From NCBI RefSeq assembly GCF_014901205.1, contig NZ_JACNMU010000003.1:372001-436000 (forward strand): a DNA stretch of 64,000 nt, in the 5' to 3' direction. A program made the translations under genes and the position numbers. This stretch comes from Meridianimarinicoccus sp. MJW13 (lineage in GTDB: Bacteria; Pseudomonadota; Alphaproteobacteria; Rhodobacterales; Rhodobacteraceae). Shown in pieces: positions 1 to 64,000 of the stretch. Numbering within the stretch: position 1 is the stretch's first letter; each line of letters starts with the position of its first letter. A model generated the notes under the pieces. That model did no database searches, was not told where the DNA came from, and saw only the letters and a list, made by a program, of their open reading frames with translations.

Positions 1-446
1 GGATAGAGGTTCGAGATTTCCACGATCAGCGATTTGCCGGGGCTGTCCTCGACCGGGTCCAGGTCGGACATGTCGTCCTGCCACAGCTGGACATGCATGC
101 CGCCGTTCTCGCGAAGCTCATCCGAGACGACAAGCGAGGCCTTGTCGGCCAGACCCACCGACGTGGCGCATTCGCCGTCCGGTTCGATCATCGTGACGAC
201 CGGGTTGCCCTTGCCATTGGCCGGGGGCGTGATGCTGACCAGCGGGCAGCCATCCAGATACAGGTAGACCGTCTCGACGATGGATTCGTCGCCATCGTTG
301 ATGAACCCCTTGACCGGGGGTTCAGTGACCAGAAGCTCGGGGGTGGTGGCGTCGGGAGATCCGGCAAACGCGCTTGTGGCCGCAACTGCGACTGCACTTG
401 CGGTGGCGAAAGCCCTGATGATCGCCTTGTGCCCTGCCTTGGACAT
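1..446 (-). CDS. Secreted protein of unknown function, C-terminus cut off by window edge
   Basis: The reading frame is open from an ATG at 446 to the window edge with no stop, so only the first 148 or so codons are present. A GGGAGAAG Shine-Dalgarno lies a few bases upstream. Residues 1-28 form a classical signal peptide: basic start (MSKAGHK), hydrophobic alanine-rich core, and a probable cut after AFA. The mature part is acidic and proline-rich, with short runs such as VYLYLDGCPLVSI and VQLWQDDMSD, suggesting a beta-rich periplasmic or secreted domain. I do not recognise the family. Its promoter must lie in the 220 bp that separate it from the thioesterase gene, which is transcribed towards it. 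Function is unknown; that it is coding is supported by the signal peptide, the start site and the codon pattern. Confidence 0.7.
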   Translation of the reverse strand, partial: MSKAGHKAIIRAFATASAVAVAATSAFAGSPDATTPELLVTEPPVKGFINDGDESIVETVYLYLDGCPLVSITPPANGKGNPVVTMIEPDGECATSVGLADKASLVVSDELRENGGMHVQLWQDDMSDLDPVEDSPGKSLIVEISNLY

Positions 447-667
447 TGTCTTCTCCCACGCTTCTGGCCGCGGTCCCCGTTACGCACGCGGCATTCACTC
501 ATAAACATACGAATACTTGCTTTATTTGGGGGGGCGGCCGCGGATTTGCATCTGCCCTTTTGGCGATGCTGCGTATGCAAAGGTATAGGTTTGCCCAAGC
601 ACGCCGCGCATTGCACGGCTCCCCACTCTTGAAACACAGGTACTCCGCGCCCTGCGTGCGTTCAAGT

Positions 668-1099
668 TTAAGGCAGGGAATAGGTTAACGTGGCGCGCGC
701 GACGTCACGTCGTTTCGGCCCGCGCGACCAGATTCGCACGTCCCCGACCGCCAGGCTGCGGCCCAGTTTCAGCAGTTCCACATCCGCCACCAGATCGACG
801 CCCGCTTCGGGTTTGCGCATGAAGTCGATCGAACAGTTGGTCGTGACCGCCAGCGCCTTGGGGCCGACCATCGACAGCACCGCCAGGTAGACCCCCAGAT
901 CGGCCAGCGTGAACATGGTGGGGCCAGAGACCGTGCCGCCGGGACGCAGGTTGTCCGATCGCACCGGCATGGCCACGCGCACGCGCATCGGCGCCAGTTC
1001 TTCGACCTCGATCAGATCGGCCACCTGCGGGAACTCGGCCCGCAGGAAGGCGTGCAGCGCATCGGCATCCATCTTGAGGGGGTGCAAGGGATCAGCCAT
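668..1099 (-). CDS. PaaI-family hotdog-fold acyl-CoA thioesterase
   Basis: 143 residues, the usual size of a single hotdog domain. The PaaI/DUF4442-like core is visible: GGTVSGPTMFTLADLG (about residues 54-69) holds the conserved glycine pair and the acidic residue on the central helix (D67), followed by the strand TTNCSIDFMRKP (86-97) and the closing strands. Members hydrolyse acyl-CoA thioesters in the cytoplasm. The gene begins 9 bp after the stop of the PaaG-like gene on the same strand, so the two are almost certainly co-transcribed. A thioesterase beside a ring-epoxide isomerase suggests rescue of CoA from stalled aromatic-CoA intermediates, as PaaI does in phenylacetate catabolism. The other paa genes are not in this window, so the true substrate is open. 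Confidence 0.85.
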   Translation of the reverse strand: MADPLHPLKMDADALHAFLRAEFPQVADLIEVEELAPMRVRVAMPVRSDNLRPGGTVSGPTMFTLADLGVYLAVLSMVGPKALAVTTNCSIDFMRKPEAGVDLVADVELLKLGRSLAVGDVRIWSRGPKRRDVARATLTYSLP

Positions 1100-1108
1100 G
1101 CAGAGCCG

Positions 1109-1885
1109 TCAGCGTCCCTGGTAGTCGGGCACGCGCTTTTCCAGGAAGGCCAGAACCCCTTCACTGAAATCACGGGTGGCCCCGGCCTTGCCCTGAAGCT
1201 GGGCTTCAAGCGCCAGTTGCGCCTCAAGATCATTGGCCATGCTGGCGCGCAGGGCCTGCTTGGTCAGCCGGTAGGCCTGGGTCGGGCCGGTGGCCAGATG
1301 CACGGCGCGGCGGGCCACATGCTGGTTGAAGTCCGCATCCGGCACCGCTTCCCAGATCATGCCCCAGGCGGCGGCCTGGCGGGCCGGGATCGGCTCGGCG
1401 AACAGGGCCGCCCCCATGGCCTTGGCCATGCCCATCTGGCGCGGCAGCCAATAGGTGCCGCCCGCGTCCGGGATCAGGCCGATGCGGCTGAAGGCTTGCA
1501 GGAAGACCGCGCTTTCGGTGCCGATGACAACATCTGCCGCCAGCGCAAGATTGGCCCCGGCCCCGGCGGCCGTGCCGTTGACCGCCGACACCGTCGGGAT
1601 CGGGCAGTCGAAGATGGCCCGCAGCATCGGCACGTATTCGTCCCGCAGCACCCGTTCGATGTCCAGGTTCACCGCGCCGCTGCCATCGCCCAGATCCTGC
1701 CCGGAACAGAAGGCATCGCCGGCCCCGGTCATCACCAGCACCCGCGCGTTGTCCTGCGCGATGCGGATCGCCGCCGGGATCTCGGCCCGCATCTGGGCAT
1801 TGAGCGCGTTCTTCACATCGGGCCGGTTGAGGGTCAGCCGCGCGATGTGATCCTCGATGCTCAGGTCGATTGTCTGAAAGTCCAT
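1109..1885 (-). CDS. paaG: Enoyl-CoA hydratase/isomerase, PaaG-like
   Basis: 258-residue crotonase-fold protein. The oxyanion-hole segments are FCSGQDLG (about 59-66) and AAGAGANLALAADV (106-119), and the catalytic loop is GLIPDAGGT (136-144). D140 sits where PaaG-type isomerases have their single catalytic aspartate; a typical hydratase would have a glutamate. The C-terminus (EGVLAFLEKRVPDYQGR) also resembles E. coli PaaG, which isomerises ring-1,2-epoxyphenylacetyl-CoA to the oxepin. It heads a two-gene unit with the PaaI-like thioesterase and lies downstream of the ccm genes. The ring epoxidase and ring-cleavage genes are absent here, so it may act on another acyl-CoA. The family call is firm; the exact reaction is inferred. 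Confidence 0.75.
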   Translation of the reverse strand: MDFQTIDLSIEDHIARLTLNRPDVKNALNAQMRAEIPAAIRIAQDNARVLVMTGAGDAFCSGQDLGDGSGAVNLDIERVLRDEYVPMLRAIFDCPIPTVSAVNGTAAGAGANLALAADVVIGTESAVFLQAFSRIGLIPDAGGTYWLPRQMGMAKAMGAALFAEPIPARQAAAWGMIWEAVPDADFNQHVARRAVHLATGPTQAYRLTKQALRASMANDLEAQLALEAQLQGKAGATRDFSEGVLAFLEKRVPDYQGR

Positions 1886-1950
1886 ATCCGTCTCCGCCAG
1901 GTTGCGGGCAAGTTACTTGGAAATCGTCCCCAAGCCAGAAGAACGCGGGG

Positions 1951-2415
1951 TCATTCCTTCAGGATTTCCTGCAGGCGCTGTTCTTCCTTGGAATCCAACG
2001 CGCGCAGGGTGGGCTCGGGGGCCGCATTTCGGCGACGGATATAGACCACGCCCAGACTGGCGCCGACCAGCAGCATCAGTGGCCCGGCCAGCCACAGCAC
2101 AAGGTTGGAGCCATCGGTCTGCGGTTTCAGCAGGACGTATTCGCCATAGCGATCGACCACGAAGTCGATGACCTCGTCGTTGCTGTCCCCTTCCACCAGA
2201 CGTTCGCGCACCAGCAGCCGCAGGTCACGCGCCAGATCGGCGTTGGAATCATCGATGCTCTCGTTCCGGCAGACCAGACAGCGCAGGCCTTTGGACAGAT
2301 CGCGCGCGCGTTCCTCCAGCACCGGGTCAGAGAGCACCTCGTCGGGCTGAACCGCCGGGGCCGCCAGCGGGACAAGTGCCAGAAAGGCGGCGACCAGAAC
2401 CGGGCGCAGGCTCAT
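1951..2415 (-). CDS. ccmH: Cytochrome c maturation protein CcmH (CycL)
   Basis: 154 residues: signal peptide (about 1-22), a periplasmic domain with the redox motif LRCLVCRN (C46 and C49), one transmembrane helix (about 106-125) and a short basic cytoplasmic tail. CcmH reduces apocytochrome c and, with CcmF and CcmI, forms the heme-ligation complex on the periplasmic side of the membrane. The start codon overlaps the stop of ccmF by 4 bases, indicating translational coupling. It is the short form found in alphaproteobacteria, without the TPR domain, which is normally a separate CcmI; no ccmI is present in this window. Confidence 0.95.
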   Translation of the reverse strand: MSLRPVLVAAFLALVPLAAPAVQPDEVLSDPVLEERARDLSKGLRCLVCRNESIDDSNADLARDLRLLVRERLVEGDSNDEVIDFVVDRYGEYVLLKPQTDGSNLVLWLAGPLMLLVGASLGVVYIRRRNAAPEPTLRALDSKEEQRLQEILKE

Positions 2416-4394
2416 TCCGCCGCCACGGGGGTTGGGCCCCCGCCTCCGGCCTTGGCAGCCCCTGCCGCGATGCGATAGCGACGGTCGCTGAGGCTGAGCA
2501 GCCCGCCGACCCCCATCAGGATCGCCCCGGCCCAGATCCAGTTGGCCAGCGGCTTGATATAGGTGCGTACCGCCCAGCCGCCGTCGTCCTGCGCATCGCC
2601 GATCACCAGATAGATGTCGCGCAGGAAGCCGTTGTCGATATCGGCTTCGGTGGTGGGCATCTTGGCCACCGGATAGACCCGTTTTTCAGGGGTCAGCGAG
2701 GCCACCAGACGGTCACCGCGATAGGCATTCATCCGGGCCATGGTCGAATAGTAGTTCGGCCCTTGCACCTGATCGACCGAGGCCAGCTCGATCTCATAGG
2801 CGCCGACCTCGAACCGCTCGCCGATCTGGGCCACGCGGATGTCTTCGATTTGCCAGGCATTCATGGCCGAGATGCCAATCATGGTCACGCCCAGCCCAAA
2901 ATGCGCCACAGCCTTGCCATAGTCGGCACGCGGCAGACGCATGAGACGGCGCAAGCGGCTGGCCACGTCGCCCCGGCCGCAGCGGCTCCACAGGTCCAGC
3001 GCCGACCCGGCCACCACCCAGGTGCCCAGTGCCAGTCCGACGGGCGCAAGTATGGTCTTCTCGGTCTGAAGGGTCCAGGCCAGTGCCGCGATCAGGAAGG
3101 CCAGGATGGCAGCAGGTACCACCTGCTTGACCGCGCGGTTCAGCTTGGCGCGTTTCCACGGCAGGATCGCACCGATGGGCAGGATGATCGCCAGCACCAC
3201 CATGAACGGCGTGAAGGCGGCGTCGAAGAAGGGCGCGCCCACCGACAGTTTGCGTCCGAAGGCCAGTTCCGCCACCAGCGGCCAGATGGTGCCGATGAAC
3301 ACCACGAAGCAGGACACCGCCAGCAGCACATTATTGGCCACCAGCGCGCTTTCGCGGCTGACCAGCCCGAAGACCCCCTTGGCCTGCATGGCCGAGGCGC
3401 GAGCCGCGAACAAGGTCAGTGCGCCGCCGGTGAAGACCGCCAGGATCATCAGGATGAACACACCGCGTTCGGGATCATTGGCAAAGGCGTGCACCGAGGT
3501 GATGACACCCGAGCGCACGATGAAGGTGCCGATCAGCGAGAAGCCGAAGGCAAGGATTGCCAGCAGGATGGTCCAGCTTTTCAGGCTTTCGCGCTTTTCC
3601 ACCACGATGGCGGAATGCAGCAGTGCTGCGGCCAGAAGCCATGGCATGAAGGAGGCGTTTTCCACCGGATCCCAGAACCAGTAGCCACCCCAGCCAAGTT
3701 CGTAATAGGCCCACCACGATCCCAGCGCGATGCCGATCGTCAGGAACACCCAGGCCGCCAGGGTCCAGGGCCGCACCCAGCCGCCCCAGGCCGCATCGAC
3801 GCGGCCCTCGATCAGCGCGGCAACGGCGAAGCTGAAGGTCAGCGACAGGCCGACATAGCCCAGATACAGGAACGGCGGATGGAAGGCCAAACCGGGATCC
3901 TGCAGCAGCGGGTTCAGGTCCTGCCCGTCCATCGGCGGAATGCCCATGCGCAGGAACGGATTGGAGGTCAGCAAGATGAAGGCGAAGAACGCCACCGCGA
4001 CCGCGGATTGCACCGCCAGAACGCGCGCCTTCAGGCTTGGCGGCAGGTTGCCTCCGAACCACGCGGCACAGGCCCCGAACAGGGTCAGGATCAGCACCCA
4101 GAGCAGCATCGAGCCCTCGTGGTTGCCCCAGACGCCGCTGACCTTGTAGATCATCGGCTTCAGGCTGTGCGAATTCTCGACCACCAGCCGCAGCGAGAAA
4201 TCCGACACCACGAAGGAATAGGTCAGCGCCGAGAAGCTGAAAGCGGTCAGGAAAAACTGCGTCGTGGCGGCGGGCACGGCGGCGGCCATCCAGCCGTCCC
4301 AGCCCTTGTGCGCGCCGATCATCGGCACGATGGCCTGCACCACGGCCACCATGGCCGCGAGAATCAGGGCGAAATGTCCAAGCTCTGCGATCAT
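2412..4394 (-). CDS. ccmF: Heme lyase subunit CcmF
   Basis: 660-residue polytopic membrane protein, full length for the family. The tryptophan-rich heme-handling motif is GSWWAYYELGWGGYWFWDP followed by VENASFMPWL, around residues 225-255. Many hydrophobic segments flank it, and a large periplasmic domain lies near the C-terminus before the last helix. CcmF accepts heme from holo-CcmE and attaches it covalently to apocytochrome c. The order argC-ccmE-ccmF-ccmH with gaps of 4, 16 and -4 bases points to one operon. The ccmABCDG genes must be elsewhere in the genome. Confidence 0.97.
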   Translation of the reverse strand: MIAELGHFALILAAMVAVVQAIVPMIGAHKGWDGWMAAAVPAATTQFFLTAFSFSALTYSFVVSDFSLRLVVENSHSLKPMIYKVSGVWGNHEGSMLLWVLILTLFGACAAWFGGNLPPSLKARVLAVQSAVAVAFFAFILLTSNPFLRMGIPPMDGQDLNPLLQDPGLAFHPPFLYLGYVGLSLTFSFAVAALIEGRVDAAWGGWVRPWTLAAWVFLTIGIALGSWWAYYELGWGGYWFWDPVENASFMPWLLAAALLHSAIVVEKRESLKSWTILLAILAFGFSLIGTFIVRSGVITSVHAFANDPERGVFILMILAVFTGGALTLFAARASAMQAKGVFGLVSRESALVANNVLLAVSCFVVFIGTIWPLVAELAFGRKLSVGAPFFDAAFTPFMVVLAIILPIGAILPWKRAKLNRAVKQVVPAAILAFLIAALAWTLQTEKTILAPVGLALGTWVVAGSALDLWSRCGRGDVASRLRRLMRLPRADYGKAVAHFGLGVTMIGISAMNAWQIEDIRVAQIGERFEVGAYEIELASVDQVQGPNYYSTMARMNAYRGDRLVASLTPEKRVYPVAKMPTTEADIDNGFLRDIYLVIGDAQDDGGWAVRTYIKPLANWIWAGAILMGVGGLLSLSDRRYRIAAGAAKAGGGGPTPVAAE

Positions 4395-4410
4395 GGCGTG
4401 TGCCCTCCGA

Positions 4411-4863
4411 TCAGCTGTCTGTTTCGTTGGGGTCTTGATACACGCCCTGTTCCTTCAGCGCATCCACCACTTCCTTGGGCATATAGGTCTCGTCGTGTTT
4501 GGCCAGAATTTCCGTGGCGACAAATGTGCCGTTCACGTATTTTCCGGTGCCGACCATGCCCTGGCCTTCTTCGAACAGATCCGGCAGCACGCCGGTATAG
4601 GCCACCGGCACCGAGGCGCCGCCATCGGTGACGGAAAACGTGACGGTCTCGCTCTGCCCGCGCACCAGCGTGCCTTCTTCCACCAGCCCGCCGATGCGGA
4701 ACACCTCCGACGCGGTCGGCGGTTCGGCCACCACCTGCGACGGGCTGCGGAAGAAGTTGATCCCGTCGCGCATGGCATAGCCGATCAGCGCGGTGGACAG
4801 CGCCAGCGCGATGGCGGCGACGATGATGACCTGGATACGACGTTGCTTCTTCAGACTTTTCAT
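4411..4863 (-). CDS. ccmE: Heme chaperone CcmE
   Basis: 150 residues: a basic cytoplasmic start, one transmembrane anchor (about 10-30) and a periplasmic OB-fold. The heme-binding motif is KHDETYMPKEV, with H123 as the histidine that binds heme covalently and Y127 as the axial-ligand tyrosine. CcmE carries heme from the CcmABCD exporter to CcmF. It lies 4 bp after argC and 16 bp before ccmF on the same strand, so its expression is probably tied to the arginine biosynthesis gene. Confidence 0.96.
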   Translation of the reverse strand: MKSLKKQRRIQVIIVAAIALALSTALIGYAMRDGINFFRSPSQVVAEPPTASEVFRIGGLVEEGTLVRGQSETVTFSVTDGGASVPVAYTGVLPDLFEEGQGMVGTGKYVNGTFVATEILAKHDETYMPKEVVDALKEQGVYQDPNETDS

Positions 4864-4867
4864 TGGC

Positions 4868-5896
4868 TCATGGGAAGACCGGGGCCAGCATCAGGCCGGT
4901 GGTCTCCTCTTCTCCCAGCATCAGGTTGGCGTTCTGCATGGCCATGCCCGACGATCCCTTGGTCAGGTTGTCGAGCGCGGCAATGACGATGGTCCGGCCC
5001 GGTCGGCGATCGCCGACCACGCCGATATGCACGAAATTCGATCCCCGCACGTGGCGGGTCGAAGGATGTTCGCCGAAGGGCAGCACCTGCAGGAAAGGCT
5101 CGTCGGCATAGGCCTGCGCCAGCGTGTCATGTACCGACTGCGGATCCCCGGACACATAGACCGTCGCAAGGATCCCGCGGTTCGCGGGGATCAGATGCGG
5201 CGTGAACTGCACCCAGACCGGACGCCCGGCTATCAGCGAAAACTCCTGATCGAACTCGCCCAGATGACGATGTACCCCGCCGACACCATAGGCGTGATAG
5301 CCTTCGGACAACTCGGCATGCAGCAGGTTTTCCTTCAGCGAGCGGCCGGCCCCCGACACCGCGGCCTTCAGGTCGATGATGATGTCATCCAGAGCGATCA
5401 CGCCCGCACTGATCAGCGGGCGCAGGGCAAATTGGCCGGTGGCGGCATTGCAGCCGGTGCAGGCCACGATGCGCGCGTTGCGGATCTGGTCGCGGTAGAA
5501 TTCAGGCAGGCCGTAGACCGCCTCGGCCTGCAGATCCATGGCGCTGTGCGGCTGGCCGTACCATTTTTCATAGGCTGCGGCATCGCGCAGACGAAAGTCC
5601 GCGGACAGGTCCACGACTTTCACGTCGCGCGGCAAGGCACTGATTACACTTTGAGATGTCGCGTGCGGCAAGGCACAGACCACCAGATCGACGTCAGAGA
5701 AATCCACCTCGTCAATCTTCACCAGCAACGGCAGATCCAGGTGCCGCAGATGCGGAAACACCTGCGCCATGCTTTGGCCAGCCTTGCGGTCGGCGGTCAG
5801 GGCCACGATCTCCATGTTGGGATGGGTCGACACCAGGCGGACCATTTCGGCCCCGGTGTACCCGCTTGCGCCCAGTATGGCGATCCTGTGTGCCAT
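4868..5896 (-). CDS. argC: N-acetyl-gamma-glutamyl-phosphate reductase
   Basis: 342 residues, type-1 ArgC length, from an ATG at 5896 preceded by GGAGAAGG; an upstream in-frame ATG at 5950 has no such site and would add a non-conserved stretch. The Rossmann motif [13 protein letters not shown] begins at residue 9. The catalytic cysteine is C149 and the catalytic histidine lies in [13 protein letters not shown]. It reduces N-acetylglutamyl phosphate to the semialdehyde with NADPH, the third step of arginine synthesis. The motif around the nucleophile reads TGCNAAT rather than the usual PGCYPTA, a mild oddity. It leads the ccmEFH genes in a probable operon. Confidence 0.94.
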
Positions 5897-5950
5897 GACA
5901 CCTTCTCCTTGAACTTTCACAAAACATAAGCCCCCAAAGACCGGGTGCAA

Positions 5951-6763
5951 TCAGGCGGCGCGGAAAGTGATCTTTCGTCGCAAGAACTGGGTGGCGCGAT
6001 AGGACACGGCCTGCGGGTCTCCGGTGGTCAGGAAGGCCTGCTCGGTGCCCGGCCCCAACATGTCGGGATGGCGGTCCAGATAGTCCGACAGGCTTTCGGC
6101 CACCAGATTGGCTTGCGAATAGACCGTCACATCGGGGCCAAGGGCGGCCTGGAAGGTGGTTTCCATCAGCGGGTAGTGGGTGCAGCCCAGAATCGCGGCC
6201 TCGGGGTGCGGCATCCGGCGCTTCAGTGCGTCCACGTGGCTGCGCACCAGCGCCTCGGCCAGAATCTCGTCGCCATCCTCGATCGCATCGACCAGACCGC
6301 CGCAGGGCTGTGCTTCGACATCGACGCCGATGGCGCGAAACGCCAGTTCCCGCTGGAACGCGCGGCTGGAGACCGTCGCCGGCGTGGCGAACAGGGCCAC
6401 ATGCTTGACCGCAACCTCGCGCGGCGGAGAGTTGTCGCCCCATTGCCGTTCGGTCAAAGCCTCGATCAGCGGCACGAACACCCCAAGCACCCGTTTCTCG
6501 GGCGGGATCCAGCTATCCTGCATCCGCCGCAGCGCCGCCGCCGACGCCGTGTTGCAGGCCAGGATCACCAGGTCGCAGCCGGCCTCCCACAACCGTTCCA
6601 CGGCCTTGGTCGTCAGATCATAGACATCGTCGGCATCGCGCACGCCATAGGGCGCATGGGCGTTGTCACCAAAATAGACGAAGGGAACCCCCGGCAATCG
6701 TCGCGTGACCGCGTCAAGGACGGTCAGGCCGCCCAATCCAGAATCGAAAACCCCGACGGCCAT
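5951..6763 (-). CDS. murI: Glutamate racemase
   Basis: 270 residues, the normal size for MurI. The family start [10 protein letters not shown] (about 6-15) and both catalytic cysteines are present: LACNTAS (C70) and LGCTHYPL (C194, with H196). It converts L- to D-glutamate for the peptidoglycan stem peptide. The start codon directly abuts the stop of the upstream acyltransferase gene with no spacer, so the two are coupled. argC begins 54 bp further on, on the same strand. Confidence 0.96.
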
Positions 6764-7660
6764 CTAGCGTTTGTACCTGTCTTCAGTTTCAAAGCCATAG
6801 CCCATGTCGCGGACAGGCACTGGAGACAGCTGATACGTGGCCTGCCGAAGGAAGTCCATCATCCCGGCTGCGTCCTTTGCGTGCGCCGCCAGCTGGTCTT
6901 TCGGGATCGGTTTGCCGATCACGACTTCGACCGGCTTGTTGACCCGCGACTTGAACTCCTTGATCAAAAGCCCGACCCGCAGGTTGTAGTGCAGATGGCT
7001 GGCCACCTGGAAAACGCGCGAGTTGTGGCCGGTGAAGAACATCGGCACCACATGCGCATCGGACCGCAGGATCATTCGCGCGGTAAAGGACCGCCAGGTG
7101 GGATCCATCGGGGCTGAAAACGGTTTGGCCGAAGTCGAGACCGTGCCGCCGGGGAAGATGCCAATCGCCCCGTCATTCTTCAGCAACTCCAGCGCATCCT
7201 TGCGCGATTGCAGGTTCATGGCGACAGCTTCGCGCGTCTCATCGAAAGAGATCGGCAGGATCACCCGGTTCAGATCCTCGGCCTTGCGAAACACCTGGTG
7301 GGCCAGAATGCGAAAATCGCCACGGGTCACAGACAGGATTCGCCCCATCATCAGCCCGTCGAGGATGCCGAAGGGATGGTTGGCGATCAGCACCAGTGGC
7401 CCATCGCGCGGGATATTCTCCAACGCGCCATCGATGACTTTCAGGCTCAACCCGTAGCGGTCGGTAATGACATCCCAGAAGTCGCGGCCGCTGGCCACCT
7501 CCTCCTCATAGCCTTGCGCCTTGCGGATCAGGCGCAAACGCCCGGTGGCGTTTTCCATCACCCGGATCATCGCCCGTCCACCGCGCGTGGCTCCAGCATG
7601 GGCGTAGCTGATTTCGCGTGTGACGTCCCGCTTGTTTTTTGTATCGTGAACCTGGCGCAC
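6764..7660 (-). CDS. Lysophospholipid/1-acyl-glycerol-phosphate acyltransferase family protein
   Basis: 298 residues from a GTG start that has a strong GGGGGAGA site 6-7 bases upstream; this favours it over an internal ATG about 30 codons later. The PlsC-type acceptor motif is NHPFGILD (HX4D), followed by the substrate-binding motif GIFPGGT. Only weak hydrophobic stretches are seen, so it is probably a peripheral membrane enzyme that transfers an acyl group to a lyso-lipid. It is translationally coupled to murI. It could be the acyltransferase of phosphatidic acid or of ornithine lipid synthesis; the sequence alone does not separate these. Confidence 0.85.
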   Translation of the reverse strand: MRQVHDTKNKRDVTREISYAHAGATRGGRAMIRVMENATGRLRLIRKAQGYEEEVASGRDFWDVITDRYGLSLKVIDGALENIPRDGPLVLIANHPFGILDGLMMGRILSVTRGDFRILAHQVFRKAEDLNRVILPISFDETREAVAMNLQSRKDALELLKNDGAIGIFPGGTVSTSAKPFSAPMDPTWRSFTARMILRSDAHVVPMFFTGHNSRVFQVASHLHYNLRVGLLIKEFKSRVNKPVEVVIGKPIPKDQLAAHAKDAAGMMDFLRQATYQLSPVPVRDMGYGFETEDRYKR

Positions 7661-8006
7661 GATGTGTCTCCCCCGGTCTACGTGCCGGTGGTGTGAAATA
7701 TCACCTCCATGAAGCCAGATACAAGACTATGCAGCATCACAGAGGCGGATTGCCCCCGATGATGCGCCCGAAGGACCGGCAACCATGTTGGACAAGTTCC
7801 GCCTGAAATTCGGGCCGCAGGGTTACCTTTGCGTCAGGAATGGCTTATCAGCACGAAGGTTCATTGCCTTCGGGCCGGTCCGACTGTAGCGGCGACGCCA
7901 CAGTTTCTTGCGAAGCGAGCCCGCACCATCCCCCCGGACCGGACGGGTACTATTTTTATCTGTGCACGCCGAACTGTCGAACCGCGCTGCAGAATGGAGA
8001 CGCCCG
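7661..8006. other. Divergent intergenic region (346 bp)
   Basis: Separates the acyltransferase gene (leftward) from a LysR regulator (rightward) and must hold both promoters. Short open frames run through it but lack ribosome binding sites and conserved features. I see no clear hairpin terminator or RNA gene. A LysR box for autoregulation is likely but could not be fixed by eye. Confidence 0.4.
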
Positions 8007-8897
8007 ATGGATTGGGACAAGTTGCGAATTTTCCACGCGGTTGCCGATGCCGGCAGCCTGACCCATGCGGGCGACGCCCTGCATCTGTCGCAATCCGCCG
8101 TCAGCCGCCAGATCCGCAGCCTGGAAACCAGCCTGAACACCACCCTGTTCCACCGCCATGCCCGTGGCCTGATCCTGACCGAACAGGGCGAGTTGCTGTT
8201 CGACGCCACCCGGTCGATGGCCAAGCGCCTGGATGCCGCCGCCGCCCGCATCCGCGACAGCGAGGAAGAGGTCTTCGGCGAATTGCGCGTGACCACCACC
8301 ACGGGATTCGGCTCTCTGTGGCTGGCACCGCGTCTGTCGAAGCTCTATGAAAAGTATCCCGAACTGAAGATCGACCTGATGCTGGAAGAGCGCGTGCTGG
8401 ATCTGCCGATGCGCGAGGCCGATGTCGCGATCCGCATGAAAGAGCCCAGCCAGGCCGACCTGATCCGCAAGCGGTTGATGAATGTTCACATGCGGCTGTA
8501 CGCGTCGCCGGAATATCTGGAGGAAAACGGCACGCCGGAAACCGTTGCAGATATGCGACAGCACCGCCTGATCTGCCAGAATCCAAATTCGGTTCAGGTC
8601 GCCGCTGGTGCCCGCATCGCCCAAACGATCATCGCCGAGGAAGTTCGGTCGCTGTTGACAGTGAACAACTATTTTGGCGTGCTGCAGGCGGTCATCAACA
8701 ACCTGGGCATCGGCATTCTGCCCAATTATGTCACCGAGGATTTTTCCCGTCTGGTCAATGTCCTACCAGAGATCGACGCGGGCACGGTTCCGGTCTTCCT
8801 TGCCTACCCCGAGGAGTTGCGGCAATCCAAACGCATATCTGCGTTCCGGGATTTCGTCGTCGAGCAACTGGCCGAAAGCCGTCAGAAAGCACAATAA
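8007..8897 (+). CDS. LysR-family transcriptional regulator
   Basis: 296 residues from an ATG preceded by GGAGA; upstream in-frame starts would add a non-conserved leader. The N-terminal winged helix-turn-helix is typical (DKLRIFHAVADAGSLTHAGD, then LSQSAVSRQIRSLE), and the rest is a two-lobed effector-binding domain. It is unusually well conserved in feel across its middle (ELRVTTTTGFGSLWLAPRL), as in single-copy Rhodobacteraceae LysR proteins. Its target is not obvious: the divergent neighbour is the acyltransferase, and downstream lie a small RNA and then purL. Confidence 0.9.
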   Translation: MDWDKLRIFHAVADAGSLTHAGDALHLSQSAVSRQIRSLETSLNTTLFHRHARGLILTEQGELLFDATRSMAKRLDAAAARIRDSEEEVFGELRVTTTTGFGSLWLAPRLSKLYEKYPELKIDLMLEERVLDLPMREADVAIRMKEPSQADLIRKRLMNVHMRLYASPEYLEENGTPETVADMRQHRLICQNPNSVQVAAGARIAQTIIAEEVRSLLTVNNYFGVLQAVINNLGIGILPNYVTEDFSRLVNVLPEIDAGTVPVFLAYPEELRQSKRISAFRDFVVEQLAESRQKAQ

Positions 8898-8980
8898 CTG
8901 GACAGACTGCATAACTCGCGCGCAGGAGATATGTAAATACTGCATACCGGTTATGTTGCCCCTGCGGCATTATTCTTCTT

Positions 8981-9084
8981 GATCGAAACGGGGGGGCTGT
9001 CTAACTGAAGCATAGAAGTTAGGCGTTTCGTCTTCTTCTACCTCCCTGTTGGACTTGGCCGAGCTTGTCTCGGCCACTTTTTTT
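8981..9084 (+). ncRNA. Candidate trans-acting sRNA, alpha-r8/suhB (MmgR)-like
   Basis: Three parts are visible. First, a 5' hairpin: CGAAACG (8984-8990) pairs with CGTTTCG (9024-9030), enclosing an inner stem CTAACT/AGTTAG. Second, an unpaired pyrimidine-rich stretch that leads into CCTCCCTGTTGGACTTGGCC. Third, a rho-independent terminator (GGCCGAG/CTCGGCC, then seven T). This architecture and the CCTCCCTGTT core match my memory of the alphaproteobacterial suhB/alpha-r8 family, whose S. meliloti member MmgR affects polyhydroxybutyrate granules. A second copy of the core lies near 40563. The 5' end is approximate and no confident promoter was assigned. Confidence 0.6.
9057..9084 (+). terminator. 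Rho-independent terminator of the sRNA
   Basis: Seven-base stem GGCCGAG/CTCGGCC with loop CTTGT, followed after AC by seven T. It separates the sRNA and the LysR gene from purL. Confidence 0.85.
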
Positions 9085-9225
9085 CTGCACTGCCGCACGC
9101 AATTTGCAGGCCTCTGCACACAGGGACATCCAGCCGATCTTGAAGATATCCCGCCGCCGCAGGCGATGTGGTCTTTCCCTGACCGCCCGGCTCCCGTATT
9201 ACCGCGCCCACGTAAGGGGAGTACC

Positions 9226-11388
<2,163 letters not shown>

Positions 11389-11400
11389 GCGCGGGCGGCC

Positions 11401-12054
11401 TCAGCGCCGCCGCCGACGCAACACCATCAGCGCGCCGATCCCTGCCCCCAGCAAGGCCAGCGGGGCAGGCAGCGGCACGGGGGCGGCCACACGGGTCAGC
11501 CCCAGGGCGCGTCCGGTACTGTCCAGAACCTGCAACGACACAGTCGCATCCGACAGCGAGGTGAACTGGAAGTCCATGCCAAGGGTGCCGAACAGACCCG
11601 CACCGGGCGGCGGTTCGGGCTGCGGATTGAAGAACAGCGGGTTAGCGCCGATGCCCCCTGAAGACGACTGAAGCATCAGCCGCAGCGTCAGGGTTTCGGT
11701 TCCCGTGTCCACCAGGAAATCCGCCTGCGGGAACCGCGCGCCGGGGCTTCCCGCCACAGGATCCAGCGGCTTGCCGCCCAGACTGCCGCCCAGCAGAACC
11801 TGGAAGAACTGCGCCCCAGAAACGCCCCGAATGGTCTTGTCGACCGAAAAAGGGGTCAGCGTGGTGGACGCGGGAAACAGGATTGGTGGTTCGGGCTGTG
11901 GATTGAAGCCATAGATCACCAGCGGATTGACGATTCCGTGGGCAACCTGGACCACGGTTGCGGTGCCCCAATGGGCCCGCGATGCCACGCCGGCAGTTGC
12001 AGTGAAGACAACAAGGATACTGGCCACCAAACAGGTGCGAACGAGATGTGTCAT
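11401..12054 (-). CDS. Secreted protein with VPLPA-CTERM sorting tail and two NPQPEPP motifs
   Basis: 217 residues from an ATG preceded by AAGGAGG. The N-terminus is a signal peptide (cut near TAGVAS). The C-terminus reads VPLPAPLALLGAGIGALMVL followed by five arginines, the VPLPA-CTERM type of the PEP-CTERM/exosortase sorting signals. The body carries FNPQPEPP twice, at about residues 50-57 and 142-149, separated by a beta-rich segment. It should be exported, held by its tail and processed by an exosortase/archaeosortase-like enzyme that is not in this window. Its role is unknown; family members are usually surface or matrix proteins. It is convergent with purL. Confidence 0.8.
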   Translation of the reverse strand: MTHLVRTCLVASILVVFTATAGVASRAHWGTATVVQVAHGIVNPLVIYGFNPQPEPPILFPASTTLTPFSVDKTIRGVSGAQFFQVLLGGSLGGKPLDPVAGSPGARFPQADFLVDTGTETLTLRLMLQSSSGGIGANPLFFNPQPEPPPGAGLFGTLGMDFQFTSLSDATVSLQVLDSTGRALGLTRVAAPVPLPAPLALLGAGIGALMVLRRRRR

Positions 12055-12202
12055 CTCTTGCCTCCTTTTGGTTTACGCCGGATCAATATAGCACGGCAGA
12101 CAGTGCATTTCCCTAGGGGAAAGCCCGACCTGCGCGCCCGTTGCCGCTTGCAGCCCCTGTGGCTGCGCCCTACAAATCGGGGGAAACCAAGGACGACCGA
12201 TC

Positions 12203-12445
12203 ATGCCCATCCAAGCCCAGGAAATCGAAAACCTGATCCGCGAAACATTTCCCGATGCCAAGATCACGATCACAGATCTGGCTGGCGACGGCAATCACTA
12301 TGCCGCCGAGGTCATCGACGAAAGCTTCCGGGGCCAGAACCGCGTGCAGCAGCAGCGGGCGGTCTATGCGGCGCTGAAAGGCAAGATGGACGGCAAGAAC
12401 GGCGAATTGCACGCGCTGGCGCTGACCACCAAAGCCCCGGACTGA
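12203..12445 (+). CDS. BolA-family protein
   Basis: 80 residues, a complete BolA domain. It has the expected start (AQEIENLIRETFPDAKITITD), the central GDGNHYAAEVIDESFRG segment with the conserved histidine, and the helix RVQQQRAVYAALKGKM. BolA proteins form [2Fe-2S]-bridged heterodimers with CGFS monothiol glutaredoxins. The next gene, 119 bp downstream on the same strand, encodes exactly such a glutaredoxin, which supports a shared role in Fe-S trafficking or iron sensing. It is nearest to the short YrbA/IbaG-like forms. Confidence 0.93.
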   Translation: MPIQAQEIENLIRETFPDAKITITDLAGDGNHYAAEVIDESFRGQNRVQQQRAVYAALKGKMDGKNGELHALALTTKAPD

Positions 12446-12564
12446 CCCCAACCCGGCCAGGCACTGCTTCGGGGACAGATGTCCCTGATATTGTGTATCG
12501 CCGATACAGACATTACCTGCCCGTCAGACCCGATGATCCGACGACACAGACAAGGAGCTCTCAG

Positions 12565-12924
12565 ATGAGCGTTCAAGAACAGATCAAGCAGACCGTGACC
12601 GAAAACGACGTGGTTCTGTACATGAAAGGCACCAAGGCGATGCCGCAGTGCGGCTTTTCCAGCCGTGTCGCCGGGGTGCTGAACTATATGGGCATCGACT
12701 ACCAGGACGTGAACGTGCTGGAGAACGACGAGATCCGCCAGGGCATCAAGGATTATTCCGACTGGCCGACCGTGCCGCAGCTTTACGTCAAGGGCGAATT
12801 CGTCGGCGGTTGCGACATCATCACCGAGATGACCCTGTCAGGCGAGTTGGACACGCTGCTGGAAACCAACGGCGTGACCTTCGACAAGGACGCCGCCGAG
12901 AAGATCCGCGAAGCCAACGCCTGA
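12565..12924 (+). CDS. grxD: Monothiol glutaredoxin (Grx4 type)
   Basis: 119 residues from an ATG with AAGGAG upstream; the open frame runs much further upstream but that part is non-coding in character and overlaps bolA. The monothiol active site CGFS (C29) follows MKGTKAMPQ. The glutathione-binding segments WPTVPQLYVKGEFVGGCDI and the C-terminal helix are intact. Grx4 proteins carry and deliver [2Fe-2S] clusters with BolA. The pairing with the preceding gene is widespread in alphaproteobacteria. Confidence 0.96.
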   Translation: MSVQEQIKQTVTENDVVLYMKGTKAMPQCGFSSRVAGVLNYMGIDYQDVNVLENDEIRQGIKDYSDWPTVPQLYVKGEFVGGCDIITEMTLSGELDTLLETNGVTFDKDAAEKIREANA

Positions 12925-12945
12925 TTTCGGCGGACGGGGCGCGCC

Positions 12946-13329
12946 TCAGGACGCGCCCTGCTCCATCTCTTCGGCCAGGGCTTCGGCGCGGGCGGCCAGC
13001 TCGGCCAGACCGTCGCCCACCGCGGCCGGGATCACCGGCACCTCGACCCGCTCGGCGGGACGCGATTCCAGGGTGGCGACCTGAGATTTCAACTCGGCGA
13101 TTTCGGCTTTCAGGGTCTCGGTGCTGGCCTGCACCGACAGCGTCTTGTCCGCCAGCAGCAGCCCCGCCATCAGCAGCATCCGCGCCTCGGGCACCCGGCC
13201 CAACTGATCGGCCATGACACTGATTTCATCGTCCAGCAATTTGGCGGCGGAATGCAGAAATTCCTGCTCGCCGTCCTGACAGGCCACGTCGAACGACCGG
13301 CCCCCGATCTTGATGGTGACTTCAGGCAT
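12946..13329 (-). CDS. zapA: Cell division protein ZapA
   Basis: 127 residues. The N-terminal ZapA domain is clear: VTIKIGGRSFDVACQDGEQEFLHSAA is split across residues 4-29, then LDDEISVM and EARMLLMAGLLLADK. A heptad-rich helix (about 85-125) follows and makes the tetramer. ZapA bundles FtsZ filaments at the division ring. Its start overlaps the end of the coiled-coil gene by 8 bases, so the two are translated together. It is convergent with the glutaredoxin gene. Confidence 0.93.
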   Translation of the reverse strand: MPEVTIKIGGRSFDVACQDGEQEFLHSAAKLLDDEISVMADQLGRVPEARMLLMAGLLLADKTLSVQASTETLKAEIAELKSQVATLESRPAERVEVPVIPAAVGDGLAELAARAEALAEEMEQGAS

Positions 13330-13951
13330 CGGCGGTCTCCTCGATCAGCGGTTGCAGCGCGGCCAGAACGCTGTCGATTTCGGCCCGGTCGGCGGCACGC
13401 GCGGCCTTGAGGGACTCGATCTCGGCGGTCAGGCTGTCGTCGAACAAGGCGCCGCCGTCACTGCCCTCGGCCATGGCCTGCCGTAGCAACTCGTTGTTCT
13501 GGCGCAACTGGGCGTTGGCTTTCTGAAGCTGGCCGACGATTGCTTCCAGCGCGCCGATCCGCTCCTGCGTCTCTTCCGCCTGGCCGTTGGCCTGAACTCC
13601 GCCAAGCCGGTCGGCGGCCTTCAGCGCGGTCAGTTCGGTCTGCGCCGCTTGCAGCGCCGCGCGATCGGTTTCGATCTGCTGGACTAGCGTCGAGACTTGC
13701 CCGCGCTCCTCCTCCAGATCGGTGTCGCGGATGGCCAGTTGCGCGCGTGTTGCCTCGATCTCGGCCTCCAGCGCGGCGATGTCGCCAGCGTCCCCCGCAG
13801 GCGCCGCCGCGGGCTGCGCTTGTGCTGCGGCTTCCAGTTCGGCCACCCGGTTCAGGGCGTCGCTCAACGCTTTTCGCGTGGACTGATGCGCCATCCTCAT
13901 GCGCCCAAGGGCATCGGCAAGCCGATGCTCAAGCTCGGAAATCTCCGTCAT
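13322..13951 (-). CDS. Coiled-coil protein coupled to ZapA
   Basis: 209 residues, almost entirely predicted coiled coil: long alternations of Glu, Ala, Leu and Gln, broken by an Ala/Pro linker (about 43-52). There is no signal peptide or membrane segment. It starts at an ATG preceded by AAAGGGGA and overlaps zapA by 8 bases. I do not recognise a named family. Its position and structure suggest a partner of ZapA at the division ring, in the way the coiled-coil ZapB works with ZapA in enterobacteria, but that is inference from context. Confidence 0.75.
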   Translation of the reverse strand: MTEISELEHRLADALGRMRMAHQSTRKALSDALNRVAELEAAAQAQPAAAPAGDAGDIAALEAEIEATRAQLAIRDTDLEEERGQVSTLVQQIETDRAALQAAQTELTALKAADRLGGVQANGQAEETQERIGALEAIVGQLQKANAQLRQNNELLRQAMAEGSDGGALFDDSLTAEIESLKAARAADRAEIDSVLAALQPLIEETADA

Positions 13952-14205
13952 GGTTCCCCTTTCTGCCCCAACTTAGGTACGCATATTCATTTTTTTTGAC
14001 CGCACCAACCCCGAAGCTGGCGTCAACAATAGGTCGCAACAGCATCGAATCCCACAGTTTTAAACCGTCAGAATGGCTTTTTCTCGGGTTCTGAGCAGTT
14101 TTTTGGCCCCGCTTGAACTTCCCATGGCAGTTGCTAAGACGCAGGGGCGCGCTGCCCCGCGCAGCTGAAGTCCAAAATCCATCCCAAGACAACTGGAGTT
14201 GCCCC

Positions 14206-16221
14206 TTGTCCCTGAAGACGCTGCGCGAACGCCACCCCGACCACTGGATGAAAGCCTGCGCCATCCGCGCCCTCGCTCTGGACGGCGTCGCCGGTGCCAA
14301 TTCCGGCCACAGCGGCATGCCCATCGGCATGGCGGATGTGGCCACGGTCCTGTTCGAGAACCACCTGAAATTCGATGCCGCCGACCCCGATTGGCCGGAC
14401 CGTGACCGGTTCATCCTGTCCGCGGGCCACGGTTCGATGCTGCTGTATGCACTGCTGCATCTGACCGGCGTCGAAGACATTTCGCTGGATCAGATCAAGA
14501 ACTTCCGCCAGTGGGGCGCCCGCACCGCCGGCCACCCGGAATACGGCCATGCCAAGGGGATCGAGACCACCACCGGCCCGCTGGGTCAGGGCATCGCCAA
14601 TGCCGTAGGCTTCGCGCTGGCCGAGGAAATCCTGCGCGCCCGGTTCGGCAAGAAGGTCGTGGATCACCACACCTATGTCATCGCCGGCGACGGCTGCCTG
14701 ATGGAAGGCGTCAGCCAGGAAGCCATCGGTCTGGCCGGGCGGCAGGAGCTGTCGAAGCTGATCGTGCTGTGGGATGACAACAACATCACCATCGACGGCA
14801 CCGTCGATATCGCCGACCGCACCGATCAACTGGCGCGCTTCAAGGCGTCGGGCTGGTCCGTGCATGAATGCGACGGTCATGACCCCGTGGACATCGACGA
14901 GGCGATCACCGCCGCCAAGAAGACCGGCAAGCCCGCGCTGGTGGCCTGCAAGACGCATATTGCGCTTGGCACTGCCGCGCAGGACACGCCCAAGGGCCAC
15001 GGCGCGCTGACCGACCCCAAGGTCGTGGCCGACGCCAAGGCGGCATGGGGAATCGACTGGGCCGCCTATGAGGTGCCCGTCGACATCAAGGCGCAATGGG
15101 AAGAGATCGGCAGCCGCGGCGCTGAGGAACGCGACGAATGGTCGACCCGTCTGGCCGGTCTGTCGGGCGCCAAGCAGCGCGAATTCGAACGCATGCAGGC
15201 GGGCGAAGCGCCCAAGAAACTGTCTGCGGCCATCAAGGCAATGAAGCGCGACTACGCCGAGACCCGGCCGAAGATGGCGACGCGCAGTGCCAGTGAAAAG
15301 ACCCTGAACGTCATCAATCCCCTGATGCCCGAAAACGTGGGCGGCTCGGCGGATCTGACCGGGTCGAACAACACCAAATCGTCGGACATGGGCGTGCATC
15401 TGCCCGAGTCGCGCGACGGCCACTACCTGCACTATGGCATCCGCGAACACGGCATGGCGGCGGCGATGAACGGTCTGGCCCTGCACGGCGGTCTGCGTGC
15501 CTATGGCGGCACCTTCATGTGCTTTGCCGATTACGCCCGCGGTGCGATGCGCCTTTCGGCTCTGATGGGGGTGCCGGTCACCTATGTCATGACCCACGAC
15601 TCGATCGGTCTGGGCGAAGACGGCCCGACCCACCAGCCGGTGGAGCATCTGGCGATGCTGCGCGCCACGCCGAACATGACCGTGATCCGCCCTGCCGACG
15701 CCACCGAAACGGCCGAAGCCTGGGAGATCGCGGCCACCGCCACCGGCACGCCGACGGTTCTGGCCCTGTCCCGTCAGGGGCTGCCCACCGTGCGCACCGA
15801 GTTCAAGACCAAGAACATGGTCGCCCAGGGCGCCTATGTGCTGGCCGAGGCCGAGGGCAAGCGCCAGGCGATCCTGCTGGCCACCGGCTCCGAGGTTTCG
15901 GTGGCGCTGGCCGCACGCGATCTGCTGCAGGCGGAAGGCATCGGCACCCGTGTTGTTTCCATGCCGTCGTGGGAGCTGTTCGCCGAACAGGACGAAAGCT
16001 ATCGTCGCCGGGTTCTGCCCGCCGGACCGGTGCGCGTCGCCGTCGAGGCTGGCGTTCAGATGGGCTGGGATCGCTGGCTGACCAGCGAACGCGGCAAGGC
16101 CAACAAGGCCGGCTTCGTCGGCATGGAGGGCTTCGGCGCCTCGGCCCCGGCGGATGTCCTGTTCGAAAAGTTCGGCATCACCGCGCAAGCCGTGGCCGAC
16201 AAGGTCAAGTCGCTGCTGTAA
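14206..16221 (+). CDS. tkt: Transketolase
   Basis: 671 residues from a TTG start with GGAG seven bases upstream. This gives the conserved beginning [21 protein letters not shown]; an ATG at 14113 would add 31 residues with no family character. Thiamine diphosphate binding is shown by [13 protein letters not shown] and by DDNNITIDG. The N-terminal signature [14 protein letters not shown] and the pyrimidine-domain segment [15 protein letters not shown] are present. It transfers two-carbon units in the pentose phosphate pathway. The two GAPDH genes follow on the same strand after a strong terminator, so this is a carbon-metabolism neighbourhood, not one operon. Confidence 0.95.
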
Positions 16222-16248
16222 TCGGCACCGAATCAAACATGAAAATTC

Positions 16249-16280
16249 GGGGGAGCGCTGCAAGGCTGCTCCCCTTTTTT
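16249..16280 (+). terminator. Rho-independent terminator after transketolase
   Basis: GGGGAGC (16250-16256) pairs with GCTCCCC (16268-16274) across an 11-base loop, followed by six T. Confidence 0.85.
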
Positions 16281-16341
16281 GCCGTGGTCGGGCAATTTGG
16301 CCGAACAGGAACCGGCGCACAACGGTATACAAACGCATACA

Positions 16342-16355
16342 TGTTGGCGATAACA
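16342..16355. promoter_or_regulatory. Candidate CceR-like operator upstream of the first gap gene
   Basis: TGTTGGCGATAACA fits the LacI-type palindrome TGNTANCGNTANCA with one mismatch. It sits about 125 bp before the start codon. A half-matching partner, GCGCTAACA, follows at 16367-16375. It is weaker than the edd and second-gap sites. The link to CceR rests on recall of that regulator's motif in Rhodobacter sphaeroides. Confidence 0.4.
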
Positions 16356-16479
16356 GGTCACCTTTTGCGCTAACACGTTCACTTTAAATATGTTTTTGCT
16401 TCCCATCTTACCGGTATCTCCCGTATAGGAACGCCAGACAGAGACTGTGACACCGGTCGCACACCGTGGGAGTTCATTC

Positions 16480-17484
16480 ATGACTGTAACGATTGGCATC
16501 AATGGTTTCGGCCGCATCGGACGCTGCACCCTGGCCCATATCGCCGCCAGCGCGCGCAACGACGTTCAGGTCGTCAAGCTCAACGCGACCGGCCCGATCG
16601 AAACCAGTGCCCACCTGTTGCGCTATGACTCGGTACATGGCCGCTTCCCCGGCGAAGTGAAGATCAAGGACAACACCATGGATCTGGGCCGCGGCCCGAT
16701 GGAGGTGTTCTCGACCTATGAGCCGTCCGAACTGGATTGGTCCGGTGTCGATGTGGTGCTGGAATGCACCGGCAAGTTCAACGACGGCAACAAGGCCGAC
16801 GTGCACCTTGAGCGCGGCGCCAAGAAGGTGCTGATCTCGGCCCCGGCCAAGAATGTGCACAAGACCGTGGTTTACGGAGTCAACCATCGCGATCTGGACG
16901 CCGGGCACACCTTGGTGTCGAACGGCTCCTGCACCACCAACTGCTTGGCGCCGCTGGCCAAGGTGCTGAACGATGCCATCGGGATCGAACGCGGCATCAT
17001 GACGACGATCCACAGCTATACCGGCGACCAGCCGACGCTGGACCGCCGCCACAACGACCTGTACCGCGCTCGCGCCGCCGCCATGGCGATGATCCCCACC
17101 TCGACCGGTGCCGCCAAGGCCCTGGCAGAGGTTCTGCCGGAACTTGAAGGCAAGCTGGACGGCTCGGCGATCCGGGTGCCGACGCCCAATGTCTCGGCCG
17201 TGGATCTGACCTTCGAAGCGGGCAAGGATGTCACCGTCGAGGACGTCAACGAGGTGGTCCGTGAAGCCGCCGCCGGCCATATGGGCGCCGTGCTGGGCTA
17301 TGATCCCGAGCCCAAGGTCTCCATCGACTTCAACCACACCACGCAGTCGTCGATCTTCGCGCCCGACCAGACCAAGGTCGTCGGCGGGCGCACGGTACGG
17401 GTTCTGGCCTGGTACGACAATGAATGGGGCTTCTCGGTCCGCATGGCCGATGTCGCCGCCGCCATGGGACGCCTGACCAAATAA
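16480..17484 (+). CDS. gap: Glyceraldehyde-3-phosphate dehydrogenase, probable NADP-type paralog
   Basis: 334 residues. It has the Rossmann motif INGFGRIGR, the active-site segment SNGSCTTNCLAPLAK with the catalytic cysteine, and the family C-terminus [15 protein letters not shown]. At the position that fixes cofactor choice it has LNATGP (A36), where NAD-specific enzymes carry Asp. Near residue 192 it has LDRRHND, where NAD enzymes usually have uncharged residues. Loss of the Asp is a mark of NADP-using GapB enzymes of Bacillus, and the two arginines could hold the 2'-phosphate. It may therefore work in the gluconeogenic or NADPH direction. A second GAPDH gene follows in tandem. Confidence 0.9.
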   Translation: MTVTIGINGFGRIGRCTLAHIAASARNDVQVVKLNATGPIETSAHLLRYDSVHGRFPGEVKIKDNTMDLGRGPMEVFSTYEPSELDWSGVDVVLECTGKFNDGNKADVHLERGAKKVLISAPAKNVHKTVVYGVNHRDLDAGHTLVSNGSCTTNCLAPLAKVLNDAIGIERGIMTTIHSYTGDQPTLDRRHNDLYRARAAAMAMIPTSTGAAKALAEVLPELEGKLDGSAIRVPTPNVSAVDLTFEAGKDVTVEDVNEVVREAAAGHMGAVLGYDPEPKVSIDFNHTTQSSIFAPDQTKVVGGRTVRVLAWYDNEWGFSVRMADVAAAMGRLTK

Positions 17485-17510
17485 TTCCCTCTCCTTGCGA
17501 GACTCCTGTA

Positions 17511-17535
17511 GGGTCGGCCTTGTGCCGGCCCTTTT
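17511..17535 (+). terminator. Terminator after first gap gene
   Basis: GGGTCGGC/GCCGGCCC stem (one G-T pair) with a CTTGT-type loop, then four T. It separates the two GAPDH genes, implying independent transcription. Confidence 0.75.
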
Positions 17536-17612
17536 CGCGTGTCTTCACCTGCCGCGTGACACGTTAACGCGGTTGACCAGGATGGCGTGTATGGCATAGG
17601 TACCGGCATAGA

Positions 17613-17626
17613 AGTTAGCGCTATCA
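17613..17626. promoter_or_regulatory. Candidate CceR-like operator upstream of the second gap gene
   Basis: The reverse complement reads TGATAGCGCTAACT, which matches nine of ten fixed positions of TGNTANCGNTANCA. Its first 13 bases are identical to the site before edd. It lies about 50 bp upstream of the start codon, a position where a bound regulator would affect promoter use. Confidence 0.6.
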
Positions 17627-17676
17627 ACGTCGCGCCATTTTTCGGTCGCGACACAGGCCCCTGTCTGGAGGATCCC

Positions 17677-18678
<1,002 letters not shown>

Positions 18679-18708
18679 TCGGTTCCGCCGATCCCAGACG
18701 TATCTGAC

Positions 18709-18736
18709 AACGGCCCTTCGGGGCCGTTTTCGTTTT
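18709..18736 (+). terminator. Terminator after second gap gene
   Basis: ACGGCCC/GGGCCGT stem closed by a TTCG tetraloop, then a T-rich tail. Confidence 0.85.
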
Positions 18737-18853
18737 CGGTCACGATTCCGCCCTCGCCCCGGCATTAACCGTGAGGTCACCCTTTTCTTGAGACAGCCTG
18801 CCCCGGAAGCGTAGAACCGCCTCGGTAGAGTTTCCCGGTTAGGAGTCAAAGTC

Positions 18854-19519
18854 ATGAAAATCACGGGTATTGTCGTCGCCACCACTTTGGTCCTGTCGTC
18901 GGGGGCCAGCCATGCCGCAAGCTATCTGGGCGAGTTCTGGGACAGCACGCGGGGCTTCCGCAGCGTTGACGACGCCATCGGATTTGCCAATTCGACCACG
19001 ACCACGGGACAGTTCGTGTCGACGATGATCGACTATCCCAATGGCTGGATCGGCTCCATCTCGGACCGCCGCAGCATTTCGGACTTCCTGGGCGTCGATG
19101 CGGCCTCGTATACGGGCACCAAGCCCACCAGCCTTCAAACCAGCGTTGTCCGCATCTCGGGCCGCTTCCAGCCCGGCAGCGGCACCAAGACGTTTTCGGT
19201 CGGTTCGGATGACGGCTTCGCGTTGAGCATCAACGGCACCGAGATTTCGCGCCGCAGCAGCCCGCGCGGCTTTGGCTACACCAATGTGTCCTATGACGTC
19301 GGCAGCAATCCGGTGGATTTCGTGCTGACCTACTATGAAAACTATGGCTACACCGGTTTGCACTTCAAGATCGACGGCAAGACCGTGACGGACAGCATTG
19401 CCGTGGCGCCCTCCAACACGCCGGCACCTGTGCCGCTGCCGGCTGCCTTGCCGATGCTGGCGCTTGGGCTGGGCGCGCTTGGGGTGGCCGGCCGCCGCCT
19501 GCGCAAGCCGCGCGCCTGA
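18854..19519 (+). CDS. Secreted PA14-like domain protein with VPLPA-CTERM tail
   Basis: 221 residues. The signal peptide spans about 1-21 (cut near SHAAS). The middle resembles a PA14-type carbohydrate-binding beta barrel: FSVGSDDGFALSINGTEI holds the conserved SDDG pair, then VDFVLTYYENYGYTGLHF. The tail is VPLPAALPMLALGLGALGVA with basic residues after it, the VPLPA-CTERM sorting signal. This is the second such protein in the window, so the strain should have the matching sorting enzyme. Surface attachment or glycan binding is plausible; no direct function is known. It stands alone between terminators. Confidence 0.82.
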   Translation: MKITGIVVATTLVLSSGASHAASYLGEFWDSTRGFRSVDDAIGFANSTTTTGQFVSTMIDYPNGWIGSISDRRSISDFLGVDAASYTGTKPTSLQTSVVRISGRFQPGSGTKTFSVGSDDGFALSINGTEISRRSSPRGFGYTNVSYDVGSNPVDFVLTYYENYGYTGLHFKIDGKTVTDSIAVAPSNTPAPVPLPAALPMLALGLGALGVAGRRLRKPRA

Positions 19520-19525
19520 TGCACG

Positions 19526-19554
19526 AAAAAGGGGCCACCCGTTGCGGGGGCCCC
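19526..19554 (-). terminator. Terminator of coaD (minus strand)
   Basis: GGGGCC (19531-19536) pairs with GGCCCC (19549-19554). Read on the minus strand it is followed by five T. There is no T tract on the plus side. Confidence 0.75.
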
Positions 19555-19585
19555 ATCCCTTGCCGATCGTTTCACGGTGGCTGCC

Positions 19586-20080
19586 CTAGCCCTGGAACTT
19601 TGCCACCAACTGGTCGCGCACATCGGCGCTGACGAACTTTGAAACATCCCCGCCCAGACGCGCGATTTCCTTGACCAGCCGCGAGGCGATGGCCTGATGC
19701 TGGGCCTCGGCCATCAGGAAGACCGTCTCGACCTCGGAACTCAGCGCCCGGTTCATCCCCACCATCTGAAATTCGTACTCGAAATCCGACACCGCGCGCA
19801 GGCCGCGCAGGATGACCGAAGCGCCCACATCGCGGGCACAGTCGATCAGCAGGTTTTCGAACGGATGGGCCACGATCTCGCACCCGGTGCCGGCGCTCAG
19901 CCTTGGCGCTTCGCTTTCCACCATGGCCACGCGTTCGTCGAGCGAGAACAGCGGGCCCTTGTCGCGGTTGATGGCGACCCCGACGACCAGCCGATCGACC
20001 AGCGAACAGCTGCGCCGGATGATGTCGGCATGTCCCAAGGTCAGCGGGTCGAATGTCCCTGGATAAAGCCCGATGCGCAT
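19586..20080 (-). CDS. coaD: Pantetheine-phosphate adenylyltransferase
   Basis: 164 residues, normal CoaD length, starting at the ATG of MRIGLYPGTFDPLTLGH. A longer frame to 20143 adds a non-conserved leader. The nucleotidyltransferase T/HxGH motif is TFDPLTLGH (H17), and the KMSKS-like segment and FQMVGMNRAL are present. It makes dephospho-CoA from 4'-phosphopantetheine and ATP, the penultimate step of CoA synthesis. It follows the CBS-domain gene on the same strand after about 100 bp. Confidence 0.95.
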   Translation of the reverse strand: MRIGLYPGTFDPLTLGHADIIRRSCSLVDRLVVGVAINRDKGPLFSLDERVAMVESEAPRLSAGTGCEIVAHPFENLLIDCARDVGASVILRGLRAVSDFEYEFQMVGMNRALSSEVETVFLMAEAQHQAIASRLVKEIARLGGDVSKFVSADVRDQLVAKFQG

Positions 20081-20178
20081 GATGATGTTCCGTCGGTCGT
20101 TAGAATGCCCGGCAACGCAACAATAATAAGTTGCGCATTGCAAGAGACGTTGGGCCGCAGGCCTGCGGCCCGCCGGTT

Positions 20179-20613
20179 TCAGTAGCCCATGATCATGCCT
20201 TGCAGGGCATCTTTCTCCATCGACAGGGTGCTGAGCTGCGCCTTGACCACATCGCCGATCGAGATCAGGCCGACCATCTTGCCGTCCTCGATCACGGGCA
20301 GGTGACGGAACCGGCCCTCGGTCATCTTCTGAAACACTTCCGAGCTGTCTTCGTTCATCGTGCAGCTGATCGGATCTGCGGTCATCAGGTCGTCCACCAT
20401 GTCCGACATGCAGGACGCGCCGCGCTTGCCCAGTTCGCGCACCACATCACGCTCGGACAGGATGCCGATCGCCACTTCGCCATCGTCCGACACGATCACT
20501 GCACCGATCCGCTTTTCGGCAAGCAATTGCGCGGCGGATTCGACGCTGGTGCCCGGCTTGATGGTTACCACGCCGTCATCGGACTTGGAGTTGAGGATTT
20601 GATGGACTCGCAT
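20179..20613 (-). CDS. Tandem CBS-domain protein
   Basis: 144 residues from an ATG preceded by GGGAGG. Two CBS motifs make up the whole chain: the first around VESAAQLLAEKRIGAVIVSD (about 22-41), the second around EVFQKMTEGRFRHLPVIEDG (about 95-114). Stand-alone CBS pairs of this kind bind adenine nucleotides and act as energy or redox sensors for partner enzymes. The partner is not evident from position. A charged C-terminal helix follows the second repeat. Confidence 0.92.
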   Translation of the reverse strand: MRVHQILNSKSDDGVVTIKPGTSVESAAQLLAEKRIGAVIVSDDGEVAIGILSERDVVRELGKRGASCMSDMVDDLMTADPISCTMNEDSSEVFQKMTEGRFRHLPVIEDGKMVGLISIGDVVKAQLSTLSMEKDALQGMIMGY

Positions 20614-20709
20614 GGTGGCCTCCCGACACTCTCTCTTGAGCAATAATATTACCCTCGAGTCTCCGCCCCTTGAAGAAAGTGTCAAGCACTATCCGCAGGT
20701 CTGCGCAAA

Positions 20710-21588
20710 TCAGTCTGCCGGTTGCACGGACGGACGGCTGATTTCCTGCGCGACCTGCCGCAGCAGCATGGAACGGAACCGGCGCATCCGGTCGAACCGG
20801 TTGTCGGCGCGACGGCTGGCCAGGTAATAGCTGCGATGGATGGTGAAGTCGGGTTTCACCCGCATCAGGCCGGGGTCCTGCCGCAGGGTGAAATCATGCA
20901 CCAGTCCCAGCCCTGCCCCCTGCCGCAGCCATTGCCATTGCACCAGCACCGAGTTCGACCGCAGCACCCGCTGGCCCGAAATCAGGTCGTCGGGAATATC
21001 CAGCGCCGGGTCGATCAGATGTTCGGGAATATACGAGATCACCGGCAGGTCGCGCAGGGGATCGGCGACCGTGCCTGCCAGCCGCCGCGCCATGGCCAGA
21101 TGAAGCTCGTAGTCGGCCAGATGCAGATGCTCGACCGCCTTGGCCGTGGGCGGGCTGAGCGTGACCGCCAGATCGACCTCGCGCCCCAGAAGGTCGGTTT
21201 CCCGCGCCGTGGCCACGACCTCGATCACCAGGCCGGGATTGTCGCGGGTCAGCCGGGCGCAGACCTGCGGCAACAGGAAGGTGGCGCATCCGTCCGGCGC
21301 CCCGATGCGGATCTTGCCGTCGATGTGCCGCCCCACTTGCCGGAAGCCGCCTTTGATGTCGGTGACCAGTTCCTCCATCGTTTCGGCCTTGGGCAGCAGG
21401 CCGTGCCCGGCCTCGGTCAGGTGATATCCCTTGGGAGATTTCGCAAACAGCGTTTCGCCAAGATCGTTTTCCAGCCGCGCCACACGGCGCCCCACCGTGG
21501 CCGCATCCTTGCCCAGATGCTGGGCGGCGGCGGTGATGCTGCCGCGTCGGGCCACCATCAGGAACACCATCAGATCGTCGGGCTGCAT
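20710..21588 (-). CDS. LysR-family regulator, probable regulator of mmsA
   Basis: 292 residues: N-terminal helix-turn-helix (FLMVARRGSITAAAQHLGKD, AATVGRRVARLE) and a LysR effector domain. It is divergent from mmsA with only 98 bp between starts, and that gap holds a perfect 12-bp palindrome. This is the classical arrangement for a LysR protein that controls the facing gene in response to a pathway metabolite, here perhaps a valine or inositol breakdown product. The effector is inferred, not seen. Confidence 0.9.
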   Translation of the reverse strand: MQPDDLMVFLMVARRGSITAAAQHLGKDAATVGRRVARLENDLGETLFAKSPKGYHLTEAGHGLLPKAETMEELVTDIKGGFRQVGRHIDGKIRIGAPDGCATFLLPQVCARLTRDNPGLVIEVVATARETDLLGREVDLAVTLSPPTAKAVEHLHLADYELHLAMARRLAGTVADPLRDLPVISYIPEHLIDPALDIPDDLISGQRVLRSNSVLVQWQWLRQGAGLGLVHDFTLRQDPGLMRVKPDFTIHRSYYLASRRADNRFDRMRRFRSMLLRQVAQEISRPSVQPAD

Positions 21589-21602
21589 GGGCTACACCTG
21601 AA

Positions 21603-21614
21603 ATTTTGCAAAAT
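21603..21614. promoter_or_regulatory. Palindromic LysR-type operator between the LysR gene and mmsA
   Basis: ATTTTGCAAAAT is a perfect 12-bp palindrome 14 bp upstream of the LysR start. A second, imperfect one, GCATTTTCGCAATGC, lies at 21641-21655 close to the mmsA side. The pair looks like the recognition and activation sites of a LysR regulator. Confidence 0.55.
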
Positions 21615-21686
21615 GACTTTGCCGAACATCCTATAGCTTCCGCATTTTCGCAATGCTAGGGTCGCGTCAAGTCAATGGAGGACGTG

Positions 21687-23186
21687 ATGCAAGCAATCGG
21701 TCATTATATCAACGGCGCTCAGGTGCGGGGCACTTCGGGCCGCACGGCGGATGTCTACAACCCGGCAACCGGCGAGGTTCAGGCGCAGGTCGATCTGGCC
21801 ACCGCAGCCGAGATGGACGCGATCATCGACAAGGCCGCAGCAGCGCAGCAGGAATGGGCCAAGGTCAACCCCCAGCGCCGCGCCCGCATCATCATGAAAT
21901 TCGGCGCGCTGATCGAAGAGAACATGGACAAGCTGGCCGAGGTGCTGAGCCGGGAGCATGGCAAGACCCTGCCCGACGCGCGCGGCGACGTGCAGCGCGG
22001 CCTGGAAGTGGTCGAAGTCTGCATGGGCGCCCCCAGCTTCCTGAAGGGCGACTACACCGACAGCGCCGGTCCCGGCATCGACCTGTATTCCATGCGCCAG
22101 CCGCTGGGCGTGGTCGCGGGCATCACCCCGTTCAACTTCCCCGCCATGATCCCGCTGTGGAAGATGGCCCCCGCCATCGCCGCCGGCAACGCGATGGTCC
22201 TGAAACCGTCCGAGCGCGCCCCTTCGACCGCACTGCTGCTGGCCGAGATCTTCAAGGAAGCCGGGCTGCCCGACGGCGTGCTGCAGGTGGTGAACGGCGA
22301 CAAGGAAGCTGTTGACGCGATCCTCGACAACGAGACCATTCAGGCGGTGGGCTTTGTCGGCTCCACCCCCATCGCGCAGTACATCTATGGCCGCGCAGCG
22401 GCCAACGGCAAGCGCGCCCAGTGTTTCGGCGGTGCCAAGAACCACATGATCGTGATGCCGGATGCCGACCTGGACAAGGCCGCCGATGCGCTGATCGGCG
22501 CCGGTTTCGGCGCGGCAGGCGAACGCTGCATGGCGATCTCGGTGGCTGTTCCGGTGGGGCAGGAAACCGCCGACCGCCTGATCGAAAAGCTGGTGCCGCG
22601 CATCGAGAAGCTGAAGGTCGGCCCCTATACCGCCGGCGACGACGTGGACTTCGGCCCGGTCATCACCGCCGCCGCCAAGGAGCGCATCACCGGTCTGATC
22701 GACTCCGGCGTGGACCAGGGCGCGAAGCTGGTGGTCGATGGGCGCGGCTTCACGCTTCAGGGCTATGAAAACGGCTTCTTCGTCGGTCCCAGCCTGTTCG
22801 ACGAGGTCACGCCGGACATGGAGATCTACAAGCAGGAGATCTTTGGCCCGGTGCTGTCCACCGTGCGCAAGGAGACCTACGAAGAGGCGCTGCAGCTGGT
22901 CATCGACAATGACTACGGCAACGGCACCTCGATCTTTACCGCCGATGGCGACACCGCGCGGGACTTTGCCAGCCGGGTGAACGTGGGCATGGTCGGCATC
23001 AACTTCCCGATCCCGGTGCCGCTCAGCTACTACACCTTCGGCGGCTGGAAGAAGTCGGCCTTCGGCGATCTGAACCAGTATGGCCCCGATGCCTTCCGGT
23101 TCTACACCAAGACCAAGACCGTGACCGCGCGGTGGTTCTCGGGGATCAAGGACGGCGCGGCGCTGAACTTCAAGGCGCTGGACTGA
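21687..23186 (+). CDS. mmsA: CoA-acylating methylmalonate-semialdehyde dehydrogenase
   Basis: 499 residues. The ATG at 21687 is preferred because the ribosome site GGAGG lies directly before it, overlapping an earlier in-frame ATG. Aldehyde dehydrogenase hallmarks are ITPFNFPAMIPLWKMAPAIA, GFVGSTPIAQYIY, and the catalytic cysteine in GAAGERCMAISVAV, where the neighbouring residues are those of the CoA-acylating MmsA subfamily. It converts methylmalonate semialdehyde to propionyl-CoA in valine catabolism, or malonate semialdehyde to acetyl-CoA. It is a single-gene unit closed by a strong terminator and faced by a LysR regulator. Confidence 0.94.
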   Translation: MQAIGHYINGAQVRGTSGRTADVYNPATGEVQAQVDLATAAEMDAIIDKAAAAQQEWAKVNPQRRARIIMKFGALIEENMDKLAEVLSREHGKTLPDARGDVQRGLEVVEVCMGAPSFLKGDYTDSAGPGIDLYSMRQPLGVVAGITPFNFPAMIPLWKMAPAIAAGNAMVLKPSERAPSTALLLAEIFKEAGLPDGVLQVVNGDKEAVDAILDNETIQAVGFVGSTPIAQYIYGRAAANGKRAQCFGGAKNHMIVMPDADLDKAADALIGAGFGAAGERCMAISVAVPVGQETADRLIEKLVPRIEKLKVGPYTAGDDVDFGPVITAAAKERITGLIDSGVDQGAKLVVDGRGFTLQGYENGFFVGPSLFDEVTPDMEIYKQEIFGPVLSTVRKETYEEALQLVIDNDYGNGTSIFTADGDTARDFASRVNVGMVGINFPIPVPLSYYTFGGWKKSAFGDLNQYGPDAFRFYTKTKTVTARWFSGIKDGAALNFKALD

Positions 23187-23210
23187 TCCACAACACATAC
23201 GAAACGCAGA

Positions 23211-23237
23211 AAGCCCCGGCATCGACCGGGGCTTTTT
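23211..23237 (+). terminator. Terminator after mmsA
   Basis: AAGCCCCGG/CCGGGGCTT nine-base stem with a six-base loop, running into a five-T tract. Confidence 0.9.
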
Positions 23238-23289
23238 CATGTGCGTGCAAGGCGCTTTCAGCGGCGGCGGTGCAGCCGGTCAGTCTCGA

Positions 23290-23886
23290 CTATCCCGGCA
23301 GTCCAAGGATCTTGCGCACGTAGTTCTGGGTTTCCTTGTAGGGGGGCACGCCGTTGTATTTTTCGACGGCGCCAGGTCCGGCGTTATAAGCGGCCAGCGC
23401 CAGTCGCCAGGATCCGAACCGTTCGTACTGGCGCCGCAGGTAGCGCGCGCCGCCTTCCAGGTTCTGATGCGGGTCATGGGGGTCGACGCCCAGATACCTT
23501 GCGGTCTGCGGCATCAGTTGCGCCAGCCCGATGGCCCCCTTGGGCGACACCGCGCGCGGGTTCCACGCACTTTCCTGCTGCACCAGCCGGGTGAACAGGC
23601 TTTGCGGCACGCGATGCTTGCGCGCGACGGACTCGGCCACCGGCAGATAGATCCCGCGGTATTTCGAGTTCGACACGCCCGGCAGGCGGATCGCACCGGA
23701 AAAATCGGTCTGCGGCTGCAGACGCGAGGAATATTCGTATTGCTTCGAGGAGCGCCGATCCAGCACATCGGTCTGCGACTTGAAGATCGACGAGCGCGCC
23801 TTGCTGGACACGCGCGCCTGGTCACCCGCCACCGGGGCGGCCAGAAGACTGCCGATCAAAAGCCCTGCCAAGGGTGTCTTGCGCAT
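23290..23886 (-). CDS. Lytic transglycosylase (SLT domain)
   Basis: 198 residues from the ATG of [21 protein letters not shown], a signal peptide; the longer frame upstream has no coding character and runs across ssb. The SLT fold is clear in the second half: the catalytic glutamate in VQQESAWNP (E105), then [16 protein letters not shown] and [15 protein letters not shown]. It cleaves the MurNAc-GlcNAc bond of peptidoglycan with formation of the anhydro end. The 60-residue linker after the signal peptide is basic and serine-rich. It is divergent from ssb. Confidence 0.93.
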
Positions 23887-24025
23887 GAGGTGCCTGCTCT
23901 GCTCTTTTGGCAAGCCATAGCCAATTTTTGCCCGCAATGCCAGCGTTCCGTCGCGCAGCGGCTGTTCCTGCCCGCGACTGCGTGGTTTAAAGCGATCAAC
24001 AACAGGAATCGCGAAAGGCAACATC

Positions 24026-24550
24026 ATGGCAGGATCGGTGAACAAGGTCATCCTGGTGGGCAATCTGGGGCGCGACCCCGAGGTGCGCACCTTCCAGAAC
24101 GGCGGCAAGGTGGTGAACCTGCGCATTGCCACGTCGGAACGTTGGCGCGACCGCAACACCGGCGAGAACCGCGAACGCACCGAATGGCACAGCGTCGCGA
24201 TCTTCTCGGAGCCGCTGGCCAAGGTGGCCGAGCAGTATCTGCGCAAGGGATCGAAGGTCTATCTGGAAGGCCAACTGGAAACCCGCAAGTGGCAGGATCA
24301 AAGCGGCAATGACCGCTACAGCACCGAGGTTGTCCTGCGCCCCTACAAGGGCGAACTGACCATGCTGGATGGCCGTTCCGAAGGCGGTAGCGGTGGCGGC
24401 GGAGGCAGCTTCGGCGGTGGTGGCAGCGGCGGCGGATATGACGATCGTGGTGGATCGGGCGGTGGCTATGGCGGCGGTCAGGGCGGCGGTGGCGGTGGCG
24501 GCAGTCAGCCTCCCTCCTCGGGCATTGACGACGACGAAATCCCGTTCTGA
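24026..24550 (+). CDS. ssb: Single-stranded DNA-binding protein
   Basis: 174 residues. The OB fold covers about 1-112 ([16 protein letters not shown], then [19 protein letters not shown]). A glycine-rich flexible linker (about 119-160) leads to the acidic tip DDDEIPF, which docks replication and repair partners. It binds single-stranded DNA as a tetramer. It is divergent from the lytic transglycosylase and ends in a strong terminator. Confidence 0.97.
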
Positions 24551-24570
24551 GCCCAGATCAACGGATTTGC

Positions 24571-24603
24571 GAGCCGCCCCCTTGGGCGGCTCGTTGCGTT
24601 TTT
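24571..24603 (+). terminator. Terminator after ssb
   Basis: GAGCCGCCC/GGGCGGCTC nine-base stem with a four-base loop, followed by GTTGCGTTTTT. Confidence 0.85.
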
Positions 24604-24614
24604 ACCTCGGGGTG

Positions 24615-25166
24615 TCAGCTGCCCCGCGCTGCCAGCGCCTTGCCCAACCGGGGCAGCCGCGCCTTTTTCAGGATGCGGCGCAGGTCTGCCGGGGTCACGG
24701 GTCCGGTACAGAGCGGGGCCACGATCTGTTGCGCCAGTTGGGTCACCTGCTTTGGCCGGTCGTCCAGCGCCTCCAGCAACAGTTCATCTGGATGGCGCGG
24801 TCGCAGGCTGTGACGGGCCAGGGTTCGGCCCGGAAAATCGCGCAGGTTGAAGGTCACCAGATCGCTCGCCTGCGCGGCAAGGGCTGCGGCAAGAACATGC
24901 CGATCATTGTCGTCGGGCAGGCTGAGCCCCGATTCCACCGCCGCATCCGGCGCAACCTCTGCTCCCGGAAACAGCGCCTGAAGACTGGCGATTTCCCGTG
25001 TGACCTGCCCGGCCTGTTCAGGATGTTGGCGCAGCACGGCACGGCGCCATTCTTCAAGGATGCGTGCGCTCCAGCGCACCTCGGCCCAGCCCGTCTGCGC
25101 CAGCCCAAGGATCAGGGCGCGCGGCACCGTGGGATACAGAACGCAGGCATCGATCAGCAGCCGCAT
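24615..25166 (-). CDS. PIN-domain protein
   Basis: 183 residues from an ATG that shares one base with the stop of the upstream methyltransferase. PIN features are the first acidic residue in RLLIDACVLYP (D6), the central SLPDDNDRHVLAAALAA with conserved acids, and VTFNLRDFPG. PIN proteins are Mg-dependent ribonucleases, often toxins. No antitoxin-sized gene is next to it, and it is translationally coupled to an rRNA methyltransferase gene, so an RNA-processing role fits better than a toxin-antitoxin role. The exact substrate is unknown. Confidence 0.85.
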   Translation of the reverse strand: MRLLIDACVLYPTVPRALILGLAQTGWAEVRWSARILEEWRRAVLRQHPEQAGQVTREIASLQALFPGAEVAPDAAVESGLSLPDDNDRHVLAAALAAQASDLVTFNLRDFPGRTLARHSLRPRHPDELLLEALDDRPKQVTQLAQQIVAPLCTGPVTPADLRRILKKARLPRLGKALAARGS

Positions 25167-26371
25167 CACCAGACCCGGAAGAACAGCGCCTTGAGATAGC
25201 CGGATTCGGCCAGCTGAGGATGCTGCGGATGATCCGGCGCGGCATAGCCGGTGTGGATCACCTGCCCCTGTCGCCCGGCCCGTCCCAACCCACGGACAGA
25301 CGCGGCGCGGAATTTCTCGATCGTCGCGGCATGGGAACAGGAACACAGGCCCAGATAGCCCCCCGGTGCCACCAGCGATGCGCCCAGCCGCGCCACGCGC
25401 TCGTAGGCGCGCAAGCCCGCGTCCAGCGACTGTTTCGACGGCGCAAAGGCCGGCGGGTCGCAGATCACCAGATCGAATTGCGCGCCTTCCTGCGCCAGCG
25501 TGGTCATCACCTCGAACGCGTCGCCTTGCCGGGTATTGAACCGCTCCGCGACACCGCTGGCCGATGCCCCCTGCGTGGCCAGAACCAACGCCGGTGTCGA
25601 ACCATCCACCGCGAGCGCGCTGTCAGCCCCTGCGGCCAGCGCCGCCAGCCCGAAACCGCCCACATGCGAAAACACGTCCAGCACCCGCGCGCCCTGCGCC
25701 AGACCGGCGGCGAAGGCATGGTTGTCGCGCTGGTCGAAGAACAGCCCGGTTTTCTGCCCGCCCAGAACATCGGCCAGATAGGTGGCGCCGTTCATCGGCA
25801 CCGGGATCGGCCCCTCGACCGCCCCGCGCAAGGGGCGGCTGGCCTCATCCAGGCCTTCCAGCTTGCGCGCCCGGCCCGCGCCGTTCATCAGCACCGTGGT
25901 GACGCCGGTGACATCGCTCAGCACGTCCGTGAGCATATCCAGTCGCGAATCGGCCCAGGCCGCGTTGGGCTGGATCACCGCCACATCACCGAACCGGTCG
26001 ATGATGACACCGGGCAGACCGTCGGCCTCGGCATGGATCAGCCGGTAGAAGGGCGCGGCATACAACCGATCGCGATGCGCCAGTGCGCGGGCGATCCGCG
26101 CCGTCATCCAGTCGGCATCGACCAGCGCGGCGGGATCGGGATCCAGCACCCGCGCGATGATCTTCGAGTCCGGGTTGACGGTGACCAGGGCAATCGGCCC
26201 GCGCTCGGCATCTTCCAGAACCGCGAGCGATCCCGGCGCCAACGCCTTGGTGCGCCGGTCGGTGACCACCTGGTTGCCATAAACCCATGGAAACCCGTGA
26301 CGAATGGGACGGGGGTCGATCTTCGGGCGCAACCGAATGGTGCCGGTCGCCGATGCGCTGGGGGCGTTCAT
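25166..26371 (-). CDS. RlmI-like 23S rRNA (cytosine) methyltransferase
   Basis: 401 residues. An N-terminal PUA-like domain (LRPKIDPRPIRHGFPWVYGNQ region) is followed by the central strand-rich segment with FYRLIHAEADGLPGVIIDRFG, and then a Rossmann methyltransferase with FDQRDNH, VLDVFSHVGGFGLAALAAGA and the catalytic segment CDPPAFAP. This is the RlmI/RlmK-like layout of m5C1962 methyltransferases acting on 23S rRNA with S-adenosylmethionine. The PIN gene follows with a one-base overlap. Confidence 0.88.
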   Translation of the reverse strand: MNAPSASATGTIRLRPKIDPRPIRHGFPWVYGNQVVTDRRTKALAPGSLAVLEDAERGPIALVTVNPDSKIIARVLDPDPAALVDADWMTARIARALAHRDRLYAAPFYRLIHAEADGLPGVIIDRFGDVAVIQPNAAWADSRLDMLTDVLSDVTGVTTVLMNGAGRARKLEGLDEASRPLRGAVEGPIPVPMNGATYLADVLGGQKTGLFFDQRDNHAFAAGLAQGARVLDVFSHVGGFGLAALAAGADSALAVDGSTPALVLATQGASASGVAERFNTRQGDAFEVMTTLAQEGAQFDLVICDPPAFAPSKQSLDAGLRAYERVARLGASLVAPGGYLGLCSCSHAATIEKFRAASVRGLGRAGRQGQVIHTGYAAPDHPQHPQLAESGYLKALFFRVW

Positions 26372-26479
26372 GGCCGCTCCTGTTTGCTTGGGGGGTCTGC
26401 CGGTGATTGACGCAATTTACCGGAATGCGCAATCATCACCGTGCTCCTTCCTGCCGCAGCCTGTCGTTTCCACTGGCAT

Positions 26480-26493
26480 TGATAGCGCTAACG
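26480..26493. promoter_or_regulatory. Candidate CceR-like operator upstream of edd
   Basis: TGATAGCGCTAACG contains the perfect 8-bp palindrome TAGCGCTA and matches nine of ten fixed positions of TGNTANCGNTANCA. It lies 43 bp before the edd start. The same 13-bp core occurs in inverted orientation before the second gap gene. CceR of Rhodobacter sphaeroides is a LacI-family regulator of the Entner-Doudoroff genes. Confidence 0.6.
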
Positions 26494-26535
26494 GCTTATA
26501 CGACGCGAGAATTCGCCAAGACGCCGGGAGGTCCC

Positions 26536-28353
26536 ATGGCCCTACATCCAATCGTCGAGAAAGTCACAGACCGGATCCGTTCCCGCAGTGACAAGCCCCG
26601 CAACGCCTATCTGGCCCGGATGCGTGCTGCCGCCGAGGATGGCCCGGCGCGCGCCCATTTGACCTGCGGGAACCAGGCCCATGCCTATGCGGCGATGGGC
26701 GACCAGAAGGCCACGCTGGCCGGAGCGCGGGCGCCCAACCTGGGCATCGTCACCGCCTATAACGACATGCTGTCGGCGCATCAGCCGTTCGAAACCTTTC
26801 CCGATCTGATCCGCCGCACGGCGCAGACGGCCGGGGCCACAGCCCAGGTGGCTGGCGGCGTTCCGGCCATGTGTGACGGTGTCACGCAAGGTCAACCCGG
26901 CATGGAGCTGTCGCTGTTTTCGCGCGATGTGATCGCCATGGCGGCGGGCGTCGCGCTGTCGCACAACACCTATGACGCGGCGGCCTATCTGGGCGTCTGC
27001 GACAAGATCGTGCCGGGGCTGATCATGGCCGCGGCCACCTTCGGCCATATTCCGGCGATCTTCATCCCCGCCGGTCCCATGACCAGCGGTCTGCCCAACG
27101 ATGAAAAGGCCCGTGTCCGCAACCAGTTCGCCGCGGGCGAAGTGGGCCGCGACAAGCTGATGGAGGCCGAGATGGCCTCGTACCACGGGCCGGGCACCTG
27201 CACCTTCTACGGCACCGCCAACACCAACCAGATGCTGATGGAGTTCATGGGCCTGCACCTGCCCGGCTCCAGTTTCGTCAATCCGAACACGCCGCTGCGC
27301 GAGGCGCTGACCGTCGCCGCGACCGAGCGGGCGCTGGCAATCACAGCCCTTGGCAACGCCTATACCCCGACCTGCGACGTGCTGGACGAGCGCGCGTTCG
27401 TCAACGGCATCGTCGGGCTGATGGCCACGGGCGGTTCGACCAACCTTGTGATTCACCTGCCCGCCATGGCACGGGCCGCCGGTGTGATTCTGGATCTGGA
27501 AGATTTCGCGGAATTGTCCGAGATCACGCCGCTGCTGGCCAAGGTCTATCCCAACGGTCTGGCAGACGTGAACCACTTCCACGCTGCGGGCGGGCTGGGC
27601 TACATGATCGGCCAGCTGCTGGAAGCCGGGTTGCTGCACGACGACACCAAGACCGTCGCCGGCGACGGGCTGGAGCTTTACACGCAAGAGCCCAAGCTCA
27701 GCGACGGCACTCTGACCTGGGACAAGGGCGCGGGCACAAGCCTGAACGACAAGATCCTGCGTCCTGCCACCGATCCGTTCCAGACATCCGGCGGGCTGAA
27801 GCAGCTTGCAGGAAACCTCGGGCGTGGTGTCATGAAGGTTTCGGCCGTGGCGCCAGAACGCCGCGTCATCGAAGCCCGCGCACGGGTGTTCCAGGACCAG
27901 GGATCGGTCAAGGCCGCCTTCCAGGCAGGTGAATTCACCGAGGACACCATTGTTGTCGTTCGCTTCCAGGGTCCCAAGTCCAACGGCATGCCGGAACTGC
28001 ACAACCTGACCCCGACCCTGAGCGTGCTGCAGGATCGCGGGCTGAAAGTGGCGCTGGTCACCGATGGCCGCATGTCGGGGGCATCCGGCAAGGTGCCCGC
28101 CTGCATCCATGTCACGCCCGAAGCCACCGAAGGCGGTCTGCTGGCGCGCATCGCCGATGGCGACGTGATCCGCGTCGATGCCGAGGCCGGGGTGCTGGAG
28201 GTGGTCACCGAAGGCGTTGCCGATCGGCCTGCTGTGGAACCCGACCTTTCGGCCAATGGTTTCGGGATGGGCCGCGAGTTGTTTTCCGCCTTCCGCGCCA
28301 ATGTTGGACCCGCTACATCCGGGGCCAGTGTGGCTCTGCCTGCCGACAGCTAA
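26536..28353 (+). CDS. edd: 6-phosphogluconate dehydratase
   Basis: 605 residues, full length, from an ATG preceded by GGGAGG. IlvD/Edd-family features are [38 protein letters not shown], and [20 protein letters not shown], with the cysteines for the Fe-S cluster, and [19 protein letters not shown] near the C-terminus. It dehydrates 6-phosphogluconate to KDPG in the Entner-Doudoroff pathway. eda follows after 14 bp, so they form an operon. A CceR-like operator precedes it. Confidence 0.97.
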
Positions 28354-28367
28354 TCGAAGGACACGAC

Positions 28368-29012
28368 ATGACCCCCCAAATCGCAAGCGAACGTCTGATC
28401 GCCGTGGCCCGCAAGGCGCCGATCATCCCTGTTCTGGTGGTCTCGGATGCCGGACGCGCCGCCGATCTGGCCCAGGCCCTGGTCGCCGGTGGTCTTTATG
28501 CGCTGGAAGTCACCCTGCGCACGCCGCAGGCGCTGGACGCGATGCGCGCCATGTCGGATGTGCCGGGCGCCATCGTCGGCGCGGGCACCGTGCTGACGCC
28601 CGATGACGCGCGCCGCGCCCAGGACGCGGGCGCAACTTTCGCAGTCTCGCCCGGATCAACCGACAAGGTGCTGGATGTCTGCGAGGCCATCGATCTGGCC
28701 ATGCTGCCCGGCGCCGCCACTGCGACCGAAGCGCTGTACCTGCTGGAACGCGGCTACAGCTTCCAAAAGTTCTTCCCGGCCGAGGCCATCGGCGGCGCAC
28801 CGGCACTGAAATCTCTGGCTGGCCCCCTGCCGCAGATCGCCTTCTGTCCGACCGGCGGTGTCTCGCTGGCCAATGCCAACACCTATCTGTCGCTGCCCAA
28901 CACGGTCTGCGCCGGAGGCTCGTGGGTGGCCCCGGCCGATCTGGTGGCAAAGGGCGACTGGGACGGCATCACCAAGCTGGCCGCCGAAGCCGCAGCCCTG
29001 GAAGTCAGCTAG
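28368..29012 (+). CDS. eda: KHG/KDPG aldolase
   Basis: 214 residues with an AAGGA ribosome site. The class I aldolase residues are in place: the catalytic glutamate in YALEVTLRTP and the Schiff-base lysine in YSFQKFFPAEA. It splits KDPG into pyruvate and glyceraldehyde-3-phosphate, completing the pathway started by Edd. Its last 8 bases overlap the end of a convergent small gene. Confidence 0.97.
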   Translation: MTPQIASERLIAVARKAPIIPVLVVSDAGRAADLAQALVAGGLYALEVTLRTPQALDAMRAMSDVPGAIVGAGTVLTPDDARRAQDAGATFAVSPGSTDKVLDVCEAIDLAMLPGAATATEALYLLERGYSFQKFFPAEAIGGAPALKSLAGPLPQIAFCPTGGVSLANANTYLSLPNTVCAGGSWVAPADLVAKGDWDGITKLAAEAAALEVS

Positions 29013-29289
29013 ATCCCGGCACCCGCGCGGCGCGTCCCCCGCGCCGCCGGGGCAGCTCGGTTCCGGCCATCGCCTCGCGCAGAACCCCGGTCATCGGATG
29101 ATCGGGGTTTTCCGGCGCGTGGATCTGCAATAGCTGCTGCGCGACACTGGCGGCCTCCACCCCGTCGGGGAGGGACAGCGCCCAGTCAAAAAAGATCGCC
29201 CGGCAATCCGCGGCGGTTATGCCGTCGATCCGGTAGCTGTCCGCGATCAGGTTCTTGGGATCGCGCGGGTCTCGCGTTATCGGTGCCAT
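29005..29289 (-). CDS. Small conserved-looking protein of unknown function
   Basis: 94 residues, soluble, no signal peptide. It begins with ITRDPRDPKNLIADSYRIDG and contains CRAIFFDWALSLPDG, then ends in a basic, disordered tail (PRRRGGRAARVPGSS). Its stop overlaps the eda stop region by 8 bases in convergent orientation. It lies 30 bp after glnE ends, on the same strand, so it could be co-transcribed with glnE. The ordered front part has strong coding character, but I do not recognise a family. Confidence 0.6.
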   Translation of the reverse strand: MAPITRDPRDPKNLIADSYRIDGITAADCRAIFFDWALSLPDGVEAASVAQQLLQIHAPENPDHPMTGVLREAMAGTELPRRRGGRAARVPGSS

Positions 29290-29319
29290 GGCAACTGTCT
29301 AGCGGTCGCGGCCCCGTTG

Positions 29320-32112
29320 CTACGTCTCATCCGCGCCTTCCCCGGATTTGATTGCGACATCGATCATGTCTGCGGCCGTTGTGGTGGCCGTGTCCAGCGC
29401 GAGCTCCAACGCCTCAAGATCGCCGCATTTGCCATCGCGCAGCAGCATCGCCAACCCGCCCTGCCCCAGGCGCGACGGCTCCAGCCCGCGTCCGGTCAAC
29501 AGCCGCGCCACGGATTTCACCGCCGCCAGCAGGGTGCCGATCTCGAGCAGTTTGGCGCGCACTTCGGCCGAGGCCAGATCGGTCTCCAGCCGCAGTTGTG
29601 CGGCACTGCCGGTCTCTGGATCCCCGGCCAGAAGCGCGATGGCCTGGCCGAACAATTCGATATCCTGCAAACCGCCCGGGCCGTTCGACACGTCCCACAC
29701 ACCCTTGCGCGGCTTGGCCTCGGACAGCCGCCGACGCATGTCGGCCAGATCCTGCAGGACCTTGGCCCGATCCTGCGGCCCGGCCAGAAGTTTGCGGCGG
29801 AAGGCTTCGAACTCCGCGCCCAGACCCTCTGTGCCGGCCACAACCCGCGCGCGGGTCAGGGCCAGATGCTCCCACGTCCAGGCCTCCTTGCGCTGATAGG
29901 CCTGGAACGAGGTCCAGGACGCCGCCGCCGGTCCCTGCCGTCCCGAGGGCCGCAACCGCATGTCGACTTCGTACAGCGTGCCCGCTGCCGTTTGCGCCGA
30001 CAGCGAGGTCACCAGCGCCTTGGTCAGCCGCGCGAAATAGGTGCGCGCCTCCAGCGGACGCTTGCCGTCGGACTCCGCATCGGGCGGCGCGTCGTAGATG
30101 ACGATCAGATCCAGATCAGAGCGCGCGCCCAGCTTGCGCGCGCCCAGCGAGCCCATGCCCAGAACGATCGCCCGGCTGCCCGGCACCACCCCGTGCTTGC
30201 GCGAAAACTCGGCACAGGTGGCCTGCCACATGCCCTGCACCACGGCCTCGGCCAGATCGGAATACTCTGCCGCCGCCTCATCCGGGCTGACCAATCCGCG
30301 CAGATGATGCACGCCAATGCGGAAATGCCAGTCCTTCTGCCAGTGGCGCGTGGTGTCCAGCCGCAATTCATAGTCCAGATCGGGGTTGGCCAGCAGCGCT
30401 GACAGTTCCTCGGTCAACTGGGCACTGCCCGGCCAGGCTTCGAAGAAATCCCCGCCGATGACCGCGTCCAGCACGCCCGAATTGTTGGACAGATACTGCG
30501 CCAATGCCGGGGCGGTAGAACTGATATCGACCATCAAGTCGATCAGTTGCGGGTTGGCCTCGAACAGGGAAAACACCTGAACGCCGGCAGGCAACCCCTT
30601 GAGAAACCCGTCAAACTGCAAGATCGCTTCGTCGGAATCGGCCGCGCGTTGAAAGCCGGCCAGAAGCTTGGGCAGCAGACGGGCAAAGATTTCCTGCGCC
30701 CGTTCCGAGCGCAACGCGGGATAGGATTTCCAGCGGTCCACCACTTTTTCCGCTGTGCCGGTCATCTCGGGCAGCAGGGAGTCCGCACGCTCAGGGGCAA
30801 AGAACTCCTCGGTCAGCGCATAGACCCGTTCAAAGCGTTCGCGCAGGGACTCCTTCAGTTGCGCCACATCCCCGACGCCGGTGAAATCCGCCAGCCGTTG
30901 CCAACCCTCGTCCGCCGAAGGCAGCGCATGGGTCTGGGCATCCTGCACCATTTGCAGGCGATGCTCTATTTCGCGCAGGACAAGATAGTCGGCGTCCAGC
31001 GTCGTCGCCACGTCTGAGGTCACCCAACCCTTTTCCGCGAGGGCGGCCAGGCCGTGGCGGGTTTCACGCATCCGCAACTCGGGATCGCGGCCCCCGGCGA
31101 TCAACTGGCGGGTCTGGGTGAAGAACTCGATCTCGCGGATGCCGCCGGGGCTGAGCTTCACGTTGCGCCCGTCCAGCCTGTCCGAGGCCCGGCCCTTCTG
31201 GGCGCGAATCTTCAGGCGCATGTCCTGCGCCTCGTGAATCGTCGCGAAATCCAGATGGCGGCGCCAGATGAACGGGCGGATGTCCTTCAGGAACCGATTG
31301 CCTGCTTCCAGATCCCCGGCACAGGGGCGCGCCTTGACATAGGCCGCCCGCTCCCACGCCCGGCCCAAGGCTTCGTAGTAGCGCTCTGCCGCCGTGATCG
31401 ACACGGCCACCGGCGTCACCGAGGGGTCAGGCCGCAATCGCAGATCGGTGCGAAACACATAGCCATCGCCGGTGTTGTCGGACAACAGCCCCATGGCCTG
31501 CCGGACCGCCTTGATGAAGATGGCGCGCGCTTCCATCACGTCGGGGCCCTCGAACCGGCTGTCGTCGAACAGGCAGATCAGGTCGATGTCCGAAGAATAA
31601 TTCAGCTCGAACGCGCCCATCTTGCCCATGGCCAGCACGGTCAGACCGGCGGCCTGATCCAGATCGTCCAGCGATTGGCCGGGGATCTTGCCCCGTGTCA
31701 GCGGCAGGATCAGCGCGGATTTCAGCGCCACATCGCTGGCCCGGTCCGCCAGTTGCGTCAGGGCGCCGGTGACCGCATCCAGCCCCCAGACCCCGCCCAG
31801 ATCCGCCAGCCCGGTCAACAGCGCCACCCGCTGCTTGGCCAACCGCAGGGCCTTGCCCGTGTCCGACGCCGGCCCTGGCTCCAGGGCGGCGATCTCGGCG
31901 GCTATGACCGTGGCGGGATCCTGGTCCAGGGCCGCCTCAAGCCAGTCGCGGTGCCGGGTCATCAGGCCGGCCAGATAAGGGCTGCATCCAGCCGTACCGC
32001 ACAGCAGGTCACGGGTGCGCCCGCTGGCCCAGCCCAGTTGCGACAGGGCATCCTGTGCCAGAACGGTGTCATGGGGAATCGGCGCGCGGGTGATCTGATC
32101 AGCAAAGGTCAT
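29320..32112 (-). CDS. glnE: Bifunctional glutamine synthetase adenylyltransferase/deadenylase
   Basis: 930 residues from the ATG of MTFADQITRAP; the longer frame to 32253 adds a non-conserved leader. Two nucleotidyltransferase domains are recognisable by their acidic motifs: the N-terminal deadenylase around FELNYSSDIDLICLFDD, and the C-terminal adenylyltransferase around GARKLGARSDLDLIVIYD. Between them lies the helical regulatory region. GlnE adds AMP to glutamine synthetase or removes it, according to nitrogen status signalled by PII. Confidence 0.96.
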   Translation of the reverse strand: MTFADQITRAPIPHDTVLAQDALSQLGWASGRTRDLLCGTAGCSPYLAGLMTRHRDWLEAALDQDPATVIAAEIAALEPGPASDTGKALRLAKQRVALLTGLADLGGVWGLDAVTGALTQLADRASDVALKSALILPLTRGKIPGQSLDDLDQAAGLTVLAMGKMGAFELNYSSDIDLICLFDDSRFEGPDVMEARAIFIKAVRQAMGLLSDNTGDGYVFRTDLRLRPDPSVTPVAVSITAAERYYEALGRAWERAAYVKARPCAGDLEAGNRFLKDIRPFIWRRHLDFATIHEAQDMRLKIRAQKGRASDRLDGRNVKLSPGGIREIEFFTQTRQLIAGGRDPELRMRETRHGLAALAEKGWVTSDVATTLDADYLVLREIEHRLQMVQDAQTHALPSADEGWQRLADFTGVGDVAQLKESLRERFERVYALTEEFFAPERADSLLPEMTGTAEKVVDRWKSYPALRSERAQEIFARLLPKLLAGFQRAADSDEAILQFDGFLKGLPAGVQVFSLFEANPQLIDLMVDISSTAPALAQYLSNNSGVLDAVIGGDFFEAWPGSAQLTEELSALLANPDLDYELRLDTTRHWQKDWHFRIGVHHLRGLVSPDEAAAEYSDLAEAVVQGMWQATCAEFSRKHGVVPGSRAIVLGMGSLGARKLGARSDLDLIVIYDAPPDAESDGKRPLEARTYFARLTKALVTSLSAQTAAGTLYEVDMRLRPSGRQGPAAASWTSFQAYQRKEAWTWEHLALTRARVVAGTEGLGAEFEAFRRKLLAGPQDRAKVLQDLADMRRRLSEAKPRKGVWDVSNGPGGLQDIELFGQAIALLAGDPETGSAAQLRLETDLASAEVRAKLLEIGTLLAAVKSVARLLTGRGLEPSRLGQGGLAMLLRDGKCGDLEALELALDTATTTAADMIDVAIKSGEGADET

Positions 32113-32296
32113 GGGCGGAGCCTGTCGTCTCGCCGCGCCGGGGTCAACGCACCGCAGGGTCACGGCACGCCGCCCGATCTTGCTGCAGATGCGAATGTAA
32201 AAAGTTTTCACATGAACCCTTGAAGCGGCGGCGGGCGCACCCAATCTATTCAATGTGAAGACAGTTCACATACACACAACCAACACGGAGATCCCG

Positions 32297-32683
32297 ATGA
32301 GCACCGTCGCAACCTGGCCTACGGCCGCAGAAACCTGGCTCGATCAGCGCGGCAAAGGCGCCTGGATCGCGGCCATGATCCTCGGCTTCATTGTCTTCTG
32401 GCCCATTGGCCTCGCCCTTCTCGCCTATATGATCTGGAGCAAACGCATGTTTGGGAAATGTTCCCGCCACACCCGCAACGCCACCTATGCCTTCAAGTCT
32501 TCGGGCAACAGCGCCTTTGACGCCTACAAGGCCGAAACCCTGCGCCGGCTGGAAGAAGAACAAGACAGCTTCCAGGAATTCCTCAAGCGTCTGCGGGAAG
32601 CCAAGGACAAGGCCGAATTCGACCAGTTCATGGACGAACGCGTCCGGACGGCCGCAGCCCCCGCTGCACCGGAAAGCGCCTGA
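32297..32683 (+). CDS. DUF2852 membrane protein
   Basis: 128 residues from an ATG after CGGAG. One hydrophobic segment (about 23-46, WIAAMILGFIVFWPIGLALL) is followed by MIWSKRM and then a charged helical tail (ETLRRLEEEQDSFQEFLKRL) with coiled-coil character. The layout matches DUF2852 proteins, which are common in alphaproteobacteria and have no assigned function. It has its own terminator, and the RDD gene downstream starts separately. Confidence 0.8.
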   Translation: MSTVATWPTAAETWLDQRGKGAWIAAMILGFIVFWPIGLALLAYMIWSKRMFGKCSRHTRNATYAFKSSGNSAFDAYKAETLRRLEEEQDSFQEFLKRLREAKDKAEFDQFMDERVRTAAAPAAPESA

Positions 32684-32693
32684 CGCCCTTCAT

Positions 32694-32722
32694 GGCCCCC
32701 CCTCTAGGGGGGCCTTGCCTTT
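32694..32722 (+). terminator. GC-rich terminator after DUF2852 gene
   Basis: GGCCCCCC/GGGGGGCC stem with a short TCTA-type loop, then TTGCCTTTTC. The U-tract is interrupted, so efficiency is uncertain. Confidence 0.6.
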
Positions 32723-32741
32723 TCTTCGCGGACCGATTGCA

Positions 32742-33209
32742 ATGACATCCATGATTCAACCTGACACCGCGCTGTGGGGCCTGCCCGACCCGGACACCCA
32801 TGGCGACTTCTATGCCGACACCACGATCAAGCGGTTCTTCGCGTGGCTGGTCGACACCGTCCTGATCCTGGGGATCAGCCTGCTGGCGATTCCGTTCACC
32901 GCGTTCACGGGGCTGTTTTTCTTCGGCTTCCTGTTCCTTGCGGTGGGTCTGGTCTATCGGATCTGGGCCATGTCCAGCCGGTCTGCCACCCCCGGCATGC
33001 GCCTGATGGCGATCGAATTCCGCAACAGCCGCGGCGAACGGTTCGACACCGCAACCGCCACCCTGCACGTGCTGATGTTCTATTTCATGACCACCTTCTT
33101 CGTGCTTCAGATCATCTCGATCATCCTGATGCTGACCTCGTCGCGCGGTCAGGGCCTGCATGACATGCTGCTGGGCACCGCCGCCATCAACCTGTCGCGC
33201 AAGCCCTGA
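32742..33209 (+). CDS. RDD-family membrane protein
   Basis: 155 residues. The RDD domain is visible: the motif region FFAWLVDTVLILGISLLAIP (first helix), a second hydrophobic hairpin (FFFGFLFLAVGLVYRIW), the loop TPGMRLMAIEFRNSRG, and a third segment (LMFYFMTTFFVLQIISIIL). RDD proteins are small integral membrane proteins, some tied to ion homeostasis; the function here is unknown. The end GQGLHDMLLGTAAI is also typical. Confidence 0.88.
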   Translation: MTSMIQPDTALWGLPDPDTHGDFYADTTIKRFFAWLVDTVLILGISLLAIPFTAFTGLFFFGFLFLAVGLVYRIWAMSSRSATPGMRLMAIEFRNSRGERFDTATATLHVLMFYFMTTFFVLQIISIILMLTSSRGQGLHDMLLGTAAINLSRKP

Positions 33210-33286
33210 ACGCGCGGTGTGTCCCAAGGGGGCTTGGCGGTTTCGTTCGGGATTGCTAGGCTCCCTCGAAACAGGTCGAGGAGCCC

Positions 33287-34123
33287 ATGCGCCATACGCT
33301 TCCCATTGCCCCGCAGTTCTATGTAACTGCGCCGCAACCCTGCCCCTATCTGGATGGGCGGATGGAGCGGAAGCTGTTCACGGCCTTGCAGGGCGAAACC
33401 GCCGAAACCCTGAACGACACGCTGTCCAAACAGGGGTTCCGCCGATCGCAGAACGTGCTTTACCGGCCCTCCTGCGCGGAATGCACCGCCTGCATGTCGG
33501 CCCGTATCCGGGTGGCGGATTTCGAACCCAGCCGCGCGCAACGCAAGACCCTGCGCCGCAATGGCGACCTCAAGCGACGGGCCAATTCTCCCTGGGCCAC
33601 CGAAGAGCAGTTCTCGCTCTTCCGCCGCTATCTGGACAACCGCCACGCCGATGGCGGCATGGCCGACATGGACATCTTCGAATTCGCCGCGATGATCGAG
33701 GAAACCCCGATCCGGTCGCGCGTCATAGAATACGAAGTCCGGGAATCGCCCAACCTGGTGCGCGGCGACCTCAAGGCCGTGTGCCTGACGGACGTTCTGG
33801 ATGACGGGCTGAGCCTTGTCTATTCCTTCTACGAACCAGACGAGAACCGCCGCTCGCTGGGCACCCATGTCATCCTCGATCATATCGAGATCGCCCGCGA
33901 AAGCGGCCTGCCCTATGTCTACTTGGGCTACTGGGTGCCGAGCAGCCCGAAGATGGGCTACAAGGCCGGCTTCAGCGCGCTTGAGGTCTATAAGCACGGG
34001 GTCTGGCAGGACATCGGCGATCCCGAATGCCACGAGACCGAGACCCATCCGCTGTCGGTCGATCCGATTGCCGAACAGGTGGCGCGGATCTCGCTGCCCG
34101 ACAGCGTGCCGATCAAGCGCTAG
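33287..34123 (+). CDS. bpt: Aspartate/glutamate leucyltransferase (Bpt)
   Basis: 278 residues. The N-terminal zinc/Fe-S-like cysteine cluster CAECTACM lies at about 64-71. The ATE C-terminal domain has [19 protein letters not shown] and [18 protein letters not shown]. Bpt transfers leucine from charged tRNA to N-terminal Asp or Glu, marking proteins for ClpAP degradation (bacterial N-degron pathway). The gene has its own terminator and a 77-bp gap from the RDD gene. Confidence 0.94.
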
Positions 34124-34164
34124 GGTCCGGCGCGCCCGAAATCCCGCAATTCGTACGACCTGCC

Positions 34165-34189
34165 ACACCCCGGTATCCGGGGTGTTTTT
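34165..34189 (+). terminator. Terminator after bpt
   Basis: ACACCCCGG/CCGGGGTGT nine-base stem with a three-base loop and a five-T tract. Confidence 0.9.
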
Positions 34190-34216
34190 CCGTCTGCCAC
34201 GCGCCGCCACGCCACG

Positions 34217-34241
34217 AAAAAGCCGCCCCCGAAGGGACGGC
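34217..34241 (-). terminator. Terminator of the TRAP operon (minus strand)
   Basis: On the minus strand GCCGTCCC pairs with GGGGCGGC across TTCG-type bases and is followed by five T. It closes the dctP-dctQ-dctM unit. Confidence 0.8.
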
Positions 34242-34288
34242 CTTGGTTGGTCCGGGCCGGGGCTGCAGCGCCCCGGTGTCCGATCCGG

Positions 34289-36643
34289 TCAGTTCAGCAG
34301 GTTCGGTACGATGGTGACCACGCTGGGGAACAGCCACAACAGGCCCAGTCCCGCCACCTGGATCAACACGAAGGGCAGAACCCCCTTGTAGATGTCACGG
34401 GTGGCGACCTCGGGCGGCGCCACCCCGCGCAGGTAGAAAAGCGCGAAGCCGAAGGGTGGTGTCAGGAAGCTGGTCTGCAGGTTCACCGCGATCATGATGG
34501 TGACCCACTTGGGATCCATCGTGCCGCCATAGATCACCGGCCCGACGATCGGGATCACGATGTAGATGATCTCGAGAAAGTCCAGCACGAAGCCCAGGAT
34601 GAACAGCACCAGCATCACCAGCAGGAAGACGACAAGCTCGTTGTCGAAACTGCGCAGGAATTGCTGGATGTAGTGTTCCCCTCCGAAGGAAATCACCACG
34701 AGGTTCAGCACCTGGCTGCCGATCAGGATGGTAAAGACCATCGAGGTCACCTTGGCCGTCTCGCGCACCACCGGGGTCAGCACCCCGCCCCGCAGCAGCA
34801 CCCAGCAGCTGTAGAGGATGCCGAAGATGGCAAAGTGATAGGTCAGAAGGGCCACGATGAAGGCGATGTATTCTTCGAACATCACTTCCGAGCGGGTGAT
34901 CCGCAGGTCGAAGTTCACCCCCACAAGGATCATCAGAATGATGGCAAAGGACGCCCAGATGATGATCTTGCCCGACCGGCTGTCATCCCGCAGCTTGCGA
35001 TAGGCCGCCAGCATGATCGCGCCGGATGCGCCAAGTGCCGCCGCCGGGGTCGGGTTGGTGATCCCGCCCAGGATCGAGCCCAGCACCGCGACAATCAGGA
35101 TCAGCGGCGGAAAGACCACGCGCAGAAGCTCGTTCTGCGACAGGCGGGTGATGGCCTCGCGACAACCATAGGCGATCAGCAGCAGCGGGATCACCAACAG
35201 CAGGAAGCTGGCCCCTTCGCTGGTTGTCGGGCTGATCAGGAACCAGTCCACCACGAAGGCCAGACCCACACCCGCCAGACCGATGGCCAGCGGGGTCGGA
35301 TCGGCGGTCGGGGCCACACCACGGGCGGTGGTCAGGACCAGCGCCAGCATGATGAACATGGTCGCCAGACCCGAGCTGATCGGCGCGGCATTGGCGATCT
35401 TCTCGACCCGGGCCGTTTCGATCTCTTCGGCGCTCAGCGCGCGGCTGGCTTGCGCCCCGCCCGAAGCCTCGATGGCCTCCTGCTGCTCGATGGCCAGATC
35501 CCATTTCTCCTGCCCGTGCAGTTCGATCATCGACGCCTGACATTGTTCCGAGACACTGGTCCGCAGGACGGCGGATTCAGAGGCATCCGAATAACTGTCG
35601 ACGGTGATGTCCTGTGATCCGACAATCCCGATCTGTGCCAGCAGGATGGCGCCACCGATCAGCGCGATGGGCATACCCAGGAACCAGGTCAGACCTTCGC
35701 TGCGGGTGATGACTTCGCCGCCTTTGACGTCCTCAATCTCGACCGGCGGCGCGTGCCGCGGATCGTACAGGGCGAAGCCCAGGGCATAGACCGCATAGAG
35801 GCCGGCAAGCAGGATGCCGGGCAGGATCGCCGACTGGAACAGCGTGCCGACCGACACCACGGCGGCTTCACCCAGGTAGGTCAGCGCGTCGGAACACCCG
35901 GCCGCCTGGGCCCGTGTTTCCTGCGCGGCCGAATACAGGTCGCCCGCCAGGGTGCCCAGCAGAACGATCACGATCGACGGCGGAATGATCTGGCCCAGCG
36001 TGCCAGACGCGGCAATGACGCCGGTGGCCAGCGACGGCGAATAGCCGTTGCGCAGCATGGTAGGCAGCGACAACAGGCCCATCGTCACCACGGTCGCCCC
36101 GACGATCCCGGTCGAAGCAGCCAGGAAAGCGCCCACGACCACGACCGACACGGCCAGACCGCCGGGCATCGGCCCGAAGACCCGCGCCATGGTGGTCAGC
36201 AGGTCATTGGCAATACGCGAGCGTTCCAGCGTGATGCCCATCATCACGAACATCAGCACCGCCAGCAGGGTTTCGATCGACTGACCGGCAAACACGCGTT
36301 CGTTCATGCGGTTCACGATGAACGACAGGTTGCGATCCACGGCCTGCTCCCAACCGCCCGGGAACAGGGGCTGATCGATCAAGGGTAAGTCCGGGTATCG
36401 GAAGTGCGATATGTTGATCTGGTTGGCGCCATTGGCGATCAACGCCCGATAGGCGTCGCTGGTGGTGTCCACCGCCTGGTGGATCAACAATCCGGTACTG
36501 TCCAGCGCGGCAATGATGCCGAAGGACAGAACCCCGGCCCCGCCGATGGCAAAAGCCACCGGGAAGCCGGTCATGATGCCTCCGAAGAGACAGAAGAATA
36601 CGATGATCAGGCCGACCTCGACTCCATCAAGTCCAAATAGCAT
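34289..36643 (-). CDS. TRAP transporter large permease subunit (DctM), extended form
   Basis: 784 residues, much longer than the usual 425 or so of DctM. The family helices start at about 10 (GLIIVFFCLFGGIMTGFPVAFAIGG would span 11-35), with FVMMGITLERSRIANDLL and GIIGATVV-type segments further on. A hydrophilic stretch (about 355-425, rich in Glu, Ser and Ala) interrupts the membrane part, and a second membrane block follows. The extended size recurs in the mannitol/chloroaromatic (TakP-linked) TRAP branch. It drives sodium-coupled uptake of the substrate bound by DctP. Confidence 0.88.
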   Translation of the reverse strand: MLFGLDGVEVGLIIVFFCLFGGIMTGFPVAFAIGGAGVLSFGIIAALDSTGLLIHQAVDTTSDAYRALIANGANQINISHFRYPDLPLIDQPLFPGGWEQAVDRNLSFIVNRMNERVFAGQSIETLLAVLMFVMMGITLERSRIANDLLTTMARVFGPMPGGLAVSVVVVGAFLAASTGIVGATVVTMGLLSLPTMLRNGYSPSLATGVIAASGTLGQIIPPSIVIVLLGTLAGDLYSAAQETRAQAAGCSDALTYLGEAAVVSVGTLFQSAILPGILLAGLYAVYALGFALYDPRHAPPVEIEDVKGGEVITRSEGLTWFLGMPIALIGGAILLAQIGIVGSQDITVDSYSDASESAVLRTSVSEQCQASMIELHGQEKWDLAIEQQEAIEASGGAQASRALSAEEIETARVEKIANAAPISSGLATMFIMLALVLTTARGVAPTADPTPLAIGLAGVGLAFVVDWFLISPTTSEGASFLLLVIPLLLIAYGCREAITRLSQNELLRVVFPPLILIVAVLGSILGGITNPTPAAALGASGAIMLAAYRKLRDDSRSGKIIIWASFAIILMILVGVNFDLRITRSEVMFEEYIAFIVALLTYHFAIFGILYSCWVLLRGGVLTPVVRETAKVTSMVFTILIGSQVLNLVVISFGGEHYIQQFLRSFDNELVVFLLVMLVLFILGFVLDFLEIIYIVIPIVGPVIYGGTMDPKWVTIMIAVNLQTSFLTPPFGFALFYLRGVAPPEVATRDIYKGVLPFVLIQVAGLGLLWLFPSVVTIVPNLLN

Positions 36644-36657
36644 GGGTCAGGGTCCCC

Positions 36658-37554
36658 TCAGAAGGATTCATGGAAGTGCTCGGGCAGATCGTCGCCCAGC
36701 ACGTCCTCGTCATGGTACCGGCCGTCGGCTTCTTCGCCTTCGATCAGTTCCAGAAGATTGCGATAGAAGAAGGCCATGGCCTGGATCAGCATCATGACAA
36801 CGAAGGCCATGATCAGCACCTTGAACAGGAAGTAGGCGTTGAAGCCGTTCGGCGAAAAGCCGATGGTTTCCACGTTCCATTTCACGATCCGCGCCTTGCG
36901 CATCAGCATTTCGATCTTGTCGCTGGCCGAGATCTTCGGGGTGATCAGGTGACGCCACAGGAAGAACCAGGCGTACATCCACGTCAGGGTCAGCACCGGG
37001 ATCATGAAGATCAGGCAGCCGATCATGTCGATGATCTTCTTGGTCCGGCGCGAAACCGAGCCATAGACCAGATCCACCCGCACATGGCCGCCCTGGATGA
37101 AGGTATAGGCGCAGCACAGCGCCACGATCATGGCGTTATAAAGCTTCAGTTCCTCGGCGTACCAGCTGAGATCCTTGGTAAACACGGTCCCGAACGGGCC
37201 GATGGAAATCTCGGAGACAAGGAAGATCCGTTGCAGGAAGACGATCAGCGTCTGTTGCAGGACCATCAGCAGGCCGGCCCAGGCGAAGAAGCGTCCGACC
37301 GTGTTGCCGAACCATTCCGCGCCGCGCACATAGCCCCAGAGCACGCTGTTGCGCCACAGGCCGACGGCGGTCAGCACAAGGAAAGCGGTGAAGATGACGA
37401 AGAAGAGCTGGGTCGAGCCACCGTAGTAGGCAAACCGCATGATCGCTTCGGTGTCGGACCAGTTCAGCCAGAGCCCCGGATGGGTCACGGCATAACCGAA
37501 ATTGTAAAAGGCTGTCCCGATATTGGTGACAACCCAGAGGATACCGTCCAGCAT
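36658..37554 (-). CDS. TRAP transporter small permease subunit (DctQ), long form
   Basis: 298 residues with several membrane segments (about 60-90, 105-125, 150-170, 195-220 and 265-285), longer than the common 160-200-residue DctQ. The segment CAYTFIQGGHVRVDLVYGSV is the typical DctQ loop. It lies 14 bp before dctM and is read after dctP. With DctM it forms the membrane part of the transporter. The C-terminal tail is acidic. Confidence 0.87.
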   Translation of the reverse strand: MLDGILWVVTNIGTAFYNFGYAVTHPGLWLNWSDTEAIMRFAYYGGSTQLFFVIFTAFLVLTAVGLWRNSVLWGYVRGAEWFGNTVGRFFAWAGLLMVLQQTLIVFLQRIFLVSEISIGPFGTVFTKDLSWYAEELKLYNAMIVALCCAYTFIQGGHVRVDLVYGSVSRRTKKIIDMIGCLIFMIPVLTLTWMYAWFFLWRHLITPKISASDKIEMLMRKARIVKWNVETIGFSPNGFNAYFLFKVLIMAFVVMMLIQAMAFFYRNLLELIEGEEADGRYHDEDVLGDDLPEHFHESF

Positions 37555-37601
37555 CGTCCTCTCCCCGCTGCGGGCCCTTGTCCCGGACCTCGCTTTTGCA
37601 C

Positions 37602-37633
37602 AAAGGCCCGCCCCCCTGCGCGGGGGGCGGGCC
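37602..37633 (-). terminator. Intra-operon GC hairpin between dctP and dctQ
   Basis: A perfect 12-base stem (GGCCCGCCCCCC with GGGGGGCGGGCC) and a five-base loop, followed on the minus strand by TTTGTGC. It can work as an attenuator or mRNA stabiliser that raises binding-protein output over the permeases. Confidence 0.65.
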
Positions 37634-37652
37634 GGTTCAGATCAGGTTGGGA

Positions 37653-38738
37653 TCAGGAGCCCAGCACCCGGTCCCGCTGATTGCGATAGGTGGCGTCAGA
37701 CTTGGAAATCCAGCCCGAAGACGCTGCCATCGACTCTACATAGGCGTCGTAGGTTTCCTTGAAGATATCATCGCCCATGAATTCTTCATAGACCTGCATC
37801 GACGCGGCACCGAAGGCATCCCAGACGCTGTCGGGGAATTCCAGAACCTTGACGCCAGACGAGGCCAGACGCTGCAGCGCCGAACCGTTGTTCATCAGGT
37901 ACTGGTGCAGGTTCCAGTGGTCGGCAGCGGCGGCGCCGATTTCGATGGCGGCCTTCTGCTGCTGGGTCAGGCTGTCGAAGACTTCAAGGTTGGTTGCCAG
38001 CGACAGACCCGCCGACGGCTCGTGGAAGCCTGCGGTGTAGTAGAACTTGGTGATCTCCTGGAAGCCCACCTTCTCGTCCGACCAGGGGCCGACCCATTCG
38101 GTGCCGTCGATGGCGCCCGAGGCCAGGGCCTGGTAGATTTCGCCGCCCGGCAGGTTCTGCACCGACACGCCCATGTGGCCCAGGGCGCGACCGCCCAGAC
38201 CCGGCATGCGGAATTTCAGACCCTGGAAGTCTTCCGGGCCGGTGATTTCCTTGGTGAACCAACCGCCCGACTGCGCGCCGGTGTTGCCCGCCATGAACGA
38301 CTTCAGGCCGAAGATCTCGCCCAGGGCGTGGTGCATTTCCATGCCGCCGCCGTGGTAGTACCAGTTGTTGTGCTCGGTCGCGGTCATGCCGAAGGGCACA
38401 CCGGTGTAGAAGGCGAACGCGGGGTGCTGGTTGACGAAGTAATAGTCAGCCCCGTGATACATGTCGGCCTGACCGGCGGTCACGGCGTCGAATACTTCGA
38501 AGGCTCCGACAAGTTCGCCCGCGTGCTTGACGTCGACGGTCAGCGACCCGTCGGTCAGCGCGTTGATGTTTGCGGCGGCGCGGTCAGCGGCGTCTGCCAG
38601 ACCTGCAAAGCCGCGCGGCCATGTGGTGACCATGGTCAGCGTGCGGTTGCCCTGCGCATACAGCGGCGCGGCCAGCGAAGATGCTGCGGCGGCGGTGCCA
38701 CCCAGTGCGGAGTTCTTCAGAAAAGAGCGACGGTTCAT
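37653..38738 (-). CDS. TRAP substrate-binding protein (DctP), TakP-like
   Basis: 361 residues from the ATG of MNRRSFLKNSALGG, with GGGAGG upstream. The NRRSFLK start and the following hydrophobic stretch to LYAQ form a Tat-type signal. The mature chain resembles TakP of Rhodobacter sphaeroides: NNWYYHGGGMEMH, NTGAQSGGWFTKEI, FRMPGLGGRALGHMGV, and the ligand-contact motif IDGTEWVGPWSDEK. TakP binds 2-oxo acids such as pyruvate with sodium, so a keto- or hydroxy-acid ligand is likely here. It is first in the operon. Confidence 0.88.
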   Translation of the reverse strand: MNRRSFLKNSALGGTAAAASSLAAPLYAQGNRTLTMVTTWPRGFAGLADAADRAAANINALTDGSLTVDVKHAGELVGAFEVFDAVTAGQADMYHGADYYFVNQHPAFAFYTGVPFGMTATEHNNWYYHGGGMEMHHALGEIFGLKSFMAGNTGAQSGGWFTKEITGPEDFQGLKFRMPGLGGRALGHMGVSVQNLPGGEIYQALASGAIDGTEWVGPWSDEKVGFQEITKFYYTAGFHEPSAGLSLATNLEVFDSLTQQQKAAIEIGAAAADHWNLHQYLMNNGSALQRLASSGVKVLEFPDSVWDAFGAASMQVYEEFMGDDIFKETYDAYVESMAASSGWISKSDATYRNQRDRVLGS

Positions 38739-39157
38739 TCGGTATGGACCTCCCATTGATTTTTTTGACCCACGATGCGCGAACCCACGCCGCAGGCGGT
38801 GCCGGGAGACTAGCGAATTGAGGGATAGTGGCAATTGCCTAGTGAACAAAATGAACAGGGTTTACCGCTCGTAAGCAATCAAATGTTGCATTGCTGCAGC
38901 GCGGCAGACGAAGATTGCGGGTCTTGGTCCAGGCACGCGCAGGATGACCTAGGGTCACCAGCGCAGCGGGGATGCAGCGGGGATTCCGTCGAAACACCGG
39001 ATGATTCGATCTCCTCGCCGCTCCCCCCGACCCACACAGGGCGCCGGTCCGGCCAGCCCGCCCGCGTTCGGCCTGCCCTGCCTCGTGCAACTCAGGTGCC
39101 TTGCAGCCTTCGGTCCGGACCCCCATAAGACAGCAAACGCACGGAGGCATCTGCACC
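38739..39157. other. Divergent intergenic region (419 bp)
   Basis: Lies between dctP (leftward) and the CorC-type gene (rightward). It is less GC-rich near dctP and holds a direct repeat TGAACA-AAA-TGAACA near 38843 and an inverted repeat TGACC-TAG-GGTCA at 38945-38957, either of which could be an operator. Short frames inside it lack coding character. Confidence 0.35.
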
Positions 39158-40504
39158 ATGAGCGACGGGACAACGGGTCTTGACCTTGCATTCTGGATTA
39201 CCGCCGGGGCGGTGTTCATTCTCCTTGCCTGCTCGGCCTTCTTTTCGGGATCGGAAACCGCGCTGACGGCCTCCTCCCGCGGCAAGCTGCGCAACCAGGC
39301 CGACGCCGGATCCAAGGGGGCGGCCACCGCACTGAAACTGACCGAGGACAGCGAACGGCTGATCGGCGGCATCCTTCTGGGCAACAACCTGGCCAACATC
39401 CTCGCGACGTCGCTGACCACGGCGCTGTTCACCAAATACCTGGGCGAAGGCGGTGTCGCGATGGCGACGCTGGTCATGACCCTGCTGGTTCTGGTCTTTT
39501 CCGAGGTCTTGCCCAAGACCTATGCGATTTCCCAGTCCGAGCGCGCGGCGGCGCTGGCGGCACCGGCGATCAACGTGATCGTGACGGTGCTGTCGCCGGC
39601 GGTGTCGGTCGTGCGTTTCATCGTGCGCTCGGTCCTGCGGGTCTTCGGCGTGCGCATCGATCCGGGCCGCAACGTCCTGTCCGTGCGCGAGGAAATCATC
39701 GGTACGCTGACCCTTGGGCACCACGAGGGCGTGGTTCAGAAAGAAGATCGCGACCGCCTTCTGGGGGCGCTGGATCTGGGCGACCGCACCGTGGAAGAAG
39801 TCATGCGCCACCGCTCCGACATCGAGATGATCGACGTGAGCAAGCCGGTGCCCGAGATCATCGCGCAGGCCCTGCAATCCCAGCACACGCGCCTGCCGGT
39901 GTTCCGCAACGATCCCGAGAATATCGTCGGGGTGATCCACGCCCGGGATCTGTTGCGCGCCGCACTGGAAACGATCGGCAGCGAGGGCACCATCAAGGAC
40001 CCCTCGCATGTGTTGGACTTCGACATCATGTCGGTGACCCGCAAGCCCTATTTCGTGCCGGAAACCACGACGCTGGACGACCAGATGCGCCACTTCCTGA
40101 AACGGCACACCCATTTTGCGCTGGTGGTCGATGAATACGGTGACCTTCAGGGGCTGGTGACGCTGGAGGACATCCTCGAAGAGATCGTGGGCGAGATCAC
40201 CGACGAATTCGACGACAGCGCCGCGGACATGATCCATCGCGATGTGGACGGCAAGTTCATCATCGACGGCGCCATGACCATCCGCGACCTGAACCGCGCC
40301 CGCGACTGGTCCCTGCCCGATGACGAAGCCAATACCATCGCCGGACTGGTCATCCACGAGGCCCAGATGATTCCGGTCGTCGGCCAGGTGTTCGTCTTCC
40401 ACGGGTTCCGCTTCGAGATCCTTGCCCGCGAGAACAACCGCATCACCCAGATCAAGATGTCGGTGGCCCGAACGAAGCCGGAACGAACGGTTACCGAGCA
40501 TTAA
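39158..40504 (+). CDS. HlyC/CorC-family membrane protein with CBS pair
   Basis: 448 residues from an ATG with ACGGAGG upstream. The order is: an N-terminal DUF21/CNNM membrane domain (about 1-190, with CSAFFSGSETALTASSR and LVFSEVLPKTYAIS), two CBS domains (about 210-335), and a C-terminal CorC_HlyC domain with MIPVVGQVFVFHGFRFEIL. This is the CorB/CNNM type of Mg-transport-linked protein rather than the short CorC. It stands alone, and the sRNA locus begins directly after it. Confidence 0.9.
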   Translation: MSDGTTGLDLAFWITAGAVFILLACSAFFSGSETALTASSRGKLRNQADAGSKGAATALKLTEDSERLIGGILLGNNLANILATSLTTALFTKYLGEGGVAMATLVMTLLVLVFSEVLPKTYAISQSERAAALAAPAINVIVTVLSPAVSVVRFIVRSVLRVFGVRIDPGRNVLSVREEIIGTLTLGHHEGVVQKEDRDRLLGALDLGDRTVEEVMRHRSDIEMIDVSKPVPEIIAQALQSQHTRLPVFRNDPENIVGVIHARDLLRAALETIGSEGTIKDPSHVLDFDIMSVTRKPYFVPETTTLDDQMRHFLKRHTHFALVVDEYGDLQGLVTLEDILEEIVGEITDEFDDSAADMIHRDVDGKFIIDGAMTIRDLNRARDWSLPDDEANTIAGLVIHEAQMIPVVGQVFVFHGFRFEILARENNRITQIKMSVARTKPERTVTEH

Positions 40505-40524
40505 CCTTTTCGCGCTAGCCTTGG

Positions 40525-40603
40525 TCCTGTCGGGGCCGGTCTTGGCCGTTCCTGGCATATTCCTCCCTGTTGGACTGGCCGCGCCTCTGGCGCGGCCCTT
40601 TTT
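40525..40603 (+). ncRNA. Candidate sRNA, alpha-r8/suhB (MmgR)-like, second copy
   Basis: A short hairpin (GGCC..GGCC, about 40535-40548) is followed by the single-stranded core TTCCTCCCTGTTGGACT and a rho-independent terminator with a perfect nine-base stem (GGCCGCGCC 40577-40585 with GGCGCGGCC 40589-40597) and a T tract. The core TTCCTCCCTGTTGGACT-GGCC equals that of the candidate near 9042 apart from one T. It begins right after a protein gene, so it could be an independent transcript or be cut from the 3' UTR. The 5' end is approximate. Confidence 0.6.
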
Positions 40604-40690
40604 ACTTCAGTTTTACCAGTAATTGGCTGTTGACGCTTGATCCGAGTCGCCGTAGCGTTCACCACATAAGTCGGCCAGTCCGACAGGGAG
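40563..40690. repeat. 18-bp inverted repeat spanning the two small transcript units
   Basis: CTCCCTGTTGGACTGGCC (40563-40580) and GGCCAGTCCGACAGGGAG (40673-40690) are reverse complements except for one position that can pair as G-U in RNA. The arms are 92 bases apart and are separated by the first unit's terminator and a promoter-like sequence. Confidence 0.9.
40630..40658 (+). promoter_or_regulatory. Promoter-like element for the second small transcript
   Basis: TTGACG (40630-40635) and TAGCGT (40653-40658) are spaced by exactly 17 bases, a sigma-70-type arrangement. Transcription would start near 40665, just before the antisense arm. Confidence 0.5.
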
Positions 40691-40736
40691 CAAAAATAAA
40701 ATAAAGGGTCCTTCGTGGGCCCTTTTATTTTTTTGG
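40665..40736 (+). ncRNA. Candidate short RNA carrying the complement of the sRNA core
   Basis: About 70 nt from the predicted start. It has a small hairpin (GTCGG/CCGAC), the arm GGCCAGTCCGACAGGGAG, an A-rich spacer, and a terminator (AAAGGGTCC/GGGCCCTTT with one G-U pair, then a long T run). Through the 18-nt arm it could pair with the upstream sRNA, and nearly fully with its relative near 9042. This would make it an antisense or sponge RNA. No transcript data are available, so this is inference from promoter, arm and terminator. Confidence 0.45.
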
Positions 40737-40740
40737 GGAT

Positions 40741-41373
40741 CTGGAACCCTTTTGCGACCCGGGTGTATTCCCTCGCGCCACGATTTGGACTTGCCGGCAA
40801 TTGCGGCAGACAGATCGAAAATCTCGCATTTGACAGCATGGTCTTTCCCAGGTTCGGGACCCGCGCCACGGGGCAACGGTGCATGTTGCCCAAAACCCGG
40901 TCATCCTGATAGCTGTGCCTATTCAGAGACTTGTCGCGCAGTGCTGATGTCTCGCACCGGTTGTTGATGTCCATTGCCGATCGGTCGGCGGCCCCGTCGA
41001 TACGGCTCTGTCAGAAGAACTCACAACCCGGATATTGAGCAGACTTCGCGCAATGAGATCTGGATCCGGCGGAAAATGCAGATGGCTCCATTATGCTGCG
41101 CTGCAGAAATCTCGAGGATAGTCCCGTTGGGGCGCATCAGCGATCTCACGGGGCAATGGCCCGACCACAATTCAGGATTGAAGCAGCGCGTCATTGATCG
41201 GGCGAGGTCCGGCAGCGCCTGTCCGCGGGCCGGTCCATTCCCTGCCCGCGCAGCGCCGCGTCTTTGACCTGCAAAGGGTGCTTTAAACTTTTCGCGCGCT
41301 TCCCTAGGTTCCCTCTGACAAGCTTTCTGCACCATGCTAGGAGCAGGTCAGAACGACCAACACGGAGCCTCAG
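40741..41373. other. 633-bp stretch without a recognisable gene
   Basis: Base composition drops and codon bias is lost compared with the surroundings. Short frames (up to about 100 codons) exist on both strands but lack ribosome sites and similarity to anything I know. It may be an eroded gene or transferred DNA. The last 110 bp should hold the ialB promoter; a TTGACC at 41265-41270 is a possible -35 element. Confidence 0.4.
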
Positions 41374-41976
41374 ATGCGCAACTTCCTGATCGCCGGTGCC
41401 CTGAGCACCCTGATCGCGGCCCTTCCGGCCACCGCCCAGCAAACCGCCCCGAATGCGGCCCCCAACGCAGCCCAGGCGGCTGCGGCTGCCCTGCCCCAGT
41501 CCCGCGCCGATGCGCAGCCCAACCAGACCTACGAGATTGCCACCCATGGCGACTGGTCCCTGCGCTGCATCCGGCTGGAACAGGTGGCTTTCGATCCCTG
41601 CGAGATCCAGCAGACGCTGCTGAACCCCGAGGGCAACCCGACCGCTGATTTCAGCCTGTTCCCGGTGGACAATCCCGAGCTGACCGCAGGGGCCACCGTC
41701 ATCACGCCGCTGGAAACCCTGCTGACCCGCCGCGTGTCCTTCAGCGCAGATGGCGGCGAAGCCGTCACTTATCCGTTCCAGTTCTGCAACCGCCAGGGTT
41801 GTATCGCGCAACTGGGGCTGAACGAGGCTGAAATCGCGCGGATGCGCAGCGGCTCGAACGGCGAAATCGCCATCTACCCGATGGTGGCGCCGGACAACCG
41901 CATTTCGCTGACAGTATCGCTGTCGGGCTTCACCGCGGCCTATAACGAGTTGATGGCCCTGCCCCGGCCGCAATAA
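41374..41976 (+). CDS. Invasion-associated locus B (IalB) family protein
   Basis: 200 residues with a signal peptide (MRNFLIAGALSTLIAALPATA) and CGGAG upstream. An Ala/Pro/Gln-rich linker leads to the IalB domain, with GDWSLRCIRLE, DPCEIQQTLLN, ATVITPLETLLTRRV, and FQFCNRQGCIAQLGL. The four cysteines probably form disulfides. IalB proteins are periplasmic and widespread in alphaproteobacteria, including free-living ones, so the name does not imply virulence here. It is convergent with the KAS gene, 15 bp away. Confidence 0.9.
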   Translation: MRNFLIAGALSTLIAALPATAQQTAPNAAPNAAQAAAAALPQSRADAQPNQTYEIATHGDWSLRCIRLEQVAFDPCEIQQTLLNPEGNPTADFSLFPVDNPELTAGATVITPLETLLTRRVSFSADGGEAVTYPFQFCNRQGCIAQLGLNEAEIARMRSGSNGEIAIYPMVAPDNRISLTVSLSGFTAAYNELMALPRPQ

Positions 41977-41991
41977 CCGGGCACGGCCCCG

Positions 41992-43200
41992 TCAGATCCG
42001 CCTGAGCGCCAGAACGGCGTTCAGGCCCCCGAAGGCGAAGGCGTTGGACAGGACAACGTCAACATCGGCTTCGCGTGCCTCGTTCGGCACCACGTCCAGC
42101 GCACATTCGGGATCGGGCTCTTCATAGCCGATTGTCGGCGCGATGATGCCGTCCCGCAGGGCCATGACACAGGCCAGAAGCTCCACCGCGCCTGTACCGC
42201 CGATCAGGTGTCCATGCATCGACTTGGTCGAAGAGATCATCAGCCGATCCGCATGGGCGCCGAACACATCGGCCACCGCCGCGCATTCGGTCTTGTCGTT
42301 GGCGGCCGTGCCGGTGCCATGGGCGTTGATATAGCCCACCGCGTCGGGCGAGATCTTCGCGTCTTCCAGCGCCCCGGCAATGGTGCGGGCCGCGCCCTGC
42401 TTGGAGGGCATCACGATGTCGGCCGCATCCGAGGACATGGCAAAGCCGATCACCTCGGCCAGGATATCGGCGCCGCGCGCCTTGGCGTGCTCGTATTCCT
42501 CGAAGATGAAGATCGCCGCGCCTTCTCCCTGAACCATGCCGTTGCGATTGGCCGAAAACGGCCGGCAGGCATCCTTGGACATGACGCGCAGCCCTTCCCA
42601 GGCCTTGACGCCGCCAAAGCACAGCATGCTTTCGGACCCGCCGGTCACCATGACCGTCGCACCGCCGCCCCGGATCAGGTGGAAGGCCAGCCCCATGGCA
42701 TGGTTCGACGAGGCGCAGGCGGTGGCCACGGTGAAGCTTGGACCCTTCAGGTTGTAGTCCATCGAGACATGACTGCAGGCGGCGTTGTTCATCAGCTTGG
42801 GGACGACGAAGGGATGAACGCGGTTCTTCCCTTCTTCATAGACCGTGCGATAGTTTTCATCCTGCGTGTTCAGGCCCCCGCCCGAGGTGCCCAGCACGAC
42901 CCCGGACCGCGCCGCCAGGTCGCCGGCAAAGCTCAGCCCCGATTGCGCGATGGCCTCTTTGGCGGCGATCAGCGTGAACTGGGTGAACCGGTCGTACAGC
43001 GCGATCTGTTGGCGGTTGAACCGTTGCTCGGGATCATAGTCGCGCACCTGCCCGCCGATATGGATCGACAGGCGCTCCACGTCGCGGAAATTCAGCTCGC
43101 CAATGCCGCAGCGGCCGTCTCGCATGGCCTGCAATGTGTCTTCTGCCGTGTGGCCAAGCGCGTTGATGGAACCCTGACCGGTGATGACGACGCGCTTCAT
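41992..43200 (-). CDS. Beta-ketoacyl-ACP synthase (KAS II-like), paired with a dedicated ACP
   Basis: 402 residues. The catalytic triad is complete: C162 in ATACASSNHA, H294 in NAHGTGT, and H331 in TKSMHGHLIGGTG. It extends acyl-ACP by condensation with malonyl-ACP. Its start overlaps the stop of the ACP gene by 4 bases, and lpxD precedes that gene on the same strand. Rhizobia use special KAS enzymes and AcpXL to make very long acyl chains for lipid A; the neighbourhood suggests a related specialised role here rather than general fatty acid synthesis. Confidence 0.92.
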   Translation of the reverse strand: MKRVVITGQGSINALGHTAEDTLQAMRDGRCGIGELNFRDVERLSIHIGGQVRDYDPEQRFNRQQIALYDRFTQFTLIAAKEAIAQSGLSFAGDLAARSGVVLGTSGGGLNTQDENYRTVYEEGKNRVHPFVVPKLMNNAACSHVSMDYNLKGPSFTVATACASSNHAMGLAFHLIRGGGATVMVTGGSESMLCFGGVKAWEGLRVMSKDACRPFSANRNGMVQGEGAAIFIFEEYEHAKARGADILAEVIGFAMSSDAADIVMPSKQGAARTIAGALEDAKISPDAVGYINAHGTGTAANDKTECAAVADVFGAHADRLMISSTKSMHGHLIGGTGAVELLACVMALRDGIIAPTIGYEEPDPECALDVVPNEAREADVDVVLSNAFAFGGLNAVLALRRI

Positions 43201-43457
43201 CCGGACTGCTGGGCGACGAGGGATTCAACCGCGCCGACGATGGCTTCGACACTGGAGATATCGAAGTCGCTGGCCGCGGGATCATTGGCGTTGAAGGGCA
43301 CCTGAATGTCGAATTCCTCTTCGATGGCAAAGATGCTTTCCACCAGGCCCAGACTGTCGATGCCCAGATCTTCAAGTGTCTTGTCCGGCGTGACATCCGC
43401 CACATCCATGACCGCCTGTTCGGCGATGATGCCCAGCACCTTGTCTCTGACGCTCAT
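43197..43457 (-). CDS. Acyl carrier protein, specialised
   Basis: 86 residues. The phosphopantetheine site is GIDSLGLVE (S35), in the usual helix-2 position. The chain is acidic but differs from housekeeping AcpP: DSLGLVESIFAIEEEFDIQVP replaces the DSLDTVE-type motif, and an inserted segment NANDPAASDFD lies before the last helix. It is coupled to the KAS gene and sits 30 bp after lpxD, so it may carry acyl chains for lipid A or another lipid. Confidence 0.9.
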   Translation of the reverse strand: MSVRDKVLGIIAEQAVMDVADVTPDKTLEDLGIDSLGLVESIFAIEEEFDIQVPFNANDPAASDFDISSVEAIVGAVESLVAQQSG

Positions 43458-43487
43458 CCGACCACTCCGAGTTCGTTGATGGGGGAT

Positions 43488-44579
43488 TTAGTTGCTTTGA
43501 TCCGGCAAGGAAACTGCTTTCTTCAAGGCCGAAACGTCGCGCATCATCCGTGGCAGGCGGCGCAGGGCCTTGTAGATTTCATTGTGCGTGGTCATCTTGA
43601 TCGCCGGGTAGCCCAGGATCACCCGGCCTGCGGGCACATTGGTGAAGATCTTGCTGGCCCCGCCCGCCACCACATCGTCGCCGATGAAGATGTTGTCGTT
43701 CACCCCGACCTGGCCTGCCAGGACGACGCGGTTGCCGATCCGGGTCGATCCGGCGACGCCGACCAGCCCGCACAACATGCAATCCTCGCCGATCTCGACG
43801 TTGTGTCCGACCTGAACCAGGTTGTCGATCTTGGTGCCGCGCCCGATCTTCGTGGCCCGGATGGTGCCGCGATCGACGGTCGAGTTTGCCCCGATTTCCA
43901 CGTCGTCGCCGATTTCGACCGTGCCCAGCGAATGCAGCCGCGTCCATTCGGCGTTGGTGACCTCGACGCGGTCGCCAAGGTTCTCGCGCACCTGCTCGAC
44001 CGAGGATTTCTCGGGCGTCACGAAGGCAAAACCGTCGCCGCCCAGGGCCACGCCCGGTTGCAGGATCACCCGGTCGCCGATGCGGACACGCGCGCCGATG
44101 CGGACACCGGAACAAATCAGCGCATCGTCTCCGATCACGGCCTCTTCGGCGATGGTGGCCTGTCCGACGATACGGGCGTTGGCACCGATGCGGGCATTGA
44201 CGCCGATCACGGTCAGCGGGCCGATGGCCGCCCCCGGCCCGATCCGCGCTGAGGGATCGACCACCGCCGTGGGATGGATGCCCGGCGCAATCTGCGGGCC
44301 GGGATCGAAGATCTTCGACAGATGCGCCATGGCCAGACGCGGGCGGGCGACAAACAGGGCCGCCTTCAGGTTCAGCGCCTGCCAGTCCGCGCCCTCCCAC
44401 AGGATGGCGGCCTGCGCCTTTCCCTTGGGCAGACCCTCGGCGTACTTCGGATCCATCGCCAGGGCGAGATCCCGCGCCCCGCAGAGCGCCGGCTCAGAGG
44501 CGCCGGTGATCTGCAGCGCGCCGTCCCCTTCAAGGCGCGCACCCAGGGCTTGCGCAATGCTGTCGAGACTGAATGCCAT
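43488..44579 (-). CDS. lpxD: UDP-3-O-acylglucosamine N-acyltransferase
   Basis: 363 residues from an ATG at 44579, with CGGAG seven bases upstream; a GTG two codons earlier is too close to that site. The N-terminal uridine-binding domain (about 1-100) is followed by a left-handed beta helix of hexapeptide repeats (about 105-300, e.g. IGPGAAIGPLTVIGVNARIG). The catalytic histidine is in QVGHNVEIGE, followed by CGLVGVAGSTRIG. It adds the second hydroxyacyl chain in lipid A synthesis. Genes lpxA, lpxB and fabZ, often nearby, are not here. Confidence 0.94.
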   Translation of the reverse strand: MAFSLDSIAQALGARLEGDGALQITGASEPALCGARDLALAMDPKYAEGLPKGKAQAAILWEGADWQALNLKAALFVARPRLAMAHLSKIFDPGPQIAPGIHPTAVVDPSARIGPGAAIGPLTVIGVNARIGANARIVGQATIAEEAVIGDDALICSGVRIGARVRIGDRVILQPGVALGGDGFAFVTPEKSSVEQVRENLGDRVEVTNAEWTRLHSLGTVEIGDDVEIGANSTVDRGTIRATKIGRGTKIDNLVQVGHNVEIGEDCMLCGLVGVAGSTRIGNRVVLAGQVGVNDNIFIGDDVVAGGASKIFTNVPAGRVILGYPAIKMTTHNEIYKALRRLPRMMRDVSALKKAVSLPDQSN

Positions 44580-44609
44580 GATCACTCCGGAATAGCTGTT
44601 CCGGCCTGT

Positions 44610-46214
44610 CTAGCCCCCAATCGCGCGCAGCGAAACCCCGGCCTTCGCCAGCGCGTTGAAGATCATTGCGTCACGCCCGTATATGTCGACCCGATACTGC
44701 ACATCGCCCGAGCCTTCGACGAAGGCCGTCTGGTAGACAAGATGCACCGGCACCGGCTGTTTCAGTTGCACAACGCTTTCGCGGCCAGTGTCCAGATGCG
44801 CCTTGAAGGTTCCCTTGGGGTTGGACGTCTGCTTGGACAGCAGCGTGTAGGCGAAGTCGAACGGATCGGCCAACCGGATGCAGCCATGGCTGAAGGCCCG
44901 CTGTCCACGCGAAAACAGCGATTTGTGCGGCGTGTCGTGCAGATAGATATTGTGCTGGTTCGGGAACATGAACTTGACCAGCCCCAGGGCGTTGCCGTCG
45001 CTGGGCGGTTCTTTCAGGCGGAAGGGGAAGTTGCCTTCGCTGTAGGAGGCGAAATTCACCGACCCGCGCGACACCCGGTTGCCGTTCTGATCCAGCAGGT
45101 GCAGATGCGAGACCGCATTGGGGTTCTGCTTCAGCATCGGCAGGTATTCCTTCGTGGCGATGGAATACGGCACGTTCCAGGTCGGGTTGATGACCATGAA
45201 CTCCATCCGGTCCGAAAACTCGGGCGTGCGGTGGGTCGAGCGGTTCTGCCCGACCACGGCGCGGGTTTCAAAGGTCACGCGCCCGTTGTCGATGATCTTG
45301 GCCGAATAGTCGGGAATGTTTACCAGTACGTGGCGCTTGCCCAACGGGAAGTTCATCCAGCGTTCGCGCTCCATCCCGACGATGACCTGCGTCAGGCGAT
45401 CCTTCGCGCTGCGGTTCAGTTCCGCCAGCGTGGCGGGACCGGCCACGCCATCGGGGTCCAGCCCGTGATCGCGCTGAAACCGGGCAAGGTCCTGCTGCAA
45501 GGCCTGGTCGAAAGTCGGAGATTTTCCGCCCTTGCCATAGCCAAGGGCCCGCAGCCGCGTCCGCATCACCACGATCTGTTGCGACGACTGGCCCATCTTG
45601 TAGGACTTGCCGCCCACCTTCGAGCCCCAGCCGCCGGCGCCGACGATCTTCTCAAGCCGGGTCTTTTCCTCCATCAGCGCCTTGTAGCTGGCGCGCTGCG
45701 GTGGCAGCGCCTTCAGAAATCCCGACGGCGAGCTTTTCGAGAAAGCCACCAGCGTCTGCACCGTGCCACGCCGGGGCGCTGCGCGGTCGATCTCCTTGCT
45801 GACCCGCGACGGGGTCAGGATGCCGGACTGGATGTCCTGCGCATACGCGCTGAAGGTCTTGGTGAAAGCGATCTCGGCCTTGGCCTTGTCGGCCACCGAT
45901 TTGGCCCCGGCCATCTGGCTCAGCCCCGCGACATTATAGGCCCCGGTGGGCAGACCGTGATCGCCGGACTGCTTCAGCGCCTTCAGAAAGTCGCGCTGGC
46001 GGCGCTTGTCCTTGGCTGACCCGCCCATCCACATGGGCTGATAGTTCCGCTGGGCATAGAACTGTTGCAGCGTGGCATCGCGCGCCACGGACGAGGCAAT
46101 GGCCTGACGCAGGGCCTGATCGCCGGACTGGGCAAAGGCAGCCCCGGTCAGAAGAAGGACAGACAGAAACGCCCAGAAAGGGCGCAGAATCGGGCTTCGC
46201 AGGATCGCGGACAT
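44610..46214 (-). CDS. L,D-transpeptidase of the YcbB/LdtD type
   Basis: 534 residues with a signal peptide (cut near GAAFAQ). The order is: an N-terminal scaffold domain (about 25-200), a peptidoglycan-binding domain (about 215-275, FQRDHGLDPDGVAGPATLAEL), and the YkuD catalytic domain (about 300-470) ending in SHGCIRLADP, with the nucleophilic cysteine. LdtD makes 3-3 crosslinks in peptidoglycan. A YcbK-like gene lies divergent upstream, as in E. coli. A small hairpin (CCGGAA/TTCCGG) separates its stop from lpxD. Confidence 0.93.
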   Translation of the reverse strand: MSAILRSPILRPFWAFLSVLLLTGAAFAQSGDQALRQAIASSVARDATLQQFYAQRNYQPMWMGGSAKDKRRQRDFLKALKQSGDHGLPTGAYNVAGLSQMAGAKSVADKAKAEIAFTKTFSAYAQDIQSGILTPSRVSKEIDRAAPRRGTVQTLVAFSKSSPSGFLKALPPQRASYKALMEEKTRLEKIVGAGGWGSKVGGKSYKMGQSSQQIVVMRTRLRALGYGKGGKSPTFDQALQQDLARFQRDHGLDPDGVAGPATLAELNRSAKDRLTQVIVGMERERWMNFPLGKRHVLVNIPDYSAKIIDNGRVTFETRAVVGQNRSTHRTPEFSDRMEFMVINPTWNVPYSIATKEYLPMLKQNPNAVSHLHLLDQNGNRVSRGSVNFASYSEGNFPFRLKEPPSDGNALGLVKFMFPNQHNIYLHDTPHKSLFSRGQRAFSHGCIRLADPFDFAYTLLSKQTSNPKGTFKAHLDTGRESVVQLKQPVPVHLVYQTAFVEGSGDVQYRVDIYGRDAMIFNALAKAGVSLRAIGG

Positions 46215-46502
46215 GGGAACTCCTGGGTTGCGGCGCAAGGGACCGTTATCCCCGAGGTAACGCGCGGGGTTCAATCCGTCAAAATCACAATCAGATGTTG
46301 CTGAATATTATGTCGCGGATCGGCAACGGTGGATTAGGACACCCCTCCTGACTTTGCATTGGCAGAAAGCTGCCGATTTCGGCCCAGATTCCGGTGTGAG
46401 TCCAAATCATTGTTGGGTTGTTCATACTGTTGTGTAAAAAGCCGTTCTGTGGGATGGTTCTCAAAACAGCCGCGAATGTGGCGAATATGAGGCAGTACGG
46501 GC

Positions 46503-47081
46503 ATGACAAATGACAGCAAGGCGGGCACAGCCCGCATTTCCAGACGTGGACTATTGGCGGCCTTCGCCGCAACGACGGTTACCGCAGCACCGGTTCACGC
46601 AGGCGTATTCGGGTTCCTTCGCGGGGCCGGGGACGTTCGACGGATCAAGATGTATTCCGGCCGCACCGGCGAGAGCATCGACATGATCTATTGGGTGGAC
46701 GGCCGCTATGTGAAGCCCGCCCTCAAGGAAATCAACCACTTCATGCGGGATTGGCGCGAGAACAAGGCGACCAAGATCGACACCCGCACCATCGACATCA
46801 TGGCCGCGTCGCATACGCTGCTGGATATTGACGAACCCTACTTGCTTCTGTCCGGCTATCGCACACCGCGCACCAACGCGATGCTGCGCAAGGGCACCAG
46901 GGGGGTTGCCAAGAAATCCCTGCACATGTCCGGCCAGGCCGCCGACCTGCGGTTGAAATCGCGCAGCGTCAGCCAGATGTCCAAAGCCGCGCAATCGGTC
47001 TCGGCGGGCGGTGTCGGACGCTACTACCGGTCCAATTTCGTCCATATGGACTGTGGCCCGATCCGAACCTGGAACGGCTGA
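46503..47081 (+). CDS. YcbK/DUF882-family periplasmic protein (M15-like)
   Basis: 192 residues. The start carries a Tat signal (ISRRGLLAAFAATTV, R14-R15) ending near PVHAG. The DUF882 domain shows LLLSGYRTPRTNAML, the metal-ligand pattern LHMSGQAADLRL, and FVHMDCGPIRTW at the end, as in D-Ala-D-Ala carboxypeptidase-like peptidases. It probably trims peptidoglycan peptides. It is divergent from the L,D-transpeptidase gene with 288 bp between, an arrangement that echoes ycbB-ycbK. Confidence 0.92.
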   Translation: MTNDSKAGTARISRRGLLAAFAATTVTAAPVHAGVFGFLRGAGDVRRIKMYSGRTGESIDMIYWVDGRYVKPALKEINHFMRDWRENKATKIDTRTIDIMAASHTLLDIDEPYLLLSGYRTPRTNAMLRKGTRGVAKKSLHMSGQAADLRLKSRSVSQMSKAAQSVSAGGVGRYYRSNFVHMDCGPIRTWNG

Positions 47082-47111
47082 AGCCCTTTCAAAGACTGCC
47101 CCTTCCAGCGC

Positions 47112-47132
47112 CGCCGCCCAGGCGGCGTTTTT
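47112..47132 (+). terminator. Terminator after the ycbK-like gene
   Basis: CGCCGCC/GGCGGCG stem with a two-base minimal loop and a five-T tract. Confidence 0.75.
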
Positions 47133-47163
47133 GCGTTTGGCGACCTGTCTGCGCGCCGCAGTC

Positions 47164-47230
47164 GAAATTTCACGATGCCGGTAGACAGGGTGCGCCTCCT
47201 GCCCCAAGATGAGGGAAATTTCCGAAATTC
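47164..47230. promoter_or_regulatory. Repeated AT-rich palindromes upstream of the tup genes
   Basis: GAAATTTC (47164-47171) and GGAAATTTCC (47214-47223), followed by GAAATTC, form spaced palindromes just before the transporter start. The regulator encoded at the end of the cluster is an obvious candidate to bind them. Confidence 0.4.
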
Positions 47231-47247
47231 TCGGATCCGGGGAGGAA

Positions 47248-47955
47248 ATGCAGAATTTTGCAGAAGAACTCAGGGCGGCGCTGCTTCTGATCCTCTCGGG
47301 GGATCCGGACATGTGGTCCATTGTTCTGCTGTCGCTGCGCGTGTCGCTGACGGCAACCGTGGTGGCGGCGGCCATTGGCCTGCCGCTGGGCGCGATCCTT
47401 GCGGTGACGCGCTTTCCCGGCAAGCAGCTGGTGGTCGTCGTGGTCAACGCGCTGATGGGCTTGCCGCCGGTCGTGGTCGGGCTGACGGTCTATCTTCTGC
47501 TCTCGAACTCCGGCCCGCTGGGCGTCTTGAGCCTGCTGTACACCCCCACCGCGATGATCGTCGCCCAGGTGCTGCTGGTGCTGCCCATCATCACAGCCCT
47601 GACCCGCCAGATCATCAGCGAACTGGACGGCGAATATGCCGACCAGTTGCGCTCTCTGGGGTTGAGCCGGATGCAAACCGTGCCGACGCTGCTGTGGGAT
47701 GGCCGATTTCAACTGATGACGGCGTTGCTGGCCGGGTTCGGCCGCGCCGTGGCCGAGGTGGGGGCCGTGCTGATCGTTGGCGGCAACATCAACCATGTGA
47801 CCCGCGTCATGACCACCACGATCGCGCTGGAAACCTCGAAGGGCAATCTTGCGCTGGCGCTGGCGTTGGGAGTGATCCTGATCATGATCGCGCTGATGGT
47901 GAACGCGGCGGTGGCCGCAACCGCGCTGCGGGCGCAAAGGCTCAGCCATGCGTGA
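47248..47955 (+). CDS. tupB: Tungstate ABC transporter permease
   Basis: 235 residues from the ATG at 47248; GGAGG lies only two bases before it, so an ATG at 47209 without a clear site is an alternative. Six or so membrane helices surround the coupling motif ADQLRSLGLSRMQTVPTLLW (EAA-like loop). The protein belongs to the TupB branch of molybdate/tungstate permeases. It is followed with an 8-base overlap by the ATPase gene and then the binding protein. Confidence 0.9.
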   Translation: MQNFAEELRAALLLILSGDPDMWSIVLLSLRVSLTATVVAAAIGLPLGAILAVTRFPGKQLVVVVVNALMGLPPVVVGLTVYLLLSNSGPLGVLSLLYTPTAMIVAQVLLVLPIITALTRQIISELDGEYADQLRSLGLSRMQTVPTLLWDGRFQLMTALLAGFGRAVAEVGAVLIVGGNINHVTRVMTTTIALETSKGNLALALALGVILIMIALMVNAAVAATALRAQRLSHA

Positions 47956-48715
47956 CCACACCGATCAACTGCGCGCCAACTGGGCCAAGGACGCGGCCCC
48001 CGCCGTGCCCGCCTGCCGGGTCGATGTGTCGGATCTGACCGTCGCGCGGGATCGCAAGACCCTGCTGAACATTCCCGCCCTGACGCTGAACGCCCCCGGC
48101 CCCAGCGTCATCATCGGTCCCAATGGCGCGGGCAAGAGCGTGCTGCTGCGGCTGATCCACGGGCTTCTGCCCGCCACCACCGGACAGATCGCGCTGACCG
48201 ATCCCTCGGGCGGCGGCGCGGTCAAACAGGCGATGTTGTTTCAGAAACCGGTGCTGTTGCGGCGCAGCGTGTCGGGCAACCTGGGCTTCGTGCTGCGCCA
48301 ACAGGGGGTGCCGTGGCGCGCACGCCGCGCCCGTATTGACGAACTTCTGGCCCAGGGCCACCTGCAGACCCGCGCGAAACAGCCCGCGCGCTCCCTGTCC
48401 GGTGGGGAACAACAGCGGCTGGCGCTGGTGCGCGCGCTGGCCACCGGCCCGGACCTGCTGCTCCTGGACGAACCCACTGCCCCGCTGGATCCCGCCGCCA
48501 CGCGCGAGATCGAAGGCCTGATCCGTCAGATCAGCGCCAGTGGCATCAAGATTGTCATGGTCACCCACGACCTTGGACAGGCCCGCAGGCTGGCCTCCGA
48601 GGTGATCCTGCTGCATCGCGGGCAGGTTCAGGAGCAGGCTCCGACGGACCGGTTCTTCGCCCTGCCCCGCTCTGCCGCCGCACAGGCATTTCTGTCCGGC
48701 GATCTTCTTCGGTAA
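47948..48715 (+). CDS. tupC: Tungstate ABC transporter ATP-binding protein
   Basis: 255 residues. Walker A is GPNGAGKS, the signature motif is LSGGEQQR, Walker B is LLLLDEPTAP, and the switch histidine lies in MVTHDLGQ. It energises TupB. The start overlaps tupB by 8 bases, showing coupling. An N-terminal extension of about 25 residues before the ATPase core is not conserved in character. Confidence 0.92.
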   Translation: MRDHTDQLRANWAKDAAPAVPACRVDVSDLTVARDRKTLLNIPALTLNAPGPSVIIGPNGAGKSVLLRLIHGLLPATTGQIALTDPSGGGAVKQAMLFQKPVLLRRSVSGNLGFVLRQQGVPWRARRARIDELLAQGHLQTRAKQPARSLSGGEQQRLALVRALATGPDLLLLDEPTAPLDPAATREIEGLIRQISASGIKIVMVTHDLGQARRLASEVILLHRGQVQEQAPTDRFFALPRSAAAQAFLSGDLLR

Positions 48716-48738
48716 TCCCCATCAAAGCGAGACTGAAC

Positions 48739-49557
48739 GTGTTCTTCAGAAACATTGTATTGGGTGGCCTGATGCTGGCCGCCACCGCGATTTCCGCCAC
48801 CGCCGCCGATGACGTCATCATCGTGCAATCCACGACATCGACCCAGAATTCGGGCCTGCTGGACGCGATCCTGCCGCAGTTCCAGGACGCCACCGGGATC
48901 GAGGTGCGCGTCGTCGCCGTCGGCACCGGGCAGGCCCTGCGCAATGCCCGCAACGGTGATGGCGACGTGCTGCTGGTTCATGCCAAGCCCGCCGAAGAGG
49001 CTTTTGTGGCCGAGGGATTCGGCTTGCCGCGCCGCGACGTGATGTACAATGACTTCGTGATCGTCGGCCCGGCGACGGATCCGGCCGGACTGGCCAACGA
49101 GGCCGACGTGGTGGCGGCACTGGCCAGGATCGCCGCGGCCGAGGCGCCCTTTGCGTCGCGCGGAGACGACTCCGGCACGCACAAGGCGGAACTGCGCCTG
49201 TGGGGCGACACCGGCACCGATGTGGCCGCGGCTTCGGGCACCTGGTACCGCGAAACCGGATCGGGGATGGGGGCGACGCTGAACGCGGGCGTGGCCATGG
49301 GCGCCTATGTGCTGACCGACCGGGCGACCTGGATTTCCTTTGGCAACAAGGGCGAACACCGGATCCTGCTGGAGGGCGACCCGCGTCTTTTCAACCAGTA
49401 CGGCGTCATCGTGGTGAACCCCGAACGGCATCCCAATGTGCAGGCCGCCGCGGCGCAGACCTTTGCCGACTGGCTGACCGGCCCCGACGGACAGGCCGCG
49501 ATTGCCGCCTTCAAGGTGGACGGCACGCAGCTGTTCTATCCCAACGCCGCGCCATAG
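48739..49557 (+). CDS. tupA: Tungstate-binding protein TupA
   Basis: 272 residues from a GTG start. The signal peptide is MFFRNIVLGGLMLAATAISATA. The ligand motif STTSTQNSGLLDAILP follows at once, with the TTS residues that bind the oxyanion in TupA, and SRGDDSGTHKAEL is the second conserved site. It is a type II periplasmic binding protein selective for tungstate. Gene order permease-ATPase-binding protein is inverted relative to the common tupABC, which is frequent in alphaproteobacteria. Confidence 0.92.
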   Translation: MFFRNIVLGGLMLAATAISATAADDVIIVQSTTSTQNSGLLDAILPQFQDATGIEVRVVAVGTGQALRNARNGDGDVLLVHAKPAEEAFVAEGFGLPRRDVMYNDFVIVGPATDPAGLANEADVVAALARIAAAEAPFASRGDDSGTHKAELRLWGDTGTDVAAASGTWYRETGSGMGATLNAGVAMGAYVLTDRATWISFGNKGEHRILLEGDPRLFNQYGVIVVNPERHPNVQAAAAQTFADWLTGPDGQAAIAAFKVDGTQLFYPNAAP

Positions 49558-49564
49558 TGCGCGA

Positions 49565-50455
49565 TTACGGGGCGCTGCCGTTCATCACGACCCGCAGCGC
49601 CTCGCCCACGTCATAGCCGCCCAGTTCGGCGGCGCGATCTGCAAACCCCGGCCGCCCCACAAGACCGATCAGCGCCTGCATCGGCGCGGTGAACCACGCC
49701 TGCCGCCACACCAGAAGATCGAAGCGTTCCTCGACCAGCGGCAGGAAATCCAGCCCGAAGGGCTTTGCCACGGCCTCGATCCCGAAACCGGCATCGGCCT
49801 GCCCTTCCGCCACGGCGCGGGCCAGGTCCAACTCGGTGCGCGCGGCCCCCTGGGGTCCGCTCAACGCATCGGGCGTCAGCCCCTCGGCCTTGGCCAGACG
49901 CTGGAAGTGACGTTCGCTGGCGGCGGTCTCTTGCCGGCGGACCACGCGATGCGGCGCCAGATCGGCAATGCCGGAAATCTTCAGCGGGTTGTCCCGCGCC
50001 AGCAACAGACCGCGCCGCCGCGTCGCGAGCCGCACCAGCACCACCGGCAGCGCCCCGGCCGCCGCCTGAACCGTGTCGATGTTCCAATGCCCCGAGGGTT
50101 CATGCACATGCAGCGCACAGGCCATGGCCTCGCGCGCCAGAAACCGGCCCAGCCCGTCGAAACTGCCATCGAACAGGCCCGCCAACCCGCTGGCGCTATC
50201 GCGCAGCGCCCATTCCAACAGCGGATCATGACTGCCGACGACGATGCTGGGCAGATCCGCGCGCACCTCTGGTCCGCTGCGCCCGGCCTGGATCCAGGCC
50301 TTCACCTCGTCGCGCGGAAACAGAAGCTTGCCCACGACCCGGATGCAGGGCACCTGTCCCGAGGCCGCCAGGTCATAAACCTTGCGTTCCTTGATCCGCA
50401 GAAGCTCGGCCAGTTCCTGGGTCGTCAGATATTCGGCGGCGGTTGGGTCGGTCAT
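49565..50455 (-). CDS. One-component regulator: excisionase-type HTH fused to a PBP-like domain
   Basis: 296 residues. Residues 1-60 form a MerR/excisionase-type helix-turn-helix (LTTQELAELLRIKERKVYDL). The rest resembles a type II periplasmic-binding domain (about 80-290) of the molybdate/tungstate class, in the cytoplasm. Its stop lies 7 bp from that of tupA, in convergent orientation. Such fusions sense the transported oxyanion and control the transporter, and the palindromes before tupB are likely targets. Specific name not assigned. Confidence 0.85.
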   Translation of the reverse strand: MTDPTAAEYLTTQELAELLRIKERKVYDLAASGQVPCIRVVGKLLFPRDEVKAWIQAGRSGPEVRADLPSIVVGSHDPLLEWALRDSASGLAGLFDGSFDGLGRFLAREAMACALHVHEPSGHWNIDTVQAAAGALPVVLVRLATRRRGLLLARDNPLKISGIADLAPHRVVRRQETAASERHFQRLAKAEGLTPDALSGPQGAARTELDLARAVAEGQADAGFGIEAVAKPFGLDFLPLVEERFDLLVWRQAWFTAPMQALIGLVGRPGFADRAAELGGYDVGEALRVVMNGSAP

Positions 50456-50511
50456 GCGGGCGAGTCTGATCGAAACTGCCCGTCCCTGCAACGGTTCCGC
50501 GCCGGCAAGGC

Positions 50512-51831
50512 CTATCGCGCGACGATCAATTCGGCCTGCAACCCGCCCAGACGGGCGCTGCGCCCAAGGTGCAGGCGCCCGCCGTGCCGCCGTGCGATGT
50601 CCGAGGCGATGGCCAGACCCAGTCCGACCCCGGTGCCGCGATCCTGATTGCGCGCCGCATCGAGCTGGGCAAAGGGTTTCAGCGCATCCTTGAACTTGTC
50701 CTCGGGAATGCCTGGTCCGTCGTCCTCGACGCGGATGCAGACCGTGCCCTCGCGCACAACGACGGTGACCGCCGCCATGGTGCCATAGCGCACGGCGTTG
50801 CCGATCAGGTTCTCCAGCGCCCGGCTGATCGCCATGGGCCGGATCGTGACGTCGCCGGTTTCATCCAGCTGGTACAGGTCCACCGCGTGACCGCCGCGAC
50901 GGGCGGAATCGGCGCAGTCGCGCACCAGTTCGGTCAGATCGGTGGCCTCCGCATCGTCCAGCGCATCGCCGCGCACGAAGTTCAGGAACTCGTCCACCAG
51001 ATGCTGCATGTCCTGAACATCGCGCCGCATGGCGTCGGTTTCCTCGGTGTCGTCCATCATCCCAAGCGCCAGCTTCAGCCGTGTCAGTGGCGTCCGCAGG
51101 TCATGGCTGACCCCCGAGAGCATCAGCGTGCGCTGCTCCATCTGGCGCTCGATCCGGCTGCGCATGTCGAGGAACGCCTGCCCGGCCAGCCGAACCTCGC
51201 TGGCGCCGGTGGGACGGTAGTACACATGCCGCCCCTTGCCGAAAGCATCCGCCGCCCGGGCCAGCCGCTTGATCGGCCGCAACTGGTTGCGCAGGAAGAT
51301 GAAGGAAATCAACGTCATCAGAACGCCGGTCGCGATCATCAACACCAGAAGCTGATGCGGGTTCGACGCCGACACCCGCCCGCGCGGCATCCGCAAGTCC
51401 ATGCCGCCATGCACGGTGTCGATCGACACCTGCACCTCGCGCTGGTTGCTGGTAAGGTCGATGCCCGAAACACCGGTCAAACGCCGGTGCAGGGTTTCGA
51501 TCACCACCCGCCCCGACAGATCATAGAAGGCGCGCGTGTCGCCATCGCGCAGCGGCGCGGGCAGGAACACCGCCAGTTCCAGCGCCGGTCCAAGCTCGTC
51601 CACCAGCGCCTGCGCCGCGGCAAGGTCGGGCGCCGCGTTCACGCTGTCCACAAGATACCGCGTTTCAGCCAGCACATTGCGGGTCATCTGGCGGGTGACG
51701 CCTTCGAAATGGCGTTGAATGAAGACGATCGAGACCACCAGTTGCAGGCTGAACACCGGCAGGATCAGGATCAGCGCGGCGCGTCCATACAGGCTGCGCG
51801 GAAGGGAGTGTTTGAGCCAGGCGAAGAGCAT
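50512..51831 (-). CDS. EnvZ-like sensor histidine kinase without a neighbouring response regulator
   Basis: 439 residues from the ATG of MLFAWLKHSLP. Two membrane helices (about 18-40 and 160-182) bracket a periplasmic domain. The HAMP domain follows, then the H-box SGVSHDLRTPLTRLKLALGMM, N-box ALENLIGNAVRYG, G-boxes VEDDGPGIPED and GTGVGLGLAIA. The H-box is of the EnvZ type (SHDLRTPLTR). No response-regulator gene is adjacent on either side. It is divergent from the MBL-fold gene with 42 bp between starts. Confidence 0.92.
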   Translation of the reverse strand: MLFAWLKHSLPRSLYGRAALILILPVFSLQLVVSIVFIQRHFEGVTRQMTRNVLAETRYLVDSVNAAPDLAAAQALVDELGPALELAVFLPAPLRDGDTRAFYDLSGRVVIETLHRRLTGVSGIDLTSNQREVQVSIDTVHGGMDLRMPRGRVSASNPHQLLVLMIATGVLMTLISFIFLRNQLRPIKRLARAADAFGKGRHVYYRPTGASEVRLAGQAFLDMRSRIERQMEQRTLMLSGVSHDLRTPLTRLKLALGMMDDTEETDAMRRDVQDMQHLVDEFLNFVRGDALDDAEATDLTELVRDCADSARRGGHAVDLYQLDETGDVTIRPMAISRALENLIGNAVRYGTMAAVTVVVREGTVCIRVEDDGPGIPEDKFKDALKPFAQLDAARNQDRGTGVGLGLAIASDIARRHGGRLHLGRSARLGGLQAELIVAR

Positions 51832-51873
51832 GGCTACATCTGACCATGCAGCAGCAGCACAGGAAAGCGCCAA

Positions 51874-52785
51874 ATGGACCCTTCCCCGCAGTCCCCCGTT
51901 CCCGGACAGGTCGAAGACCTCGCCCCAGGCCTGCGCCGTGTTCTGGCGCCCAACCCCTCGCCCATGACCTATTGGGGCACCAACACCTACCTTTTGGGCG
52001 ACCGGGAGATCGCTGTGATCGATCCCGGCCCGGACAATGCAGCGCATCTTGAGGCCATCCTTGCCGCCCTGCGCCCCGGCCAGAAGATCACGCAGATCCT
52101 TGTCACCCATGCCCACCGGGATCATTCGCCGCTGGCCCGCGCGCTGGCCGACCGAACGGGCGCCCCGGTTCTGGCCTATGGACCGGCCGCCTCGGGCCGC
52201 AGCGCGCTGATGCAAGGTCTGGTGGCGGATGGGCTTGCCGGGGGCGGGGAAGGCGTGGACACGGAGTTCGCGCCCGACCGTTGCCTTCCCGATGGCGCGC
52301 AGGTAACCGGCGCGGGCTGGACGCTGACGGCGCTGTGGACACCGGGACATATGGGCAACCACATGGCGTTCCTTTGGGACGACATCCTGTTCACCGGCGA
52401 TCTGGTGATGGGCTGGGCCAGTTCGCTGATCTCGCCCCCAGACGGCGATCTGGCGGCGTTCCTGTCATCCTGCCACCGGCTGCGGGACCTTGGTTCGCGC
52501 ATCCTGCATCCCGGTCACGGCCTGCCGGTCGCCGATCCCGCCGCGCGCATCGACTGGTTGATCGCGCATCGCCATGCCCGCGAGGCCCAGATCCTGTCGG
52601 CCATTCCCCCGCACGGCATCGGGCTGAGCGCCCTGACCCGGGCCATCTATGACCGCGAAACCCCTGCCGCCCTGATGCCCGCGGCCGAGCGTAACGTGCT
52701 GGCCCATCTCATAGATCTGACCACGCGCGGCAAGGTTCAGGCCGCCCCGAACCTGTCGCCCTCGGCGCTGTTTTCGCTGGCCTGA
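51874..52785 (+). CDS. MBL-fold metallohydrolase with winged-helix tail (LACTB2-like)
   Basis: 303 residues. The metal motif is THAHRDH (H79, H81, D83, H84), then GHMGNHMAFLW, LFTGDLVMG and HPGHGLPV. The C-terminal winged-helix domain (about 235-300, AEAQIL-type region with TRAIYDRETPAALMPAAERN) is as in LACTB2-like enzymes, some of which are RNA endonucleases. Substrate unknown. Starts at an ATG with AGGAAAG upstream. Confidence 0.88.
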   Translation: MDPSPQSPVPGQVEDLAPGLRRVLAPNPSPMTYWGTNTYLLGDREIAVIDPGPDNAAHLEAILAALRPGQKITQILVTHAHRDHSPLARALADRTGAPVLAYGPAASGRSALMQGLVADGLAGGGEGVDTEFAPDRCLPDGAQVTGAGWTLTALWTPGHMGNHMAFLWDDILFTGDLVMGWASSLISPPDGDLAAFLSSCHRLRDLGSRILHPGHGLPVADPAARIDWLIAHRHAREAQILSAIPPHGIGLSALTRAIYDRETPAALMPAAERNVLAHLIDLTTRGKVQAAPNLSPSALFSLA

Positions 52786-52854
52786 AATGGGGTGAAAAAA
52801 ATGTCAAAAGCCTCTGGACGCCCCCAGACAGCATAGCTATACACCGCCGCATGT

Positions 52855-52929
52855 TCCGGCGTAGCTCAGCGGTAGAGCAGTTGACTGTTAATCAATTGGT
52901 CGTAGGTTCGATCCCTACCGCCGGAGCCA
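52855..52929 (+). tRNA. tRNA-Asn (anticodon GTT), CCA encoded
   Basis: A full cloverleaf can be drawn: acceptor TCCGGCG/CGCCGGA, D arm GCTC/GAGC, anticodon loop CTGTTAA with GTT at 52887-52889, T arm GTAGG/CCTAC with TTCGATC. G73 and an encoded CCA end follow. Confidence 0.97.
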
Positions 52930-52958
52930 AATCACCCAACAATATCAGGTGACCAAGC

Positions 52959-52989
52959 AAGCACCCCCTCGGGGGTGCTTCTTCATTTT
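52959..52989 (+). terminator. Terminator after tRNA-Asn
   Basis: AAGCACCCCC/GGGGGTGCTT ten-base stem with a two-base minimal loop, followed by CTTCATTTTT. Confidence 0.8.
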
Positions 52990-53086
52990 TGGGCTGGGGC
53001 AGCACGCGGAGCACCAACCGGCCAGTTCCGCCTGGGGACGCTCCCGGCATCATCCTGCTGGATGGCGTTCCGAGGGGCGATACGGT

Positions 53087-54895
53087 CTAAAAGGGCGCGA
53101 GGCGCTGAGCCGCGCCGTAGGCGGCTGTCGCTTTCAACACGATCTCATCGATGGCGCCGTGGCGGCGCAAGAACGCTGCCGGGTCGGCGGAAATGTATGG
53201 ATGTGCAGACAAAACGTCCAAAGCCAGGGCCGTCTTCTCGGCATCTCCCAGTGCCGCCGCGTTGATGGCAACGAGGAACCACGCGAAGCCTGTCCCCTTT
53301 GACGCGGCGATTTCGGCTTCCTCCAAGGCCCGTTCGAAGTTGCCCTGCATGAAATGCTGCAGCGACGGAAGGTGATAGTACCAGCCGGGCGGGTCGACCG
53401 TGCGCTCGATCGCCTGCGCCATGAGTGGGCCGCCTTCGTCGAATTTGCCCCGCACCGACAACCGCCACCCCACCTGCGCGAGCGTGTCAGGATCGTGCGG
53501 GTTAAGGTCCAGCGCGATACGCCCGTAGCGTTCGCTTTCGGAATAATTGCCGGTGTAGTGATGGATGGAGGAGAGGGCCTTCGCGGCAAGTACGTTGTCC
53601 GGAGCCATGGAATAGGCGTGTTCGGCAACCTCCAGCGCCGCCGCGATTTCGGCATCGGCCTGCTCGGCAGGGACAAAGCCGAAGCGCGCCGCGTCAAGCT
53701 GGAGCCACCCGAGCATTGCCCAGGCCTCGGCGTAGTCGGGGCTTTGCGCCACGGTTTCTTCAAGACAGGCCCGCACGGTCTGATAGGCGGCTGACGAGAA
53801 CTTCTGCCGGTAGGCGATGGCCTCGAGAACGCACAGGTAGCTGTTGAGGCTTGTGGGCGCGGGAGAGGCATCTGCCCGCGCCATGATATCGGCGGACAGC
53901 GGGCCGTAGGGCTGCCCGATGGCGGTCGCGATCTCGGCCGATACGGAGTTGCGCAGGTCGATGAGGGCGCCGGGGTTCAGATGCAGGTCATAGCTTTCGC
54001 CCCAGACCAGTTCGTCCGTGATGGCCGACAGAAGCTGGACGTTGACCGAAACCGCCTCGCCCTCTGTCTGGACAGTGCCGTGCACAAGATAGGTCGGCAC
54101 CCCGTCGGCACCGAGTTCCGCCATTCTCTCGGTCAGGTTGGTCGCAGCCAGCGGTGCAAACAGGCGCAAGTTGTCGAAGCCGCGCAGTTTCAGGACCAGT
54201 TCCGAACTCAGGCCAAGCGACAACGTCCGGGTTGTCGGCGACGGATCGAGCGCCTCGAAGGGCAGGATCGCGACGCGCGGAAACTCTGCCACGGTACGAT
54301 CTGTAACCGCGACGCCATCGGCGCGAAACAACCACAATGAAATCACCGCAACAACCGCCAGCCCGGCAAAGATCGCCGCCATCAGCGGTGCCTTGCGCCT
54401 GGACTTGCGTGTTTTCGCCTGCGGTGGCGCGACGGATGATACCTCCGTCGGGGCAACTGGCGCGACAGTCGTGGCGACCTGGGGGGGACGAACCTCGAAC
54501 AGGGGTTCGTACCTGCCCTTCGGGATCGATATGCGCACCGGATCGTCGGCACCGGGGCCGACATAATAGCTGTCGAGGTCCTGCCGAAGACGCCGGGCTT
54601 CCAGCCGCACCACCGGATCCGTCTTGGGATCGAAATTCTCGTCGCGCCCGAAAACCGAATGGGCGATGGCGAAACCCTTGAGGGCGGGCCCGCGACCCGC
54701 GAGCGCCTCTTCGACCACGAAACTCAGGAATGCGCGCCGCCGTTTGCTGGCCCTGAATTCCGGATGCTCGAACATTCGGTCCAACGCCGCGCGAACATCC
54801 GCCTGCGAGGGGTGCGCACCCCTCTCGTCCATCAGGTTCTGGCGGGCATTTACCATTTTCGGGGGCATCTCGCTGCGCTGGTCTCGATCCCACAT
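53087..54895 (-). CDS. Membrane protein with regulatory N-terminus, FlgO-like middle and TPR repeats
   Basis: About 602 residues if started at the ATG at 54895; no start here has a convincing ribosome site, so the 5' end is uncertain. The front (about 25-120: DVRAALDRMFEHPEFRASKR, then FDPKTDPVVRLEARRLRQDL and IPKGRYEPLFE) is the DNA-binding-like N-terminus seen in adenylate-cyclase-like TPR proteins. One membrane helix lies at about 165-185. A FlgO-like segment (RVAILPFEALDPSPTTRTLS) and TPR repeats (about 350-560) follow. No cyclase catalytic domain is present. It may be a one-component membrane regulator of the neighbouring sulfatase genes; this is inference. Confidence 0.75.
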   Translation of the reverse strand: MWDRDQRSEMPPKMVNARQNLMDERGAHPSQADVRAALDRMFEHPEFRASKRRRAFLSFVVEEALAGRGPALKGFAIAHSVFGRDENFDPKTDPVVRLEARRLRQDLDSYYVGPGADDPVRISIPKGRYEPLFEVRPPQVATTVAPVAPTEVSSVAPPQAKTRKSRRKAPLMAAIFAGLAVVAVISLWLFRADGVAVTDRTVAEFPRVAILPFEALDPSPTTRTLSLGLSSELVLKLRGFDNLRLFAPLAATNLTERMAELGADGVPTYLVHGTVQTEGEAVSVNVQLLSAITDELVWGESYDLHLNPGALIDLRNSVSAEIATAIGQPYGPLSADIMARADASPAPTSLNSYLCVLEAIAYRQKFSSAAYQTVRACLEETVAQSPDYAEAWAMLGWLQLDAARFGFVPAEQADAEIAAALEVAEHAYSMAPDNVLAAKALSSIHHYTGNYSESERYGRIALDLNPHDPDTLAQVGWRLSVRGKFDEGGPLMAQAIERTVDPPGWYYHLPSLQHFMQGNFERALEEAEIAASKGTGFAWFLVAINAAALGDAEKTALALDVLSAHPYISADPAAFLRRHGAIDEIVLKATAAYGAAQRLAPF

Positions 54896-55126
54896 GAAAA
54901 TGCCGGCCGGGACCTGTTCGGCAGCACTATAGTCGCCCGCCCCCTGAATTAAAGGGCCGTATTGCGGTGTTGCGGCCTTACCAGGCACCCCTTTGTGAGG
55001 GGTTCGAACATGTTCGCCACTCCCGGGCACCGCACGCATGGGGCAAGCTCAAGGCGATTTCGACACGTCTTCCGTCCGGTTGTGAAACCAATGGTCGCAA
55101 GATCACATTTCTTACGGAGAGATGAC

Positions 55127-55402
55127 ATGGAGCCTGGTCCGATCATTGCGGAACGTTGGCCGAACCTCATGCCCGAACTCCGTAGACGGAGCACCATCGA
55201 TCCGGGCTTTCGAGAGCTTCTTTCCGACTACAGGGAAGCATGGGAAGCACTTGACCGATGGCGCGCAATCGACCCGGAATCGTCGTGTCGGATCGCGGAT
55301 TACGACAGGCTCGTCCGCGAACTCGAAGCCGAGATCGAAAAAGAGCTGGCAAAAGATGGCATCCCCGTGCGGACGGAGAGCGCCGGGATCAGAAACCTCT
55401 GA
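55127..55402 (+). CDS. Small helical protein of unknown function before the sulfatase
   Basis: 91 residues from an ATG with ACGGAGAG upstream. It is charged and predicted all-helical, with FRELLSDYREAWEALDRW and DYDRLVRELEAEIEKELAK. There is no signal peptide. It lies 13 bp before the sulfatase start, so the two are co-transcribed. I do not recognise the family; a cytoplasmic regulator or adaptor is possible. Confidence 0.65.
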   Translation: MEPGPIIAERWPNLMPELRRRSTIDPGFRELLSDYREAWEALDRWRAIDPESSCRIADYDRLVRELEAEIEKELAKDGIPVRTESAGIRNL

Positions 55403-55415
55403 CGGAGAAATTCAT

Positions 55416-57092
55416 ATGCAAACTTCCGGAACCCAAACCGGCATGGCGGGGCGCGCGCTTGCGCTTGGGGTCGCCTTTGCCCTTGGCGGACTCGGAGCGT
55501 CGCAAGCCCTTGCGCAGGACGATCCTGCCGGCAGCAAGCCCAACATCCTCCTGATCGTCTCGGACGATACCGGCTGGGGCGATCTCGGTCCCTATCTGGG
55601 CGGTGCCGCGCGCGGCATGCCGACGCCGAACTTCGACAAGCTGGCCGAAGAAGGCATGTTCTTCACCAACTTCTACGGCCAGCCCTCGTGCACACCGGGC
55701 CGCGCGGCGATGCAGACCGGGCGCAACCCGAACCGGTCCGGCATGACCACCGTGGCCTTCCAGGGCCAGGGCGGCGGTCTGCCCGAAGCGGAATGGACGC
55801 TGGCTTCGGTGCTGAAAGAAGCCGGGTACAAGACCTATTTCACTGGCAAGTGGCACCTGGGCGAGTCTGACTATGCGCTGCCCAACGCGCAGGGCTATGA
55901 CCAGATGAAATACGCGTTCCTCTATCATCTAAACGCCTATACCTACCCCGATCCGGCCTGGCACAAGAACATGGGCGACGACCTGCGCGCCGAGTTCGCC
56001 AAGATCACCAAGGGGTCGCTGTCCGGCAATGCCGGCGAAGAGGTCACCGAGGATTTCAAGGTGATCGGCGACGCGGACACGCCGGATCAGGGCAAGGTCG
56101 GCATCAAATATCTCGACGCCTATGTCGAAAAGGCCGCCTATGAGTTCCTTGAAGACGCCGCCAAGGATCCGGACACGCCGTTCTTCATCAACGTCAACTT
56201 CATGAAGAACCACCAGCCGAACCTGCCGCACCCGGATTTCGAGGGCAAATCGATCTCGAAGTCGCCCTATGCAGATGCGGTGGTCGAACTTGACGCGCGC
56301 GTCGGCAACGTCCTGAACAAGCTGGACGAGCTTGGCCTCAAGGACAACACCGTCGTGTTCTACACGGTCGACAACGGCGCCTGGCAGGATGTCTACCCGG
56401 ACAGCGGTTACACTCCGTTCCGCAGCACCAAGGGCACCGACCGCGAGGGCGGCAGCCGGGTTCCGGCCGTGGTGCGCTGGCCTGCGCATGTTCCGGCAGG
56501 CACCAAGAGCGACGACATTCTCGGCGGTCTCGACCTGATGGCAACCTTCGCAGCCCTGGCCGATCAGACGCTGCCCGAGAAAGATCGCGCCGGCGAGCCG
56601 ATCATCTTCGACAGCCACGACATGACCCCGGTCTGGACCGGCAAGGGCAAGTCTGACCGCAACGAGTGGTTCTACTTCACCGAGAACGAACTAACTCCGG
56701 GTGCTGTCCGCGTCGACAACTTCAAGTACGTGTTCAACCTGCGCGGCGACAATGGCGCCACCACCGGTGGCCTTGCGGTCGATACCAACCTGGGCTGGAA
56801 AGGCGCCGAGAAATACGTCGCCACTGTTCCGCAGGTCTTTGACCTGCTGGCCGACCCGCAGGAACGCTACGACATCTTCATGACCACCTTCACCGAGAGC
56901 ACCTGGGCAATGGTCCCGGCCAACGAGGCGATGCAGGAGATCATGAAAAGCTATGTCGAGTATCCGCCGCGCAAGCTGCAGAGCGAGACCTATACCGGTC
57001 CGATCACGCTGAGCGCGTATCAGCGGTTCAAGCATGTTCGTGACGAACTTGCCAAGGATGGTGTCAGCATCGGCCTGCCGACCGGCAACTGA
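55416..57092 (+). CDS. Secreted type I sulfatase
   Basis: 558 residues from an ATG with GGAG upstream. A long signal peptide ends near QALAQ (residue 34). The sulfatase core has metal ligands in IVSDDTGWGDLG (D50, D51) and the formylglycine motif CTPGR (C92-R96). KWHLGE and the second metal site VDNGAW lie further on. C92 needs conversion to formylglycine by a maturase (FGE or anSME), and neither is in this window. It should hydrolyse a sulfate ester in the periplasm or outside the cell; the substrate is unknown. A secreted HAD phosphatase follows. Confidence 0.9.
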   Translation: MQTSGTQTGMAGRALALGVAFALGGLGASQALAQDDPAGSKPNILLIVSDDTGWGDLGPYLGGAARGMPTPNFDKLAEEGMFFTNFYGQPSCTPGRAAMQTGRNPNRSGMTTVAFQGQGGGLPEAEWTLASVLKEAGYKTYFTGKWHLGESDYALPNAQGYDQMKYAFLYHLNAYTYPDPAWHKNMGDDLRAEFAKITKGSLSGNAGEEVTEDFKVIGDADTPDQGKVGIKYLDAYVEKAAYEFLEDAAKDPDTPFFINVNFMKNHQPNLPHPDFEGKSISKSPYADAVVELDARVGNVLNKLDELGLKDNTVVFYTVDNGAWQDVYPDSGYTPFRSTKGTDREGGSRVPAVVRWPAHVPAGTKSDDILGGLDLMATFAALADQTLPEKDRAGEPIIFDSHDMTPVWTGKGKSDRNEWFYFTENELTPGAVRVDNFKYVFNLRGDNGATTGGLAVDTNLGWKGAEKYVATVPQVFDLLADPQERYDIFMTTFTESTWAMVPANEAMQEIMKSYVEYPPRKLQSETYTGPITLSAYQRFKHVRDELAKDGVSIGLPTGN

Positions 57093-57108
57093 GGCAACAC
57101 CACACACG

Positions 57109-57136
57109 GGGCGGGCCTTGACGGGCCCGCCCTCTC
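57109..57136 (+). terminator. GC-rich hairpin after the sulfatase gene
   Basis: GGGCGGGCC/GGCCCGCCC nine-base stem, followed by TCTCTC without a proper U tract. It may attenuate rather than end transcription into the HAD gene. Confidence 0.5.
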
Positions 57137-57183
57137 TCGCGTCCACTTGACCTCGTACCGGACACGCAAAGGCCAATCCCAAA

Positions 57184-58164
57184 ATGAAATTTCTTGCCTC
57201 CACCCTTGCCGTATCCCTGGCATTCGCGCTTCCCGCGATTGCCCAGGACGATCCCCTGCCATCGTGGAACGACGGCGACACCAAAAGCGCCATCATCGCG
57301 TTCGTCGAGAGCGTGACCGACGACGACAGCGACACCTTTGTCGACGAAGACGCACGGATCGCGACCTTCGACAATGACGGCACGCTTTGGGTCGAGCAGC
57401 CGATGTACACCCAGCTTGCCTTCGCTTTCGACCGGGTCAAGGCCATGGCCGACGACCACCCGGAATGGAAGACGACCCAGCCGTTCCAGGCCGTTCTGGA
57501 AGGCGACATGAAAGCGCTTGGCGAAGCCGGTGATAAGGGTCTGCTGGAAATCGTCGCCGCGACCCATTCCGGCATGTCGACCGAAGATTTCGCGTCGATC
57601 ACCACCGATTGGCTGGCCACCGCGAAACACCCGAAATTCGACCGGCCCTATACCGAGCTGATCTACCAGCCGATGCTGGAGCTGCTCGACTACCTGCGGG
57701 ACAATGATTTCGAGACCTTCATCGTTTCCGGCGGCGGTATCGAGTTCATGCGCCCCTGGACCGAAGAAGTCTATGACATCCCGCCGCAACAGGTCGTCGG
57801 ATCGTCGATCACCACCGAGTTCAAGATGGTGGATGGCAAGCCGGTGCTGATGCGCACCGACAAGATCGACTTCATCGACGACAAGGCCGGAAAGCCCGTC
57901 GGCATCAATTCCCATATCGGCCGCCGACCTATTGCCGCCTTCGGCAATTCCGACGGCGATTTCGAGATGCTGCAATACACCACCATCGGCGCCGATGGCC
58001 CGCGTCTTGGCGCCTTCGTGCACCACACCGACGCCGACCGCGAATACGCCTATGACCGCGACACGCATTTTGGCAAACTCGACAAGGGCCTTGATGCAGC
58101 TGCCGAAAACGGCTGGCTTCTGATCGACATGAAGAACGACTGGAAAACGATCTTCCCGAACTGA
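57184..58164 (+). CDS. Secreted HAD-superfamily phosphatase
   Basis: 326 residues with a signal peptide (MKFLASTLAVSLAFALPAIA). HAD motif I is ATFDNDGTLWV (D63 nucleophile, D65 acid/base), motif II lies in FIVSGGG, and motif IV in AFGNSDGDFEM. The cap segment lies between motifs I and II. It removes phosphate from small molecules in the periplasm. It is probably co-expressed with the sulfatase about 90 bp upstream, suggesting joint scavenging of sulfated and phosphorylated compounds. Confidence 0.88.
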   Translation: MKFLASTLAVSLAFALPAIAQDDPLPSWNDGDTKSAIIAFVESVTDDDSDTFVDEDARIATFDNDGTLWVEQPMYTQLAFAFDRVKAMADDHPEWKTTQPFQAVLEGDMKALGEAGDKGLLEIVAATHSGMSTEDFASITTDWLATAKHPKFDRPYTELIYQPMLELLDYLRDNDFETFIVSGGGIEFMRPWTEEVYDIPPQQVVGSSITTEFKMVDGKPVLMRTDKIDFIDDKAGKPVGINSHIGRRPIAAFGNSDGDFEMLQYTTIGADGPRLGAFVHHTDADREYAYDRDTHFGKLDKGLDAAAENGWLLIDMKNDWKTIFPN

Positions 58165-58676
58165 GCCCGCCGCCGGTTGCCGCGCATCAGCAGGCGATCG
58201 GTGTCATGACCTGCACGGCTGCGCCCCGGCTACTGATCCAGTGGACGGGGCGTTTTCCGTTTGGGGTCGCGCCCGGATCGTCATCGCAAGGGCGGCGACC
58301 GCATCCACACCGCGCTGTCGTGGAAACCCATGCACCTGTGGCGCCACACTCGGGATGCCGCTCCGTATGTGATGAAGCGGCAGCGCCCGGTCCCTCTGCG
58401 TTTGCGCCCAAATTTGTTGACTGCGGGGCCTTTGCGACCCCTGCCTGGACATTCCTGCCGATGCCTCCAGTCGGCCAACGGTTCCCTGAAAGGGGCGTTC
58501 GACAGCATCAAGGGCGATCCCATGTGGCTGCCGCCCGAGCACCGGGTGGATGCCTGGTAGGGCGCCTGCGCTGTTTTGGGCAAGGGGCGCGGGGGCGCAC
58601 GGCCCCTAGAGTTGTCTCGGCAGACCGGACCGGGGAGCGCGATACTGATCCCGGCAAAAGATGAGGCACGGCCCCG
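58165..58676. other. 512-bp region with a possible gene remnant
   Basis: No intact gene was recognised. A frame from 58261 to 58560 ends in AFDSIKGDPMWLPPEHRVDA, which has the look of a genuine protein C-terminus, but the upstream part lacks a ribosome site and has irregular composition. It may be the eroded end of a gene at the edge of the sulfatase block. The last 100 bp must contain the promoter of the DsbA-like gene. Confidence 0.35.
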
Positions 58677-59411
58677 ATGACAACACCCAAACTCTCTGGC
58701 AACCGGCGCGGATTTCTTGCCTTGGGCGGCGCTGTGGCCCTGTTGGCCGGGGCGCCCGCGTTGTGGCGGGTCTTCGCGCCCTCCCTGTCGGCCCCGCCGC
58801 ATCCGTCGGTGCCGGGGTTCTTCCAGTTGGAACAGGCGGCGGTGACCGGGGCCTTCGATCCGCTGGTGGGCCTTCAGGATGGCCCCCGGATCGAGGCGGC
58901 CGAGATCCCCGATATCTGCGCCGCGCTGTTCCGCACACCGCGTGACGGGCGCGTGCCGCTGGCGTTCTTCACCGACATCAACTGCACCTATTGCCGAACC
59001 ATGGAGCCGTGGATCACCGCGCTGGACCCGGCAACCGTGGCTCTGACCGTGCATGATCTGCCATTGCTGGGCGCGGGTTCGGTGGCGGCGGCGCGGGCCA
59101 TCCTGGCGGCAGAGTACCAGGGAGCCTCCTCGGCGATGCGCACCCGGCTGCATCGCACCCGTTTTCAGCCCGACCCGGCCTATCTGACCGCGCTGGCCGA
59201 AGGCCTGGGGCTGGACGCCCCACGGCTGTTGCAGGACATGGACCGCCCCGAGGTGACCGCGCGCATCGCCACCAGCCTTGGGTTGGCGGCCCGCTTCCAG
59301 ATCCCCGGCACACCGGCGCTGGTGGTGGGGTCGGTGCTGGCCGTGGGCAACCGCAGCAAGGCCGAGGTTCAGGCCCTGATCGATCAGGCGGACATCGGCG
59401 TCTGCACCTGA
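58677..59411 (+). CDS. DsbA-family thiol-disulfide protein
   Basis: 244 residues. An N-terminal signal-anchor (RRGFLALGGAVALLAGAPAL, with a twin arginine) exports it. The thioredoxin-fold active site is CTYC (C103, C106) in FFTDINCTYCRTMEP, and the cis-proline loop is IPGTPALVVG. The C-terminal half is helical as in DsbA-like proteins. The partner is unknown. Its last 28 bases overlap the end of the convergent Gfo/Idh gene. Confidence 0.85.
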   Translation: MTTPKLSGNRRGFLALGGAVALLAGAPALWRVFAPSLSAPPHPSVPGFFQLEQAAVTGAFDPLVGLQDGPRIEAAEIPDICAALFRTPRDGRVPLAFFTDINCTYCRTMEPWITALDPATVALTVHDLPLLGAGSVAAARAILAAEYQGASSAMRTRLHRTRFQPDPAYLTALAEGLGLDAPRLLQDMDRPEVTARIATSLGLAARFQIPGTPALVVGSVLAVGNRSKAEVQALIDQADIGVCT

Positions 59412-60517
59412 GGCGCGTCAGTGGGCAAACCGGACGCCACCGCCTGTCCCTCAAGCGCCGAGCGTTGCGCCGCCTGCCCCATCAGCACCGCGCGCATCCC
59501 GTCGTCGAAGCCGACCTCGACCGTTCCCTGTCCGCGCAGTACCTGCAGGAACTTCTGATGCTGGTAGAAGGTGGAGCCGTTGTGATCGCCCGCGTCCAGC
59601 AGCGCCTCGTCGACCGGGATCTCCAGCATCTGCGGCCGCTTGGGACGGCGCGGCGATACGATCACCCGTGACACCGGCGGCGGGCCAAGGTCGGCAGGCC
59701 AGAACCGGGTCGGCCCCGGCACCTTGGCCTCGATCTTGCCCAGCGGACCGAGGGCGGTGATCTCTTCCTGAAACTCGGAGCCTTCCGCGAACATGCACAA
59801 TTCCAGCATCCCGCGCGCGCCGTTGGCGAAATCCACGATCACATAGGCATTGTCCCAGATGTCGGGCGGGCCCGCGGCCGGGTGTTCGGCCTTGTGGTTC
59901 ACGTCCTGCGCGCCCGAGGCCATGATCCGCACCGGCTCGGCCCCCACCACCAGCCGCATCAGGTCGAAGAAATGGCAGCATTTCTCGACCAGCGTGCCAC
60001 CGGTGCGGGCGTTGTAACGGTTCCAGCCGCCGACCTTGTCGAGAAACGGAAAGCGATGTTCCCGGATGGTCAGCATCCGCACACCGCCGGTAACCTCGGC
60101 CACCTTGTCGATCAGCGCCGCGATGGGCGGCATGTAGCGATACTCCATCGCCACCCAGATCGGTGCCGGATAGCGCGCGTGCAGCGCCGCCAGCCGGGCC
60201 GCATCGTCAGGATCGGTGAACAGCGGCTTTTCCACCAGCAGCGGCAGCGGCCGGGTGGCGGCGATCTGCTCCATCTGCGCCACGTGGCAGTCGTTGGGGC
60301 TGACGATCACCAGTGCATCCAGATCCGGCAGGGCCAGCAGATCGGCCAGATCGGCCACCGCCACGGCCCCCGGCACCAGCGCCTGCGCAGCACCGCGCAT
60401 CCCCGCATCGGGATCGCACAATGCGGCCACCTCGGCACCGTCCAGAATCGCGATGTTGCGGATATGCTCCTGCCCCATCATCCCGCATCCGATGATGCCA
60501 TAGCGCATTGGCGTCAT
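59384..60517 (-). CDS. Gfo/Idh/MocA-family protein, candidate NAD-dependent sulfoquinovosidase
   Basis: 377 residues from an ATG with GGAGAG upstream. The N-terminal Rossmann fold has GIIGCGMMG (7-15) and the lysine motif VEKPLF (E96-P98). The C-terminal alpha/beta domain follows, with GGTLVEKCCHFFDL. The family includes sugar dehydrogenases and, in families GH109 and GH188, NAD-dependent glycosidases; GH188 members are sulfoquinovosidases that occur in sulfoquinovose gene clusters. It lies 10 bp after the gntR gene and faces the LLM-AKR-flavin reductase operon, which is why GH188 is proposed. An ordinary sugar dehydrogenase remains possible. Confidence 0.8.
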   Translation of the reverse strand: MTPMRYGIIGCGMMGQEHIRNIAILDGAEVAALCDPDAGMRGAAQALVPGAVAVADLADLLALPDLDALVIVSPNDCHVAQMEQIAATRPLPLLVEKPLFTDPDDAARLAALHARYPAPIWVAMEYRYMPPIAALIDKVAEVTGGVRMLTIREHRFPFLDKVGGWNRYNARTGGTLVEKCCHFFDLMRLVVGAEPVRIMASGAQDVNHKAEHPAAGPPDIWDNAYVIVDFANGARGMLELCMFAEGSEFQEEITALGPLGKIEAKVPGPTRFWPADLGPPPVSRVIVSPRRPKRPQMLEIPVDEALLDAGDHNGSTFYQHQKFLQVLRGQGTVEVGFDDGMRAVLMGQAAQRSALEGQAVASGLPTDAPQVQTPMSA

Positions 60518-60527
60518 GCCTGCTCTC

Positions 60528-61226
60528 CTAGCTGTTGCGCGCCACATAGCGGGCGCGGTCGTGGTTGAACCAGGTGCGAGAGACCTCGGGCAGTGCCCCG
60601 TCGCTGGTGCGACTCTGGCGCAGGACGTGGCCGCAGACCGCGCCCTCGTCACAGCCGGTGTCCTGCCCCCAACCGGGCATGGCATCGACGCCGATCCGAT
60701 CCTCGATGGCGGTGATCCAAAGCCCAAGGGTTTCCCGGTAGTAAAGGTACAGAGATTCCGACAACGCCTGCGCATCCAGCCGGTCGGTGATCTCCCCGTC
60801 GAGCCAGATCTCCTCTGCTGCAACGGCGCGGTCATCCAGATAGCGCAGGCGGCGAATGCGGTGCGCGGTGTCCGAGCCGCCAAAATCCGGCAGATCGGCA
60901 GGCTTGGGCAGGCGCGTCACCGACAGCACGCGGGCCCGTGGCAGCCCGCCGCCGTCCAGCCGTTCCAGCCGGAAGAAGGCATAGATCGACCCGCCCTGGT
61001 CAGTGTCGAGAATATAGTTCCCCGACCCCTGCCGACGCTCCAGAATGCCTTGGCGCTCCAGCCGTGCCAGCGCCTTGCGCAGGGTGCCGACGGCAATGCC
61101 CATGCCATCCGCCATCTGCCGTTCGGGCGGCAGGCGATCGCCGACGCGCAAGCGTCCGGCCGTGATTTCACGCACCAGAAACTCGGCAATTTGCAGATAC
61201 TTGGGCAGTGCTGCACGATCTGCCAC
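60528..61226 (-). CDS. GntR-family regulator (HutC subfamily)
   Basis: 232 residues. The winged helix is at about 8-72 (YLQIAEFLVREITAGRLRVG, then LRKALARLERQGILERRQGS), followed by a UTRA ligand-binding domain (about 85-225). It is divergent from the monooxygenase operon with 82 bp between starts, in which a perfect 14-bp palindrome sits. It probably represses the operon until a sugar-type inducer binds. In the known sulfo-SMO cluster of Agrobacterium a transcriptional regulator (SmoD) also accompanies the enzymes. Confidence 0.9.
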   Translation of the reverse strand: MADRAALPKYLQIAEFLVREITAGRLRVGDRLPPERQMADGMGIAVGTLRKALARLERQGILERRQGSGNYILDTDQGGSIYAFFRLERLDGGGLPRARVLSVTRLPKPADLPDFGGSDTAHRIRRLRYLDDRAVAAEEIWLDGEITDRLDAQALSESLYLYYRETLGLWITAIEDRIGVDAMPGWGQDTGCDEGAVCGHVLRQSRTSDGALPEVSRTWFNHDRARYVARNS

Positions 61227-61253
61227 GCCATCCCCCTGTCGAATTGATTTACT

Positions 61254-61267
61254 ATTGATGCATCAAT
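61254..61267. promoter_or_regulatory. Palindromic operator between gntR and the monooxygenase operon
   Basis: ATTGATGCATCAAT is a perfect 14-bp palindrome lying 28 bp from the GntR start codon and 41 bp from the monooxygenase start. Its position fits a site through which one GntR dimer controls both directions. Confidence 0.65.
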
Positions 61268-61308
61268 TGCGCGATGCTAGGCAAGAAGAAACAACCGGGG
61301 GGAAGTCG

Positions 61309-62463
61309 ATGACGGTGGTGCCAGTCACATCCGCAGATCTTGATGCATCCGAGGTGTCGTGGTTCTCGGCCCTGTGTTCGGACGACTACCGCTTGCTGGG
61401 GGTGCCCGAGGGCGATCTGCGGTCCAGCTTTGCCCATTGTTCATCGATCCTGAAGGAAGCCGAAGCGCAAGGCTTCCGCAACATCCTGTGCCCGTCCTCC
61501 TACCAGGTCGGGCAGGACACGCTCAGCTTCGTGGCGGGGTGCGCGCCGATCTCCGACCGCATCAACATGCTGGCCGCCGTGCGCTGCGGCGAGATGCAAC
61601 CGATCATGCTGGCCCGCACCATCGCCACGCTGGACCACATGTTGCAGGGCCGCCTGACGGTGAACATCATCAGCAGCGATTTTCCCGGCCAGAAAGAAGA
61701 CAGCAGTTTTCGTTACCAGCGTTCCCGCGAGGTGGTGGAGATCCTGAAACAAGCGTGGACGCAGGACCAGATCACCTACAAGGGGCAGGTCTATGACTTC
61801 GAGGGGCTGACCACCGATCCCGCGAAACCCTATCAGACCGGCGGGCCGCTGCTGTATTTCGGCGGGTACTCTCCCGACGCGCTGGACCTCTGCGGCCAGC
61901 ATTGCGACGTCTACCTGATGTGGCCGGAGCCCAGGGACCAGCTGGCCGAACGCATGAAGGCGGTCAACGCCGTGGCCGAGAAATACGACCGCACGCTGGA
62001 CTATGGCCTGCGGGTCCACACCATCGTGCGCGACACCGAAGCCGAGGCCAAGGAATACGCCGAACACCTGGTGTCGAAACTGGATGACGAATACGGCAAG
62101 CTGATCCGCGAACGGGCGCATGATTCCGGCTCGCTGGGCGTTTCGCACCAGGCCCGCGCCCGCGAGCTGGCCGACAAGTTCGGCTATGTGGAGCCGCACC
62201 TGTGGACCGGCATCGGTCGCGCCCGGTCGGGTTGCGGTGCGGCCCTGGTCGGATCCGTCGACCAGGTGCTGAGCGAGATCGAGGCCTATCGCAAGATGGG
62301 CATGCGCGCCTTCATCTTCTCGGGCTACCCGCATCTGGAAGAATGCAGGATATTCGGGGAAAAGGTTCTACCTCATCTCAAGACCTGTTCGCTGCCCCAC
62401 GCCTATGGCCGGGTGCCGGACAAGACCCCGATGACCCCTTTAGGAGCCGGAGAGCGCAAGTAA
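61309..62463 (+). CDS. LLM-class flavin-dependent monooxygenase, SsuD/SmoC-like
   Basis: 384 residues. Bacterial luciferase-like fold, nearest to alkanesulfonate monooxygenase SsuD: CPSSYQVGQDTLSFVAGCAP, ARTIATLDHMLQGRLTVNII, YQRSREVVEILKQAWTQD, GGPLLYFGGYSPDAL, and TGIGRARSGCGAALVG. These enzymes use reduced FMN and oxygen to cut a C-S bond, releasing sulfite and an aldehyde. With an AKR, a flavin reductase and a GntR regulator next to it, it matches SmoC, the sulfoquinovose monooxygenase that gives 6-oxo-glucose. Its stop overlaps the AKR start by one base. Confidence 0.85.
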   Translation: MTVVPVTSADLDASEVSWFSALCSDDYRLLGVPEGDLRSSFAHCSSILKEAEAQGFRNILCPSSYQVGQDTLSFVAGCAPISDRINMLAAVRCGEMQPIMLARTIATLDHMLQGRLTVNIISSDFPGQKEDSSFRYQRSREVVEILKQAWTQDQITYKGQVYDFEGLTTDPAKPYQTGGPLLYFGGYSPDALDLCGQHCDVYLMWPEPRDQLAERMKAVNAVAEKYDRTLDYGLRVHTIVRDTEAEAKEYAEHLVSKLDDEYGKLIRERAHDSGSLGVSHQARARELADKFGYVEPHLWTGIGRARSGCGAALVGSVDQVLSEIEAYRKMGMRAFIFSGYPHLEECRIFGEKVLPHLKTCSLPHAYGRVPDKTPMTPLGAGERK

Positions 62464-63356
62464 TGGATCGTGTTTCCCTGTCCCCGACGCTGGACCTGTC
62501 GCGCATCGTCTATGGCATGTGGCGTCTGGCCGATGATGACAACATCTCGCCCGCCCATGTGCAGGCCAAGATCGAAGCCTGTCTTGCGCAGGGCATCACC
62601 AGTTTCGATCAGGCCGACATCTATGGCGGCTACACCTCGGAAGCGGTGCTGGGCAGCGCCCTGCGGGCCGCCCCGGCGCTGCGCGACCAGATGCAGATCA
62701 TCACCAAATGCGGAATTGTGGCCCCGGCGGGACGCTATGCCGACGCGCGGGTGAAATACTATGACACCTCGCGGGCGCACATCGAGAAATCGGTGGAGTA
62801 TTCCCTGCGCGAGATGGAAATCGAGCATATCGATCTGCTGCTGATCCACCGCCCCGATCCCTTCATGGATGCCGATGAAACCGGGGCTGTGCTGGATGAC
62901 ATGGTGGCCTCGGGCAAGGTCGGGCATGTGGGCGTGTCGAACTTCCTGCCGGCGGATATGAACCTGCTGCAATCGCGCATGTCCTCGACAATGGTCACCA
63001 ACCAGATCGAGATCAGCCTTCTGGCCTCGGACCCTTTCCGCAATGGCGCGTTGGCCACGCTGATGCAGGCGGGCGTGGCGACGATGGCCTGGTCGCCGCT
63101 GGCCGGTGGTGCCTTGTTCGCCCCTGAAAACAGCGCCTTGCACGACAAACTTGCAACATTCGGCGAAAAGCATGACGTCGATGCCAGTGCCGTGGCGGTG
63201 GCCTGGCTGCTGGCGCATCCCGCCCGCATCCTTCCGGTCATGGGCACCAACAGCCTGGCACGGATTGCACGTTTGTCCGAGGCGTGCAAAGTGGAGATGT
63301 CGCGGGAAGACTGGTTCGACTTCTACACAGCGGCCCTGGGACAAGAGGTGCCCTGA
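62463..63356 (+). CDS. Aldo-keto reductase, SmoB-like (6-oxo-glucose reductase candidate)
   Basis: 297 residues, one-base start/stop overlap with the monooxygenase gene. The AKR tetrad is visible: D49 and Y54 in SFDQADIYGGY, K82 in IITKCG, H129 in LLLIHRPDP. In the sulfo-SMO pathway SmoB reduces 6-oxo-glucose to glucose with NADPH. The coupling to the monooxygenase makes this the best guess, although the AKR family is broad. Glucose would then enter the Entner-Doudoroff route. Confidence 0.87.
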   Translation: MDRVSLSPTLDLSRIVYGMWRLADDDNISPAHVQAKIEACLAQGITSFDQADIYGGYTSEAVLGSALRAAPALRDQMQIITKCGIVAPAGRYADARVKYYDTSRAHIEKSVEYSLREMEIEHIDLLLIHRPDPFMDADETGAVLDDMVASGKVGHVGVSNFLPADMNLLQSRMSSTMVTNQIEISLLASDPFRNGALATLMQAGVATMAWSPLAGGALFAPENSALHDKLATFGEKHDVDASAVAVAWLLAHPARILPVMGTNSLARIARLSEACKVEMSREDWFDFYTAALGQEVP

Positions 63357-63358
63357 GC

Positions 63359-63874
63359 ATGGACGGGAGCAGCGCGATTTCGATAGAGACATTCCAGCCC
63401 GCACCCGATACGCAACGGGCCTATCGCACCGCGCTTGGCTCGTTCGGCACCGGCGTCACGGTCATCACCACGACCACCGACCTTGGCCCCTGCGCCATCA
63501 CCGTCAACAGTTTCGCCAGCGTCTCGCTGGACCCGGCCCTTGTGCTGTGGTCGGTGGACAAGGCTTCGGACCGTTGCGCCGCCTTTGCCGAAGCCAGCCA
63601 CAGCGCGATTCACGTCCTGGAACGCAGCCAGCAGGATCTGGCATGGCGTTTTGCCCGCGACGGCTTTGATTTCGCGCAGACCGACTGGCAGCCCGACGGC
63701 AATGGTGTGCCCTGTCTGGACGGTTGCCTGACACGCTTTGATTGCGAAACCGTGGCCACCCATGATGGCGGGGATCACATCATCCTCGTGTCGAAAGTGT
63801 CCAGCGTCTCGGCGCGCCACGGCCTGCCCCTGCTGTTCGTGCAGGGCAAATTCGGAAGTTTCTCCACCTCCTGA
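63359..63874 (+). CDS. FMN reductase-type flavin reductase, SmoA-like
   Basis: 171 residues. Flavin-reductase-like FMN-binding split barrel: YRTALGSFGTGVTVITT, then ITVNSFASVSLDPALVLWSV, with HGLPLLFVQGKFGSF at the end. It supplies reduced FMN to the monooxygenase of the same operon; the start codon lies 2 bases after the AKR stop. A two-component monooxygenase system is therefore complete. Confidence 0.9.
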   Translation: MDGSSAISIETFQPAPDTQRAYRTALGSFGTGVTVITTTTDLGPCAITVNSFASVSLDPALVLWSVDKASDRCAAFAEASHSAIHVLERSQQDLAWRFARDGFDFAQTDWQPDGNGVPCLDGCLTRFDCETVATHDGGDHIILVSKVSSVSARHGLPLLFVQGKFGSFSTS

Positions 63875-63934
63875 GCATACGGGAGGGGAGTGCAAGGGTC
63901 GCAACGTCGGCCCGATCAGGGAGGATCACGGCGG

Positions 63935-64000
63935 ATGCCCATTCTGCTGGCGCTGTTGCGCCCGTTCGAGATCGTCAACACCGCCATGGGGCGGCTGGGC
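63935..64000 (+). CDS. Start of a probable TRAP small permease gene, cut by window edge
   Basis: Open from an ATG with GGGAGGAT upstream to the last base; 22 codons visible. The start MPILLALLRPFEIVNTAMGR is hydrophobic with a charged turn, as in DctQ proteins. It lies 60 bp after the flavin reductase on the same strand, so it probably belongs to the operon. With so few residues the family is a guess. Confidence 0.4.
   Translation, partial: MPILLALLRPFEIVNTAMGRLG

Follow-up and report, generated by a model that had tools for sequence, protein, structure and literature searches.

A predicted sulfoquinovose monooxygenase locus with a GH188-type sulfoquinovosidase and a TRAP system as its likely importer

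Sulfoquinovose (SQ) is a sulfur sugar of plants and algae. Its monooxygenase pathway, sulfo-SMO, is also known as sulfo-ASMO, with SquD and SquF as its representatives in Novosphingobium, and the sulfo-SMO cluster of Agrobacterium includes a GH31 sulfoquinovosidase (SQase). In Agrobacterium tumefaciens (SmoA/SmoB/SmoC), the genes for SmoC, SmoB and the flavin reductase form one operon. In Agrobacterium a characterised ABC importer takes up the SQ glyceride, SQGro (review PMC9594981). A second type of SQase, the NAD-dependent GH188 enzymes, was placed in sulfo-SMO clusters, near-universally in Roseobacter ones, by Kaur et al. 2023 (PMC10755693), which also puts SQ production at ten billion tons a year and names Roseobacters as important marine SQ users. 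The locus described here lies in a 64,000-nucleotide stretch of DNA (the window). It resembles the Agrobacterium system in that one operon encodes a flavin reductase together with SmoC and SmoB, but has a GH188-type gene and a TRAP system where the Agrobacterium system has GH31 and an ABC importer. Within the window the cluster has the order sqgA-gntR facing smoC-smoB-smoA-dctQ, and dctM and dctP lie on the contig past the window edge, completing the TRAP set.

59384-60508, minus strand: sqgA, predicted GH188-type NAD-dependent sulfoquinovosidase of the Gfo/Idh/MocA fold, 374 aa
60528-61226, minus strand: gntR, GntR-UTRA regulator (Pfam GntR 63 bits, UTRA 74 bits)
61254-61267, strand not applicable: candidate GntR operator, palindrome ATTGATGCATCAAT
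61309-62463, plus strand: smoC, predicted flavin-dependent sulfoquinovose monooxygenase (Pfam LLM monooxygenase 170 bits)
62463-63356, plus strand: smoB, aldo-keto reductase, predicted to convert 6-dehydroglucose to glucose (Pfam 181 bits)
63359-63874, plus strand: smoA, NAD(P)H:flavin reductase, putative partner of smoC (Pfam Flavin_Reduct 128 bits)
63935-64000 in the window, stop at 64591 on the contig, plus strand: dctQ, 218 aa (Pfam 77 bits)
64591-65880, window numbering continued on the contig: dctM (Pfam 403 bits)
65910-66965, window numbering continued on the contig: dctP, 351 aa (Pfam 176 bits)
26407-28353, plus strand: edd (948 bits, cut-off 708)
28368-29012, plus strand: eda (234 bits, cut-off 156)

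The preliminary description had the gene layout right, as coordinates and Pfam matches bear out. Its operon of LLM monooxygenase, aldo-keto reductase and flavin reductase has the 1- and 2-base junctions it reported: smoC and smoB overlap by one base, the final A of the smoC TAA opening the smoB ATG, and 2 bases separate smoB from the smoA ATG at 63359. The regulator gene diverges from smoC and encodes both GntR and UTRA domains, the Gfo/Idh gene is co-directional with gntR and opposite to smoC, and the probable dctQ start at the right edge is real, with the dctM and dctP genes that were to be looked for on that side both present on the contig. Scans for sigma-70 promoters (1 found, 1.4 expected) and terminators (4 found, 4.6 expected) gave no excess over expectation.

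Very probably, judging from sequence comparison, the locus is a complete sulfolytic (sulfo-SMO) module for SQ and, by extension, SQGro. We put at roughly 0.87 the joint probability that the enzymes are of the sulfo-SMO/GH188 kind and that the TRAP system carries SQ and/or SQGro, on the basis of gene content, family membership, active-site residues, synteny and an importer common to a second, sulfo-EMP-type gene set. In the scheme that we infer for all activities, the TRAP cargo, the operator, the inducer and the fate of sulfite, DctP would bind a sulfonated sugar and/or its glycoside in the periplasm, and DctQM would import this ligand using an ion gradient. Cytoplasmic SqgA, with NAD+ as a catalytic cofactor, would oxidise and re-reduce C3 to split SQGro into SQ and glycerol. 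SmoC, provided with reduced flavin by SmoA, would then use O2 to cleave the C-S bond of SQ, giving sulfite and 6-dehydroglucose, which SmoB would reduce to glucose that can enter the edd-eda route. GntR would repress from the palindrome before smoC.

The assignment of SmoC uses curated cut-offs together with scores against solved structures. In phmmer searches of the PDB it reaches 713 bits to 7olf and 706 bits to 7oh2, which we take to be SmoC of the Agrobacterium/Rhizobium sulfo-SMO pathway, as against 176-189 bits to monooxygenases of the alkanesulfonate type and 95 bits to the dimethylsulfone type. SmoB scores 411 bits to its nearest solved relative, 7bby, presumably an enzyme of the same Agrobacterium/Rhizobium pathway, and 236 bits to the next different protein; SmoA scores 182 bits with the NCBIfam FerA-type model, below its cut-off of 260. 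Sulfo-SMO clusters have been called from SmoB and SmoC homologues inside a 10-gene window (PMC13372026); here the two genes are adjacent and accompanied by a flavin reductase gene. A general alkanesulfonate monooxygenase for sulfur scavenging, of the SsuD/MsuD or SfnG type, would belong to the same superfamily and could account for the 231.5 bits with NCBIfam SsuD (TIGR03565), and close PDB relatives of SmoC are labelled methanesulfonate sulfonatase and alkanesulfonate monooxygenase. These labels are generic names, however, set against 706-713 bits versus at most 189, and both NCBIfam equivalog cut-offs (518.2 for SsuD; 382.95 for SfnG, TIGR04021, where SmoC scores 147.4) are failed, and an SsuD or SfnG identity was rejected on these scores. 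A scavenging enzyme also fits poorly with the 80 named smoC loci, all of which have SmoB and 78 of which have sqgA, and we regard this alternative as very improbable. SmoC, the sole PF00296 match in the genome at E 0.001, is very probably of the SmoC type proposed earlier rather than an alkanesulfonate or dialkylsulfone enzyme, and together with SmoB and SmoA would very probably convert SQ to glucose and sulfite.

The preliminary description had further proposed that the Gfo/Idh protein could be a GH188-type SQase, and the comparison with characterised enzymes supports this. SqgA scores 353 and 351 bits to 8qc2 and 8qc3 (FlSqgA and ArSqgA) and 517 bits to 8zn9, and is identical to ArSqgA at 177 of 353 aligned residues (50%). 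All eight checked SQ contacts of ArSqgA, taken from PMC10755693, are kept: the sulfonate-binding R166, L170 (through its backbone) and K172 correspond to R152, L156 and K158, and K107, Y136, E189, H193 and H321 to K94, Y123, E175, H179 and H309. Glu163, also named in that text, is a valine in the chain numbering used, and the adjacent Glu164 is conserved (E150). In sequence, SQ contacts and pairing the protein shows no essential difference from the GH188 SqgA of Roseobacter sulfo-SMO clusters as far as these are described there. With Pfam it gives 82 bits to the Gfo/Idh C-terminal domain, and its top NCBIfam score, in a library that lists no GH188 model, is to inositol 2-dehydrogenase (TIGR04380), as would suit a plain sugar dehydrogenase, for inositol or SQ for example, rather than a glycosidase. 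That score is only 104.5 bits against a cut-off of 355, compared with 351-353 bits to proven GH188 enzymes, and every checked SQ contact is kept. Moreover, a GH31 search (PF01055, E 0.001) had no match in this 99.99% complete genome but was positive in 6 of 14 control genomes, which leaves SqgA as the sole SQase candidate observed. A dehydrogenase-only role was rejected on these scores and contacts and has, in our estimate, hardly any probability left; SqgA is very probably a GH188 NAD-dependent sulfoquinovosidase, predicted to hydrolyse the glycoside. By eye, the protein starts straight at the Rossmann fold with no signal peptide.

Taken together, the SmoC and SmoB relatives and the GH188 residues agree with the sulfoquinovose monooxygenase locus first suggested, but the combination of parts is new in one respect at most. 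The pairing of GH188 with sulfo-SMO in Roseobacters was published in 2023 (Kaur et al., PMC10755693) and is therefore not new, while a TRAP system for this purpose was not found in the literature examined. The enzymes are of a known, common kind and the likely importer is the less usual part.

DctQ, DctM and DctP are encoded together, and DctP has a signal-peptide-like start by eye. Its R153, R174 and N214 align with R156, R177 and N217, the sulfonate clamp of the isethionate-binding DctP-family receptor IseP of Oleidesulfovibrio alaskensis (PMC11668362). The two proteins share only 102 bits, the isethionate contact H244 aligns with A242, and the cargo of IseP is isethionate whereas a C6 sulfosugar is predicted here. 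The Arg-Arg-Asn clamp is kept in 70 of 70 alignment rows. Two outgroup DctPs have it as well, and no SQ gene is annotated within 8 kb of one of these (Pacificitalea, 50%); being general for TRAP receptors and present in outgroups, it is no proof of sulfonate specificity.

Co-occurrence and gene neighbourhoods also bear on the cargo. Among 295 genomes of the family, counted raw regardless of relatedness, SmoC occurs in 124, SqgA in 145 and this DctP (at least 68% identity) in 100; SqgA is present in 121 of the 124 SmoC genomes and in 96 of the 100 DctP genomes, 76 of which have SmoC. Among plasmid records, DctP at 70% or more always comes with SmoC at 77% or more (10 of 10), and DctP is found in 10 of the 11 records with such a SmoC, the eleventh having an ABC set. 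In 43 of the 80 named loci the TRAP genes come immediately after the smoC cluster in the same orientation, an ABC set takes their place in 11, and in 21 neither this TRAP nor an ABC receptor of the Marinovum type is found, so this importer is not a fixed part of smoC loci. Ruegeria sp. TM1040 is a culturable relative that has the same cluster. At least one locus, L021, carries a different ABC-like set at smoC.

Twenty-four genomes of the family have DctP but no SmoC. In 17 of them the TRAP genes, sqgA, a FucI-like isomerase and a PfkB kinase lie in the same retrieved stretch, 16 of these with a LacD-type aldolase as well; the other 7 loci lack the set, 5 keeping parts of the SMO cluster and 2 having TRAP with a PhyH-type gene, whose solved relatives gave no indication of substrate. 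We read the isomerase-kinase-aldolase set as probably of the sulfo-EMP type, with the aldolase scoring 141 bits to tagatose-bisphosphate aldolases against 66 to sulfofructosephosphate aldolases, and with no solved relative of the isomerase found by phmmer. Sulfo-EMP/EMP2-type clusters thus share an orthologous TRAP and sqgA with the window but differ in their catabolic enzymes, which are not found beside the window cluster. One importer accompanying two catabolic routes points to SQ or SQGro as the predicted cargo. On the DctP tree the SMO and EMP labels need at least 6 changes, and its starred branches force 4 (SMO) and 3 (EMP) changes with 5 "other" rows counted too; the TRAP/ABC distinction takes 5 changes on the SmoC tree, rising to 18 when "none" is scored as a third possibility, both trees being from a quick method with many weak branches. 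We consider it fairly likely that the DctPQM clade (DctP at least 68%) is a dedicated SQ and SQGro importer of Rhodobacterales and of certain other Alphaproteobacteria, passing as a whole between the sulfo-SMO and sulfo-EMP types and alternating with an ABC importer on the sulfo-SMO side.

Alternatively, the TRAP system could merely lie near sulfo-SMO enzymes and have a different cargo (a sugar acid, a glycerol-linked acid or some other sulfonate). Carboxylates are the best-known ligands of TRAP receptors, and there are published TRAP systems for sulfonates other than SQ (isethionate, PMC11668362; putative taurine and sulfolactate importers, PMC10507020). The clamp residues are non-specific, no TRAP genes are seen at 37 of the 80 smoC loci (5 of these only by contig end), and the two PhyH loci have no SQ gene in the retrieved stretch. 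Against this stand the 96 of 100 DctP genomes with SqgA, the pairing of the same TRAP with two gene sets whose enzymes differ but which have sqgA in common, SQ/SQGro being the substrate that both would share, and the alternation of labels on the DctP tree, and we judge a different cargo improbable. Import of free SQ only, a variant compatible with the preferred reading of an SQ and/or SQGro importer, seems rather unlikely: both compounds fit the gene content, but the SqgA family needs NAD+ and this SqgA lacks a visible signal peptide, so the glycoside should have to enter the cytoplasm. A search of this genome at E 1e-10, run without positive control and so showing nothing by itself, gave no match to the Marinovum-type ABC receptor.

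The literature examined, which takes in only part of the Roseobacter work on SQ use, assigns no TRAP system to SQ uptake. The main text of PMC10755693 nowhere mentions TRAP, a transporter, an importer or a permease; PMC10507020 and PMC6386719 have SQ in the reference list only and TRAP for taurine, sulfolactate and isethionate; among other papers with both SQ and TRAP words, PMC11236759 is unrelated and PMC11659671 concerns an ion trap. TRAP genes may already appear in other Roseobacter SQ papers or in the supplement of PMC10755693. If correct, the assignment would fill a gap, the literature examined not stating how Roseobacters take up SQ. It would also provide a marker of SQ use independent of catabolic route, and would make this the first ion-driven secondary importer to be assigned to a glycoside of a sulfosugar, that literature naming only ABC importers as characterised.

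The regulator gene is matched beside smoC in 79 of the 80 named loci. The smoC ATG comes 44 bases after the end of the candidate operator core, TTGATGCATCAA (61255-61266), by script count; the candidate is the only such site in the window, and 5 of 100 window shuffles also contain one. TTGATN4ATCAA, which is 2 bases longer than the window candidate, occurs in 29 of 84 gntR-smoC regions against a shuffled mean of 0.02. A gapless perfect palindrome as the shared operator was rejected: only the window has the 14 nt form, and the other exact sites have half-sites 4 bases apart.

The edd and eda genes that the preliminary description had noted in the same window are there, both above cut-off, and could take glucose further through 6-phosphogluconate. 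Lying about 30 kb from sqgA, with edd one of five PF00920 matches in the genome, they are compatible with the smo locus and not linked to it. By eye, no sulfite exporter gene is seen beside the cluster; a sulfite-oxidase-fold protein is encoded on another contig of the same genome.

The window lies at positions 372001-436000 of contig C14 in a genome of 4.0 Mb that is 99.99% complete. Open frames and Pfam-based placement position sqgA, gntR and the smo genes at its right end, and the dctQ start that had been suspected at the right edge is real, as the contig continues with dctQ, dctM and dctP (coordinates in window numbering):

59384-60508, minus strand: sqgA, Gfo/Idh-fold protein, GH188-type sulfoquinovosidase candidate
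60528-61226, minus strand: gntR, regulator
from 61309, plus strand: smoC-smoB-smoA
63935-64591, plus strand: dctQ, crossing the window edge
64591-65880: dctM, beyond the edge
65910-66965: dctP, beyond the edge

The gene junctions in the preliminary description are exact, with smoC and smoB overlapping by 1 base and smoB and smoA spaced by 2 bases. Beyond dctP, inspection by eye of the listed frames of the contig recognised no further sulfoquinovose (SQ) gene. Some 1.2-4 kb to the left of sqgA lie a sulfatase-like gene (55410-57092; 109 bits to the arylsulfatase model vs a cut-off of 481) and, after it, a HAD-IB phosphatase-like gene (57184-58164; 29 bits vs a cut-off of 45), both with starts that by eye resemble secretion signals.

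The function proposed earlier, a sulfo-SMO route from SQ to glucose and sulfite with a GH188-type Gfo/Idh protein, is borne out by the matches of SmoC, SmoB and SqgA and by conserved SqgA contacts. SmoC is set apart from alkanesulfonate and dialkylsulfone enzymes: its best solved relatives are 7olf (713 bits) and 7oh2 (706 bits), vs at most 189 bits for the alkanesulfonate monooxygenases 7jv3, 1nqk and 1m41 and 95 bits for dimethylsulfone monooxygenase. Identification as SsuD or SfnG was rejected, the protein falling below both NCBIfam equivalog cut-offs. It is also the sole PF00296 match of the genome (E 0.001). SmoB reaches 411 bits with 7bby, the next different protein scoring 236. The depositors' names are generic; we take 7oh2 and 7olf to be SmoC, and 7bby SmoB, of the Agrobacterium/Rhizobium pathway. 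SqgA scores 353 bits with 8qc2 and 351 bits with 8qc3, which passages of Kaur et al. 2023 (PMC10755693) give as FlSqgA and ArSqgA, respectively. It is identical to ArSqgA at 177 of 353 aligned residues, and K107, Y136, R166, L170, K172, E189, H193 and H321 of ArSqgA are all conserved, the sulfonate-binding residues R166, L170 and K172 among them. Among solved proteins 8zn9 scores higher still (517 bits), but its record says just putative oxidoreductase. A search for GH31 (PF01055) returned no match in this genome and was positive in 6 of 14 control genomes.

As described earlier, edd and eda are present in the same window; edd, about 30 kb from the smo cluster, is one of five PF00920 matches of the genome. 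Three matches to the sulfite-oxidase fold (PF00174; best 176 bits) are all on other contigs. A sulfate-exporter-family gene directly follows dctP in some relatives; by eye, none was seen there in this genome.

The sulfo-SMO/GH188 module is widespread and very probably functional. Among 295 genomes of the family Rhodobacteraceae, SmoC occurs in 124 (E 1e-100), SqgA in 145 (E 1e-80) and DctP in 103 (E 1e-60), and 121 of the 124 SmoC genomes carry SqgA. Leaving out three DctP matches of 38-51% identity, the remaining 100 DctP genomes (at least 68% identical) hold SqgA in 96 cases and SmoC in 76 (Fisher p 5e-35 and 2e-17, respectively, kinship ignored). Outside the family DctP is rare, being found in 9 of 289 genomes drawn from the class (E 1e-100), four of these 9 belonging to the family itself; three of the five non-family loci were inspected, two being of SMO type and one of sulfo-EMP type, the second, isomerase-kinase-aldolase type of putative SQ route. 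In genome G209 (C16:58630-65810), a more distant DctP (49%, two internal stops) lies about 5 kb from an SqgA match (54%, internal stops), and the SQ linkage of DctP may thus extend below the 68% line.

The TRAP assignment is backed by sharing of the system between two gene sets. We examined all 24 dctP loci from the 24 family genomes that have this DctP but lack SmoC, in stretches spanning the TRAP genes and at most 16 kb long. Seventeen contain sqgA (43-58% identical to that of the window) together with genes for a fucose-isomerase-like protein and for a PfkB kinase; in 16 of these there is also a LacD/DeoC-type aldolase gene, and we infer the set to be a sulfo-EMP route. This aldolase scores 306 bits with 8tnf (labelled DUF2090), 141 with tagatose-bisphosphate aldolases and 66 with sulfofructosephosphate aldolases; sequence searches found no solved relative of the fucose-isomerase-like protein. 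Passages in print report GH188 genes in sulfo-EMP clusters (PMC10755693) and one such cluster with fucose isomerase, kinase and aldolase (PMC11465081). The other seven loci comprise five with SMO cluster parts without smoC and two with TRAP and a PhyH-type gene. Loci L126, L127, L133, L134, L163 and L167 (genomes G040, G048, G126, G143, G226 and G201) retain TRAP, SqgA, SmoB or SmoA of an SMO-type cluster; no SmoC is found in these six genomes at E 1e-100, G201 having just a 53-residue match. L134 lacks smoC, smoB and smoA and keeps gntR, an operator-like palindrome and TRAP. In G126, a different contig carries a sulfo-EMP-type set together with sqgA. On a DctP tree of 70 rows (quick method, weak deep branches), a minimum of six changes is required to account for the 46 SMO and 15 EMP labels, so the importer has probably switched routes repeatedly.

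The TRAP cargo is probably SQ or its glyceride, sulfoquinovosyl glycerol (SQGro), since this is the substrate that both routes would share. Hydrolysis of SQGro by SqgA would be cytoplasmic, with the glycoside imported, because the SqgA family is NAD+-dependent and SqgA begins directly at the Rossmann fold. In an alignment, R153, R174 and N214 of DctP fall on R156, R177 and N217 of IseP, the isethionate-binding receptor of Oleidesulfovibrio alaskensis, where they hold the sulfonate according to passages of PMC11668362. The three residues are kept in 70/70 DctP rows and also in two outgroups, and thus permit a sulfonate cargo rather than prove one.

In the best 80 of at least 554 confirmed smoC loci in named genomes, SmoB is matched in 80, GntR in 79, SqgA in 78 and SmoA in 64 (E 1e-8). 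SqgA was missed at two loci, and at one of them, L053, the contig begins 0.2 kb before smoC. The importers of these 80 are TRAP in 43, a Marinovum-type ABC receptor in 11 and neither in 21, the other 5 loci being cut short by the end of the contig. "Neither" does not mean importer-free: an ATPase with 49-51% identity to its Marinovum counterpart occurs in L021, L030 and L063, and receptor- and permease-like frames follow smoA in L021. All 43 TRAP loci have the dct genes downstream in the orientation of smoC, with a dctQ match that begins 2.54-2.76 kb past the smoC start; Rhizobium sp. SL42 has the identical gene order. Among 29 plasmid records with SmoC, 11 are at least 77% identical, and 10 of these hold a DctP of at least 70%, being all such DctP plasmid records. 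The eleventh, Marinovum pMaD9, has an ABC importer, an esterase and a second Gfo/Idh gene in place of TRAP. The five rows nearest the window SmoC in its tree all come from ABC-type loci, whereas the window DctP is nearest TRAP loci of Tateyamaria, Ruegeria and Pelagimonas, as expected if importers were swapped.

The preliminary description had called the set of parts a new combination. For GH188 with sulfo-SMO this does not stand, as passages of Kaur et al. (PMC10755693) report such clusters, near-universally in Roseobacter ones. The TRAP part was not found in the literature examined: TRAP, transporter, importer and permease are words absent from the main text of that paper, and other Roseobacter SQ papers may already show TRAP genes. 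ABC importers are named for SQ or SQGro in passages of PMC9594981 and PMC12421959, and passages of PMC12890257 and PMC13372026 name no TRAP. TRAP systems for other sulfonates are published (passages of PMC11668362; PMC10507020; PMC6386719).

The 82-base gap between gntR and smoC contains ATTGATGCATCAAT, a palindrome that is a candidate GntR operator. We surveyed 84 such regions (the window, 78 named loci and 5 plasmid loci), with ends taken from protein matches rather than mapped starts. Exact TTGAT-N4-ATCAA occurs in 29, vs 0.02 on average for dinucleotide-shuffled sequence, and with spacers of 2-4 and at most one mismatch the count is 46 vs 2.3, kinship of the loci inflating both counts. The exact sites lie 45-52 bases upstream of the smoC start in 27 of 29 cases. 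The window palindrome, a two-base-shorter form, is the sole such site in the 64 kb, yet 5 of 100 window shuffles also hold one.

Further genes recur near these clusters. A gene for a PhyH-family (PF05721) oxygenase is found close to the SQ-linked TRAP at L129:6913-7605 and L124:1633-2379 (Pfam on both), and the gene is also present in genomes G056, G082, G099, G140, G180, G201 and G227. It occurs in 12 of 295 family genomes (E 1e-50), with DctP in 11 and SmoC in 7 of them; in 9, one contig carries both this gene and dctP, about 5 kb apart at most. In ABC-type SMO clusters the importer genes often have an esterase-like gene and an additional Gfo/Idh gene close by (L118:11566-13579; among named loci, for example, L004, L010, L023, L043 and L068); as a guess, acylated sulfolipid might be the substrate of the esterase-like product. 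A Rieske ring-hydroxylating oxygenase gene adjoins some SMO clusters (L017:6803-7990 by Pfam; L054, L072 and L133 by similar sequence starts).
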